Source of the DNA: Melioribacteraceae bacterium
GTDB lineage: Bacteria; Bacteroidota; Ignavibacteria; Ignavibacteriales; Melioribacteraceae
NCBI GenBank assembly: GCA_026983955.1
Contig: JALSTB010000094.1
Span: 1-53,206, forward strand
Reading direction: 5' to 3'
Length of the DNA stretch: 53,206 nucleotides
The position numbers and the translations under genes are program-made. The number at the start of each line of letters is the position of its first letter. Positions within the stretch are counted from its first letter, which is position 1. A model generated the notes under the pieces. The model was not told where the DNA came from. It searched no databases and worked only from the letters and a program-made list of their open reading frames with translations. This document shows positions 1 to 53,206 of this stretch, in pieces.

Positions 1-1
1 T

Positions 2-1633
2 ATTAATCCCACTATCGAACAAATCCATAACAGCGATTTGGAACTGATAGTCGCCGGTAATGAAGATTCGATTATGATGGTTGAAGGTGAAGCTAAAGAG
101 GTGACGGAAGCCGAATTCCTCGAAGCACTAAAAGTTGCCCACGAAAGCATTAAGAAATTGGTGGATGTGCAAAAAGAATTGCGTGAGTTGTGCGGACTTC
201 CCAAAATGGAAGTGCCCGAAGCGGAAATTGATGAGGAATTGAAAAAAGATGTTTATGAATTGGCATACGATAAATATGCGGAATTGGTAGGAACCGTTCT
301 CTCCAAACAAGAACGAGCAAAAAAAAATAAAGAACTAAACGAATCTGTCCTCGAAGCGCTCGCCGAAAAATATCCTGAACAAGAAAGAGTAATTAAAGAG
401 ATTTTGCACGATATCGAAAAGGAATTGATGAGAAAGCAAATACTCGAACAAGGTAAGCGCCTCGATGGAAGGGGAACGAAAGACATCCGTCCGATCTCAA
501 TTGAAACGGGAATATTAGCCCGTACACACGGTTCGGCGTTGTTTACGCGTGGCGAAACCCAAAGTTTAACAACTCTTACTTTGGGAACAAAAGCCGATGA
601 ACAAATAATTGACGGTTTGGTTGAAGAATACACCAAAAGGTTTATTCTGCATTATAACTTCCCGCCCTTCAGCGTTGGTGAAACCGGAAGATTTTCGGGT
701 CCGGGCAGAAGGGAAATCGGGCACGGAAACCTTGCCGAACGGGCTCTTAAAAATATCATTCCTCCGGAGAAGGATTTCGCATACTCGCTCCGCCTTAATT
801 CCGATATTTTGGAATCGAACGGCTCATCTTCAATGGCAACAGTTTGTGCAGGTTCGCTTGCATTGATGGATGGCGGTGTTCCCGTTTCCAAAGCCATCAG
901 CGGTATCGCAATGGGATTGATTAAAGAAGGCGAACAATATGCAATCCTTTCCGATATTTCGGGAAATGAAGATCATCTCGGCGATATGGATTTTAAGGTT
1001 GCCGGTTCCGCCGAGGGAATTACCGCTATTCAGATGGATATTAAAATCCAAGGCATTTCATTCGAAATAATGGAAAAAGCTTTGGCGCAAGCCAAAGAAG
1101 GCAGATTGCACATTCTTGAAAAAATGAATGCCGTTCTTTCCAAACCGAAAGAAGCAATTTCCGTTTATGCCCCTAAACAATTGGCGTTCAAAATTAATCA
1201 AGATAAAATCGGTGCTGTTATAGGTCCGGCAGGAAAAGTTATTCAAGGAATTCAAAAAGATTACGGTGTTGAAATTTACATCGATGAAGACGGTACTGTC
1301 CATATTTCCGGTCCGCACCTCGAAAAAGTAAATGAAGCAAGAGATTATATAATTGCTCTTACCGCTGAACCCGAAGTGGGGGCGGTGTACGAAGGCAAAG
1401 TTGTTAAGATTACCGACTACGGTGCATTTATCGAATTTCTGCCCGGTGTTCAGGGGCTGTTACACATCTCCCAAATTGATAATTCCAGAGTTAACAAAGT
1501 AACCGATTTCCTGAAAGAAGGCGAGAAAGTCGGTGTAAAACTGATACGTATAGAGAACGGCAAATACAGCCTTTCCAGAAAAGCCGTTTTGGAAGACGAA
1601 CAAAAGAAAGAAAAAGTAGAAAACGAAAAATAA
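2..1633 (+). CDS. pnp: Polyribonucleotide nucleotidyltransferase, 5'-truncated by window edge
   Basis: This is the C-terminal 543 or so residues of PNPase, the phosphorolytic 3'-to-5' exoribonuclease of the RNA degradosome; the family is usually about 700 residues, so roughly 160 are missing to the left. The frame is open from base 2, and the TTG at 38 is an internal codon, not a start. Visible in order are the end of the first RNase PH core, the helical linker, the second RNase PH core (FTRGETQSLTTLTLGT, then GPGRREIGHG and the acidic stretch SDISGNEDHLGDMD expected to carry the catalytic aspartates), a KH domain with its GPAG loop (IGAVIGPAGKVIQGI) and a C-terminal S1 domain (GKVVKITDYGAFIEFLPG). 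A terminator follows directly. Identity is very secure. Confidence 0.97.
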   Translation: MNPTIEQIHNSDLELIVAGNEDSIMMVEGEAKEVTEAEFLEALKVAHESIKKLVDVQKELRELCGLPKMEVPEAEIDEELKKDVYELAYDKYAELVGTVLSKQERAKKNKELNESVLEALAEKYPEQERVIKEILHDIEKELMRKQILEQGKRLDGRGTKDIRPISIETGILARTHGSALFTRGETQSLTTLTLGTKADEQIIDGLVEEYTKRFILHYNFPPFSVGETGRFSGPGRREIGHGNLAERALKNIIPPEKDFAYSLRLNSDILESNGSSSMATVCAGSLALMDGGVPVSKAISGIAMGLIKEGEQYAILSDISGNEDHLGDMDFKVAGSAEGITAIQMDIKIQGISFEIMEKALAQAKEGRLHILEKMNAVLSKPKEAISVYAPKQLAFKINQDKIGAVIGPAGKVIQGIQKDYGVEIYIDEDGTVHISGPHLEKVNEARDYIIALTAEPEVGAVYEGKVVKITDYGAFIEFLPGVQGLLHISQIDNSRVNKVTDFLKEGEKVGVKLIRIENGKYSLSRKAVLEDEQKKEKVENEK

Positions 1634-1640
1634 TTGATTC

Positions 1641-1678
1641 GGAACAATTCACTTTTTTGCGGGTTGTTCCTTTTTTTA
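1641..1678 (+). terminator. Intrinsic terminator of pnp
   Basis: A perfect 7-bp stem, GGAACAA at 1641-1647 and TTGTTCC at 1664-1670, is followed by a run of seven T. It begins 7 bases after the pnp stop codon. The loop is 16 bases and the stem is modest in GC, so some readthrough into dus, which starts at 1686, is possible. Confidence 0.8.
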
Positions 1679-1685
1679 TTTAAAT

Positions 1686-2771
1686 ATGAAAATCGGTAAT
1701 CTAAATATCGGAAGAAAGTTAATTCTTGCGCCAATGGCTGAAATTTCGGATGCGCCTTTCCGTCGAATTGCCAAAGAATACGGAGCGGGATTAACATTCA
1801 CCCAAATGGTAAGCGCCGATGGCATAGTAAAAGGCAATTTTAACACATTAAGATTTGCAACATTTCATAAATCGGAAAAGCCTATCGGAATACAAGTGTT
1901 GGGAAACGATGAAACAACTTTACGTGATGCCGCCGCCAAACTTTCTTCATTAAATCCCGACGTAATTGATTTGAATTGCGGATGCCCGGTTACCAAAGTG
2001 GTTTCAAATAAAATGGGAGCCTGGTTGCTCAACGACCCGCCGAAATTGGGAAAACTTGTAAAAGCTTTGGTAGAAGGAAGTAACGGTGTTCCGGTATCCG
2101 TTAAACTCCGTTTGGGAATGGACGGCGGACGGATAACGGTTCTGGAAAATGCCAAAAGAGCCGAGGACAACGGAGCCGCTTATATAGCAATTCATGCACG
2201 TTTGAGAAGTGATAAGTATGACGTTGACCCTGCATGGGAATGGATTGCAAAAGTAAAAGAAAGCGTTTCCATTCCTGTAGTTGGAAACGGCTCGGTTTTT
2301 ACACCTTTCGATGCAATTAAAATGATTGAAGAAACCGGCTGCGATTCGGTTATGGTTGCCCGCGGCGCTTTGGGTAACCCGTTTATTTTTAGAAATTTTA
2401 ACAACCTTTTCGAAAAAAATATTCAACCTTCACCACCGGATGTTGATGAGGTGAAAAATCTTGCCATTAAACATCTTAATTTGTTGGTGAAAGAATACGG
2501 TGAAATTAATAGCCTGGATAAAGCGAAAAAGAATATTATTTGGTATTTTAGGGTATTCGGTGGAATTACTGAATTGTTGGAGCAAATTTTTAAAGCTAAA
2601 ACGGAATTGGAACTTAAAGAAATAATTATAAACCATAGCGATAAAATAAAAAATAATTTTTATCCCGAAGAGGATTTGGATTATTATTACAAAAAATTTA
2701 AAAACAGGGTACTCTTTTGGTTGGAAGAGGATGAAAAATTAACAAAGTTTTTAAATGCCAAAGTGGCATGA
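1686..2771 (+). CDS. dus: tRNA-dihydrouridine synthase (DusB-like)
   Basis: FMN-dependent enzyme that reduces uridines of tRNA to dihydrouridine using NADPH. The 361 residues match the usual length (TIM barrel of about 240 residues plus a helical C-terminal domain). The FMN-barrel opening APMAEISDAPFRR lies at residues 11-23. The catalytic cysteine is expected at C100 in NCGCPVTKV, where the family has N-x-G-C-P. The substrate/flavin segments IHARLRS, PVVGNGSVFTPFDA and MVARGALGNPFIF follow in the expected order. ATG is the start, only 8 bases after the T-run of the pnp terminator, so its promoter must overlap pnp or the gene depends on readthrough. Which U positions are modified cannot be read from sequence. 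Confidence 0.95.
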   Translation: MKIGNLNIGRKLILAPMAEISDAPFRRIAKEYGAGLTFTQMVSADGIVKGNFNTLRFATFHKSEKPIGIQVLGNDETTLRDAAAKLSSLNPDVIDLNCGCPVTKVVSNKMGAWLLNDPPKLGKLVKALVEGSNGVPVSVKLRLGMDGGRITVLENAKRAEDNGAAYIAIHARLRSDKYDVDPAWEWIAKVKESVSIPVVGNGSVFTPFDAIKMIEETGCDSVMVARGALGNPFIFRNFNNLFEKNIQPSPPDVDEVKNLAIKHLNLLVKEYGEINSLDKAKKNIIWYFRVFGGITELLEQIFKAKTELELKEIIINHSDKIKNNFYPEEDLDYYYKKFKNRVLFWLEEDEKLTKFLNAKVA

Positions 2772-2818
2772 TATTAAAAAAATATGAAATTAAACTTGAA
2801 AATTAATACGGTACAACT

Positions 2819-2866
2819 TCAAACTAAGGTTAAGGTAAATGCTTTAGGTTAAAGTTTGACTTTTTG
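2819..2866 (+). terminator. Possible terminator after dus
   Basis: TCAAACT at 2819-2825 pairs perfectly with AGTTTGA at 2853-2859 and is followed by CTTTTTG. The 27-base loop contains the near-repeats AAGGTTAAGG and TAGGTTAA. The long loop and low GC make this weaker than the other terminators in the window. Confidence 0.4.
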
Positions 2867-2922
2867 TATCCAATCATCATTCTCTTCGCCCTCAATTGCA
2901 GTATCCGCCAGAGGGTTTTGCG

Positions 2923-4482
2923 ATGTCGAAAGAAATAATAATAAACTCTTCTTCACTTCAAAACAGGGTTGCAATTACGGAAAACGGCAATTTAGTCGAT
3001 TTTTTCGTTGATAATCCCGAAAAACGGCGAATGGTGGGCAATATTTACCTCGGCAGGATTGCGAGAGTTCTGCCGGGCATCCGTGCCGCTTTTGTCGATA
3101 TAGGTCTCAAGCACGATGCATTTTTACACTTTTCCGATATCGGGGACAGATTCAAAGAAATTCAGAGTGTTTTGGATGACGATGACGATGAAGTAAGCGT
3201 TGACGAAGATGACGATTCGGAAGAAACTCACCACAAACATAAAAGAAGGCAAGGTCAAAGCGACCGTCAAATTCCGAAACTTCGTAAAGGGCAAGAAATT
3301 ATTGTCCAAATTATAAAAGAACCTGTTGAAGGAAAAGGTGTCCGGATATCTTCATCCATCTCCATCCCCGGGCGCTTTTGTGTGCTTTTACCATTCGACA
3401 GCAAAATCGGAATCTCAAAAAAAATATCCGACTACAGGGAAAGACGGAGATTGCGCAACCTTGCAAAAAGCATTATCCCGGAAAAATACGGTTTGATTAT
3501 ACGCACGGCCGCCAAAGAACAAGATGAAAAAGCACTTTCGGGCGATTTGAAATATTTACTGAATACATGGAATAAAATTGAAGACGCCGTTAAATCCAAA
3601 AAACCACCCGCACTTCTTTACAGCGATTTGACAACAACAATCCGCGTTATAAGGGATTTGTTTACCCCCGATGTTTCAAAGGTTTTTGTCGATTCAAAAA
3701 AACTCTATAAAGAAATTCGCGATTATATTTCCTTCATTCAACCTGAACTTTTGGATAAAATAGAATACTACAAAGGCAATCAACCCATTTTCGATACCTT
3801 CAAAATCGAAGAGCAAATTAAAACCTTGCTTGGCAGAAGAGTGCCGCTTCCCAGCGGCGGCTACATCATTATCGAACACACCGAAGCAATGACCGTGATT
3901 GACGTGAACAGCGGACGGTATGCGGCAAAAAAAGAACAAGAGCTCAATTCACTCAAAACCGATTTGGAAGCTTCGCGCGAAATTGTAAGACAACTCAGAT
4001 TGCGTGACATCGGCGGGTTGATTGTTGTCGATTTTATCGATTTGGAAGATGAAAAGAACCGTAAAAAGATTTTTGACGAATTGAAAAAAGAATTCAGAAA
4101 AGACCGGGCAAAAATTGCTATGCTTCCGATGACGGATTTCGGTCTGATGCAAATTACCCGCCAGCGGATAGGTCATAATATCGTTCAATCGATGTACGAA
4201 CCTTGCCCGTATTGCAACGGTACAGGCTTGCTTACAAAACGTTCAAACTTAATTCACGAAATCGAAGATTGGTTGAAAAGATATAAAAACGAAGGCAGAC
4301 ACAAAAGTTTAACCTTAAGGGTTCATCCTTCGCTCGGTAGAAAACTTCGTGAAGGCACAATCAGTATGTTGACTAAAATCCAATTTAAATATTTTGTAAG
4401 AATTAAACTTGTTGAAGATGAAGAGATGAGTCCGCAAAAATTTGAATTTATTGCAACGAAAACTAACGAAGTTCTTTCATAA
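2923..4482 (+). CDS. rng: Ribonuclease E/G family endoribonuclease
   Basis: Single-strand-specific endoribonuclease of RNA maturation and decay, 519 residues, closer to RNase G than to RNase E because no long C-terminal scaffold is present. The N-terminal S1 domain (residues about 37-150, GNIYLGRIARVLPGIRAAFVDIG) is interrupted at residues 85-115 by an Asp/Glu-rich then His/Arg/Lys-rich insert. The catalytic DNase I-like region has D327 in VIDVNSG and D370 in LIVVDFIDLED, the expected Mg-binding pair. The zinc link is C428-P-Y-C431 (CPYCNGTG). The start is the ATG at 2923 with GAGGG 8 bases upstream; a TTG 27 bases earlier is in frame but lacks such a site. Confidence 0.95.
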   Translation: MSKEIIINSSSLQNRVAITENGNLVDFFVDNPEKRRMVGNIYLGRIARVLPGIRAAFVDIGLKHDAFLHFSDIGDRFKEIQSVLDDDDDEVSVDEDDDSEETHHKHKRRQGQSDRQIPKLRKGQEIIVQIIKEPVEGKGVRISSSISIPGRFCVLLPFDSKIGISKKISDYRERRRLRNLAKSIIPEKYGLIIRTAAKEQDEKALSGDLKYLLNTWNKIEDAVKSKKPPALLYSDLTTTIRVIRDLFTPDVSKVFVDSKKLYKEIRDYISFIQPELLDKIEYYKGNQPIFDTFKIEEQIKTLLGRRVPLPSGGYIIIEHTEAMTVIDVNSGRYAAKKEQELNSLKTDLEASREIVRQLRLRDIGGLIVVDFIDLEDEKNRKKIFDELKKEFRKDRAKIAMLPMTDFGLMQITRQRIGHNIVQSMYEPCPYCNGTGLLTKRSNLIHEIEDWLKRYKNEGRHKSLTLRVHPSLGRKLREGTISMLTKIQFKYFVRIKLVEDEEMSPQKFEFIATKTNEVLS

Positions 4483-4544
4483 AAAATTTTAGAATATCAA
4501 ATTAATTTTAATTAAATTTATATAATTTTAACCGGGATGTGATA

Positions 4545-5627
4545 ATGAAAAAAACAAAACTTTACGGTGTGCATGAAAAACTTGGTGCAAAACTGATTGA
4601 ATTTGCCGGATACCTGATGCCTGTTCAATATTCATCGATAATTCAAGAGCATAAAGCCGTACGTAATTCAGTCGGTGTTTTCGATGTTTCACACATGGGT
4701 GAATTTTTTATCGAAGGAAACCAAGCATTGGATTTGGTTCAATATGTAACGGTAAACAATGCATCCAAACTCACGATAGGAAAAGCTCAATATTCAGCAA
4801 TGTGTTATGAAAACGGAGGAATAGTTGATGATTTGCTTGTTTACAAATTGGATGAAAACAAATTTATGATGGTTGTAAATGCTTCAAATATCGAAAAAGA
4901 CTTCGAATGGATTAGTAAAAACAATAAATTTGATGCCGGGGTGAAAAATTTAAGTGACGAATATTCGTTGATTGCCGTACAAGGACCCAATTCAAAAAAA
5001 GTTTTGGAACAAATCACCGGAGATCCTCTTGAATTGGAATTCTATCACTTTTATAACACTAAAATTAACGGTACGGAAGTTCTGGTTTCCCGGACAGGTT
5101 ACACCGGTGAGCTTGGATATGAAATTTATTTTACCGGCAACGAAGAAGAAGCGGAAAATATATGGAATCTGATTTTTGAAGCGGGAAAAGAATTCGATAT
5201 TTTACCGGCAGGATTGGGCGCCAGGGATTCGCTCCGTTTGGAAATGGGTTATTGTTTGTACGGAAACGATATTGACGAAAATACAAATCCGCTTGAAGCC
5301 GGCTTGGGTTGGATTACCAAGTTGAAGAAAGGCGATTTTATTGGGCGGGATGCTCTTCTCAAAGTAAAAGAAGAAGGTCTCAAACGTAAACTTGTGCCAA
5401 TGATTCTCGAAGAAAAAGCTTTCCCGCGCCACGGTTACCCCATTCTCAAAAACGATACGGAAATCGGCTATGTTACAAGCGGTACGGTGAGCCCGGTTTT
5501 GGAAAAACCGATTGCACTTGGATACGTAAAAATCGAATTTGCCAACGAAGGCGAAGAGCTTTATATTCGTGTGAGGAATAAATCACATAAAGCCCGGGTT
5601 GTAAAACTTCCATTTGTTTCTAAATAA
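4545..5627 (+). CDS. gcvT: Aminomethyltransferase (glycine cleavage system T protein)
   Basis: Transfers the aminomethyl carbon from lipoyl-H protein to tetrahydrofolate, releasing ammonia, in glycine cleavage. The 360 residues equal the family's usual length. Family signatures are GVFDVSHMGE near residue 50, QGPNS, SRTGYTGELGYEIY, LPAGLGARDSLRLEMG and the C-terminal GYVTSGTVSP barrel. ATG at 4545 is preferred over the in-frame GTG at 4539, because it gives the usual N-terminus KKTKLYGVHEKLGAKLIEF. No gcvH or gcvP gene is visible nearby, so the rest of the system must be elsewhere. The upstream 60 bases are extremely AT-rich and hold a TATAAT-like hexamer at 4521-4526 without a clear upstream box. 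Confidence 0.96.
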   Translation: MKKTKLYGVHEKLGAKLIEFAGYLMPVQYSSIIQEHKAVRNSVGVFDVSHMGEFFIEGNQALDLVQYVTVNNASKLTIGKAQYSAMCYENGGIVDDLLVYKLDENKFMMVVNASNIEKDFEWISKNNKFDAGVKNLSDEYSLIAVQGPNSKKVLEQITGDPLELEFYHFYNTKINGTEVLVSRTGYTGELGYEIYFTGNEEEAENIWNLIFEAGKEFDILPAGLGARDSLRLEMGYCLYGNDIDENTNPLEAGLGWITKLKKGDFIGRDALLKVKEEGLKRKLVPMILEEKAFPRHGYPILKNDTEIGYVTSGTVSPVLEKPIALGYVKIEFANEGEELYIRVRNKSHKARVVKLPFVSK

Positions 5628-5629
5628 AA

Positions 5630-6370
5630 ATGAAAATCCATACTCTGTTTTCACCGGTAAGTGTAGAAGATTTATATTTTGCGGGAAAAACTACCGTTGT
5701 AATTGATGTGCTTAGGGCAACAACTACAATTGTAACCGCAATTGCGAACGGAGCCAAAGAAGTGGTGCCCGTAAACACAATCGGTTTTGCAATGAAAGTT
5801 TCCGGAAATGCTTTCGGAGGTAAAACATTACTGGGCGGTGAACGGAATGCCAAAAAAATAGAAGGTTTCGCATTGGGTAATTCACCGCTCGAATATTCCG
5901 CCGATGTTGTAAAAGACAAATCGATTGTTTTATATACAACAAACGGAACAAAAGCAATTGTGAGGGCAAAATATTCCGAGAATCTTTTTATTTGCAGTTT
6001 CCAAAATGTTAACGCAATAGCCCGGGAACTTGCCGGCTTAAATCAAGATGTGGAAATTGTTTGTGCCGGTTCCCACGGAATGTTCAGTCTCGAAGATTCG
6101 GTTTGTGCCGGTTGCTTGATTAGTACTTTGGAAAATTATGTAACCGGATTAACATACAGTGATGCATCTAAATGCAGTTTGATGTTATATGATAAATACA
6201 AAAACGATTTGACAGGAATGCTTAAAGAATCGGAACACGGAAAATTATTGATTGAGTACGGATACGAAAGGGATTTGGAATTTGCTTCGAAAGTGAATGT
6301 TCAACATATTATCCCCGTTTATTCGTCCGGAGTAATTAAAAGCAAAGAGAAAATTAAATCGAATGGCTAA
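5630..6370 (+). CDS. comB: 2-phosphosulfolactate phosphatase family protein (ComB-like)
   Basis: Member of the ComB family, Mg-dependent phosphatases that turn 2-phosphosulfolactate into sulfolactate in coenzyme M synthesis in methanogens; in most bacteria the physiological substrate is unproven. The 246 residues carry all family blocks: DVLRATTT at 26-33, GGERN at 69-73, LGNSP at 82-86, TTNGT at 103-107 and a CAGSHG segment around residue 145. It starts 2 bases after the gcvT stop and its last 8 bases overlap the start of ftsK, so it sits inside a translationally coupled operon. No other coenzyme M genes are present, hence a different sulfonate or phosphate-ester role is likely. The family call is strong; the function is not. 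Confidence 0.88.
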   Translation: MKIHTLFSPVSVEDLYFAGKTTVVIDVLRATTTIVTAIANGAKEVVPVNTIGFAMKVSGNAFGGKTLLGGERNAKKIEGFALGNSPLEYSADVVKDKSIVLYTTNGTKAIVRAKYSENLFICSFQNVNAIARELAGLNQDVEIVCAGSHGMFSLEDSVCAGCLISTLENYVTGLTYSDASKCSLMLYDKYKNDLTGMLKESEHGKLLIEYGYERDLEFASKVNVQHIIPVYSSGVIKSKEKIKSNG

Positions 6371-8858
6371 AAAGAAGAAAAATAATTCGGGAAAAATTGC
6401 AAATGTTTCAACCGGAAATTTATTTGTTTCGGTCGAACAAAAAAAGAAAATACTCGGTATTTTGCTGATTGCAGTTGCCCTGATTTCTTTTTTGAGTATT
6501 TTGTCATACTCCAGATATGACGAAGCTAATCTTGATAACTTCTTCTCGGATTTTATAAATATTTTCTCTTCACATCCTGAATTTCTTCACCGTGTTGAAA
6601 CAACACACAATTGGCTCGGACTGTTGGGAGCTTATCTTTCCTATTTTATGATAAATCTTACAATCGGATATTTCTCAATTGTCTTTTCCTTTATTTTGTT
6701 TATTTGGGGTTACTCGATTATCCGGAATATAGATTTCAAAATTTCAACTTACATTTCGAATTTTCTGGTTGTATTGGGATTGATTTTCGCCACCTTTTTC
6801 GGAATGCTGCAACACACGCCGCATCCCGGAATTTTAAGCGGTTACCCCGAACTTTCCGGAAATTTAGGTGCTTTTTTCGGTACGGTTATCGGAAGACTTC
6901 TGGGAACACTTGGAAGCACGGTGTTTCTTTTCGCATTGTTTTTGATTACCGTATTGCTTGTTTTCGATATTCCTTTTGAAAAATTTTACAATGGAATAAA
7001 GTTATTGGTAAATAAAATTTTCACCAGGGAGAAAAAAGTAACCAAACCCGTCAAACAAACCGTAACCGCAGAAGAATCGGCAAATTTGAATGAAATTAAA
7101 AAATTGAGAAAAGAAAAAGCTAAAAGAAAATTGATAAAGAAACTTGAAGCGGAAAAAACCGGTACTCCGGCAAAATCCGAAGAAGATTTTGATGAAGAAA
7201 CAAACATAAGAATAATTAGAAAGGATGAAGTAGAAACCATCTCACAGTCGCAAGTAGATCCCGAAACCATAGTTGAACAAGCGCAAATATTAAAGGAAGA
7301 CGAAAAAGAATCTGTTGAGACTGTGCCCAGCGTTCTCGACGAAGACAAATTGCCGGAACAATGGGAAGAAGAAATAAATTTTGTGCCGCCTCACCTCGAT
7401 TTACTCGAAAAGCATGAAAGTGAAACCGTTGAGATAGAAGAAACCGAATTGAAACGGAATGCGGAATTATTGAAAGCAAAACTGGCACTTTTCGATATTG
7501 AAATCCAGGATATTTCAGTAACGCCCGGACCCGTAGTAACGCAATACGAAATTGTTCCTTCTCCAGGAGTAAAAATAAGCAGAATCGTAAGTTTGGAACA
7601 CGATATAGCATTGGCGCTTGCCGCAAGGGGAATCAGAATTATTGCTCCCATACCCGGTAAAAGTGCAATCGGTGTGGAAATACCGAACGAACATTCCACC
7701 ATTGTAAGCGCACGTTCCGTTATTTCGCACCTTGAAAAAAGCAAATACGAACTACCCATTGCAATGGGAAAAACCATTATCGGGGATGTTTACATTACCG
7801 ATTTAACTTTGATGCCGCACCTGTTAATTGCCGGAGCAACGGGAAGCGGAAAGAGTGTGGGAATCAATATGCTGATTACAAGTTTGATTTATGCAAAGCA
7901 TCCCTCGGAAGTTAAATTTGTGATTATCGACCCGAAAAAAATCGAGCTTTCGTTTTATAAAAAACTGAACAAACATTACCTTGCAGTATCCCCCGATATT
8001 GATGAAGAAATTATTACTAATCCGCACAACGCTTTGCTGGTTTTGAAAGCACTGGAATATGAGATGGAAAAAAGATACGATAAATTGGCGAAAGCAGGCG
8101 TGAGGAATATTGTGGATTATAACAAAAAGATTGCAAATAAAAAGACGAAACCTGCAGATACGGATTCAATGAAGCATTATAAATTGCCTTATATTGTTGT
8201 TGTGATTGACGAGCTTGCGGACTTGATGATGACATCGGGGAAAGAAGTGGAAGCACCCATTGCAAGGATTGCACAACTTGCAAGGGCTGTTGGAATTCAT
8301 TTGGTGGTTGCTACGCAAAGACCTTCGGTAAATGTTATTACCGGAGTTATCAAAGCGAATTTCCCGGCACGTATTGCATATCAAGTGGCAACAAAAATCG
8401 ATTCAAGAACAATTTTGGATATGAACGGCGCCGAACAGTTGCTTGGCCGCGGCGATATGCTTTTCCTGCCCGGCGGATTACCCAAACCGATTCGTATGCA
8501 GAATGCTTTTATTTCCACCGATGAGGTTGAAAGGGTAACTAATTTCATCTACACGCAAAAAGGCTTTTCGAAACGTTATTTGCTTCCTTCGATGGTTGAA
8601 AAGAAACAGACCGCAAAAGATAAGGTTTTAGCCGAGTTCGATCAGATGTTCGAAGATGCCGCCCGGGTTATTGTGCAACATCAGCAAGGTTCGGTTTCCC
8701 TGCTCCAAAGAAGATTGAAGTTGGGCTACTCCCGCGCAGCAAGGATAATCGACCAGCTGGAAGAAGCAGGTATCGTAGGACCGCCCGATGGCAGTAAAGC
8801 CCGCGAAGTGCTGGTGGAAAACGAAGAACAGCTTGAAACAATTTTAAGGTCGCTTTAA
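6363..8858 (+). CDS. ftsK: DNA translocase FtsK
   Basis: Septum-anchored hexameric dsDNA pump that clears chromosomes from the division plane and activates XerCD recombination at dif. The 831 residues are a compact version of the family: several membrane helices within residues about 28-215, a charged linker rich in Lys/Glu to about residue 340, the alpha/beta motor with Walker A GATGSGKS at 491-498 and Walker B VIDELAD ending at about residue 620, and a C-terminal gamma winged helix (SVSLLQRRLKLGYSRAARI), which reads KOPS sites in known FtsK proteins. It overlaps comB by 8 bases and shares one base with the lolA-like gene (TAATG). xerD at 26153 and smc at 46893 are its functional partners in this window. 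Confidence 0.97.
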   Translation: MAKKKKNNSGKIANVSTGNLFVSVEQKKKILGILLIAVALISFLSILSYSRYDEANLDNFFSDFINIFSSHPEFLHRVETTHNWLGLLGAYLSYFMINLTIGYFSIVFSFILFIWGYSIIRNIDFKISTYISNFLVVLGLIFATFFGMLQHTPHPGILSGYPELSGNLGAFFGTVIGRLLGTLGSTVFLFALFLITVLLVFDIPFEKFYNGIKLLVNKIFTREKKVTKPVKQTVTAEESANLNEIKKLRKEKAKRKLIKKLEAEKTGTPAKSEEDFDEETNIRIIRKDEVETISQSQVDPETIVEQAQILKEDEKESVETVPSVLDEDKLPEQWEEEINFVPPHLDLLEKHESETVEIEETELKRNAELLKAKLALFDIEIQDISVTPGPVVTQYEIVPSPGVKISRIVSLEHDIALALAARGIRIIAPIPGKSAIGVEIPNEHSTIVSARSVISHLEKSKYELPIAMGKTIIGDVYITDLTLMPHLLIAGATGSGKSVGINMLITSLIYAKHPSEVKFVIIDPKKIELSFYKKLNKHYLAVSPDIDEEIITNPHNALLVLKALEYEMEKRYDKLAKAGVRNIVDYNKKIANKKTKPADTDSMKHYKLPYIVVVIDELADLMMTSGKEVEAPIARIAQLARAVGIHLVVATQRPSVNVITGVIKANFPARIAYQVATKIDSRTILDMNGAEQLLGRGDMLFLPGGLPKPIRMQNAFISTDEVERVTNFIYTQKGFSKRYLLPSMVEKKQTAKDKVLAEFDQMFEDAARVIVQHQQGSVSLLQRRLKLGYSRAARIIDQLEEAGIVGPPDGSKAREVLVENEEQLETILRSL

Positions 8859-9454
8859 TGAAATTAATTTTAAGTATAATAATTTTATTTTTAAATGTTA
8901 CGGTTCACGCTCAATCCGCCGGGAATATTATCCGTTCGGTTCAACATAAATTTGAAACGGTAAATAATTTCTCCGCTCAAATCCGCCAATCGAAATTGGA
9001 CGGCGATTTTTATTCGGGTAAGTTTTTCTATGCTAAAGGAAATAAATACAGAATAGAATTTAAGAATTTTACAATCGTAAGCGACGGGGAATCGGTCTGG
9101 AATTATAACAAGAAAATTAACAGGGTTGTGATTACCAACTTGAACGATAACCCCGATGCATTCTCTTTCGAAAAGTTTATTTTCGATTTTCCATCGAAAT
9201 GCAAAACCGGATTAATCGGCACGAACGGTAAAAACCATTTACTTAAATTTATCCCCGTTAATGAAGATTTGGGATTTGAATGGGCGGAAGTGAACGTTAC
9301 ACCCGATTCGTTGATTGATAAAATTACGATTGCGGATTATTCAGGCAAAACTTTTAAAGTTGAACTTAAAAATATTAAAATAAACCGGAACATTCCCGGT
9401 GATACGTTCAAATTCACAGTAAAAAACGGTGTGAAAATTGTCGACCTCAGATAA
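8858..9454 (+). CDS. lolA: LolA-like outer-membrane lipoprotein carrier protein
   Basis: Periplasmic chaperone family that receives lipoproteins from LolCDE and carries them to the outer membrane. The 198 residues begin with a typical signal peptide (Lys at 2, then a hydrophobic stretch to VTVHAQS, cleavage probably after the Ala near residue 18). A LolA-type half-barrel pattern follows, including NNFSAQIRQ, SGKFFYAKGNKYRIEF and DGESVWNYNKKINRVV, the last being the family's characteristic strand. The ATG shares its A with the ftsK stop, a ftsK-lolA order common in Bacteroidota relatives. Sequence divergence is high in the C-terminal third, but the family assignment is good. Confidence 0.85.
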   Translation: MKLILSIIILFLNVTVHAQSAGNIIRSVQHKFETVNNFSAQIRQSKLDGDFYSGKFFYAKGNKYRIEFKNFTIVSDGESVWNYNKKINRVVITNLNDNPDAFSFEKFIFDFPSKCKTGLIGTNGKNHLLKFIPVNEDLGFEWAEVNVTPDSLIDKITIADYSGKTFKVELKNIKINRNIPGDTFKFTVKNGVKIVDLR

Positions 9455-10514
9455 TCAACCGAAATCGAAGTTGAAAAAAATATTCGGGTATTTGTTCCCG
9501 GTTATTTTGATGCTGTTGCTTCTCTACTTCGCTTTCAGAAATACGAATTTCGACGAAGTAATGAGAATTATACGGCATATTTCCATATTTTGGTTGCTTG
9601 TTTTCATCGTCGTTTGGTTTTTATCGCACGTTTTCCGTGCATACCGTTGGAAAGTGCTTATCCGCTCGGTTAAACCCGGAACATCGTTACTTAATCTTCT
9701 CGGCGCCACTTTTGTCGGATACAGTGTCAATTTGGTTGTGCCCCGTTTGGGAGAGCTTTACCGTCCGTTGTTTCTCGGAAGATGGGAAGATATTTCGCGC
9801 TCGTCAATGATTGGAACAATAATAGTTGAGAGAGTGATAGATGTTTTGGTTTTGGGCATTTCCGTTTTAATAAGTGTTGTAATTTATCCGGGAAATTTGC
9901 TGGAAGAATTCAAATGGCTGAAAACAACTATTGTTTTGGGGTTTGCCGGAATCTTTGCAATTATATTGTTTATAGTTTTAATTGTAAAATTTAAAGATAA
10001 ATTCTACAACATTATTCTAAATTGGGTTGGTAAATTTTCCGGAAGTTTGGCAAAAAAATTAACCAGAATTTTCAGCCTGCTAACGGAAGGATTTTCCACA
10101 CTTAAGACCCCAAAAGACTATGCCTTAACGCTTCTGCTTAGTGTTATTATCATGTTACTCTATGCATCAACATCATACTTTGCATTTTACATGATGAGGA
10201 TGAACGAATTGCAAGACGTAACTTTTGCAATGGCATGGATTGTTATGTCGATAAGTGCATTTGGAATTATTATTCCAACGCCGGGCTCAATCGGTTCTTA
10301 TCACTTGATTACGATATCGGTGTTAACAGTTCTTTTCGGATTCGATAACGATACGAGCAGTGCTTTTGCAATTGTTACACATCTTGTCAATTCGGTTATG
10401 TTTGTTGTGGTTACCGTTATTTTAAGTGCAGTTATCAACAAAAGACAAATACGAAACGGTATGCCGACAACCAATTTATTCAGCGCATTTAAAATGAAAG
10501 AGATAGAAGAATGA
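9438..10514 (+). CDS. Flippase-like integral membrane protein (UPF0104/LPG synthase TM-domain family)
   Basis: A 358-residue polytopic protein with about eight membrane helices. It belongs to the family of the transmembrane part of lysylphosphatidylglycerol synthase (flippase-like domain). Family signs are SHVFRAYRWKVLIRSVKP near residue 63, GYSVNLVVPRLGELYRPLFL near residue 95, VERVIDVLVLG, and a late PTPGSIGSYHLI. The catalytic cytosolic half of MprF is absent, so it probably moves a lipid or glycolipid rather than aminoacylating it; the substrate is unknown. The TTG at 9438 overlaps lolA by 17 bases; a second in-frame TTG at 9471 is an alternative start giving a shorter cytoplasmic tail. 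It is followed by a 4-base overlap with the next gene. Confidence 0.8.
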   Translation: MSTSDNQPKSKLKKIFGYLFPVILMLLLLYFAFRNTNFDEVMRIIRHISIFWLLVFIVVWFLSHVFRAYRWKVLIRSVKPGTSLLNLLGATFVGYSVNLVVPRLGELYRPLFLGRWEDISRSSMIGTIIVERVIDVLVLGISVLISVVIYPGNLLEEFKWLKTTIVLGFAGIFAIILFIVLIVKFKDKFYNIILNWVGKFSGSLAKKLTRIFSLLTEGFSTLKTPKDYALTLLLSVIIMLLYASTSYFAFYMMRMNELQDVTFAMAWIVMSISAFGIIIPTPGSIGSYHLITISVLTVLFGFDNDTSSAFAIVTHLVNSVMFVVVTVILSAVINKRQIRNGMPTTNLFSAFKMKEIEE

Positions 10515-11119
10515 AAAAAATATTGATGTTATTTATTTTACCTCTAACGGTGAATTTCTCCCAACCCGATTTCTCGGTGGGAATGGGTATTAGTTTTGTA
10601 ACCGCACCGGATTTAAGGGATTATATAAATTATAATTTCGGGCAAGGAAATCAATTGTCAACGTTTAACAGCGTGGTTGAGTTTTTTGCCGAAACGGATT
10701 ACCCCCTTAACGGTAATTTGGAAATGGGAATTGAATATGCGGTAAATATTTTTTCCTACAACACTCCAATTTTCGGAACCGGAATTTATGAAATTTCTTA
10801 CAACCAACACATGCCTTCGGCGCTTATTTATTACGTTGTGAAAGGGAAAGGTTACAAAGTAAAGATTGGTGGAGGTGCAGGTTTCAGATATGTTTCATTA
10901 AAAGAGAAGATAATTGAATCCGTGTCATATTCTACCTCCGGATTCGGTTTGCTACTGCGTGCACAAGGATTGACTTTGTTGAGCGGAAATTTATTTGCAT
11001 ATATCGGCGGTGATATACGTTTGGATTTTCCTGCCGAAATTGTGCGCGAACAAACCGATAACATTAAGCTTAATTCATTGGCGTTCGGGGTTAAACTCGG
11101 CGTTTCATATTTATTCTAA
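10511..11119 (+). CDS. Putative outer-membrane beta-barrel protein
   Basis: A 202-residue exported protein of no recognised family. Residues 1-17 form a signal peptide (MKKILMLFILPLTVNFS). The rest alternates hydrophobic and polar residues in Gly- and aromatic-rich strands (FSVGMGISF, LEMGIEYAVNIF, YKVKIGGGAGFRYVSL, GLLLRAQGLTLLSG, FAYIGGDIRLDF) and ends in a strand closing on Phe (LGVSYLF), the terminal aromatic recognised by BamA-type machinery. An eight-strand barrel is a reasonable inference. It overlaps the flippase-like gene by 4 bases (ATGA) and lies 16 bases upstream of uppP, so it belongs to the envelope operon. Function unknown. Confidence 0.7.
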   Translation: MKKILMLFILPLTVNFSQPDFSVGMGISFVTAPDLRDYINYNFGQGNQLSTFNSVVEFFAETDYPLNGNLEMGIEYAVNIFSYNTPIFGTGIYEISYNQHMPSALIYYVVKGKGYKVKIGGGAGFRYVSLKEKIIESVSYSTSGFGLLLRAQGLTLLSGNLFAYIGGDIRLDFPAEIVREQTDNIKLNSLAFGVKLGVSYLF

Positions 11120-11135
11120 TTTTCGTGAGGTTCTT

Positions 11136-11984
11136 TTGTCAATTTTCGAAGCAATCATTTTGGGCATAATTCAAGGTTTAACGGAGTTTTTGCCGATCAG
11201 CAGTACGGGGCACTTAACGGTCGCCGGAAAGTTAATGAATCTCATTTCCACGGAAAATCCCGAAAGGTGGACTTCGTTTATTGCGGTAATCCAACTCGGT
11301 ACACTCCTTGCAATATTCGTTTATTTCTGGAAAGATTTATGGAATATTTTTATCGATTTTATTAACGAGAATTTTCTCGACAGGAAAAAATTTGCAGAAC
11401 AAAATTACAATTCGAAAATGGGTTGGTACATAATAATCGGTTCCATTCCCGTTGTTGTAATCGGACTCGGATTCAAAGATATAATTGAAGGGGCGTTAAC
11501 CAAAAATTTATATGTAATAAGCATTAGTCTCATTGTATTGGGAATTGTACTGGCAATTGCCGAAAAAGTAGGAAAATTCAAAAAGGAAATGAAAGATATA
11601 ACTTGGAAAGACGCATTAATTATCGGTGTGTTTCAATCGTTTGCGCTTATACCTGGTTCATCGCGTTCGGGCACCACAATTACCGGTGGCTTGTTTTTAG
11701 GTTTGAAAAGGGAAACGGCTGCCCGCTTTTCGTTTCTGCTGAGTGTTCCGGCAATATTGGGTAGTGGGTTGCTGCAATTCTACGAAGCGCTAGATTATAT
11801 CGATACTTCGGGAATGATAACACTTTTTGTAGCTACAGTAACATCGGCGGTTAGCGGTTATTTTGCTATTGGGTTTTTATTGAAATTTTTAAAGACCAAC
11901 ACAACTTTTGTTTTTGTGTTTTACAGAATTCTAATCGGGCTTGGAATTCTGTTTTTAATATACAATAATATCATCAGGGCTTAG
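11136..11984 (+). CDS. uppP: Undecaprenyl-diphosphatase (BacA/UppP)
   Basis: Membrane phosphatase that recycles undecaprenyl diphosphate to the monophosphate carrier used for peptidoglycan and O-antigen. The 282 residues match the family. Both active-site blocks are present: [14 protein letters not shown] at 13-26 and PGSSRSGTT at 173-181, with eight or so membrane helices between and around them. The start is the TTG at 11136, preceded 7 bases upstream by GTGAGG and giving the normal N-terminus [14 protein letters not shown] longer reading frame from 10995 would run through the end of the preceding gene and is not used. The stop codon TAG forms part of the next gene's ribosome binding site. 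Confidence 0.96.
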
Positions 11985-11995
11985 GAGGGAAAACA

Positions 11996-12631
11996 ATGGT
12001 TAGAATTATTACTATTTTAATTTTAACTGTAATTCTGTTTTCTTGTGGAGATGCAACCGAAAAAGTTGTGAAAAATAAAGAACAAACCGGAAAAGTAACA
12101 AATAAAGAAGAGGCAAAAGTGAAGGAATTACTGAATCTTTCCGAAGGGGAAAAACTTGTGGCGATATTAAAAACCAATTTCGGCGATATAGAAATAGAAT
12201 TGTTCCCGCGTAAAGTTCCCAAAACGGTAGAGAATTTCGTCGGACTTGCTGAAAGAGGTTATTACAACGGTGTAACGTTTCACAGGGTTATCGACGATTT
12301 TATGATTCAAGGCGGCGATCCTACCGGCACCGGCAGAGGTGGCGAAAGTTACTGGGGCGGCACTTTCGAAGACGAATTTTATCCCGATCTTAAACACGAT
12401 TCGCCGGGGGTGCTTTCAATGGCTAATGCCGGACCTAACACAAACGGCAGTCAATTTTTCATTACACTGGTACCAACTCCTTGGCTCGATGGCAAACATT
12501 CGGTCTTCGGAAAAGTAATCCGGGGAATGGATGTTGTAAAAAGAATAGGTAAAGTTAAAACAATTAAACCTTACGACAAACCCGTAAACGATGTTGTAAT
12601 CGAATCGGTTGTGATTGAAAAAAGAAAATAA
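11996..12631 (+). CDS. ppiA: Lipoprotein cyclophilin-type peptidyl-prolyl isomerase
   Basis: Catalyses cis-trans isomerisation of prolyl bonds. The 211 residues start with a lipoprotein signal ([13 protein letters not shown], lipidated Cys17, Gly18 at the +2 position, so outer-membrane retention is expected), then a charged linker, then a full cyclophilin domain from about residue 50. Catalytic blocks are [38 protein letters not shown] and [12 protein letters not shown], including the catalytic Arg, the Gln of IQGGD and the ligand-binding Trp. It has one of the strongest ribosome sites of the window, AGGAGGG at 11983-11989, which overlaps the uppP stop. A periplasmic-facing folding role is inferred. 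Confidence 0.93.
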
Positions 12632-12662
12632 AATTTTCCGGCAAAATTAAAGTTTACAATTC

Positions 12663-13664
12663 ATGAAAGCGCCATCGATTTATTTGATTGACGATTATAT
12701 TGCGGAAAATAAATTTCTTCCGGTTTACTATTTGTTCGGTGCAGATTCTTTTGCTTTGGACGAAACGGTAAAATTATTGGAGAAAGCAACAGCTAAGTTT
12801 ATTTCATCGGATTTCGATAAAGAAATAATTACCGTAGATAAAAAACAAAAACTTTCGGAAATTCTCGATTTGGCTTACGCTTTTCCTTTCGGGGAAGGGA
12901 AAAAATTGCTTGTTGTAAAAAATTTTGAGAAAATAACGGATAAAAAAACGTTAGAGAATTATATTAAAAATCCTGCGGAAACAACAATTCTCATTCTTAC
13001 GCACAAAAATAAAATTACCAACCTTAAAAGTTCACCCTACAAATTATTGCTGGAACGCGGTTTTATCTTTGAAGCTAAAGAGCTTAGAGGTGCGGACTTG
13101 GTAAAATGGGTGATGAAAAAAGCAAAAGCAAATAAAATAAAATTAACAAGCGAAAATGCCTATGCATTAATTGACATTGTCGGTGAGGATAAGGGACTTT
13201 TGGAAATGCAATTGGAAAAATTTATCAACTTTCTGAACGAGGGTGAAGAATTAAATGTTGATACCATAAAAAAATTATCTTCCGTAACGAAAGAATACAA
13301 TATCTTTAACTTGCAAGATGCACTTGGCGCAGGTGAAAAATCGAAAGCGCTTGAAATCATGTATAATTTGCTGGAGCACGGAAACGATATAACCTATATT
13401 GTTGCAATGCTGACAAAATACATCTCAACTATTGCTCGGTCAATCGAACTCAATCAAAAAAGGATTCCTCCTAAAAACGCAGCCAAATCTCTCGGATTAT
13501 CCGAATTTTATTATACAAAATGCAGCAGGGCTAAATTTTTCCTTAACCAAAACAGATTGATTGCAGCCGCCAAAGCATTGTTGAATGCCGATTTGAAAAT
13601 AAAAACAACATCAACCGACCGGAAATCCATTGCGGTTGCTCTAATATCCGAGATGATGGAATAA
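12663..13664 (+). CDS. holA: DNA polymerase III delta subunit
   Basis: Clamp-loader subunit that opens the beta sliding clamp. The 333 residues match the HolA family: an N-terminal Rossmann-like domain beginning FLPVYYLFGADSFALDETV, the strand KLLVVKNFEKIT, the ADLVKWVMKKAKANKIKLT block with family spacing, and a C-terminal helical collar domain (ALGAGEKSKALEIMYNLLEHGNDI, then LNADLKIKTTSTD). As usual for delta, no functional Walker A motif is present. It starts 31 bases after the cyclophilin gene and ends the envelope run; the following 118 bases separate it from the ECF sigma factor. Confidence 0.92.
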   Translation: MKAPSIYLIDDYIAENKFLPVYYLFGADSFALDETVKLLEKATAKFISSDFDKEIITVDKKQKLSEILDLAYAFPFGEGKKLLVVKNFEKITDKKTLENYIKNPAETTILILTHKNKITNLKSSPYKLLLERGFIFEAKELRGADLVKWVMKKAKANKIKLTSENAYALIDIVGEDKGLLEMQLEKFINFLNEGEELNVDTIKKLSSVTKEYNIFNLQDALGAGEKSKALEIMYNLLEHGNDITYIVAMLTKYISTIARSIELNQKRIPPKNAAKSLGLSEFYYTKCSRAKFFLNQNRLIAAAKALLNADLKIKTTSTDRKSIAVALISEMME

Positions 13665-13716
13665 ATTTTTATATCTGGGAAATATTCCATTGCTTTTTAT
13701 GTATAAATGTCTATTC

Positions 13717-13776
13717 TTTGTTAAATTGCAAAGTAAAATAAATTTTTGAAACATTTATCCGATACAATAGGTATAA
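13717..13776 (+). promoter_or_regulatory. Candidate promoter elements of the ECF sigma operon
   Basis: Two weak candidates are visible in the 118-base gap. TTTG at 13717-13720 lies 18 bases before TAAATTTTTG at 13739-13748, resembling a loosened Bacteroidota-type promoter. TTGAAAC at 13746-13752 followed 18 bases later by GTATAA at 13771-13776 resembles ECF sigma promoters with a GAAC-like upstream box, and would place the transcript start almost at the TTG start codon. CTTTG and CAAAG at 13716-13733 form a small inverted repeat. Autoregulation would fit the ECF class but is not demonstrated. Confidence 0.25.
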
Positions 13777-13782
13777 AAAACA

Positions 13783-14370
13783 TTGAAAAAAGAGTTAAAA
13801 GACTTAACGGACGAAGAACTGATAGAAGAATTTCAGAAAAACAACACGATTGAAGCTTACGAAATTCTTGTTAAAAGGTTCAAAGACCCGTTAATGAATT
13901 ACGTTTACAGATTTGTGGGAAATAAAGATGTTTCGAGTGACATAGTTCAAGATACGATGATTAAATTTTATTTGAATAAAGATTCCTACAAATCTTTTGC
14001 GAAGTTTTCTACATGGATTTACACGATTGCCGGAAATCTGGCAAGGAACGAATTAAAAAGGCGGAAACGAAGAAAAATATTTTCTCTTAACAATAACAAT
14101 GATGACGATCAAACAATACAAATTGAAGATAAATCGTTTTTATCGCCCGATCGGGCAACCGACAGTGCGATTAGCGCAGAAATTATTCAAAAGGCTTTGC
14201 AAAAAGTAAAACCGGTTTACCGGGAGGTTGTTGTGTTAAGGGATATTCAAGGTTTGTCTTACGAAGAAATTGCCGAGGTAACGGGATTATCAATCGGTAC
14301 CGTTAAATCGAGAATTAACAGAGGAAGAAAACAACTTCAGAAATTATTAAAGGATATATACAAAGGGTAA
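13783..14370 (+). CDS. rpoE: ECF-type RNA polymerase sigma factor
   Basis: Extracytoplasmic-function sigma-70 factor of 195 residues with the two-domain layout of the class. Region 2 spans about residues 22-92 (AYEILVKRFKDPLMNYVYRF, DIVQDTMIKFYLN, FSTWIYTIAGNLARNELKRR). Region 4 spans about residues 140-193 (VYREVVVLRDIQGLSYEEIAE, then LSIGTVKSRINRGRKQLQKLL). Region 3 is absent as expected. The start is TTG at 13783, with AGG at 13769-13771 as the only upstream purine-rich site. It is followed 4 bases later by a membrane protein with the place and topology of its anti-sigma factor. Target regulon and signal cannot be deduced. Confidence 0.92.
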   Translation: MKKELKDLTDEELIEEFQKNNTIEAYEILVKRFKDPLMNYVYRFVGNKDVSSDIVQDTMIKFYLNKDSYKSFAKFSTWIYTIAGNLARNELKRRKRRKIFSLNNNNDDDQTIQIEDKSFLSPDRATDSAISAEIIQKALQKVKPVYREVVVLRDIQGLSYEEIAEVTGLSIGTVKSRINRGRKQLQKLLKDIYKG

Positions 14371-14374
14371 GCCT

Positions 14375-15070
14375 ATGGAAGAAAACTTCTACAATGACGA
14401 ATCCAAATACGGTGAACTTATCAATCTGCTTAAAGGGTTACCTAAAGTAGATACCCCGGATAATTTTGAGTACAATTTAATGACAAAAATCAATAACGGG
14501 AATTTTAACCTTAATACCAAAGAAAGCGGTTTCTTCTTCGGCCGGTATTTCCTTCCTGCAACCGGATTGGTTGCGGTTTTTCTTATAGCTTTCTTTGTAT
14601 TAAACAATCCGGGTACCGACGAAAACAATCCGTTTCTGCAAGAGCCGCCTGCATTGAAAGAGTTAAGTGCATCGGCAAGCTCACCTAAAATTATTAACGA
14701 TGTGATTATTGCTCAAAAACCGGTTGAAACAATTAACGGCAAGAAAAGTGCTCAAACCGGTGAAGTAGTGAAATCCAAAACCAAAAAAGCCGTTAGGGTT
14801 GTTGTTAAACCAAACGACGTTATTTCCAAAGAAGTTGTCGATTTGCCGTTCGATCCTGCGAAATCCGTTTCGGTAGATGAGAAAATTGCCGAACAAACCG
14901 CTGTATCTTCAACCAACAAAAGGAGCGCATTGGTTGGAGGCGCTTCTAACGGTTTCGGATTCGATGGATTTTACATACGTGAAAAAATCGACAGAAAATA
15001 TTTGGAAATTTGGAAAGCAAAATTAGATTCGATTAAGAAAGCCCAGCGGTTGCATTACCGGTTGAAATAA
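14375..15070 (+). CDS. Putative membrane anti-sigma factor
   Basis: A 231-residue single-pass membrane protein of no clear family, called from position and topology. Residues 1-55 are a small cytoplasmic acidic/polar domain (YGELINLLKGLPKVDTPDNF, a pattern common at the N-terminus of Bacteroidota anti-sigma factors). Residues 56-76 form one transmembrane helix (YFLPATGLVAVFLIAFFVL). Residues 77-231 are a periplasmic Lys/Val-rich low-complexity stretch that ends in a more ordered tail, GFGFDGFYIREKIDRKYLE followed by a basic helix. The zinc motif HxxxCxxC of ZAS anti-sigma factors is missing. It starts 4 bases after the sigma stop and the two are surely co-transcribed. Confidence 0.65.
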   Translation: MEENFYNDESKYGELINLLKGLPKVDTPDNFEYNLMTKINNGNFNLNTKESGFFFGRYFLPATGLVAVFLIAFFVLNNPGTDENNPFLQEPPALKELSASASSPKIINDVIIAQKPVETINGKKSAQTGEVVKSKTKKAVRVVVKPNDVISKEVVDLPFDPAKSVSVDEKIAEQTAVSSTNKRSALVGGASNGFGFDGFYIREKIDRKYLEIWKAKLDSIKKAQRLHYRLK

Positions 15071-15080
15071 TTAAACGGCG

Positions 15081-15118
15081 TTTGAAGAAAAATTTGATAT
15101 ATTCTTCAAAAGTTTTTA
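15081..15118 (+). terminator. Hairpin ending the sigma/anti-sigma operon
   Basis: A perfect 9-bp inverted repeat, TTTGAAGAA at 15081-15089 and TTCTTCAAA at 15102-15110, with a 12-base loop, is followed by AGTTTTTATA. It starts 10 bases after the anti-sigma stop. It is low in GC, so termination is plausible rather than certain. The rpmE candidate promoter begins inside it. Confidence 0.5.
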
Positions 15119-15124
15119 TACTTG
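15093..15124 (+). promoter_or_regulatory. Candidate rpmE promoter (Bacteroidota type)
   Basis: TTTG at 15093-15096, a 20-base spacer and TATACTTG at 15117-15124 match the -33/-7 pattern TTTG-N19..21-TAnnTTTG with one mismatch. The predicted transcript start near 15131 leaves about 20 bases before the rpmE ATG. The upstream box lies in the loop of the preceding terminator hairpin. Confidence 0.45.
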
Positions 15125-15151
15125 TAGACTAAATTTTAAAGGATTAGGAAG

Positions 15152-15355
15152 ATGAAAAAAGGAATTCACCCGACATATCAAAAATGTGTGGTAACCTGTG
15201 TTTGCGGAAATACTTTCGTAACACGTGCAACCGTGAGCTCAATTAAATTGGAAATTTGTTCGGAATGCCATCCGTTCTTTACCGGTAAGCAAAAAATGGT
15301 TGACTCTGCCGGTAGAGTGGACAGATTCAATAAGAAATATGGTTTGAAATCATAA
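15152..15355 (+). CDS. rpmE: 50S ribosomal protein L31 (zinc-binding type)
   Basis: A 67-residue large-subunit ribosomal protein that bridges the subunits. The family opening [12 protein letters not shown] is complete. The four zinc ligands of the C+ type are present as C16-x-C18 and C36-x-x-C39 (VCGNTF and CSECHPF), followed by [22 protein letters not shown] lies just upstream of the ATG. The gene is monocistronic: its own candidate promoter is upstream and a strong terminator downstream. Zinc-dependent replacement by a C- paralogue is known in some bacteria, but none is in this window. Confidence 0.98.
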
Positions 15356-15384
15356 AAAGATTTTGTAATACCCGGTAAAATTTT

Positions 15385-15420
15385 AACCGCATCCATCCGA
15401 TGCGGTTTTTTTTATTTTTT
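15385..15420 (+). terminator. Strong intrinsic terminator of rpmE
   Basis: AACCGCATC at 15385-15393 and GATGCGGTT at 15399-15407 form a perfect 9-bp GC-rich stem with a 5-base loop, followed by a T-rich run to 15420. On the other strand the A-rich 5' flank also gives some T after the stem, so it could also end the convergent gene at 15469-16095. Confidence 0.9.
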
Positions 15421-15468
15421 TGAGTTAAAATTATTAACGGAAATCCGTTAACACTTAGAAAAACTGCA

Positions 15469-16095
15469 TTAATTTTCATCCGGAATGAAAAACTCATTTA
15501 CCAATTCATCGAAAACTTGAGGCAGTTTTTTTAAAGGCTGAGCTTCTTTGAAATCTTCCGCATTTCTGTCGTCAATTTCTATATATCCGATTTTTGTTTC
15601 TACATCGTATTCGCCCAATGCTTCATCCAAAAAAAGAAGTGCAATGTTTTCGTAAATTTGTTTATGCTCTCCGGAATATTCTGGTAAGTACAAAACTATA
15701 TCTATTTTATGTGTTTCATAGTTGGGAAACAGCCTAAAATAAACTTCGCCGGCTTTTACTTTCACATCTGCTATTTGAATGTCAATTATGTCATCCCGCC
15801 TCGGACGGTATTTGATAAAATCCCATCTTTCCAGTTTCGGAGCCGAATAATATAATGCTTCAACAGCCGGAAAAGCTTCTTTCATACCGTTCGCACTGAT
15901 TACGAATTCCCGTTTTCCCCCTTCCTTTACTCCGAACTCAAAAACCAAATATCTGTTGATTTTGTTCAATTGTTTGGCAGTTTCGTTAAATATTCTCATT
16001 TGGTTATTTTGGAAATTATACAATCTTTCTTCATTTTCCGTAAACCATTTCCAAAATTTTTTTATTTTACTGGAATAATTGCTTTTAGGTGTCAT
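15469..16095 (-). CDS. Conserved-looking protein of unknown function
   Basis: A soluble 208-residue protein I cannot assign to a named family with confidence. It has no signal peptide or membrane helix. The N-terminus is Trp/Phe-rich and helical (KIKKFWKWFTENEERLYNF), the middle has alternating strands (RYLVFEFGVKEGGKREFVIS, KVKAGEVYFRLF, KIDIVLYLP) and the C-terminus is acidic and helical (ALLFLDEALGEYDVETKIGY). The FVISANGMKEAFPAVEAL block and the ERWDFIKYRPRR block look like the most constrained parts and recall uncharacterised Bacteroidota proteins. It is the only minus-strand gene in the first 33 kb, convergent with rpmE and divergent from rsmB. Function unknown. Confidence 0.85.
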   Translation of the reverse strand: MTPKSNYSSKIKKFWKWFTENEERLYNFQNNQMRIFNETAKQLNKINRYLVFEFGVKEGGKREFVISANGMKEAFPAVEALYYSAPKLERWDFIKYRPRRDDIIDIQIADVKVKAGEVYFRLFPNYETHKIDIVLYLPEYSGEHKQIYENIALLFLDEALGEYDVETKIGYIEIDDRNAEDFKEAQPLKKLPQVFDELVNEFFIPDEN

Positions 16096-16319
16096 CTTAC
16101 GCGTTTTGTCTAAAATTTTAATAACTGTGGTTAAATATACATAATATTCTTGTATGGATAAAATACCAGAACTTTAGGGGAAACTCACTGTTTAATTAAA
16201 GTTAAATATTTCATCGAATGCACAATTTATGGTGTATTTACGGTCGCTATAACCTAACTTATTAATATTTTTTTTATCTTACACTTATAATTTTTTTATG
16301 TATCAAAATCAGGAAATTT
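16096..16319. promoter_or_regulatory. Divergent intergenic region between 15469-16095 and rsmB
   Basis: These 224 bases hold no gene that I can support. For the minus-strand gene, TATATTTA (minus strand, 16139-16132) is a candidate -7 box with a poor upstream box (TTTT) 20 bases away. For rsmB, TATAAT at 16286-16291 is a candidate -10 with no recognisable -35, and AGGA at about 16310 is a plausible ribosome site. The rest is AT-rich with no strong hairpin or repeat. Confidence 0.35.
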
Positions 16320-17699
16320 ATGAAATATTCCACCCGTTCCGAAGGCGCTTATAAAAATTTGAATTTGTACGACGGTGTACGCGGAATTGCGATTAAAGTC
16401 TTAAACAGAATTGACCGGACCGATGCATATTTGGACAAATTACTGGATATCGAAATAAAGAACTCCGAACTTAACGGTATCGACAAAGCATTGCTTTTCG
16501 AAATTGTGCACGGGGTAATAAGATGGTTAAAAAGAATAGATTGGGTTCTAAACGGATTTTATAAAGGACAATTTTCCAAATGCATCCCGAACGTAAAAAA
16601 CGCAATGCGCGTAGCTTTATACCAGATTTTGTTTTTGGATAGAATTCCCGATTATGCAGCCGTGAACGAAGCGGTTGAATTCGTTAAAAAAATTCAAGGT
16701 CAAAAATCTGCCGATTTAACAAATGCGGTGCTGAGAAATATTATCCGCAGTAAAAACAATATCCGGTATCCCGATCCCGAAGAAGATTTGGTTGGTTACC
16801 TTGCTACGTATTACTCGCATCCGACGTGGTTGGTAAAACGCTGGTTAAACCGCTATGGCGAGAAATTTACACGCGAATTGCTTATTGCCAATAACCGCAA
16901 GCCTTCCATGACTCTCCGTGTAAACAAGTTGAAAACCGGTACCGGCGAAATGAAAAGATTGCTGGAAAGTGTTGAACTCGATTACGTTGAATCCGCGTAC
17001 TTACCGAATTTTCTTAAACTTAATAAACTCACCAATATTCAAGATTGGGAATACTTTGCTAAAGGTTATTTTACAATTCAGGACGAAAGTACCGCTTTCG
17101 CTTGCAATATTTTGGATATAGAACCCGGTATGAGAGTATTGGATTTGTGCGCCGCACCGGGTGGCAAAACCGCTTATTTGGCAGAGTTGATGAATAATAC
17201 CGGTGAATTGGTCGCACTCGATAAGTTTGAAAGCCGATTGAAAATCCTTAACAAAAATCTTAACAGGCTTGGTGTGGAAAATTGTAAGACCATTGCCGTA
17301 GATGCTATGGAATACGAAGATGAAAATCAGTTCGACCGGATTTTGGTCGATGCTCCCTGCTCGGGTTTGGGCACTTTAACCAAAAAACCGGATATCAAAT
17401 GGAAAAAAGATTTGCTCGACGTAAGAAAATTAACCGGCACCCAACTTGCTTTACTGGAGAAAGGTGCAAGCCTTTTGAAACCCGGTGGATTCATTGTTTA
17501 CAGCACATGTACACTTGAACCCGAAGAAAATATTGAAATCGTTAAATCGTTTTTGGAAAAACATGAAGAATTCGAACTGATATCGTTGAAGGGAACCCTT
17601 CCCGATGATTTGGTTGAAGAAACCGGCACTTTACAAACTTTTCCGAATGTTCACAAAATGGACGGGGCTTTTGCCGCAAAATTAACCAGAAAAAAATAA
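16320..17699 (+). CDS. rsmB: 16S rRNA m5C967 methyltransferase (RsmB/Sun family)
   Basis: SAM-dependent RNA cytosine-C5 methyltransferase. The 459 residues contain an N-terminal NusB-like RNA-binding domain (about residues 20-160, AIKVLNRIDRTDAYLDKLL and ALYQILFLDRIPDYAAVNEAV), a linker, and a Rossmann methyltransferase domain. Motif I is CAAPGGKTAYLAEL, motif IV is VDAPCSGLGTL with C347, and motif VI is YSTCTLEPEEN with C397, giving the two cysteines used in m5C catalysis. The NusB-like domain distinguishes RsmB from RsmF. ATG start with AGGA upstream. It begins a co-directional run with the rodZ-like gene and ligA. Confidence 0.94.
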   Translation: MKYSTRSEGAYKNLNLYDGVRGIAIKVLNRIDRTDAYLDKLLDIEIKNSELNGIDKALLFEIVHGVIRWLKRIDWVLNGFYKGQFSKCIPNVKNAMRVALYQILFLDRIPDYAAVNEAVEFVKKIQGQKSADLTNAVLRNIIRSKNNIRYPDPEEDLVGYLATYYSHPTWLVKRWLNRYGEKFTRELLIANNRKPSMTLRVNKLKTGTGEMKRLLESVELDYVESAYLPNFLKLNKLTNIQDWEYFAKGYFTIQDESTAFACNILDIEPGMRVLDLCAAPGGKTAYLAELMNNTGELVALDKFESRLKILNKNLNRLGVENCKTIAVDAMEYEDENQFDRILVDAPCSGLGTLTKKPDIKWKKDLLDVRKLTGTQLALLEKGASLLKPGGFIVYSTCTLEPEENIEIVKSFLEKHEEFELISLKGTLPDDLVEETGTLQTFPNVHKMDGAFAAKLTRKK

Positions 17700-17710
17700 T
17701 TGAAATAGAT

Positions 17711-21148
<3,438 letters not shown>

Positions 21149-21166
21149 TTAATATACACGGGAAAT

Positions 21167-21526
21167 ATGAAAGAAACCGTAAACTTTGAATTGAGAAAAG
21201 AAAATGATATTGCCATTTTCAAATTGTTGGAAAAAGATTTCGACGCGCAAATAGCAGGTTTGGTTAAAGGAGAACTTACGGTTTTCCTTACCGCCGATGA
21301 AATTAAAAAGTTGATATTCGATCTTTCCGAGGTGGAATATTGCGACAGTTCGGGATTAAGTGCAATTTTATTGGCTTTCCGCATTTTGCAAACACGGGAA
21401 GGCCACATCAGAATTGCCTCGCCGACAAAAAGCGTAAAAGCATTGATAGAAATTTCCCAACTCGATAGAGTTTTACCCGTAACAAATACGGTTAAAGAAG
21501 CAATTAATGAACTAAAAGAATTATAG
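21167..21526 (+). CDS. STAS-domain anti-sigma factor antagonist
   Basis: A single-domain STAS protein of 119 residues, of the SpoIIAA/RsbV type. It has the strand KKLIFDLSEVEYCDSSGLSA, with S61/S62 in DSSGL as the expected phosphorylation site, then helix AILLAFRILQTREG and the strand GHIRIASPTKSVKALIEIS. Such proteins bind an anti-sigma kinase (RsbW/SpoIIAB) and release it from its sigma factor when unphosphorylated. No kinase or PP2C phosphatase gene is adjacent. It lies 8 bases before the symporter gene. GGGA precedes the ATG. Confidence 0.9.
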   Translation: MKETVNFELRKENDIAIFKLLEKDFDAQIAGLVKGELTVFLTADEIKKLIFDLSEVEYCDSSGLSAILLAFRILQTREGHIRIASPTKSVKALIEISQLDRVLPVTNTVKEAINELKEL

Positions 21527-21534
21527 GGTATCTT

Positions 21535-22977
21535 GTGGACAGAACATTCGATTATGTAGTTATCGCTCTTTTTCTTATTGGAACGGCACTTTTGGGTATT
21601 CTTTCCGGAGGAAAACAAAAGTCGGCCAAAGATTATTTTCTTGGAGCCAAATCCGTACCGTGGTGGGCGGTTTGTTTTTCCATTGTAGCCGCCGAAACTA
21701 GTACGCTCACTTTTATTTCTATTCCGGGTTTGGCATACCTTACCAACTTCAATTTTCTTCAAGTAACATTCGGTTACTTAATCGGCAGAATTATTGTAGC
21801 TACTTTTTTCTTACCCGCATATTTCCGGGGTGATTTAAGTACCGCTTACGAATTTCTTGAAAGAAGATTCGGAGTAAAAACCAGGTCTTTTGCCTCGATA
21901 ATTTTTTTATTTACGAGAACCGCAGCCGACGGCGTCCGGCTGTTTGCCACTGCAATACCGCTGAAGTTAATGCTCGATATCAGTTATCCGTTGGCAATAG
22001 TAATCATTGCTATATTCACATTGATTTACACATACACAGGCGGAGTAAGAGGCGTAATTTGGGTCGATGTACTTTTAATGTTCATTTACTTGGGAGGCGC
22101 TATCATTGCAGGTTATTTTCTACTTACCCAATTTTTACCTAATGGTATGGAAACAATTCTCGGTTCCGATAAAATCGCACAGAAGTTAAGTGTTTTCAAT
22201 TTGGGATTCGACGGAGGCTTCTCGGAATTTTTTAAACAGCCGTATACTCTGTTGGGCGGCCTGCTTGGAGGCGCTTTTCTTTCCATGGCATCGCACGGAA
22301 CCGATCAATTAATAGTTCAAAGATTATTGACAACCAAAAATTTAAGGGCTGCACAAAAAGCCATTGTAGGAAGCGGTGTTTTGGTAATATTCCAATTTGC
22401 CATTTTCCTTTTCATTGGTGTTGCTCTATATGCGTTTTACGGAGACATGAATCTGAGAGCTGACGAAATTTTCCCGAAATTTATTATCGAACATTTACCG
22501 AGTCCATACTCCGGTATAATTATAGCCGGATTATTTGCCGCCGCAATGTCAACCCTTGCCGGTTCAATCAGTTCTCTCAGTTCCTCGACAATGCTCGATT
22601 TATACAAACCTTTCATGAAACATAACAACAATGAAAAGTTGGAATTGAGAATTTCCAGATTGGTAACGGTAATTTGGACGGTGCTTCTCATTTCAATGGC
22701 AATCTTTTTTATGAATACTTCCCAAACTGTTGTGGAATTGGCTTTGAGTATTGCATCCTTCACTTACGGCGGGCTTTTAGGTACTTTTATGCTCGGGTTG
22801 TTCGTTAAAAAAGCAATTCAAGAAGATGCTCTTGCCGGGTTTACTTCGGGGATATTTTTAATGATTACCGTAATTTCACTTCAACTTGTAGGCTGGACGT
22901 GGTTCACTTTCGTTGGAGTAATGGGAACTATTTTCGTCGGTTCGTTTATAAGCAGATTGGCATTTAAAAGAAACTGA
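21535..22977 (+). CDS. Sodium:solute symporter (SSS family)
   Basis: Integral membrane transporter of 480 residues with about 13 helices, of the LeuT-fold SSS family that drives uptake of sugars, amino acids or similar solutes with Na+. Family marks are DYFLGAKSVPWWAVCFSIVAAETS at the start, GDLSTAYEFLERRFG, and MASHGTDQLIVQRLLTTKN in the middle, followed by AGLFAAAMSTLAGSISSLSS, which contains the expected Na-site region. The substrate cannot be named. The start is GTG at 21535. It ends the rsmB run; in the 120 bases after it only a weak 5-bp hairpin followed by eight T (23040-23074) is visible. Confidence 0.93.
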   Translation: MDRTFDYVVIALFLIGTALLGILSGGKQKSAKDYFLGAKSVPWWAVCFSIVAAETSTLTFISIPGLAYLTNFNFLQVTFGYLIGRIIVATFFLPAYFRGDLSTAYEFLERRFGVKTRSFASIIFLFTRTAADGVRLFATAIPLKLMLDISYPLAIVIIAIFTLIYTYTGGVRGVIWVDVLLMFIYLGGAIIAGYFLLTQFLPNGMETILGSDKIAQKLSVFNLGFDGGFSEFFKQPYTLLGGLLGGAFLSMASHGTDQLIVQRLLTTKNLRAAQKAIVGSGVLVIFQFAIFLFIGVALYAFYGDMNLRADEIFPKFIIEHLPSPYSGIIIAGLFAAAMSTLAGSISSLSSSTMLDLYKPFMKHNNNEKLELRISRLVTVIWTVLLISMAIFFMNTSQTVVELALSIASFTYGGLLGTFMLGLFVKKAIQEDALAGFTSGIFLMITVISLQLVGWTWFTFVGVMGTIFVGSFISRLAFKRN

Positions 22978-23097
22978 TTCCGGTTATTCTTAATATCATT
23001 GCGTTGTAAAATAATGCCGATTGGAATGTAAACAATTCATTCTAATTCATTATTTTGTAGAACGGATTTTTTTTCTTATTCACTTTTCCAAAAAATT

Positions 23098-23943
23098 ATG
23101 GATAAAAATTTACTCGCAAATCTTGATCTTATAGTTTTTGATCTTGATGGTACATTGTTAAACGACAGAAATAGAATTACCGATGAAACGGTTGAGCTTG
23201 TTAACGAATTAAAAAAACTTGGTGTGAAATTTTCATTTGCATCGGGTCGTTTGCATAATGCAATATTAAAGCATGCCGAACGGTTGAAATTGACCACGCC
23301 GTTAATTTCATTGGACGGTTCGCTGATTAAGAGTTATCCCGATGGTAAAATTATACATGAATCGTATGTTAAAGAAAAATACGTTTTGAAAGCGTTGAAC
23401 ATGGCAAACGAATTACTTGTTAAAATTGCACTTTGTCACGGCGATGCAATTTATTACACCGACTCGAATTCATTGATTCCGCAATTAATTGAAAAAGTTG
23501 ACGCCGTCTACAAAGAGGTAAACAGTTATGCAAATTACCTCCGGCACACACTAGAAATTGTTGTGAGCGGTGAAAACAAAAAACTTATGAAAGCATTTTA
23601 TAAACAAATGCAGTTTCCTTACAGTTTCGGATTAACCACTTCATTTTATAAATCGCACCACCACGATAATGTTTATTATTTGGAAATAAGAAATCACGGA
23701 AATTCGAAGGGTAAAGGATTGAAACGATTGGCAAGGTATTTAAAAGTGAAGATGAAAAGAACGGCTGTTTTGGGCGATTGGTATAACGACAGATCGTTAT
23801 TCGAAACAAAAGCATTGAAAATTGCAGTGGCAAATGCTGTTGATGAAATAAAAGAATTGGCCGATTACGTTACTACGCGCACAAACGATGAAGGGGGAGC
23901 TGCGGAGTTTTTAGAAATGGTTTTAGAGGCTAAGAAAAAATAA
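23098..23943 (+). CDS. HAD superfamily hydrolase, Cof type
   Basis: A 281-residue Cof-type (class IIB cap) HAD phosphatase, a group that dephosphorylates small sugar or nucleotide phosphates. The nucleophile is D15 and the acid/base D17 in FDLDGTLLND. Motif II is FASGR with the conserved Ser/Arg pattern, and motifs III/IV are a Lys in NSKGKGLKRLARYL and GDWYND with D227 and D231. The ending DYVTTRTNDEGGAAEFLE is typical of Cof members. It begins the next operon and shares one base with pgpH (TAATG). The substrate is unknown. Confidence 0.9.
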   Translation: MDKNLLANLDLIVFDLDGTLLNDRNRITDETVELVNELKKLGVKFSFASGRLHNAILKHAERLKLTTPLISLDGSLIKSYPDGKIIHESYVKEKYVLKALNMANELLVKIALCHGDAIYYTDSNSLIPQLIEKVDAVYKEVNSYANYLRHTLEIVVSGENKKLMKAFYKQMQFPYSFGLTTSFYKSHHHDNVYYLEIRNHGNSKGKGLKRLARYLKVKMKRTAVLGDWYNDRSLFETKALKIAVANAVDEIKELADYVTTRTNDEGGAAEFLEMVLEAKKK

Positions 23944-26153
23944 TGTTATCCGGAAATACCAAAAATAAATTTAAAACCGATCCGAAAATAAAATTTTTAA
24001 TTGTGTTTTTCACAATTATTCTGATTGTATTAATGTTCCCGCGCGGGGAATCACTCGAATCGGAAGTAACCGTTGGTTCCATTTGGACGCAAGAAGATTT
24101 GATTGCTTCCATGCCTTTCGAAATTTTGAAAGATCCGGAAACTTATAAAAGGGAATTAATCCAAGCCGCCGAAAAAGTTCCGCCGGTATTCGTTTTTAAT
24201 AAAAATATTGAACGCAAAAGTATTGATTCTTTAAAAAATTATAATCAATATTTAAAAAAAATAATCGATCAAGATTTGTCGGCTAATACAAATACCGGTG
24301 AAACCAAAACTTTTTTAAGTAAAACCTCGTACGAAAAGTTCAAATTAATCAGAAAATATGAGAACGTTTTATCAATTAACTTCAATAAATCGCTTAACAA
24401 TATTCTAAACGGTTCGCTTAAAATTTTAAGAAAACTTTACACTCATAAATTTTTGGATAGAAACCTTCCGGATATTAAAAAAGACAGCATAGCGGTGCGG
24501 GAAGGGAAGTATGAGAAAATCGTACCTAAAACCACTTACTACGATTTGGAAAAAATGAAGCAATTGTTAAAAGCCGAAGTTTCCAAACAATTCGGGAAGG
24601 ATGAGGAACTTGCAAATGCCGTTTACGAATATTTGCTTCATTTCATGAAACCGAATTTAATTTACAGTGAATCGTTAACCGAACAAGCGAAAAAGATAGC
24701 GCAAGACAAAGTTTCGCGGAATATCGGAATTGTTGAGGAAAACGAACGCATTGTTGCTAAGCACGACCGTATTACACCCGAGATAAAACTAAAAATAGAT
24801 TCGTACCGGATTGCAAAAGGGGAACAAAAAAACGCTTTGCTCGGTTACCTTCAGGCAATTGGCAAGTTCCTTCATGTTTTAATTATTTTGGGTCTTTTCA
24901 GTATTTACATTTACCTATTCCGGAAAAAAATCTATAATGATAATTCCAAAATCTTAATAATTTCAATAATTATTCTCTTTGTCAGTTTCCTTACGTATCT
25001 GATTTATCAAATGAATGTGAAAGCGCCGGTGGAATTATTGGTGCTTCTTCCGGTGGCTTCAATGTTGTTAACAATTATTTTTGATTCGCGTGTAGGGTTT
25101 TACGGAACCGTGGTTGCCGCTTTCATAGCCGGTGGACTGCGAGGAAACGATTATGTCTTTACATTAATGAACGTTTTTGCAGGCGGACTTTCCGCTTACA
25201 CCGTGCGCGATATAAAAAACAGAAGCCAAATTTTCCGTTCGTTTCTTTATATCTTGGTCGGCTACCTTGTTGCGATAGTTGCTTTCGGTTTGGAAAGGTT
25301 TGCTCCGGTAGAGCAAATATTAATTCAGAGCGGGTTTGCGGCTTCCAATGCATTGATGAGTCCTGCCCTCACTTACGGGTTAATAATTTTCTTTGAACGG
25401 ATATTTAAAATTACAACGGAAATCACACTGTTGGAGCTTACCGATTTTAACAGTCCGTTATTGCGTGAGCTTGCTAAAAGTACGCCCGGTACATTCACAC
25501 ATTCGATGACAATCGGGAACATGGTGGAAAGTGCTGCGGAAGAAATAGGTGCAAACCCGATTCTGGCAAGGGTTGGAGCTTATTACCACGATATTGGTAA
25601 AACGTTAAACCCCGAAGCTTTTATAGAAAATCAAACGCATAATGAAAATATTCACGATAAACTGGAACCGCGTGAAAGTGCAAGAATTATTATCGATCAT
25701 GTTCGCAACGGAATCAAATTGGCAGAAGAACATAAGTTACCGAAGGAAGTAATAGATTTCATTCCAATGCATCACGGTACAATGGTTGTTACTTATTTCT
25801 ATGAAAAAGCGAAAGAACTATACGGGGAAGAAAATGTAGATATTAACGATTTCAGATATCCGGGTCCCAAACCGAACTCAAAAGAAACCGCATTGTTAAT
25901 GCTAGCCGATGCTTGTGAGTCCGCCGTCCGTTCAATGGACGAAGCCGATGAAGAAAAAATTGAGAATATGGTCACCAATCTTATTAAGTCGAGAGTGAAT
26001 GACGGTCAATTGGACGATTCGCCGATTACAATATCCGATATTTCAAAAATCAAAAGTACGTTTATTAAGATTTTAATTAGCCAGCATCATAAAAGAATCC
26101 GCTATCCGAAGCAAGATGAGTTGGAAAACGATAACAACGGAAATGAAACGTGA
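23943..26153 (+). CDS. pgpH: 7TM-HD family cyclic-di-AMP phosphodiesterase (PgpH-like)
   Basis: Membrane HD-domain protein of 736 residues. An N-terminal helix (residues about 15-35) precedes a long extracytoplasmic 7TMR-HDED domain (about 40-300). About seven membrane helices follow (300-500), then a cytoplasmic HD phosphohydrolase domain. The metal site shows TPGTFTHSMTIGNMV, the H549-D550 pair in YYHDIGKT, IIDHVRNG and PMHHGT. In characterised PgpH proteins this domain hydrolyses c-di-AMP. It overlaps the HAD gene by one base and xerD by one. No diadenylate cyclase gene is in the window, so signalling partners lie elsewhere. Confidence 0.93.
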   Translation: MLSGNTKNKFKTDPKIKFLIVFFTIILIVLMFPRGESLESEVTVGSIWTQEDLIASMPFEILKDPETYKRELIQAAEKVPPVFVFNKNIERKSIDSLKNYNQYLKKIIDQDLSANTNTGETKTFLSKTSYEKFKLIRKYENVLSINFNKSLNNILNGSLKILRKLYTHKFLDRNLPDIKKDSIAVREGKYEKIVPKTTYYDLEKMKQLLKAEVSKQFGKDEELANAVYEYLLHFMKPNLIYSESLTEQAKKIAQDKVSRNIGIVEENERIVAKHDRITPEIKLKIDSYRIAKGEQKNALLGYLQAIGKFLHVLIILGLFSIYIYLFRKKIYNDNSKILIISIIILFVSFLTYLIYQMNVKAPVELLVLLPVASMLLTIIFDSRVGFYGTVVAAFIAGGLRGNDYVFTLMNVFAGGLSAYTVRDIKNRSQIFRSFLYILVGYLVAIVAFGLERFAPVEQILIQSGFAASNALMSPALTYGLIIFFERIFKITTEITLLELTDFNSPLLRELAKSTPGTFTHSMTIGNMVESAAEEIGANPILARVGAYYHDIGKTLNPEAFIENQTHNENIHDKLEPRESARIIIDHVRNGIKLAEEHKLPKEVIDFIPMHHGTMVVTYFYEKAKELYGEENVDINDFRYPGPKPNSKETALLMLADACESAVRSMDEADEEKIENMVTNLIKSRVNDGQLDDSPITISDISKIKSTFIKILISQHHKRIRYPKQDELENDNNGNET

Positions 26154-27043
26154 TGCAACGGTTTGTGGAAGAATATCTGGTCAATCTGAAATTGGAACAG
26201 AATCGTTCCGATAATACAATTCATTCTTATAAAAGGGACATTGAAAAGTTCGTTGAATTTATAGAGAAATTCCACATTAACGATTTTGATCAAGTTACAA
26301 TCGGTGTAATAACAAAATTTTTCGAGCATCAAAAGAAAAGCGGAAAGAAAAATTCCACATCGGCACGTTACATGTCGGCTTTAAAAGGATTTTTCGATTA
26401 TTTGGATAGAAATAATTACTTACAGGAAAATCCTTTCGAAAAAGCAACAAGAACACAAACTTCCCGTGCATTGCCCGTTGTACTTTCTGTTGAAGAAATT
26501 GAAAGAATATTCGAATCCGTGGATATTTCGGATAAGTTCGGTTTAAGGGATAGAGCTTTGCTGGAAATGCTTTATTCATCAGGGTTGCGTGTTTCGGAGC
26601 TTACAAATCTGAAAGTAAACGATATATATTTTAATGAAGAGGTTGTAAAAGTAACGGGAAAAGGAAACAAGCAAAGAATTGTTCCGGTCGGTAGCAGTGC
26701 ATTGGGATGGTTGGAGAAATATTTAAGGGAATCCAGACCGCTTTTGGTAAAAAAAATAAAAAGCGGAAATTATTTGTTTCTAAGCAAGCGCGCTACCAAA
26801 CTATCCAGAATGTCTGTTTGGAAGATAGTGAACAAATACGTTACGCGGGCGGATATTTCAAAAGAAGTTCATCCGCATACGTTCCGGCATTCGTTTGCCA
26901 CACATTTACTGGAAGGAGGAGCCGATTTACGCGCCGTTCAGGAAATGTTGGGTCACGTCGATATTTCAACAACACAAATTTACACACATGTTAACCGCGA
27001 TTATGTAAGTCAAGTTCACAAAGATTATCATCCGCGGGGCTGA
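26153..27043 (+). CDS. xerD: Tyrosine recombinase XerD/XerC
   Basis: Site-specific tyrosine recombinase that resolves chromosome dimers at dif with FtsK. The 296 residues match the family: a SAM-like N-terminal core-binding domain (FVEEYLVNLKLEQNRSDNTI) and a catalytic domain with the full set R146 (SGLRVSEL), K170 (TGKGNK), H242 and R245 (HTFRH), H268 (LGHVDIS) and the nucleophile Y277 (TQIYTH). The ATG at 26153 shares a base with the pgpH stop; an in-frame GTG lies one codon upstream. There are no integrase-like arm domains and no att-like repeats, so it is the housekeeping recombinase. XerC versus XerD cannot be settled from this gene alone. Confidence 0.93.
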   Translation: MQRFVEEYLVNLKLEQNRSDNTIHSYKRDIEKFVEFIEKFHINDFDQVTIGVITKFFEHQKKSGKKNSTSARYMSALKGFFDYLDRNNYLQENPFEKATRTQTSRALPVVLSVEEIERIFESVDISDKFGLRDRALLEMLYSSGLRVSELTNLKVNDIYFNEEVVKVTGKGNKQRIVPVGSSALGWLEKYLRESRPLLVKKIKSGNYLFLSKRATKLSRMSVWKIVNKYVTRADISKEVHPHTFRHSFATHLLEGGADLRAVQEMLGHVDISTTQIYTHVNRDYVSQVHKDYHPRG

Positions 27044-27046
27044 AAG

Positions 27047-27685
27047 GTGAGTGGTATCCAAGTTAGTGAAAAACTGATTAGCTTTTTAATTTTCTTGCCG
27101 CTGTTTTTTATTTCTCTCGCTGTGCACGAATTTTCCCATGCATTTTTTGCTAATAAATTCGGCGATGATACAGCTAAAAAGTTAGGCAGGTTAACGTTAA
27201 ATCCCGTTAAACATATTGATCTTGTCGGTAGTATTTTGATGCCGTTAATTGCATTCAGCTCCGGCTATTTGATCATCGGATGGGCAAAGCCCGTACCGGT
27301 TAACCGGAATAATTTCCGCAACCCCTTGAAAAACGATTTGGTTGTTACTGCAGCCGGACCCGTTTCCAATTTCCTTTTGGCATTTGTTTTTTATTTTATT
27401 CTGATGTTATTGAACAACTTCAATCCCGCGGGAATGCATCTGATTAAAAAAGTTGCCTGGCTTGGAATTTACTTTAATGTTTTTTTATTTGCATTTAATT
27501 TATTACCGATTCCACCATTGGACGGCTCTCATATTTTATATGATTTGTTCCCGGGAGAACTTACGGCCAAATACTTAAATTTGGGAATATACGGAACTGT
27601 GCTTTTATTTGTTTTTATTTACAGTCCGTTATGGAGTATGTTCATGGGTTTGGTATCTTTTTTAATTGATTTGTTTTTTACCTGA
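27047..27685 (+). CDS. Site-2 protease family (M50) membrane metalloprotease
   Basis: A 212-residue polytopic membrane protein of the M50 site-2 protease family. The zinc site is H27-E-F-S-H31 in a first helix (SLAVHEFSHAFFANKFGD). The third ligand lies in NLLPIPPLDGSHIL with D159. VGSILMPLIAF and GWAKPVPVN between them are family-typical. No PDZ domain is present, so it is the small form rather than RseP. It starts with GTG at 27047, 3 bases after the xerD stop, with AAAGG immediately upstream; spacing is short and the start is therefore somewhat uncertain. Regulated intramembrane proteolysis is the family role; its target is unknown. Confidence 0.9.
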   Translation: MSGIQVSEKLISFLIFLPLFFISLAVHEFSHAFFANKFGDDTAKKLGRLTLNPVKHIDLVGSILMPLIAFSSGYLIIGWAKPVPVNRNNFRNPLKNDLVVTAAGPVSNFLLAFVFYFILMLLNNFNPAGMHLIKKVAWLGIYFNVFLFAFNLLPIPPLDGSHILYDLFPGELTAKYLNLGIYGTVLLFVFIYSPLWSMFMGLVSFLIDLFFT

Positions 27686-27702
27686 CAAAACTTACATGAA
27701 TT

Positions 27703-29583
27703 TTGAAAACTTATTTTAGAATCATATCGTATATTAAACCTTACAAGAGATACGTTGCGCTTTCGGTTGCCAGCACAATTGTTTTTGCTCTGCTTAACGG
27801 TGCGTCCGTTTATCTTACCATTCCTCTTTTAAGCACGTTGTTCCAGGAAAATGGAATGGAGCATACTCATAGCGGAAATACAAATCTAAATGCCCACCGT
27901 ACCGGGCAAGCGGACACGGGAATAATACCGCAGTGGTTGAGTGATTTTGTGAATAACATATCAGATTCATTTAACAATTTCGTTTTCAGTGGCAGCACGG
28001 ATGAAGTGCTTTTGAAAATAGTAATGTTGATTTTATTAGCATATCTTGGGAAAAATATTTTTGCTTACTTGCAGGCTTATTTCTTGGCCTATGTTGAACA
28101 AGGTGTAATTAAAGATATTCGTAATGATGCATATTCTCATCTTCATAAACTGCCGATGAGTTATTTTAAAAAAGAAAAAACCGGAAATCTTATTTCCCGC
28201 ATAACCAACGATGTTAACGTTGTTCAGCAAAGTATATCCGTTGTGTTTTTGAATTTAATCCGTGAACCCTTAACAATTATTGTGTTTCTCGGAATTGCTT
28301 TGTCTATAAGTCCGAAACTCACACTCTTCTCTTTAATCATTGTTCCCGTCTCTGTGTTGATTATTGTATGGATTGGACTCAAACTCCGCAAGCAAAGTGC
28401 CGTCATCCAACAAAAACTTGCCGATATTACTTCCGTTTTGCATGAGACGATTAGTGGAGTGAAAATTGTCAAGGCATTCGGAATGGAAGAATACGAAAAT
28501 AAAAAGTTCCGTGAACAAACTGAGAAATTTTTCAGAATGTTTTTGAAGATGGTAAGAATACGGAATGCCGCAAGTCCGATTACCGAATTTTTAAGTGTTG
28601 TGGTTGGTGTGGTTATTGTTTATTACGGCGGAAAACTTGTACTTGAAGAGCATGCAATAAAAGCAAGTGAGTTTATGGGCTTTCTGCTTGCAATTTTCCA
28701 ACTGATGCCACCGATAAAAGAATTGGGAAGTATTAATAACCGGATTCAAGAATCGAGTGCGGCAGGAGATAGAATTTTCGAAATACTCGACACCAAACCT
28801 AATATTTTCGACAAGGAAGACGCTATAGAAATTAATGACTTCAACGATAGCATTGAATACAAGAACGTTTACTTCAAATATGAAGATTCGGATGAACTGA
28901 TTTTAGAGGACATTAACTTCAAAGTAAGGAAAGGTGAAGTTATTGCATTCGTGGGAAGCAGCGGAGCGGGAAAATCAACCTTATGCGATTTGTTGCCGAG
29001 GTTTTACGACCCTTACAAAGGTGCAATTTATCTTGACGGAGTTGATATTAAAAATATTAAAATTAAAAGTTTACGTAAATTAATGGGTATTGTTACCCAA
29101 GAAACAATTTTGTTCAACGAGACAGTGCGAAATAATATTGCGTACGGACTTGAAGACTATCCGCTGGAGAAGATCATAGAAGCAGCCAAAGCGGCTAACG
29201 CACACGAGTTTATTATGCAGCTCCCGGAAGGGTACGATACGATTATCGGTGAGCGCGGCTCCAAACTGTCGGGCGGACAGAGGCAACGCATATCGATTGC
29301 ACGCGCGTTGCTTAAAAATCCACCGGTAATGATTTTCGACGAAGCCACTTCTGCACTCGATAATGAATCGGAAGTTTTAGTGCAAGAAGCAATTGAGAAT
29401 TTAATGGTTGACCGTACAACTTTCGTAATTGCCCATAGATTAAGTACAATAAGGAATGCCGACAGAATTCTGGTTTTGGAAAAAGGTAGAATTGTGCAAG
29501 ACGGAAAACATGATGAACTTATTGCGGATGTGAACGGTATTTACAAAAAACTCTACGAACTACAATTCCGCGACCAGCAATAA
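27703..29583 (+). CDS. msbA: ABC exporter, MsbA-like (lipid A/lipid flippase)
   Basis: Fused membrane and ATPase half-transporter of 626 residues. There are six membrane helices in residues 15-340, with an extended loop (about 48-100) between helices 1 and 2 containing a His-bearing segment. The ATPase domain has Walker A GSSGAGKST at 418-426, the signature LSGGQ at 523-527, Walker B VMIFDE ending near 547 and the H-loop AHRLS. The position directly upstream of an O-antigen-ligase-like gene suggests it flips lipid A-core, as MsbA does, but a related lipid or polysaccharide exporter is possible. Start is TTG at 27703; the last base is shared with the next start (TAATG). Confidence 0.88.
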   Translation: MKTYFRIISYIKPYKRYVALSVASTIVFALLNGASVYLTIPLLSTLFQENGMEHTHSGNTNLNAHRTGQADTGIIPQWLSDFVNNISDSFNNFVFSGSTDEVLLKIVMLILLAYLGKNIFAYLQAYFLAYVEQGVIKDIRNDAYSHLHKLPMSYFKKEKTGNLISRITNDVNVVQQSISVVFLNLIREPLTIIVFLGIALSISPKLTLFSLIIVPVSVLIIVWIGLKLRKQSAVIQQKLADITSVLHETISGVKIVKAFGMEEYENKKFREQTEKFFRMFLKMVRIRNAASPITEFLSVVVGVVIVYYGGKLVLEEHAIKASEFMGFLLAIFQLMPPIKELGSINNRIQESSAAGDRIFEILDTKPNIFDKEDAIEINDFNDSIEYKNVYFKYEDSDELILEDINFKVRKGEVIAFVGSSGAGKSTLCDLLPRFYDPYKGAIYLDGVDIKNIKIKSLRKLMGIVTQETILFNETVRNNIAYGLEDYPLEKIIEAAKAANAHEFIMQLPEGYDTIIGERGSKLSGGQRQRISIARALLKNPPVMIFDEATSALDNESEVLVQEAIENLMVDRTTFVIAHRLSTIRNADRILVLEKGRIVQDGKHDELIADVNGIYKKLYELQFRDQQ

Positions 29584-31646
29584 TGAATGAAACCACTCAA
29601 ATAATACGAAAACTCGATAAATTAATTTTTTCTTTTACGGTGCTTTTTTTACTCACACTTACCAATTCGATTTTCCTTAACCAAATCGGATATTACGGGG
29701 CTTTACTGTTCATTTTGATCCGGTTTGCATTTACAAAAAAAAATCCTTTCCCCAAAACCGGATTGGAAATCCCATTCTTGTTTTTCATTATTGCCGAAAT
29801 AATCTCAACTGTTTTTTCCGTTAATCATTCCCAAGCCTTCCGCAATTTGTTAAAAAGATTTTTGCTTATTCCCGTTGTGTATACAATGATAGTTGCCGCC
29901 GGCGATTATAAAAAAGCCGTTTTGTTTGTTAAAATATTTTTGGGTGCAGCGTTAATTACAATTTTGGCTTACATTGCATTTGCTTACGAACACTTTATTC
30001 AACAATTGTACAGAATCGAATCGAAAGGACCTTCACCTTTTCAATATGTAATGACGGCGGGCGGTTTAATAAGTTTTGTTGCCGTTTACTATTTTGCATT
30101 TTTCCTTGAATATAAAAATAAATTAAAATTTAAAGTATTATTTTTAACCGGTTTTTTAATAACAATACTTGCACTTCTGGCAAGCTATACGAGAGCCGCT
30201 TGGCTTGGTACGATTGCCGGAATAGGAATAATGTTGTTATTAAAACGGAAATATGTTTTGTTATCCGCAATTGCCGCGATACTTCTGCTTGCTATTGTTT
30301 TAATCCCGAACGAAAGCAAGATAAGATTTTATTCCAACGGTAAAGACAACCCGGAACTTGTAAAAGTTTTGGATACACAGGGAAGGGCTTACGAAGTTAC
30401 CTTGAAAAATAATATCGCCTATGTTGCCGATTATGAAAACGGCATTTTAATAGTTGACGGTTCGTTCGATACTGCAAAAGTACAAACTCCTTTCCCCGTA
30501 ACGTCAGTAACGTTTTGGGGAGAAAAATTATTTGCAAAACTTGTTGACGGTCGCTTCGTATTGTGGAATGCGGTTAACGATAAAGAATTTCAATTTGATA
30601 CGGAGTTTGTTTCACCCGGTGACACAAAAAGTTTTGCAATAAAAAACAATCTTCTGTATGTAAACGATTTGGACAGCGGGTTAACCGTGTATTTAAATAA
30701 TCAAAATATAAATGAAAGAAAGAGATTCCCAGCCATTCACGATGCAAGAAATATTAGTGTAAGCAAATCGCATCTTGCCTTATACAATCTGAATGAAAAG
30801 AACATTGAAATTTACAGTTTGGATTCTCTTCATTTACCGTCCGGATTAAACGGTAAGATTCATCTTGAGAAAAATTATGTGAATCTTTGGATTTGGAATA
30901 ACCGTTTGTTCGCAGATAACGAGGACGGGTTATATGTTTTTAATTTAAAAGATATCTCCCGTGCACCCGAAATCATTAAAGAAATCCGTGGTGTAATTTC
31001 AATAAAGAAAAGGGATAATGATGCGGTTATTCTTTCGGCCGTAGGGAAAATTCATTTCGTTGCCGGTGATGACGAAGGTAACTTGCGTGAAGTGGGGTCG
31101 TATAATTTAAAGTTTAAACCGTCATCTTTTGCAATAAACGGCAAAAGGCTTGCAGTTACTTCATATAAACGTAACCGGCTGCTTTCCGTTGTGGATTTGT
31201 ACCACACAACAAATATACAGCGAATTATTCAATGGGAAACGGGCTTGAAAATATTGCGGGATCATCCGCTGTTTGGCGTTGGCGATATTGATATGCAAAA
31301 ATTATTCTCCATGTACAAGCCTTATTACATGAAAGAAAATTTCGGTCACTTGCATAACAATTATGTTCATATTTTGGTAATATTGGGAGTGTTCGGTTTT
31401 GTTGTGTTCATTATTTTATTGGCAAAAATATTTAAAACGGATTTCACTATTTATAAGAAATCGATAAGCGGAACGTTTCAAGCGGCATTTGCACTTGGTA
31501 CAATTGGAATGTTCACGGCATTTTTGGTTTCGGGCTTGGCCGAATGGAACTTCGGCGATCACGAAATAATTACAATGGTTTGGTTTTCTTTGGGTTTGAA
31601 TATAGCTTTACATAAAACATCTGAATCAATTGGAAAATCAAGTTAA
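29583..31646 (+). CDS. O-antigen ligase/polymerase-type membrane protein with inserted beta-propeller
   Basis: A 687-residue protein joining two parts. Residues 1-243 hold about ten membrane helices of the Wzy_C/WaaL type. Residues 545-687 continue that family with the periplasmic-loop block IIQWETGLKILRDHPLFGVG and HLHNNYVHIL (H591 equivalent to the essential WaaL histidine; R547 a candidate essential Arg), then the last helices. Between them, residues about 255-540, lies a strand-rich repeat region with recurring units such as NNIAYVADYENGILIVD, NNLLYVNDLDSGLTVYL and NNRLFADNEDGLYVFNL, resembling the LVIVD class of propeller repeats. Normal ligases have only a short segment there. It overlaps the msbA-like gene by one base and the GT2 gene by 17. 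It likely joins or polymerises surface glycan on lipid A-core. Confidence 0.82.
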   Translation: MNETTQIIRKLDKLIFSFTVLFLLTLTNSIFLNQIGYYGALLFILIRFAFTKKNPFPKTGLEIPFLFFIIAEIISTVFSVNHSQAFRNLLKRFLLIPVVYTMIVAAGDYKKAVLFVKIFLGAALITILAYIAFAYEHFIQQLYRIESKGPSPFQYVMTAGGLISFVAVYYFAFFLEYKNKLKFKVLFLTGFLITILALLASYTRAAWLGTIAGIGIMLLLKRKYVLLSAIAAILLLAIVLIPNESKIRFYSNGKDNPELVKVLDTQGRAYEVTLKNNIAYVADYENGILIVDGSFDTAKVQTPFPVTSVTFWGEKLFAKLVDGRFVLWNAVNDKEFQFDTEFVSPGDTKSFAIKNNLLYVNDLDSGLTVYLNNQNINERKRFPAIHDARNISVSKSHLALYNLNEKNIEIYSLDSLHLPSGLNGKIHLEKNYVNLWIWNNRLFADNEDGLYVFNLKDISRAPEIIKEIRGVISIKKRDNDAVILSAVGKIHFVAGDDEGNLREVGSYNLKFKPSSFAINGKRLAVTSYKRNRLLSVVDLYHTTNIQRIIQWETGLKILRDHPLFGVGDIDMQKLFSMYKPYYMKENFGHLHNNYVHILVILGVFGFVVFIILLAKIFKTDFTIYKKSISGTFQAAFALGTIGMFTAFLVSGLAEWNFGDHEIITMVWFSLGLNIALHKTSESIGKSS

Positions 31647-32397
31647 AATATCGTCGGTAATTCTTGCCAAAAACGAAGAGAAGAATATTGCACGTTGCAT
31701 TAAAAGTCAACTTGAATGCATTGATGAAATCATTCTTTTAATAGATGAGGAAACGGTTGACGGAACATTGGAAATTGCAAAATCTTTTCCCGAAGTGAAT
31801 TATTTTCTTGTAAAATGGGAAGGTTACGCAAAAACGAAACAAAAGGGAGTGGAAAAGGCAACACACGATTGGATTTTTTGGATTGATGCGGATGAAGTAA
31901 TAACAAAAGAACTTTGTGATGAATTAAACGAATTTAAAAAATCCGTTCCGGCACATAAAGCTTACAAAGTTGCACGCAAAGCATACTTTTTGGGAAAGTG
32001 GATTAAACACAGCGGTTGGTACCCCGGTTATGTTACAAGATTATTTAATAAAAATTTTGCTTATTTTAATTCTAACGAAGTACATGAAGGGTTGATTGTT
32101 AAAGGAGAAACGGGAAAACTGGAAAACGATTTGGAACATTATACCGATCCGGATATTAATCATTATTTTGAAAAATTCAACCGTTATACAACACTTGCCG
32201 CAGAAGAATTGTTCAAAGCAGGAAAAAATGCCTCGTTGAACGATTTGCTATTTCGCCCTTTTTTTGTTTTTATTAAAATGTATTTTATAAAAAAAGGTTT
32301 TCTCGACGGTTTGCACGGATTTATCCTTGCGGTTTTTTCATCGGCTTATGTTTTTACAAAATATGCCAAACTGTGGGAATTAAAAAACAGAAAGTAG
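31630..32397 (+). CDS. Glycosyltransferase family 2 (WaaE/KdtX-like LPS core type)
   Basis: Cytoplasmic GT-A glycosyltransferase of 255 residues. The nucleotide-binding opening SSVILAKNEEKNIARCI is at residues 8-24, the acidic motif IDADE near residue 90, and the EVHEGL block and C-terminal GFLDGLHGF match the WaaE/KdtX-like subgroup that adds beta-linked glucose to the inner LPS core. A C-terminal amphipathic helix (FFVFIKMYFIKKGF) probably binds the membrane. The start is a TTG inside the preceding gene. The order msbA-like, ligase-like, GT2 makes an LPS or surface-glycan role likely. The exact sugar and acceptor cannot be read from sequence. Confidence 0.9.
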   Translation: MENQVKISSVILAKNEEKNIARCIKSQLECIDEIILLIDEETVDGTLEIAKSFPEVNYFLVKWEGYAKTKQKGVEKATHDWIFWIDADEVITKELCDELNEFKKSVPAHKAYKVARKAYFLGKWIKHSGWYPGYVTRLFNKNFAYFNSNEVHEGLIVKGETGKLENDLEHYTDPDINHYFEKFNRYTTLAAEELFKAGKNASLNDLLFRPFFVFIKMYFIKKGFLDGLHGFILAVFSSAYVFTKYAKLWELKNRK

Positions 32398-32403
32398 ATA
32401 GAT

Positions 32404-33300
32404 ATGGTAATCGGGATTATTCCAAATATTTCAAAATCTAAAATATGGGATGTTGTTCTTACACTGATTAAAAAACTGGATGAAGAACAAATGCAATATT
32501 ATATCGGTGAAGATATAAAACGGAAAAGTTCAAAGCATGCCGGGCAAATACCGGATGAAAAATTTTTAGACAATCAAAAACTTTTTCAAGTCAGTGATAT
32601 TATAGTTTCAATTGGCGGCGACGGGACAATGCTTACAACTGCTTATGCGGCAAGGTTAACACAAACACCTTTGGTTGGTATCAACTACGGCAAACTGGGT
32701 TTTCTTGCCGAATTTGATATTAATAGTATTAATGATTTAGTGTTGAGAATTAAAAATAAAAAGTATTATATTGAAAAACGGATGGCGTTAAGCGGTTTCT
32801 GTGAAAGTGAAAAGGAGACCGAATTATATGCAATTAACGATATTGTAATTGACCGGGGTCGATGGCCCAAAATGATTGAGCTGACCGTAAAAGCCGACGG
32901 TGAATATGTATCCACTTTTTCGGCAGACGGTATTATTGCCGCTACACCAACTGGGTCAACCGGTTATTCGTTATCTACAGGTGGACCAATTGTAAGCCCG
33001 AAAACCGATGTTATTACCTTGAGTCCCGTTTCACCTCACACTCTTACCATGCGGCCCTTGGTACTCTCCGGCTCGCAAAAAATTACCGTTACTGCACGCT
33101 CTCCCCATAAAAATATTCAAGTTATTTGCGATGGACAACGCGTGCATTATTTTAAATCGCCTGCCACAATTCATGTTTTCAAAAGTGACAAATTACTAAA
33201 GCTTCTTCATACAAGCGAAAAAAATTATTTTGAAATACTCAGAAATAAACTGTTCTGGGGATTGGATTTAAGAGCAAATTCAAATAATAACGGAGATTAA
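32404..33300 (+). CDS. nadK: NAD kinase
   Basis: Phosphorylates NAD+ to NADP+ using ATP or polyphosphate. The 298 residues match the family. The N-terminal domain opens MVIGIIPN and carries the GGDGT motif at 71-75 with D73 as catalytic base, followed by GINYGKLGFLAEF. The C-terminal beta domain holds FSADGIIAATPTGSTGYSLS and the SPHTLTMRPLVL block. The ATG is 6 bases after the GT2 stop and the stop lies one base before the next start. Its place after LPS genes has no obvious metabolic meaning. Confidence 0.97.
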   Translation: MVIGIIPNISKSKIWDVVLTLIKKLDEEQMQYYIGEDIKRKSSKHAGQIPDEKFLDNQKLFQVSDIIVSIGGDGTMLTTAYAARLTQTPLVGINYGKLGFLAEFDINSINDLVLRIKNKKYYIEKRMALSGFCESEKETELYAINDIVIDRGRWPKMIELTVKADGEYVSTFSADGIIAATPTGSTGYSLSTGGPIVSPKTDVITLSPVSPHTLTMRPLVLSGSQKITVTARSPHKNIQVICDGQRVHYFKSPATIHVFKSDKLLKLLHTSEKNYFEILRNKLFWGLDLRANSNNNGD

Positions 33301-33301
33301 T

Positions 33302-33814
33302 ATGAAAACCATGTTCTTATTTTTGCTTTTTATTTCGATTTCTGTTTCCGGTCAAAATAAATGCGAATTAACCGTTGATGCCAAAACCGGGAAACCTATG
33401 CTTTTAGGACTTACAAAAACAGTCGATTTTCAAGATTCGAATTTCTACCAATGGTTCAACTCCGAATATACAAAATATAAACCGGACAGTGCGACCGTAG
33501 AATTTTTGAGGGATAATTTAAAAGGTAAAAACATATTAATTATAATGGGAACATGGTGCAGCGACAGCAGGCGGGAAGTGCCAAGATTCGTTAAAATTCT
33601 TGATGCAGCCGGATTCCCGGAAACGGAATACAAAATTATTACGGTTGACAGAAAGAAAAAAGCACCGGGCTTCGATCCCGATTCGTTGAATATTGAACTG
33701 GTTCCCACGTTTATAGTTTATGAGAATGGAAAGGAAATAGGCCGGATTATCGAAACCCCAATTGAAACACTTGAAATTGATTTGAAAAATATTTTGGTAA
33801 AGAAAGAAAAGTAA
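33302..33814 (+). CDS. Exported thioredoxin-like protein with CxxS-type site
   Basis: A 170-residue protein with a signal peptide (hydrophobic residues 4-15, cleavage likely after VSG at 17). The thioredoxin fold is seen in NILIIMGTWCSDSRREVPRF and, later, LVPTFIVYENGKEIGRI with the cis-proline P135. The active site is W85-C-S-D-S89, so only the first cysteine of the usual CxxC is kept. A second cysteine, C21, sits near the mature N-terminus. Single-cysteine forms usually cannot act as a simple dithiol reductant or oxidant, so an isomerase, glutathionylation or binding role may apply. It ends the plus-strand half of the window. Confidence 0.82.
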   Translation: MKTMFLFLLFISISVSGQNKCELTVDAKTGKPMLLGLTKTVDFQDSNFYQWFNSEYTKYKPDSATVEFLRDNLKGKNILIIMGTWCSDSRREVPRFVKILDAAGFPETEYKIITVDRKKKAPGFDPDSLNIELVPTFIVYENGKEIGRIIETPIETLEIDLKNILVKKEK

Positions 33815-35989
33815 TTACGGTACTTGAGAATATTTCAGGTTTTGCCGGTAATTCGTCATTAAGTGGTTTTTAATCATTTGGTTTTCCGGCTTTATCAGAT
33901 CGGGGTCGTTTTCAATAATTGCGAAAGCTTCTTTTTTAGCATCGAACAAGATTTTCGAATCTGAAATTATGTCGGCATGTTTCAAGTCGGGAAAACCGCT
34001 TTGTTTTAGTCCGAAAATGTCTCCGGGTCCGCGTAATTTCAAATCCACTTCCGCAATTTTAAATCCGTTTGAATATTTCACCATTGCGTTCAGCCGGATT
34101 AGAGTTTTATATTTTTCTATTTCCGTTTTGGAAAGATATTCATAATCGAAATTGAATTTATTAATCCGTTTAGCCATTTCGTCTTTTGCCACTAAAATGC
34201 AATATGCTTGTTTATCGCTTCTGCCCACTCTGCCCCGGAGTTGATGCAGCTGTGCCAAACCGAATTGGAAAGCATCGTTAATTACCAGAATGTTTGCATC
34301 GGGAATATCAATACCGACTTCAATTACCGTGGTGGAAATTAACACATCGAATTCTTTGGAGGCAAATTTTTTCATTGTTTCTTCTTTCTCACGCCAATTC
34401 ATTTTCCCGTGTATCATTCCTACTTTCACATCTTTCAGATAAGTTTTTTTCAATTCTTCAAAATGTGTTGTTGCCGCTTTGAGCAAAAGTTTTTCGGAAT
34501 CTTCCACCAGCGGATAAACGATAAAAGTTTGGTATCCTTCCTTTGCTTTATCGACGATGAATTTGTATATACCGGGCAATTTTTTCTCACCGGTAAGAAC
34601 CGTTTTTATTTCCTTTCTGTTTGCCGGCGGCTTGTCAATTACCGAAACATCAAGATCACCGTAAATTGTCATTGTAAGCGTTCTTGGAATTGGCGTGGCG
34701 CTCATAACCAAAACATCCGGCGCAACTCCTTTTTCTATAAATTTCGAGCGTTGTATTACGCCGAACCTGTGTTGCTCGTCAATTACCACTAATTTCAAAT
34801 TTTTGAATTTGATGGATTCTTCGAACAAAGCGTGAGTACCGATTACCAAATCGATTTTACCGGAGGCAATTTCCTCCAGCACTTTTTTCCGCTCCGATTT
34901 TTTTTGTCCGCCTATTATCAAAGCGGTGTTTATTCCCATTCCGTTCACTAACTTTTTAATATTTATAAAATGTTGATTTGCAAGTATTTCGGTCGGAGCC
35001 ATTAATGCGGCTTGAGCTCCGTCGAAAATAGCGATTAACATCGAAATAACGGCTACAATTGTTTTACCGCTCCCAACGTCGCCTTGAAGCAGCCGGTTCA
35101 TCGGTTGCCCGCTTAACATGTCTTTCTTAATTTCGGAAAGTACTTTAAGTTGCGATTTGGTTAATTCAAACGGAAGGGATTCGAGAAATTTTTTAATTGG
35201 TGCAGAATGAATATTAAAAGCATGACCTTTTAATTTCCGTTTAAGCGTTGTTCTACGTAATGCAATTAATATTTCGAGATAAAATAATTCTTCAAATTTA
35301 AATCTTTTAACAGCGGCTTTTAATCTTTCACTGCTTTCCGGATCGTGAATATTTTTTAAGGCTTGACCTATTGGTAACAATCCGTGTTTTTTCACGAGCG
35401 ATGGTGGCAAAGTTTCTTTCACAAGGTGAATGTAATTTTCTACTGCAAGCGTTATTATTTTTCTGAGGCTTAACTCGCCAATATTTTTTGATTTCAATTC
35501 CTTGGGGATTCTGTAAAAGGGGATTATTTTCCCGGTGTTTTTAAATTCGGTTGATTCTGTATCCGCTAATCTGTCGAAATCGGGATGAGCGAACTGTAGA
35601 TGTCCGTAACGGGTAATAACCGGTTTTGCAGAGATTGCGTAAACTTCGTTCAGATTAAAATAATTTTTGAAATATTTAATTCCTTGAAACCAGACGCATT
35701 CGAAAAAGCCTGCCGAATCGCGCATTTTTACTTTTAACACTTGCTTTTTCCCGAAGCGCAAAATTTCTTTATCTGTAACTTCACCGATGACCGTAACTTC
35801 ACCTTCGTAACCATTGGCAACATATTGAATTACTTTCGCAGAAGAAAGTAAGTTCGTTCTGTCCAAATATCTGGTTGGGAAATAAAATAATAAATCTTTA
35901 ACGGTTTCAAGTCCGACTTTTTTCAACGTCTCGGCACGCTTGGGTCCAACGGACCTGATAAATTGAACGGAATCGGAGAGTGAAGTCAT
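33815..35989 (-). CDS. recG: ATP-dependent DNA helicase RecG
   Basis: Branched-DNA helicase that reverses stalled forks and processes recombination intermediates. The 724 residues contain the N-terminal wedge/OB domain (about 60-150, YEGEVTVIGEVTDKE), the helicase core with Walker A GDVGSGKT at 303-310, DEQH at 404-407 and MSATPIPRTL, and the C-terminal helicase and TRG region with TTVIEVGIDIPDANILVI, QLRGRVGRSDK and RGPGDIFGLKQSG. The stop codon directly abuts the stop of the convergent thioredoxin-like gene. Upstream lies a 218-base gap with a TATAAT hexamer as the only promoter hint. Confidence 0.97.
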   Translation of the reverse strand: MTSLSDSVQFIRSVGPKRAETLKKVGLETVKDLLFYFPTRYLDRTNLLSSAKVIQYVANGYEGEVTVIGEVTDKEILRFGKKQVLKVKMRDSAGFFECVWFQGIKYFKNYFNLNEVYAISAKPVITRYGHLQFAHPDFDRLADTESTEFKNTGKIIPFYRIPKELKSKNIGELSLRKIITLAVENYIHLVKETLPPSLVKKHGLLPIGQALKNIHDPESSERLKAAVKRFKFEELFYLEILIALRRTTLKRKLKGHAFNIHSAPIKKFLESLPFELTKSQLKVLSEIKKDMLSGQPMNRLLQGDVGSGKTIVAVISMLIAIFDGAQAALMAPTEILANQHFINIKKLVNGMGINTALIIGGQKKSERKKVLEEIASGKIDLVIGTHALFEESIKFKNLKLVVIDEQHRFGVIQRSKFIEKGVAPDVLVMSATPIPRTLTMTIYGDLDVSVIDKPPANRKEIKTVLTGEKKLPGIYKFIVDKAKEGYQTFIVYPLVEDSEKLLLKAATTHFEELKKTYLKDVKVGMIHGKMNWREKEETMKKFASKEFDVLISTTVIEVGIDIPDANILVINDAFQFGLAQLHQLRGRVGRSDKQAYCILVAKDEMAKRINKFNFDYEYLSKTEIEKYKTLIRLNAMVKYSNGFKIAEVDLKLRGPGDIFGLKQSGFPDLKHADIISDSKILFDAKKEAFAIIENDPDLIKPENQMIKNHLMTNYRQNLKYSQVP

Positions 35990-36207
35990 ATTAATTTTTT
36001 TCTCTAAAAATAATTGAAATTATAATAAAATGAAGATAAAATCGTTGAGTTGACAATTGCGGGCTGAACAAAATACATTTGCTGCACTTTTCACATCCAT
36101 TCCCGCGAAATTAAAAATCCGTTAATGAATATGAGAAAATTCTTATGTTTTTTAGCCGACTTTGGAGAATGGAAAGGTAAAATCCCCGGCAGAGTAAAAT
36201 ATTCTTG
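35990..36207. other. Intergenic region between gpsA (3' end) and recG (5' end)
   Basis: These 218 bases separate two minus-strand genes. On the minus strand a TATAAT hexamer about 20-30 bases before the recG ATG could be a -10 box, without a good -35. No clear terminator follows gpsA. A 28-codon plus-strand frame at 36125-36211 is open but has no ribosome site and is not called. Otherwise nothing recognisable. Confidence 0.3.
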
Positions 36208-37206
36208 TTAAATCTCCGGTTTCATTTCGCGGGACATCAACTCGTATGTAACTTTAATCGGGTCTTTATCGAGATATAAAGCTTCGTAAACGGCGTTAAT
36301 TATCGGGGTTTCGATTTGATATTTTTGTGCAAGTTCGTATGCCGAGCGTGCGGTTACCACACCTTCGGCAACCATCGACATTGAGTTAATAATCGATTTT
36401 AATTTTTTCCCTTTACCAATTTGTTCACCAACGTAACGGTTTCTACTGTGTTTACTCATACAGGTAACAATCAAATCCCCGATTCCGGTAAGTCCTGCAA
36501 ACGTTTCGGGTCGTGCACCCATTGCAATACCCAGTCGCGAAATTTCCGCTATGCCGCGCGTCATAATTGCCGCCTTGGTGTTATCACCGAATTTGGCTCC
36601 GTCGATAATTCCGGCACCAATTGCAATAACGTTTTTCAATGCACCGCCCAATTCTGCTCCAATTACATCGGTTGAATAATAAACCCGGAAATAAGAAGTA
36701 ATAAACGCCGCTTGAATTTCTTGAGCGGTATTTTCATCTTCGGAAGCGGCTACTATTGCTGTTGGAATTTTCCTTGCCACTTCCTCTGCATGGCTAGGCC
36801 CGGATAATACCCCGATGTTTGAAGATGAAATTTCCGGTATTTCGTCTTTTATAATTTGGGTTACGGTCAAGTGCGTATCTTTTTCTATTCCTTTTGCAAC
36901 GCTGACCAATGTTGCATCTTTAAAATTGTATTTCTTGAATTTTTGAATTACACTCCGTATGTATTGTGAGGGAATGGCAAATACAATCATGTGCTGGTTT
37001 TCGGAGGCTTCTTCAAGTGAGGATGTGATTATTATATCTTCGGGGATTTTTACTTTCGGAAGATAAACTTTGTTTTCCCTGCTTTTTCTAAGTGTGCGTG
37101 CGTAATTTCGTTTGTGTTCCCAAAGAGTAACTTTATGTCCGTTAAGCGATAAGATTATGGAAAGGGCAGTACCGAAACTGCCCGCTCCGAGAACGGAAAC
37201 GTTCAT
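36208..37206 (-). CDS. gpsA: Glycerol-3-phosphate dehydrogenase [NAD(P)+]
   Basis: Reduces dihydroxyacetone phosphate to sn-glycerol-3-phosphate, the backbone of phospholipids. The 332 residues match the family: the Rossmann start VSVLGAGSFGTALS with G7, G9 and G12, VSVAKGIEKDT with K105, the SGPSHAEEVARK block, and the catalytic K191 in GGALKNVIAIGAGI, followed by LTGIGDLIVTCMSKHSRNR. It lies 2 bases downstream of plsY on the same strand, so the enzyme making glycerol-3-phosphate and the enzyme acylating it are co-transcribed. Confidence 0.97.
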   Translation of the reverse strand: MNVSVLGAGSFGTALSIILSLNGHKVTLWEHKRNYARTLRKSRENKVYLPKVKIPEDIIITSSLEEASENQHMIVFAIPSQYIRSVIQKFKKYNFKDATLVSVAKGIEKDTHLTVTQIIKDEIPEISSSNIGVLSGPSHAEEVARKIPTAIVAASEDENTAQEIQAAFITSYFRVYYSTDVIGAELGGALKNVIAIGAGIIDGAKFGDNTKAAIMTRGIAEISRLGIAMGARPETFAGLTGIGDLIVTCMSKHSRNRYVGEQIGKGKKLKSIINSMSMVAEGVVTARSAYELAQKYQIETPIINAVYEALYLDKDPIKVTYELMSREMKPEI

Positions 37207-37208
37207 TA

Positions 37209-37877
37209 TTAATTTTTATCTTTTTTGGAAAATTTAAATCTGCTTTCTTGTCCGTTCAATAAACGTACGATATTGGCTCTGTGCGTGTAAACCACAAAGA
37301 GCGAAAGAAGAATAACAAAAGGTAAAATAGTGTGATAACCGGGAATATCCACACCGAAAACATTTTCTCTAATGATCATAATCAACGGAATAGATAAAGC
37401 GGCTGAAATCGAGCCGAGCGAAACATATTTGGAAATGGAAACAACAAAAATAAAAATGGCAACAGCCAAAAGCATATCGAGAGTAATAATTGTTATCAGA
37501 ACGCCGAGCCCGGTTGCAATACCTTTTCCGCCCTTAAATCCGGCAAAGACGGTCCAAACGTGACCCAAAACAGCGGAGATGCCTGCGATAATTTGCACAA
37601 GTGTAAAATCATCGAACGGGGTTTGGTTGGGAAAAGGAAAATTACCGAAATACAAACGGGCAATAACCACAACGGCAAAGGCGCCTTTAAGTGCATCCAG
37701 AACAATAACAAGCAATCCGTAACGTTTACCAAGTACTCTGGAAACATTCGTCCCGCCGGCGTTTCCACTGCCGTGTTGCCTGATGTCTATTCCTTTAACC
37801 AATTTTGCAATAATAATGCTGTTCGGTATGGAACCGACCAAATACGACAATAAAATTATGAACAATAAGTTTAACAT
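37209..37877 (-). CDS. plsY: Acyl-phosphate:glycerol-3-phosphate acyltransferase
   Basis: Integral membrane acyltransferase that makes lysophosphatidic acid from acyl-phosphate and glycerol-3-phosphate. The 222 residues are near family length with about five membrane helices. All three conserved loops are present: YLVGSIPNS, then RQHGSGNAGGTNVSRVLG, and GHVWTVFAGFKGGKGIAT. The partner PlsX, which makes the acyl-phosphate, is not in the window. It is the first gene of a plsY-gpsA unit with a candidate promoter about 30-60 bases upstream. ATG start. Confidence 0.96.
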   Translation of the reverse strand: MLNLLFIILLSYLVGSIPNSIIIAKLVKGIDIRQHGSGNAGGTNVSRVLGKRYGLLVIVLDALKGAFAVVVIARLYFGNFPFPNQTPFDDFTLVQIIAGISAVLGHVWTVFAGFKGGKGIATGLGVLITIITLDMLLAVAIFIFVVSISKYVSLGSISAALSIPLIMIIRENVFGVDIPGYHTILPFVILLSLFVVYTHRANIVRLLNGQESRFKFSKKDKN

Positions 37878-37905
37878 TTTCTGCTCTCTCGACTTACTAA
37901 TTTTT

Positions 37906-37936
37906 CAAATTTATTGAAAATCTTGTCAATATACAA
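37906..37936 (-). promoter_or_regulatory. Candidate plsY-gpsA promoter (Bacteroidota type)
   Basis: On the minus strand TTG (37936-37934), a 20-base spacer and TAAATTTG (37913-37906) match TTTG-N19..21-TAnnTTTG; the -7 box is perfect. The transcript would start near 37899, about 22 bases before the plsY ATG. A TTGACA hexamer within the spacer region has no matching -10 at 16-18 bases. Confidence 0.45.
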
Positions 37937-38055
37937 CCGAAATTTAGAATTGTTTCATTGAAGAGATTTGTAATTGTCTTTACAAAATTAAAATATCAAT
38001 AATAAAATCGAAGAATTCCGGTAAAATTTTAATGAAGTAAAAACAAAATAAGTAT

Positions 38056-38739
38056 TTATCCGGAGCTGGAAATGATTTGACGGAACAATTCCAAATCCGG
38101 TTTTGTGGTAATTTTGAAATTTATTGTTTCCCCCTCAACAATTTTTACTTTACCGGAATATTTATTTACCAGCATCGATTCGTCCGTACCTTTGAAATTT
38201 CCGGCTTCCGCTTTTATCATTGCTTCCATTAAAATTCCGTATTGGAAAATTTGCGGAGTTTGTGCGTAGTAAATTTTGTTTCTGTCCAGATAATCCGTTA
38301 CGTTATCGTTTCCAACTATCAGAGTATCGCGGGCTTTAATTGCGGTAACAATACAATTATGTTTCCTTGCTTCGAAAATTGCTTTGGTAAGCAGCTCTTG
38401 TGAAAGCAACGGGCGTGCCGCATCGTGTACGGCAATGAAGTCGGTGTTTTCTGCGCCGGAGTTTTTCAAAGCTGCAAAAACGGAATCTTGTCTTTCCTCG
38501 CCGCCTTCTATTATTTTGACCAGTTTTGTAAAACCGTATTTGCGTTTTATATCATTCAGTAAATCGAAATATTCGCGCTGCGCAGGTACAACAATTTCAT
38601 CAATCAATTTGTTTTTTTGAAATACGGAGAGTGTATAAGCGATAATTTCTTTTCCGTTAATTTTTAAGAATTGTTTGGGAACCCCGGAATCTATCCGTTT
38701 GCCGATTCCCGCAGCCGGTATGATAGCAATTGTTTTCAT
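38056..38739 (-). CDS. ispD: 2-C-methyl-D-erythritol 4-phosphate cytidylyltransferase
   Basis: Third step of the non-mevalonate (MEP) isoprenoid pathway, joining CTP and MEP. The 227 residues match the family: the nucleotide-binding loop IIPAAGIGKRIDSGVPKQFL at residues 5-24, EGGEERQDSVFAAL, the metal-binding VHDAARPL, and TPQIFQYGILMEA. Its pathway product feeds undecaprenyl phosphate, recycled by UppP at 11136. No Shine-Dalgarno sequence precedes the ATG; instead a hairpin ends 14 bases upstream. The 178 bases downstream hold no strong terminator. Confidence 0.96.
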   Translation of the reverse strand: MKTIAIIPAAGIGKRIDSGVPKQFLKINGKEIIAYTLSVFQKNKLIDEIVVPAQREYFDLLNDIKRKYGFTKLVKIIEGGEERQDSVFAALKNSGAENTDFIAVHDAARPLLSQELLTKAIFEARKHNCIVTAIKARDTLIVGNDNVTDYLDRNKIYYAQTPQIFQYGILMEAMIKAEAGNFKGTDESMLVNKYSGKVKIVEGETINFKITTKPDLELFRQIISSSG

Positions 38740-38740
38740 A

Positions 38741-38780
38741 AAGAATGAAATAAGGAGGCTTGCTTCAAAAGCCAGCCTCC
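38741..38780 (-). terminator. Hairpin between queA and ispD (terminator or regulatory)
   Basis: On the minus strand GGAGGCT (38780-38774) pairs with AGCCTCC (38760-38754), and an inner GCTT/AAGC helix sits beyond one mismatch, with a 3-base loop. TTATTTCATTCTT follows. It lies 10 bases after the queA stop, so it may terminate queA, but the following T content is broken and ispD starts 14 bases later. The 5' arm is itself Shine-Dalgarno-like. Confidence 0.55.
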
Positions 38781-38790
38781 GGTTTTGAAA

Positions 38791-39828
38791 TTATTGAATA
38801 AGCATGGCATCGCCGTAGCTTAAAAATCTGTAACCTTCTTTCAAAGCTTTACGGTATGCTTTTCTGATGTTATCGTAACCGCCGAATGCCGATGCAAGCA
38901 TCAACAAAGTGGATTCTGGTTGATGGAAATTTGTAATTAATTTCCGCACAATTTTAAATTCGTACGGTGGAAAGATAAATTTATCCGTCCATCCGATGTT
39001 CGGTTTTACAAAACCTTCGGAAGTTACGCTGCTTTCGAGGGCACGCGTAACACTGGTTCCAACCACAACAACACTTTTTTTGTTTCTTATTGCTTCGTTA
39101 ATTACATCGGCGGTTTTTTCCGGAATCTCAAAATATTCCGAATCCATTTTGTGTTTTGTTAAATCCTCCACTTCAACCGGGCGGAACGTACCCAATCCGA
39201 TGTGGAGTAGAACGGGCACAACCTTTATCCCTTTCTTTTTAATTTTTCTGAGAAGTTCCTTAGTGAAATGGAGACCCGCAGTAGGAGCGGCAACGGAGCC
39301 GTCGTGCTTTGCAAAAACGGTTTGATAATCTTCCCGGTCTTTCTCTACAACATCCCTTTTGATGTAGGGAGGGAGCGGGGTTATTCCCATTTTCTCAATT
39401 GCTTTGTAAATATCGTTTCCTTCATAATTAAAGCGGACGGTTCTGCCACGCGATGTAGTGTTATCGATAACTTCACACCATAATTTATCGTTGAAATAAA
39501 TACGGTTACCGATTCTTACTTTCCGTGCCGGGTCAACAATCACATCCCAAATATTTTCTTCTTTATTCAGTTCGCGGAGTACGAATACTTCTATTTTTGC
39601 ATTTGTTCTTTCTTTTTGTCCGAATAACCTTGCTTGCATAACTTTGGTTTCGTTAATTACCAAAACATCCCCGCGATGCAAATAATCAACCACGTCGGAG
39701 AAAATTCTGTGTTCAATTTCACCTGTGTTACGGTCCAATACCATTAATTTGGCTTTGTCCCTCGGATGTACGGGGAACTTGGCAATAGCATTTTTCGGCA
39801 GATTATATTTAAAATCCGATAACTTCAT
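38791..39828 (-). CDS. queA: S-adenosylmethionine:tRNA ribosyltransferase-isomerase
   Basis: Makes epoxyqueuosine in tRNA by transferring and isomerising the ribosyl part of SAM. The 345 residues are standard. Family blocks are MKLSDFKYNLPKNAIAKFPV, RDKAKLMVLDRNTG, DVLVINETKVMQARLFGQK, KHDGSVAAPTAGLHFT, LHIGLGTFRPV and TNFHQPESTLLMLASAFGG. GAGGAG lies 4 bases before the ATG, one of the best ribosome sites in the window. A long terminator hairpin just upstream separates it from ppdK. No other queuosine genes are nearby. Confidence 0.97.
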   Translation of the reverse strand: MKLSDFKYNLPKNAIAKFPVHPRDKAKLMVLDRNTGEIEHRIFSDVVDYLHRGDVLVINETKVMQARLFGQKERTNAKIEVFVLRELNKEENIWDVIVDPARKVRIGNRIYFNDKLWCEVIDNTTSRGRTVRFNYEGNDIYKAIEKMGITPLPPYIKRDVVEKDREDYQTVFAKHDGSVAAPTAGLHFTKELLRKIKKKGIKVVPVLLHIGLGTFRPVEVEDLTKHKMDSEYFEIPEKTADVINEAIRNKKSVVVVGTSVTRALESSVTSEGFVKPNIGWTDKFIFPPYEFKIVRKLITNFHQPESTLLMLASAFGGYDNIRKAYRKALKEGYRFLSYGDAMLIQ

Positions 39829-39847
39829 ATAACTCCTCTTTCATATT

Positions 39848-39881
39848 CTAAAATACCGATTAAAAAATAGGGAAGTGCAAA
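39848..39881 (-). promoter_or_regulatory. Candidate queA promoter
   Basis: On the minus strand TTTG (39881-39878) is followed after 22 bases by TATTTTAG (39855-39848), a -7-like box with one mismatch to TAnnTTTG. The upstream box lies in the 3' arm of the ppdK terminator. The spacing is longer than in the other two better candidates, so this is weak. Confidence 0.3.
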
Positions 39882-39918
39882 CATTTTAACAACATAAAGG
39901 AACAAATGTTGCACTTCC
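39860..39918 (-). terminator. Strong intrinsic terminator of ppdK
   Basis: On the minus strand GGAAGTGCAA (39918-39909) plus CATTT pairs with AAATG plus TTGCACTTCC (39880-39871), a 15-bp stem broken only by one bulged A, followed by CTATTTTTTAA. It starts 16 bases after the ppdK stop codon. Confidence 0.88.
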
Positions 39919-39934
39919 TCGAGAAACCATAAGA

Positions 39935-42688
39935 TTATTTTGATTTCTTTTTTGATGTTTTTTTATCGCGCAAAGCCGCCCGTGCAGCTGCCAATCTGGC
40001 AATGGGAACTCTAAACGGCGAGCAGCTTACGTAATCCAAACCGGTTCTGTGGCAAAACTCTACGGAATCGGGTTCGCCGCCGTGTTCACCGCAAATTCCG
40101 ACTTTTAATTTTGGTCTTGTACTGCGTCCCAATTTTGTACCCATATCAACCAATTTACCAACGCCGGTTTGATCGAGGCTTTCGAACGGGTCGCGCGGTA
40201 AAATTTCATGTTCAACATAAAGCGGAAGGAATTTACCGGCATCATCCCGCGAAAGTCCGAATGTTGTTTGAGTTAAATCGTTAGTACCGAAGCTAAAGAA
40301 TTCCGCTGTTTCCGCAATTTCATCGGCGGTAACGGCAGCCCGCGGCAATTCAATCATGGTTCCGACCAAATAATTGACTTTCGTACCTTTTTCTTTGAAT
40401 ACTTCTTTTGCCACCCGGTCAACAATTTCCTTTTGCAGGTCGAGTTCTTTTTTAACGCTGACAAGCGGAATCATAATTTCGGGTTTAACTTTAACTCCTT
40501 TTTTCTTCATTTCGATTGCCGCTTCGAAGATTGCACGGGCTTGCATTTCGGTAATTTCGGGATAGCTTACACCCAAGCGGCATCCGCGGAAACCGAGCAT
40601 CGGATTGAATTCCGCCATCGATTCGATTTTTTCTTTCACTTTTGCAACTGAAATATTCAATGCTTGGGCAAGTTCTTTTTGCTCTTTAGCCGAATGTGGC
40701 AGGAATTCGTGCAGAGGAGGATCGAGAGTTCTGATTGTAACCGGTTTTCCGTCCATCACTTCGAAGATACCGGCAAAGTCTTTTCTTTGAAGAGGTAGCA
40801 ATTTAGCCAGTGCTTTTTTCCTTCCTTCTTCACTGTCGGCAAGAATCATTTCGCGAACGGCAAGAATTCTGTCGCCGCCGAAGAACATGTGTTCTGTACG
40901 GCACAAACCGATTCCTTCGGCGCCGAATGCGATTGCGTTTCTCGATTGGTCAGGTTGATCCGCATTTGTCCGGACACCGAGTTTGCGGAATTTATCAGCC
41001 CACGACATTAAATCGCGGTAAGTTCTGTACACTTTGGATTTTTTCGGATCGAGCTCTTTTGTGATGAGGACTTGAATTACTTCGGAAGGTTTGGTGTGAA
41101 TTTCGCCAACCAAAACTTCTCCGGTTGAACCGTCGATTGAAATGTAATCGCCTTCTTTCACAACGAATTTACTGCCTTCAACTTTGATGGTGCCTTTTTT
41201 GTAATCGATGTTGAGAGCACCGCAGCCGGCAACGCAAACCTTGCCCATTTGTCGTGCAACCAGAGCGGCGTGCGAAGTCATCCCGCCTTTTGCGGTGAGA
41301 ATACCGTCGGCAACACTCATTCCTTTAATATCTTCCGGCGAGGTTTCGATTCTTACCAAAATAACTTTATCGCCTTTGGCAGCCATTTTCTCGGCGTCTT
41401 GGGCTGTAAAAGCAACTTTACCCGATGCAGCCCCGGGTCCGGCATTCAAACCTTTGGCGAGAAGTTTTCCTTCATCAATTGCCTTGCGTTTTTCTTCCGG
41501 ATCGAAAATCGGTCGGAGTAATTGATTCAATTGGTCGGGTTCGATTCTGAGCAGAGCGTCTTCCTTCGAGATTAATTTTTCGCGAACCATATCGACTGCA
41601 ATTCTAATTGCCGCAAATCCGGTGCGTTTTCCGACGCGGGCTTGCAACATCCACAATTTACCTTGTTGAATTGTAAATTCGATATCCATCATATCTTTAT
41701 AATGTTTTTCGAGTTTTTTGCGGATATCATTCAGTTCTTTGTAAAGGCGGGGATTGTCTTTTTTAAGCTCAGCAATTTTATGCGGAGTTCTAACGCCGGC
41801 AACCACATCTTCCCCTTGGGCGTTGAATAAATATTCACCGTAAAAAACGTTTTCCCCGGTAGCGGGGTCGCGTGTGAAAGCAACACCGGTTCCGGAATCT
41901 TCACCCATATTTCCGAATACCATCGATTGAACGTTAACGGCTGTTCCCCATTCGGATGGTATCTCATTAATTTTGCGGTAAACAATTGCCCTTTCGTTCA
42001 TCCAAGAGCCGAATACCGCACCGATGGCGCCCCAAAGTTGTTCCATCGGGTCATCCGGGAAATCGTGTCCGGTTTTCTTTTTAATTTCAGCCTTAAATTC
42101 CGCCACAAGTTCTTTCAAATCTTCGGCTGTAAGATCCGTATCTTGTTCAACTTTTCTTGCTTTTTTCTTTCTGTCGATTATAACTTCGAACGGGTCGAGT
42201 TCCCTTTTGTCTTGAGGTTGAAGTCCCAAAACAACATCGCCGTACATTTGAACAAAGCGGCGGTACGAATCGTATGCGAAGCGCGGATTGCTTGTTTTTT
42301 CAATCAGTCCTTGCACCGTTTCATCGTTAAGTCCCAAATTCAAAATCGTATCCATCATTCCGGGCATTGAAATTCTTGCACCGGAGCGAACCGAGACGAG
42401 CAACGGGTTTTTCTTATCGCCGAATTTCGAACCCATAATTTTTTCAACTTTTTTAAGAGCGCTGAGCACTTGCTTCTTCAATTCTTTAGGATATTTTTTA
42501 TTATGCTTGTAATAGTAAGTACAAACTTCGGTTGTAATTGTAAACCCTGCCGGCACCGGTAAACCGATGTTCACCATTTCCGCTAAGTTTGCTCCTTTCC
42601 CTCCTAGAAGGTTTTTCATCTTAGCATTACCTTCGGCTTTTTTACCTCCAAAGAAATAAACATACTTTTGAGTTTTTTTCGTAGCCAT
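39935..42688 (-). CDS. ppdK: Pyruvate, phosphate dikinase
   Basis: Interconverts pyruvate, ATP and Pi with phosphoenolpyruvate, AMP and PPi. The 917 residues are slightly longer than the typical 870-880. The N-terminal nucleotide-binding domain opens FGGKKAEGN and [20 protein letters not shown]. The swivelling phosphohistidine domain has H473 in [16 protein letters not shown]. The C-terminal PEP-binding barrel contains [15 protein letters not shown] and the acid-base C889 in [18 protein letters not shown]. The ATG at 42688 has GAGGT 5 bases upstream and is preferred to the GTG one codon earlier. It has its own strong terminator; direction of flux is not evident from context. Confidence 0.97.
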
Positions 42689-42723
42689 CACTTACCTCGT
42701 ATTTTTTTCGTAGAATATGTATT

Positions 42724-43776
42724 TTAATTTTGATTAAAAATTTTCGTTACTTCCTTCACAAATTCATTTTTGTTTTTTACAAACATTTTAATTTTCAAAT
42801 AGTAAATATCGATATCATCCAGCTCTATTGCAAAATTTGTTAGCTTAATTGCATCTTTTTCGGTTGTTAAAACGGAATAGGAATTTGTATCGTAAAATTT
42901 TTTGCGTATTGTTTGAACATCTTTTAATGTATAGTGTTTATGGTCTTTGAAAAGCAGCTTATTCCCGATATCAATGTTGTTGTTTTCCAAAATGCTCAGG
43001 AACGAATAAGGACGGGCAATGCCGCAGACCACAAGACTTTTCTGTCCTTCGAATTCTTGAAAAGGGAAATGACGGTTGTTTTTAACGTCGTAAAATCCTG
43101 CGGGTTTGTACTCCGCATAGAAAACTTTTTTTCCCTCGAAATATTTTTCAAGTTTGGCGGGTAACGGTTCGGGTTTATTGAATTTCCGGTTGATGATTAT
43201 AATGTCAGCCCGGTCTATTGATGAGAAAGGCTCTCTCATATCGCCAAGAGGCAAAAGTGATTGTTCGCGTTTGTTTACTTTTTGCAAAAATCTTTGGTCG
43301 ATTACTAAGATATCCAAATTGCGACTAATCCATCTGTGTTGAAAGCCGTCGTCAAGAACTATTGAATCGAGTTCAACATCGTTCAAAAATTTCAATGCGC
43401 CATCGGCTCTTCTTTCTGCAACTGCGGCGGGAATTTTCTTTTCCCTGGCAATCATCATAATTTCATCGCCGGCTTCATCGACCGAAGTAAAGATGTTTTT
43501 CCCATCGCAAACCAGCCGGTAACCTTTTGATTTTCTTTTGTAACCTCTGCTCAGCACGCCAACACGTATATTGTTTTCCAACAAAATTCCGGTTACCAAA
43601 TCCGTTGCGGGAGTTTTACCCGACCCGCCGACGGTAAGATTTCCTATCGAAATAATTTTTACCGGCATTTCTTTGGATTGGAATATACCTTTGTCGAAAA
43701 ACAGGTTTCTAACTTTAATTGCAATCCAGTAAAATACCGTAAGCGGTGAAAGAATTATTCTTAAAAAATCTAACAA
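42724..43776 (-). CDS. lpxK: Tetraacyldisaccharide 4'-kinase
   Basis: Phosphorylates the 4' position of the lipid A disaccharide precursor at the inner membrane. The 350 residues match the family: an N-terminal membrane-associating helix, SIGNLTVGGSGKTP with the P-loop at 50-55, VLSRGYKRKSKGYRLV, the IVLDDGFQHRWISRNLDILVID block with the catalytic acidic residues, and GIARPYSFLSIL later. Start is TTG at 43776, overlapping the DUF374 gene by 7 bases. It is the last gene of the long coupled run that includes lpxB. Confidence 0.95.
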   Translation of the reverse strand: MLDFLRIILSPLTVFYWIAIKVRNLFFDKGIFQSKEMPVKIISIGNLTVGGSGKTPATDLVTGILLENNIRVGVLSRGYKRKSKGYRLVCDGKNIFTSVDEAGDEIMMIAREKKIPAAVAERRADGALKFLNDVELDSIVLDDGFQHRWISRNLDILVIDQRFLQKVNKREQSLLPLGDMREPFSSIDRADIIIINRKFNKPEPLPAKLEKYFEGKKVFYAEYKPAGFYDVKNNRHFPFQEFEGQKSLVVCGIARPYSFLSILENNNIDIGNKLLFKDHKHYTLKDVQTIRKKFYDTNSYSVLTTEKDAIKLTNFAIELDDIDIYYLKIKMFVKNKNEFVKEVTKIFNQN

Positions 43777-44429
43777 AGTTTTTCCGCCTCCATTTGTAAA
43801 TCGTTCAGTTTCTCTCCGGCTTTTGCAATCATCATTGAAGTTTCTTCATACGTTGAGTTTTCATCGATATTAATCGGCTCCGAATATACAACACACACAT
43901 TGGAAAACGGTTTGGGGATACGGAATGAATCCCAGCTTTTAAGAGTTTTGGCATCTCGGTAATGAACACCAAGCAGCACAAGCGGCACACCGGATTTTTT
44001 TGCGGCAACAACTGCACCGGCTTTCATCTTGTGCGGAGGTCCCGTTGGTCCGTCCGGTGTAATTGCAACCGGATGATTTTCGGCAATTAGTTGCATAATG
44101 TTTCCTAGCGCTTCTTTACCGCCTTTGTGACTGGAGCCGCGAACGACTTTATAATTCCATTTCGATAATACTTTTGCCAAAAGATCACCGTCCTTGCTCA
44201 TACTAACCAATGCACCGAAGTTTTTATTACGGTGTAGAAACCAAGGGATTAGCATATAACCGTGCCAAAAAGCCAAAACAAATTTTTCGTTTTTGTTAAA
44301 AAGTTCCTCGATGTAATTTTTGTTTACCACTTTAATGCGTACCGAACGGCAGAGTAAATCAACCAATGTGAATAAGAAATAATTACCGGCTTTTCTCAGC
44401 AAATTTTGTTTCACGGTTTTATTAATCAT
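43770..44429 (-). CDS. DUF374 lysophospholipid acyltransferase-like protein
   Basis: A 219-residue member of the LPLAT superfamily, DUF374 branch. The acyltransferase motif H-x(4)-D is represented by FWHGYMLIPWF with H56, then SMSKDGDLLAKVL, VVRGSSHKGGKEAL and VAITPDGPTGPPHKMKAG. The location between lpxB and lpxK, with 7- and 8-base overlaps, suggests that it adds a secondary acyl chain to lipid A (the LpxL/LpxM step), but this is inference from position. An N-terminal hydrophobic segment (residues 15-30) may anchor it in the inner membrane. Confidence 0.85.
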   Translation of the reverse strand: MINKTVKQNLLRKAGNYFLFTLVDLLCRSVRIKVVNKNYIEELFNKNEKFVLAFWHGYMLIPWFLHRNKNFGALVSMSKDGDLLAKVLSKWNYKVVRGSSHKGGKEALGNIMQLIAENHPVAITPDGPTGPPHKMKAGAVVAAKKSGVPLVLLGVHYRDAKTLKSWDSFRIPKPFSNVCVVYSEPINIDENSTYEETSMMIAKAGEKLNDLQMEAEKLC

Positions 44430-45561
44430 TTAACTCCGCATAAATTAATTCCGCCGCTCTTTTTGAGGCTCCTCCGGAACCAAGTTTTAATTTAAGTTTT
44501 TCTAATTCAGATTTTATTAATTCATATTTTTTAATGTCGGTTAGAATAGATTTTGCTACCGAATATATTTTTTCGGTATTCATATCTTTTTGAATTAATT
44601 CGGGAATCACTTTTTTATCCAGAATTATATTCGTCATTGAAATCGAATCGATTTGGATTAATTTTTTCCCGATAAAATAAGTAAGAGCGCTTGTTGAATA
44701 AACAACAACAAACGGAAGCTCGGCCAAACCCGCTTCCAAAGTGGAAGTTCCGGATTTTATTATTCCGAATTTTGCATGTTTTAACAAATCGTAAGTATGC
44801 TCTTTAATAATTGTAAAGTTTTTTTCGTGGGTAAGTTTGCGAAAAATATTTTCATCAATATTTCCCGAACAAGCTACAACCGTTTGCATATTCAATTCAT
44901 TGGATAAACGGACAGCAGCTTTAATTGATTCCGGGAATATTTTTTCGATTTCCTGTTTTCTGCTACCGGGCATTAAAAGTAACAAATCCTTGTCATCATC
45001 CAAATTGAATTTTTCGTACAGTCCGGATTTACTTAAATAAGGATATGAGTTCATCCGTTCGACCAAAGGGTGTCCTGCATACTCAACTTTTACGCCGGCA
45101 TTTTTATAAAGTTCTTTTTCGAAAGGGAAAACAACAATCATCAAATCAATTAAGCGCTTCATTTTTTTTAATCTGCCTTTTCCCCAAGCCCAAACTTGCG
45201 GTGAGATGTAGTAGATTATTTTAACATCCAGTTTTTTGAGTTTTTTAGCCAAACTCAAATTAAACCCCGGGTAATCGATTAAAACAACTTCTTTAATATT
45301 TCGATTTTTAACTACATTCAACAATTCTCTTTGCACTTTTCTGATAAACGGAATATGCTTAACAACTTCTGCAAATCCGAGAAACGCCATATCCTTAATG
45401 TGATATTGTGGGGTCATGCCGGCTTCAATCATCTTTTGTCCGCCGATACCGTAAATTTGCAGCGCAGGGTCAATGTTTTTCAATTCCGCAATTAAGGCGG
45501 AGCCGTGTAAATCACCGGAATCTTCACCGGCTATTATCATAATCGGTTTTTTAACGTTCAA
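44422..45561 (-). CDS. lpxB: Lipid-A-disaccharide synthase
   Basis: GT-B glycosyltransferase (GT19) joining UDP-diacylglucosamine and lipid X. The 379 residues match the family: IMIIAGEDSGDLHGSALI at the N-terminus, YGIGGQKMIEAGM, the MAFLGFAEVVKHIPFI helix, the VLIDYPGFNLSLAKKL strand, YYISPQVWAWGKGR and the UDP-binding LLLMPGSRKQEIEKIFP and KSGTSTLEAGLAELPFVVVY. Start is TTG at 45561, overlapping the upstream methyltransferase by 4 bases. The lpxA, lpxC and lpxD genes are not in the window. Confidence 0.97.
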   Translation of the reverse strand: MNVKKPIMIIAGEDSGDLHGSALIAELKNIDPALQIYGIGGQKMIEAGMTPQYHIKDMAFLGFAEVVKHIPFIRKVQRELLNVVKNRNIKEVVLIDYPGFNLSLAKKLKKLDVKIIYYISPQVWAWGKGRLKKMKRLIDLMIVVFPFEKELYKNAGVKVEYAGHPLVERMNSYPYLSKSGLYEKFNLDDDKDLLLLMPGSRKQEIEKIFPESIKAAVRLSNELNMQTVVACSGNIDENIFRKLTHEKNFTIIKEHTYDLLKHAKFGIIKSGTSTLEAGLAELPFVVVYSTSALTYFIGKKLIQIDSISMTNIILDKKVIPELIQKDMNTEKIYSVAKSILTDIKKYELIKSELEKLKLKLGSGGASKRAAELIYAELND

Positions 45562-46148
45562 TTCGTTAAATATTGTATTATTAAAATTATTGTTATTATG
45601 GTAAATGCTTGCAAACTTCTTTTTTCCGACCGGAGACCGGCCTTAACATTCAGCGGTGGTTGAGTTACCGTTTTGTCCTTGTATTTTGTTATTCTGGGGA
45701 CCAACCGGGGCACGGCATCAAGATACTTTTCATACGCTTTGCCGAAAGTACCTTTCAAATATTTTTCCTCGGCAATTATGATTAATCGGTACTGGATGTA
45801 GAAAAACACCAATGCAATAATTTGTAAGTAAGGGAACAAGGCATTTGACATAATTCCGGTTCCAACGTACAATAAAATATTCCCGAGGTAAAGCGGATTT
45901 CTTACATGCCCGAAGGCACCGCTAATTACCAAATAAGTTCCGCCCACATCACCCGTAGTGCGGGTTTCGCTTCCGGCATAGGAAACTCCCCATAATCTGA
46001 ATCCTTCGCCGGTCAATGCGATAACGAAGCCGGTAATTAAACTTTGCAACGTTGCTTGCTGAAAAATCAACATGATTATCAAGAAGGGAATAGGGGTATA
46101 ACTTCTGTACTTAAAAACCGTTTTCGATATTTTTTCCAAATTGTTCAA
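45558..46148 (-). CDS. Isoprenylcysteine methyltransferase-like (ICMT/PEMT) membrane protein
   Basis: A 196-residue membrane protein with about five helices, of the ICMT/phospholipid methyltransferase superfamily. The diagnostic part is FGHVRNPLYLGNILLYVG (SAM-binding region) followed by RLIIIAEEKYLKGTFGKAYEKYL, a pattern that in this superfamily is close to EExxL...Y.xY. The start is TTG at 46148 with AGGAG 7 bases upstream. It overlaps lpxB by 4 bases, so it may methylate a lipid or isoprenoid of envelope metabolism; bacterial substrates of this family are poorly known. Confidence 0.85.
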   Translation of the reverse strand: MNNLEKISKTVFKYRSYTPIPFLIIMLIFQQATLQSLITGFVIALTGEGFRLWGVSYAGSETRTTGDVGGTYLVISGAFGHVRNPLYLGNILLYVGTGIMSNALFPYLQIIALVFFYIQYRLIIIAEEKYLKGTFGKAYEKYLDAVPRLVPRITKYKDKTVTQPPLNVKAGLRSEKRSLQAFTIITIILIIQYLTN

Positions 46149-46158
46149 ATATATACTC

Positions 46159-46887
46159 CTAACCTTGCATATAAACTTCTCTTCGTTTCAGAAATGCTTG
46201 GTGTCTTTTTTTTAGCCTTTTCTTCTTACCCAAATCTTCCAACCGTTTAATTACATCTTTGAAGTTAGTGAACGGGAAATAAGAAATTCTGTTTTTCTCA
46301 CAAAATTTGAGGAGCGACCTTTTTGCGAAAATCACATCGCAGTATTGCGCGGCACAAGTATCCGACCAACCGTCGCCAATGTAAACCGTAAAATCGTCGT
46401 CCGCACTGTTTTCCAAAATATGATTCCGCTTGCAATTTGCACACAAATTACATTCCTCGTCGGTATACGGAAATTCGCATATCAGTTTATTATTTGCACC
46501 GAATTTAACTTTGTTTGTGTAATGCTCGATGTGTTGGATATTGAAATTTTTTAATATTCTTTCAATGTAATAATCCAAGCCGTCACTTAGAATTCTGATT
46601 TCGTGACCGTTACTGTTGCAAAAGTCAACAAATTCAAGAAAGTAAGGGTCGATTTCCATTTTATCGATGAATTCATCGAAGTCTTTCATATTGAGGTCAA
46701 CAACGGTTTCGCACAGATATTGCCAAGTTTGGATCGAAGTGATTTCTTTATTCAACCATTGTTTGATTATGGAATGGGCTTTTTCCGGATTACCGAAAGT
46801 AAGGAACATTTCCTCGCCAACATCTTTCCGCGTTATTGTTCCGTCAAAATCTACAAATATTTTAAAACCTTTATTGTCAATTTTCAT
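46159..46887 (-). CDS. HAD-IB family phosphatase, MtnX-like
   Basis: A 242-residue HAD phosphatase. The nucleophile and acid/base are D13 and D15 in VDFDGTITRKDVGE; motif II is ILSDGLDYYIERIL and motif IV is YIGDGWSDTCAAQYCDV. A C-x-x-C-x-x-C group in ECNLCANCKRNH resembles the cysteine cluster of MtnX enzymes of methionine salvage. The C-terminus is a very basic tail (KKKRLKKRHQAFLKRR) that is unusual in the family and might bind nucleic acid or membrane. It starts 5 bases after smc and precedes the methyltransferase gene. Its substrate is unproven and SerB-like activity is possible. Confidence 0.85.
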   Translation of the reverse strand: MKIDNKGFKIFVDFDGTITRKDVGEEMFLTFGNPEKAHSIIKQWLNKEITSIQTWQYLCETVVDLNMKDFDEFIDKMEIDPYFLEFVDFCNSNGHEIRILSDGLDYYIERILKNFNIQHIEHYTNKVKFGANNKLICEFPYTDEECNLCANCKRNHILENSADDDFTVYIGDGWSDTCAAQYCDVIFAKRSLLKFCEKNRISYFPFTNFKDVIKRLEDLGKKKRLKKRHQAFLKRREVYMQG

Positions 46888-46892
46888 ATAAT

Positions 46893-49800
46893 TTATGCAG
46901 AAACTTTAATATCTTCATTGAATCTTACTCCTACCAATTTCGAAACCCCTTCCTCTTGCATTGTAACGCCGTACATTGTTTCGGTTGCTTCCATGGTACG
47001 TTTGTTATGTGTAACAATAATAAATTGAGTGTTCTTGCTGAATTCTTTTAACAAGTTGGTAAACCGGTCTATGTTTGCATCGTCCAACGGTGCATCCACT
47101 TCATCCATAATGCAGAAGGGACTCGGTTTAACCAAATAAATTGCAAACAACAAAGCCGTGGCGGTAAGAGTTTTTTCTCCACCTGAGAGAAGTTCGATTG
47201 AGGTTGGGCGTTTGCCTTTTGGTTTTGCTATAATTTCGATTTTTGCTTCTAACGGGTCAACGCCTTCTTCCAAACGTAAATCGGCTTCGTCCCCGGGATT
47301 AAACAGAGTGCGGAAAATTTTTATGAAATTTTGTCTTATTTCTTCGAATGTGCTCAAAAATATTTGTTGGGCTGTTTCGTTTATCTCGTTAATTGTGTTG
47401 ACCAAATCTTTTTCGGATTCTATCAAGTCATCCCTTTGTTTCAAAAGGAAATCCAAGCGTTGTTTTTCTTCTTCATATTCATCAAAAGCAAGCAGATTGA
47501 TTTGCCCCAAATTTTTAATACTGTTTTTCAAACGGTGGACTTCCGCCGAAACGTGGTCGAAGTCGAATTCGTCCAGGTCATCAAAATGTTTGAATTCCAA
47601 ATCCATTGCATATTCGTCGCGGATTGTCTCCACAAGGTTTTCCAATCTTATACCTGTCTCGCTGTTTTTCAACTCTATGTCGTGAATTTTGTCCGATATT
47701 ATTTGCCGCTCGTTTCTTAACTCCGAAAGTTTGTTTTCCAATTCGTTCATTTCGGATTTCATTCCTGTAACTTCGGAATCGAGTTCTATTTTAATTTTTT
47801 CCAAAGCGGATTTGGAGTTTTCCAATTCCTCGAACATTGCCGAAGCGGAATCTATTGTTTCTTTCAAACGGGAAATCTCTCCGTGGGCGGAGTTTATTTC
47901 GTTTTTTCTTCTTTCAATGGTTTCTGCGATTGTTTTTTTAGATTCTTCGGAACGGTTGATACTGTTAATTATATTTTGCAATTCGCCTTTCAAGCGCTCC
48001 AACTGCAACCGTTTTGCGTTTAATTCGGTTACTGCTTTTTCATAATCATCTTCCACATTTCGAACCCCGGATTCCAAACCGGCAAGTTCTTCGCCGGTAT
48101 GTGTTTTTTCGGCTTTAATTGAATTGAGTTTTTGGGATAATTCCGTAATTTCAAATTCGTATTGGCCTATTTGATTAATTAACTCTTGAATTTCATTCTG
48201 TATTTTTTCTATTTCTTCGGAGGCTTTCGATTTTTCGAATTCGAATTTTGCAATTTGTTTTTCAATGTTATTTATATCATTCAGAATTATGTTGCCTTGA
48301 TCGGATAAAACTTTCAAATCGATTTGTGCAATTGCATTTTCTTTTTCTGCAATAAGTTTTTGAATATATTTTAAGTTTTCTTCAAGTTTCGGATATTCTT
48401 CTTTTAATTGTTCAAGTAATTTTTTTCTTCCGAAAAGTGTTTCATCAACTTTCGCTTTGGAGCCTGCTTCCACAATTCCGTTATTTGTTATAATATCGCC
48501 TTCCAAAGTGGCAAAGTTGAAATCGGGATATTTTTTATGAAATTGAATGGCATCGTCAAGAGTTTCCACCACTGCGGTTTTATGTAAAATTTTACGGAAG
48601 TACGGCAACCAGTTGTTATTTGTTTTAACCAAACCGGAAGCCCAGCCGATAAATCCGTTTTGTTTTTCTATTTTATTTGCGGTTCTTTTTTCGGTGAAGT
48701 TGAGTATTTTTTTGATTACGCCTTTGGAGTTCAATCCGTTGCCCAACAGAAAGAAAGAAGCTTTGCCTAAATCGTTTTTCTTTAGGTATTCAACCGCTTT
48801 ATGTAGATCATCCAGATCGGCAATCAATAAGTTGTTCAGCACGTTTTTAAGCGCTACTTCAAGAGCAAGTCTGTATTTCTCATCGGTATTTCCGACGTCG
48901 GCAAATAGGGTTTTCTCCTTATCCGTCCAGCCCTCGCTTTCCAGCAGTATTTTCGAACCGCCCGAAATTCCTTCCAAATTTGTGATAAGCGATTGGTAAA
49001 ATTCTATTTTGTTTTTGAGATTTGTCAGGTTTCCTTTTTCATTGAGTTCTTTTTCTTTAAGGGTTTTCAGTTCTTGTTCGAGTTTTTCTTTTTCTTGAAG
49101 CCTGGTAGTGTATAAAGTTTCCGATTTCTTAAGCTCTTCGGTTACTTTCGCTTTTTCGGTTTCAAGATTTTCAAGGTAGCCTACGCTTTTTGCAATATCG
49201 GAAGTTAAAGTTTGAATTTTTTCGTTTAATTTTTCTATCGTTTTGTTTGCGTTTGTTTTATAATTTTCAAGCGAACCGAGTTTCGTCTCCAGTTCGTTGT
49301 AATTTTTCAGCAATTCGAGGGAAGATTCGTTCTTGGTCTTTAATACGTTTCGGAATTCTTCAAGCTTAATTTTTTTATCTTCAACGGTTTTAGCCTCGGT
49401 CTCAATTACTTGTGAAAGTTCTTCAATTTTTTGCTCGACCCGGGATCTTTCTTGAAAATAGCCGTTAAGCCGCTCCTCAGTTTCGGTTTGTTGGATTTTC
49501 AGCTCTTCAATATCGGATTTATAATTTTCTATATTTTCGGTAAGCGATTTAATGCGTTCTTCGGCAACGGAAATGTTTTTACGGTTTGTATGAATTTTAT
49601 CGGAAATTTCCGAAAGTTGGTTGAATTTTGCTCTCAGTACTTCTTCTTTTTCGGAGATTTTATTTCTGTACTCGATTAATTTATCTTCGAGGTTTTTAAT
49701 GTTTTCATCAATTCCGTTTTTCTTTTGCAATAAGTTGTTTTTTTCTTCGGCAAGGGAATTTCTTTGAATTGTGAACAAAGCAAACTCACGTTCAGCCAAA

Positions 49801-50483
49801 TTCAATTCATTTTCCCGCAGTTCGGCTTGCAATCTGTTGTATTTTTCCGCTTTTTTTGTTTGACGTTCGAGCGAGCGGACGTTTTTCTCAATCTCGGAAA
49901 TAATATCGTTAACGCGGGTCAAATCGTTTTTTACTTCGTCGAGTTTTTTAAGCGAAAGTCTTCTGCGCAATTTGTATTTGTTAACACCGGCGGCTTCTTC
50001 GAACATTTTCCTTCGCTCGTCTGTCCGGTTGCTCAAAATGTTTTCAACCATTTTAAGTTCGATTACGGAATAAGCATTTGTGCCCATCCCGGTATCCATA
50101 AACAGATTTGTTATGTCTTTCAACCGGCAAACGTTTTTGTTCAGAAGGTATTCGCTTTCACCCGAACGGAAAATGCGGCGTGTGATGGTAATTTCGGAAT
50201 ATTCTGAAGGAAGTACACCTTTATCGTTGATAAAGGTCATTGATACTTCCGCCATTCCCATCGGTTTACGGTTGCGTGTGCCGTTAAAAATTACGTTTTC
50301 CATCTTGTCGCTGCGGAGCGTACTGCTTTTTTGTTCACCCAAACACCATCTGATTGCATCGACAATATTGGTTTTACCGGAACCGTTTGGCCCAACCACG
50401 CCGGTTATTTCACGGGAAAAATCCAATTTTGTTTTATCTGCAAAAGATTTAAACCCGAATATTTCTAATTTTGATAAAAACAA
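46893..50483 (-). CDS. smc: Chromosome segregation protein SMC
   Basis: SMC ATPase that with ScpAB loads on DNA and compacts or aligns sister chromosomes. The 1196 residues are standard. The N-terminal head opens FLSKLEIFGFKSFADKTKL with Walker A GPNGSGKT at 31-38. Two long coiled coils (about 170-500 and 670-1000) flank a hinge at about 505-665 (GLNSKGVIKKI region). The C-terminal head has the signature LSGGEKT at 1099-1105, Walker B CIMDE at 1124-1128 and DAPLDDANIDRF. The start is TTG at 50483, with AAGG upstream, and fits the usual N-terminus. scpA and scpB are not in the window. It lies 16 bases downstream of the glycosidase-like gene. Confidence 0.98.
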   Translation of the reverse strand: MFLSKLEIFGFKSFADKTKLDFSREITGVVGPNGSGKTNIVDAIRWCLGEQKSSTLRSDKMENVIFNGTRNRKPMGMAEVSMTFINDKGVLPSEYSEITITRRIFRSGESEYLLNKNVCRLKDITNLFMDTGMGTNAYSVIELKMVENILSNRTDERRKMFEEAAGVNKYKLRRRLSLKKLDEVKNDLTRVNDIISEIEKNVRSLERQTKKAEKYNRLQAELRENELNLAEREFALFTIQRNSLAEEKNNLLQKKNGIDENIKNLEDKLIEYRNKISEKEEVLRAKFNQLSEISDKIHTNRKNISVAEERIKSLTENIENYKSDIEELKIQQTETEERLNGYFQERSRVEQKIEELSQVIETEAKTVEDKKIKLEEFRNVLKTKNESSLELLKNYNELETKLGSLENYKTNANKTIEKLNEKIQTLTSDIAKSVGYLENLETEKAKVTEELKKSETLYTTRLQEKEKLEQELKTLKEKELNEKGNLTNLKNKIEFYQSLITNLEGISGGSKILLESEGWTDKEKTLFADVGNTDEKYRLALEVALKNVLNNLLIADLDDLHKAVEYLKKNDLGKASFFLLGNGLNSKGVIKKILNFTEKRTANKIEKQNGFIGWASGLVKTNNNWLPYFRKILHKTAVVETLDDAIQFHKKYPDFNFATLEGDIITNNGIVEAGSKAKVDETLFGRKKLLEQLKEEYPKLEENLKYIQKLIAEKENAIAQIDLKVLSDQGNIILNDINNIEKQIAKFEFEKSKASEEIEKIQNEIQELINQIGQYEFEITELSQKLNSIKAEKTHTGEELAGLESGVRNVEDDYEKAVTELNAKRLQLERLKGELQNIINSINRSEESKKTIAETIERRKNEINSAHGEISRLKETIDSASAMFEELENSKSALEKIKIELDSEVTGMKSEMNELENKLSELRNERQIISDKIHDIELKNSETGIRLENLVETIRDEYAMDLEFKHFDDLDEFDFDHVSAEVHRLKNSIKNLGQINLLAFDEYEEEKQRLDFLLKQRDDLIESEKDLVNTINEINETAQQIFLSTFEEIRQNFIKIFRTLFNPGDEADLRLEEGVDPLEAKIEIIAKPKGKRPTSIELLSGGEKTLTATALLFAIYLVKPSPFCIMDEVDAPLDDANIDRFTNLLKEFSKNTQFIIVTHNKRTMEATETMYGVTMQEEGVSKLVGVRFNEDIKVSA

Positions 50484-50499
50484 ATTGCTACCTTAATTT

Positions 50500-53052
50500 T
50501 TATAAAAATTGATATTGTTTAACGGCATTCAGAATGTAGAACAAACTGTATTCGGAAAGTTGAAAATATAAAATTATTGCACCTATAACCAATATAGTAA
50601 AAATAAATCCGTAAAAGTAAACTTGAAAAGGACGAACATCGAAGATTACATAAATGCCTTTTAACAATCTTTGAACTAACCAAATGTTAAAAATGATAAT
50701 GGCAGTGTACAAATACCAGTTGATAACATCCGCCATTAGAATTCTGTAGAGCACAAGTTCCAAGGGGAGTAGAATTGTCAGCGGTAAAAACGCCCAAATA
50801 ACAACATAGTAAATACTGGAAAATATAACCCGGTTTTTAATAAAAAATGAAGCAAATTTGAAAATGACCGAGATAAGTAAAAATCCTAAAACGGAAAAAA
50901 TAAAAAAGACAATAAATGCATCCGTGGGATTCCAAGCCAAGGAGCTCACAAATTCTACATAGTCCGGTGAACCGAGAGCGATTAAAGATTTTTCGATAAG
51001 GATATTATTTTTCAAAAAGAATAACAAGTTTGTGAGAAACAAAGCATGTGAACCGGAAAGTAAAATCATCAGAAAGTTGGTGTTAAATCCCGATAAAATC
51101 CTTTGATCCCGGATATCCGCATAAAAATTGTAAGGTCTTAGTAATGCTCTTATTGCGTCTTCACGGAATTTCTTTTTTGAGTTAATCAAAACTCCGAGCA
51201 GAAGCGAAAGTACCAAACTGGCGATTATAAAAAACAGCGGTGAATCGTCCAATTTATTTCCAAGTGGAATGTTAATGCGTTTTCCGTCTCTAACTCTGGC
51301 TTTGATGATGTGGAAAGAAGCCCGGTCCGATTTACGGTCGGCTGCAAGCAAACCGATTTTGTATTCATTTTCGTCATTAAAGCCGGAAAACATGGGTGCA
51401 AAATCACCTTTGTAATCGAACATCGAATTGAGGAAGTAACCTTTCAGTTTGTATTTTTCACTTTGTGAAATTATATCGATAAAATATTTTGCTTGGGCTT
51501 CGTAAGAAAATTGATTTAAGTAACCGTTGGTTTCCCCGTTATAATTCGGATAAGTGGCTTCACTTATAAAATAGTTAAGCTCTCCGGATTTATTAAAATC
51601 ATCCGGTAAGGTTTTGGCATATAATTCAATTCCGTAGAAATCTAAATCCGGAATCGTATCGTGTTGAATACCAACGAAAGAAGCGTATGCAGGTAGACCG
51701 CTGCTTTTCTTAACAATCCGGGCAAGGTGTGCAATAAATTCCGAATTCGATTTATTGTCAGGCAAGTATGAACTACCGACGCCTATTCCGGCAACCATCG
51801 GGAAGCGCTTGTAATAAGCGGATATTTGGGCAACATAGGTTTCCGCCCGGGTTAAGAAATCTTCTTGACGTAAAAATTGGGCAGGTACGGAATTAAGCGG
51901 GATTTCGATGAAAGCGAATAACCCGTAATCTTCGCAAAGCTTAAGCAAATACGGATGGGGTACGGCTTTGGAAAACCGGACGGAGTTAAAGCCCGCATTT
52001 TTAATTATTTGCAAATCACGTTTGAAAACGGAATAAAGGTCTTCGGTATAAAAAATATCGGAGGAAGGAATGTAAGTAACGCCCTTAAGCTTAATTTTTT
52101 TCCCGTTTATATTAAAGTTACGGTTTGCATAGCTGATTTTCCTGATGGGAATATCACGTTTGAATTCGTCAATTATATTTTCACCATCCGTGAGTACCAA
52201 TCGTATAAAATAATTGGCTCTGTTTTTCAAATCCCAGAACTCTGTAGAGGAAAGGGTAATGTTTACTTTTTTGCTTATTTTATTTGAAGTCCTAAATTTT
52301 ATATTAAAATCCTTAGAGTACAAAATTGTTTCTTTGTTGGGATCGTAAAATTGCAAATAGCATTTATAATTAATGTTTTTGCCTTCCGGATTTTTCGATT
52401 CGTCAACCAAATCGAAATTAACCGTCAATTTAATTTTGGCTTTTTTCCGGCTCAAAGTAGTAAATGAATATCTCAAATTTTCAACACGCGTTAAGGGGAT
52501 TAATTTAATAAACAAATCACCTGTTATTCCGCCTTTTGAATCCGGAAACAGAAATCTCGGTTTAAGGGGAATTGTATTTTTCGAATCGAGTTTATGGTAA
52601 ACTTTTATTTTGATTACGTTCGGTACATCGTAATTCAGAATATCCTTTGGAATTTCGAACTCGAAAGGATAACCCCCGCCGGCATGTTTGTAGAGGGAAA
52701 CGTTGTTTATAAAAATTTCCGATGCGTAATTTATTCCGAATGAGACCAAGTCAAATTTGTAGTTTAATATTTGCTCTCCCGAAAAATTAAATTCTTTCCG
52801 GTAGATAACAGAATTTTCGTTAGTGAATATCGAGGGAAGGGAAACATCGATTTTATTTTCGGGATCATCCTGAAGGAAAAGTTCCCACCCTTTGTTTAAG
52901 GGAATAATACCTCTTGTGGAAGTAATGTCGAAAAACACAGAATCGGCTTGCCCGTAATCGGGAGACGGCAATTCAATGATTTTAATCTGAGCAAAACTTG
53001 CGGAAAAAGTAAATAAAAAGACAAAAAGAAAAAATTTCTTATTCTTAAGCAT
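50500..53052 (-). CDS. GH2-like glycosidase-fold protein fused to a Yip1-like membrane domain
   Basis: An 850-residue exported membrane protein. Residues 1-21 are a signal peptide. Residues about 48-190 form a GH2 sugar-binding-type jelly roll (INYASEIFINNVSLYKHAGG), 190-305 an immunoglobulin-like domain, and 315-595 a TIM-barrel-like domain starting INGKKIKLKGVTYIPSS and RDLQIIKNAGFNSVRF. A possible nucleophile is E498 in FISEATYP. The acid/base expected after VAGIGVG is missing: the usual N-E pair is replaced by S-S at 427-428. About six membrane helices fill residues 604-832, recalling Yip1-like domains. The ATG follows a candidate promoter; smc follows 16 bases downstream. Substrate unknown, and it may be a binding rather than catalytic protein. 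Confidence 0.75.
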   Translation of the reverse strand: MLKNKKFFLFVFLFTFSASFAQIKIIELPSPDYGQADSVFFDITSTRGIIPLNKGWELFLQDDPENKIDVSLPSIFTNENSVIYRKEFNFSGEQILNYKFDLVSFGINYASEIFINNVSLYKHAGGGYPFEFEIPKDILNYDVPNVIKIKVYHKLDSKNTIPLKPRFLFPDSKGGITGDLFIKLIPLTRVENLRYSFTTLSRKKAKIKLTVNFDLVDESKNPEGKNINYKCYLQFYDPNKETILYSKDFNIKFRTSNKISKKVNITLSSTEFWDLKNRANYFIRLVLTDGENIIDEFKRDIPIRKISYANRNFNINGKKIKLKGVTYIPSSDIFYTEDLYSVFKRDLQIIKNAGFNSVRFSKAVPHPYLLKLCEDYGLFAFIEIPLNSVPAQFLRQEDFLTRAETYVAQISAYYKRFPMVAGIGVGSSYLPDNKSNSEFIAHLARIVKKSSGLPAYASFVGIQHDTIPDLDFYGIELYAKTLPDDFNKSGELNYFISEATYPNYNGETNGYLNQFSYEAQAKYFIDIISQSEKYKLKGYFLNSMFDYKGDFAPMFSGFNDENEYKIGLLAADRKSDRASFHIIKARVRDGKRINIPLGNKLDDSPLFFIIASLVLSLLLGVLINSKKKFREDAIRALLRPYNFYADIRDQRILSGFNTNFLMILLSGSHALFLTNLLFFLKNNILIEKSLIALGSPDYVEFVSSLAWNPTDAFIVFFIFSVLGFLLISVIFKFASFFIKNRVIFSSIYYVVIWAFLPLTILLPLELVLYRILMADVINWYLYTAIIIFNIWLVQRLLKGIYVIFDVRPFQVYFYGFIFTILVIGAIILYFQLSEYSLFYILNAVKQYQFL

Positions 53053-53079
53053 TTATAATTATTCTAAAATAATAATCAT

Positions 53080-53110
53080 TAAATATACTAAAAAAGGGAA
53101 GGCATATCAA
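53080..53110 (-). promoter_or_regulatory. Candidate promoter of the GH2-like/smc operon
   Basis: On the minus strand TTG (53110-53108), a 20-base spacer and TATATTTA (53087-53080) fit TTTG-N19..21-TAnnTTTG with one mismatch in the -7 box. The transcript would begin near 53073, about 20 bases before the ATG. The upstream box lies in the loop of the preceding terminator. Confidence 0.4.
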
Positions 53111-53130
53111 TTTAACAACACGCTCTTCCC
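53090..53130 (-). terminator. Intrinsic terminator of the gene entering from the right
   Basis: On the minus strand GGGAAG plus GC (53130-53122, one bulged A) pairs with GCCTTCCC (53103-53096), followed by six T. Its orientation requires a minus-strand transcript entering from beyond base 53206. Confidence 0.8.
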
Positions 53131-53161
53131 GTAAATTTACCGAACAAAGTGTTATGTTTTA

Positions 53162-53206
53162 TTATCCGGCAGCTTCTATAATTTGTAAAAACGATTCCGC
53201 TTGCAG
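53162..53206 (-). CDS. C-terminal end of an unidentified gene (cut by window edge)
   Basis: Reading inward from base 53206 on the minus strand gives an open frame of 14 codons, LQAESFLQIIEAAG, then TAA at 53164-53162. The codons resemble those of the neighbours, and a terminator follows 31 bases later in the same direction, which supports a real gene ending here. The fragment is too short to name. Confidence 0.45.
   Translation of the reverse strand: MQAESFLQIIEAAG

What the first reader, a model, noticed from the sequence alone, without database searches (positions are those of the whole stretch)
50500..53052. Membrane-fused GH2-like protein apparently lacking the catalytic acid/base
The protein carries a signal peptide, sugar-binding, Ig-like and barrel modules like a beta-galactosidase/glucuronidase, but ends in about six membrane helices instead of being a soluble enzyme. 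At the position where GH2 enzymes have N-E after the GxGxG-like strand, the residues are S427-S428, while a possible nucleophile E498 remains. Inference: a glycan sensor, scaffold or transport-linked binding protein rather than a hydrolase. It is co-oriented with smc, 16 bases upstream.
Basis: partly seen in the sequence, partly recalled or inferred. Interest (0 to 1): 0.7.

Follow-up and report, generated by a model that had tools for sequence, protein, structure and literature searches.

The report
Dead sugar-enzyme fused to membrane protein
The gene encodes a protein that looks like a sugar-cutting enzyme but has lost the parts that cut and is joined to a membrane domain of unknown role; nearly every bacterium in this class carries exactly one copy, usually right beside a chromosome-organising gene, so it is probably a basic envelope part that databases would mislabel as a beta-galactosidase.

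Summary
ORF 50500-53052 (-) is an 850-aa protein: signal peptide, three-domain GH2 core (model superposes on beta-glucuronidases, Z 26), then six predicted membrane helices. S427-S428 sit on the GH2 N-E acid/base pair, E498 on the nucleophile. This is a monophyletic family of 850-900 aa fusions, found in 75/79 genomes of its family, 140/146 of its order, 271/294 of its class and in four families outside the class, almost always single copy. Of 102 aligned orthologs none holds both catalytic glutamates; E498 is Q, G, S, R or K elsewhere, even within the genus, so it is not a conserved nucleophile. The membrane part is the best conserved; it is a distant Yip1 relative, also related to DUF4271 of Bacteroidia. 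In one genus (7/7 genomes) the GH2 part is gone and the membrane part remains. smc follows directly in 22 of 30 sampled families; the exceptions form one clade plus one stray. Most likely it is a non-hydrolytic housekeeping envelope receptor or scaffold. Ligand and partner are unknown. New variant of a known kind (membrane pseudoglycosidase).

The parts
50500..53052 (-). GH2-like/Yip1-like fusion gene, 850 aa plus stop
   Evidence: orthologs
52990..53052 (-). signal peptide, residues 1-21 (SFA|Q22); Q22 is invariant in 24 orthologs
   Evidence: cleavage site inferred
52483..52938 (-). GH2 sugar-binding-like jelly roll, residues 39-190
   Evidence: Pfam PF02837; structure; borders approximate
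52138..52482 (-). Ig-like GH2 middle domain, residues 191-305 (least conserved part)
   Evidence: Pfam PF00703
51259..52137 (-). GH2-like TIM barrel, residues 306-598
   Evidence: Pfam PF02836; structure
51769..51774 (-). S427-S428 at the position of the GH2 N-E acid/base pair
51559..51561 (-). E498 at the GH2 nucleophile position, not conserved beyond the order
50503..51258 (-). Yip1-like membrane domain, residues 599-850, six predicted helices
51085..51183 (-). predicted cytoplasmic loop between helices 1 and 2 (residues 624-656), the most conserved stretch of the protein
46893..50483 (-). smc, conserved downstream neighbour, TTG start
   Evidence: TIGR02168 1013.8 bits; synteny

Best explanation
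It is an inner-membrane pseudoglycosidase. Shown by sequence and modelling: a GH2 three-domain ectodomain that lacks the residues of the retaining GH2 mechanism, joined to a six-helix Yip1-like membrane domain with a strongly conserved Arg/Asp-rich loop; single origin, single copy, near-universal in the class. Inferred: the ectodomain lies in the periplasm and was recruited as a rigid binding module for a periplasmic glycan or protein; it passes that contact to the membrane domain, which does the conserved job (receptor, channel or assembly factor) with a cytoplasmic or membrane partner touching the loop. It is probably expressed with smc and neighbouring housekeeping genes as a constitutive envelope protein, not as part of a sugar-utilisation locus.
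For: GH2 fold over the whole ectodomain. Catalytic positions in 102 orthologs: acid/base E in 15, nucleophile E in 31, both in 0, whereas N-E is 11/11 in ordinary GH2 enzymes from the same bacterial family. Structural positions D295, N356, R359, D471, G510 and D546 are kept, so the fold is under selection. Family monophyletic against 11 GH2 proteins, support 0.993. Present in 75/79, 140/146 and 271/294 genomes of family, order and class, nearly always single copy. Membrane part better conserved than ectodomain in most orthologs and retained alone in one genus, 7/7 genomes. Yip1 profile hit in 26/49 members, best 1.4e-7. smc immediately downstream in 22 of 30 sampled families.
Against: No ligand, partner or phenotype is known. 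E498 is kept through much of the own order. Acid/base E is kept in members of four families. The window protein scores 17.9 bits against Yip1, below the Pfam cut-off of 28.6, and no solved structure matches the membrane part. Neighbouring mrp, tpiA and HAD-phosphatase genes are also conserved in the own order, so closeness to smc may be gene-order inertia. 'Binding module' is inference.
Confidence: 0.65

Rival explanations
1. It is still a glycoside hydrolase, using E498 plus another acid or water (non-canonical mechanism) on an envelope glycan.
For: E498 is kept in most of the own order; E383 is E or D in 97 of 102; fold intact.
Against: E498 is Q or G within the family and S, R, K, A or T outside it, often R or K where acid/base E remains (f14, f20, f24), so no pair is ever complete. 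E383, D471 and D546 are also conserved in ordinary GH2 enzymes, so they are not a new catalytic set. The GH2 His and Trp of the -1 subsite are lost in many members.
Confidence: 0.1
2. The ectodomain is only a passive appendage or fold remnant; the membrane domain alone has the function.
For: The ectodomain is lost in one genus while the membrane part stays next to smc; ectodomain identity is lower.
Against: The full three-domain ectodomain is kept in essentially all other orthologs, with structural residues invariant or nearly so over 102 sequences and open frames almost throughout.
Confidence: 0.15
3. It acts together with SMC, tying chromosome organisation or segregation to the envelope.
For: Same-strand smc directly downstream across 22 families, including four outside the class, mostly within a few bases.
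Against: A clade of eight families has smc elsewhere yet keeps the gene; no domain suggests DNA or SMC binding; mrp, tpiA and others are also neighbours.
Confidence: 0.1

Closest known systems
GH2 beta-glucuronidase/beta-galactosidase (PF02837-PF00703-PF02836; e.g. PDB 8dhe, 3cmg, 6ncw)
   Same: Three-domain core, residues 39-590, Z 25-26; structural residues kept
   Different: Acid/base N-E is S-S; no ortholog has both Glu; fused to a six-helix membrane domain; single-copy housekeeping-like distribution
Yip1 domain (PF04893; eukaryotic YIPF proteins and bacterial 'YIP1 family proteins')
   Same: Weak but full-length profile match; about five helices after a conserved segment predicted to be cytoplasmic
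   Different: Below the gathering score in the window protein; large ectodomain and an extra first helix. A review states that no function is reported for prokaryotic members (PMC6682643)
DUF4271 (PF14093) of Bacteroidia
   Same: hhalign probability 84, E 8e-6, collinear from the first helix through the conserved loop onward; reversed or shuffled controls at most 4.8
   Different: No GH2 part; upstream of a HemD-like gene in all 8 loci read, not smc
Animal membrane pseudoglycosidases: Klotho (GH1-like co-receptor), 4F2hc/rBAT (GH13-like transporter subunits)
   Same: Dead glycosidase fold outside the cell on a membrane protein (analogy; 4F2hc/rBAT from own knowledge, Klotho as pseudoglycosidase in PMC10628560)
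   Different: Different GH family, kingdom and membrane part; not homologous as fusions

Membership tests
GH2 (fold) | Jelly roll, Ig-like and TIM-barrel domains | tested here: met
GH2 (active enzyme) | Acid/base Glu of N-E after strand 4 | tested here: not met
   S427-S428
GH2 (active enzyme) | Nucleophile Glu on strand 7 | tested here: inconclusive
   E498 aligned with it but replaced within the genus and family
GH2 (active enzyme) | Glycosidase activity | not testable with these tools
   needs assay
Yip1 (PF04893) | Pfam gathering score 28.6 bits | tested here: not met
   17.9 bits in the window protein; best 24.8 among ten members scanned. Filed as a distant relative, not a member
Yip1 (PF04893) | Full-profile collinear match, about five helices after a cytoplasmic segment | tested here: met
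   profile positions 3-170 of 173; 26/49 members match; topology predicted only
DUF4271 (PF14093) | Pfam gathering score 29.7 bits | tested here: not met
   4 of 49 members at best E 0.04 and none in the window protein; no match in the own genome; distant homology only

The most novel reading that the evidence does not exclude
A phylum-wide membrane protein family (Yip1-like/DUF4271-like) with an important unknown task, which in one class and a few relatives carries a dead GH2 ectodomain as its periplasmic sensing module and is expressed with smc: a first handle on what bacterial Yip1-type proteins do, namely acting as receptors or channels gated by an envelope glycan, possibly reporting to the chromosome or cell cycle.
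Probability: 0.15. Interest if true: 0.8.

Novelty: new variant of a known kind. Interest (0 to 1): 0.56.

Why it matters
Pipelines will call these proteins beta-galactosidases (the window protein passes the Pfam GH2 barrel cut-off) and count them as polysaccharide-degrading capacity, although no sampled member has a complete catalytic pair. More broadly, an almost universal single-copy gene of a whole class with no assigned function, joining a dead glycosidase to a bacterial Yip1-like domain for which no function is reported, gives a concrete way to ask what bacterial Yip1-type proteins do.

Tried and rejected
Ordinary active GH2: rejected by residues. One-off pseudogene or assembly fusion: rejected, same fusion in hundreds of genomes. 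Alternative catalytic pair in the barrel: no invariant acid that ordinary GH2 enzymes lack. T9SS link (SprA-like gene next door in f9, f16, f17; PorP/SprF-like near DUF4271 in two loci): noted, not tested. PDB search with the membrane part found only weak cytochrome c oxidase subunit 2 hits by sequence (E 0.007) and no fold match (best Z 5.3); a missing match does not show a new fold. Literature searches for DUF4271, Yip1 operons and GH2 pseudoenzymes gave nothing on this protein, and the Melioribacter roseus genome paper does not mention it in its main text; only open-access papers are covered. A genome-contig scan found just two close loci; phyla outside the own one were not searched.

Full report
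Observation. The ORF at 50500-53052 on the minus strand encodes 850 aa and ends 16 bases before the smc start at 50483. Residues 1-21 look like a signal peptide ending SFA|Q, and Q22 is invariant in 24 orthologs. Pfam finds the GH2 barrel above its cut-off and the other two GH2 domains weakly; NCBIfam ranks beta-glucuronidase and beta-galactosidase models. An AlphaFold model (pLDDT 80) superposes over residues 39-590 on GH2 beta-glucuronidases at Z 25-26. Hydropathy averaged over the alignment gives six segments after residue 600, matched by six long helices in a separate model of the membrane part (pLDDT 92).

Catalytic residues. A profile of 24 orthologs aligned by HMMER to PDB 8dhe and 3cmg puts S427-S428 on the N-E of 'WGLFNEL'. 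Profile-profile alignment to eleven GH2 proteins from the same bacterial family gives the same pair against 'WGLMNE' and places E498 on the nucleophile of 'ISEYG'. In 102 orthologs from 29 bacterial families the acid/base column holds E in 15, the nucleophile column E in 31, and no sequence has both. E498 is Q in a same-genus ortholog (L004) and G in another of the family (L006). In f14, f20 and f24, where acid/base E survives in some members, the nucleophile position is R or K in those members. The GH2 His after RxxH and the strand-8 Trp are also eroded, while D295, N356, R359, D471, G510 and D546 stay. This pattern is a kept fold with a dismantled active site.

Distribution. Orthologs were found in 75 of 79 genomes of the family, 140 of 146 of the order, 271 of 294 of the class, and 82 of 296 sampled over the phylum, the ones outside the class in families f32, f35, f50 and f62. 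Nearly every genome has one match, in an open frame of about 830-970 aa. The ectodomains form one clade against GH2 enzymes (support 0.993).

Membrane part. It is more conserved than the ectodomain in most orthologs. The best conserved stretch of the protein is the predicted cytoplasmic loop between helices 1 and 2 (consensus RRFRE..RAL.RPYNFFADIRDQRI). Twenty-six of 49 members match Yip1 (PF04893), best E 1.4e-7, but the window protein and the ten members scanned with scores lie below the gathering score. DUF4271 of Bacteroidia is a further distant relative: hhalign probability 84 and E 8e-6, against at most 4.8 for reversed or block-shuffled controls. It was not found above cut-off in the own class genomes listed. 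In genus g75 of family f12 all seven genomes carry only the membrane part; in the locus read in full it lies just before smc.

Neighbourhood. smc follows directly in all 30 distinct close orthologs and in 54 of 80 divergent loci, i.e. in 22 of 30 families, among them the four families outside the class. The families without it (f9, f16, f17, f21, f25, f26, f28, f30) form one clade (support 0.998), with one stray in f6; the twelve such genomes checked all have smc elsewhere. Upstream neighbours in the own order include tpiA and mrp (names from own reading of the sequences). The adjacency is therefore ancestral and far beyond chance, but it sits in a housekeeping block and does not by itself show a joint function.

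Interpretation. The evidence shows a monophyletic, vertically distributed pseudoglycosidase-membrane fusion. That it binds a periplasmic ligand and acts as receptor or scaffold is inferred, by analogy with membrane pseudoglycosidases of animals and from the suggestion that prokaryotic Yip1 relatives may be receptors or transporters (PMC6682643, which also states that no function is reported for them). Rivals are residual catalysis, a passive ectodomain, and a direct SMC link; each is weighed in its field.

Limits. No activity, ligand, partner, topology or phenotype was measured. Many of the genomes are probably metagenome-assembled. Other phyla were not searched. The literature search covers open-access papers only.

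Noticed in passing
window 45558-46148 (-): Isoprenylcysteine/phospholipid-methyltransferase-like protein, best NCBIfam hit the Leptospira lipid A 1-phosphate methyltransferase LmtA (E 9e-22, below cut-off), directly before lpxB and near lpxK: possibly a lipid A phosphate methyltransferase outside spirochaetes.
   Followed up: no
window 50483 and orthologs: smc starts with TTG in nearly all close orthologs read, in the same sequence context.
   Followed up: no
L161, L166, L168, L178, L180, L182, L183, L187: DUF4271 of Bacteroidia lies directly upstream of a HemD-like (uroporphyrinogen-III synthase-like) gene in all 8 loci read; a PorP/SprF-like gene follows in two (names from own reading).
   Followed up: partly
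L072, L078, L079, L096: SprA-like gene (type IX secretion) lies divergently upstream of the fusion gene in families f9, f16, f17 (name from own reading).
   Followed up: no
L074 7921-8802 and L154-L160: Genus g75 of family f12: GH2 ectodomain lost, membrane part alone kept; other f12 genera searched lack both.
   Followed up: yes
L096: In G180 the fusion gene looks broken: pieces in different frames with a TGA inside; decay or an assembly error.
   Followed up: no
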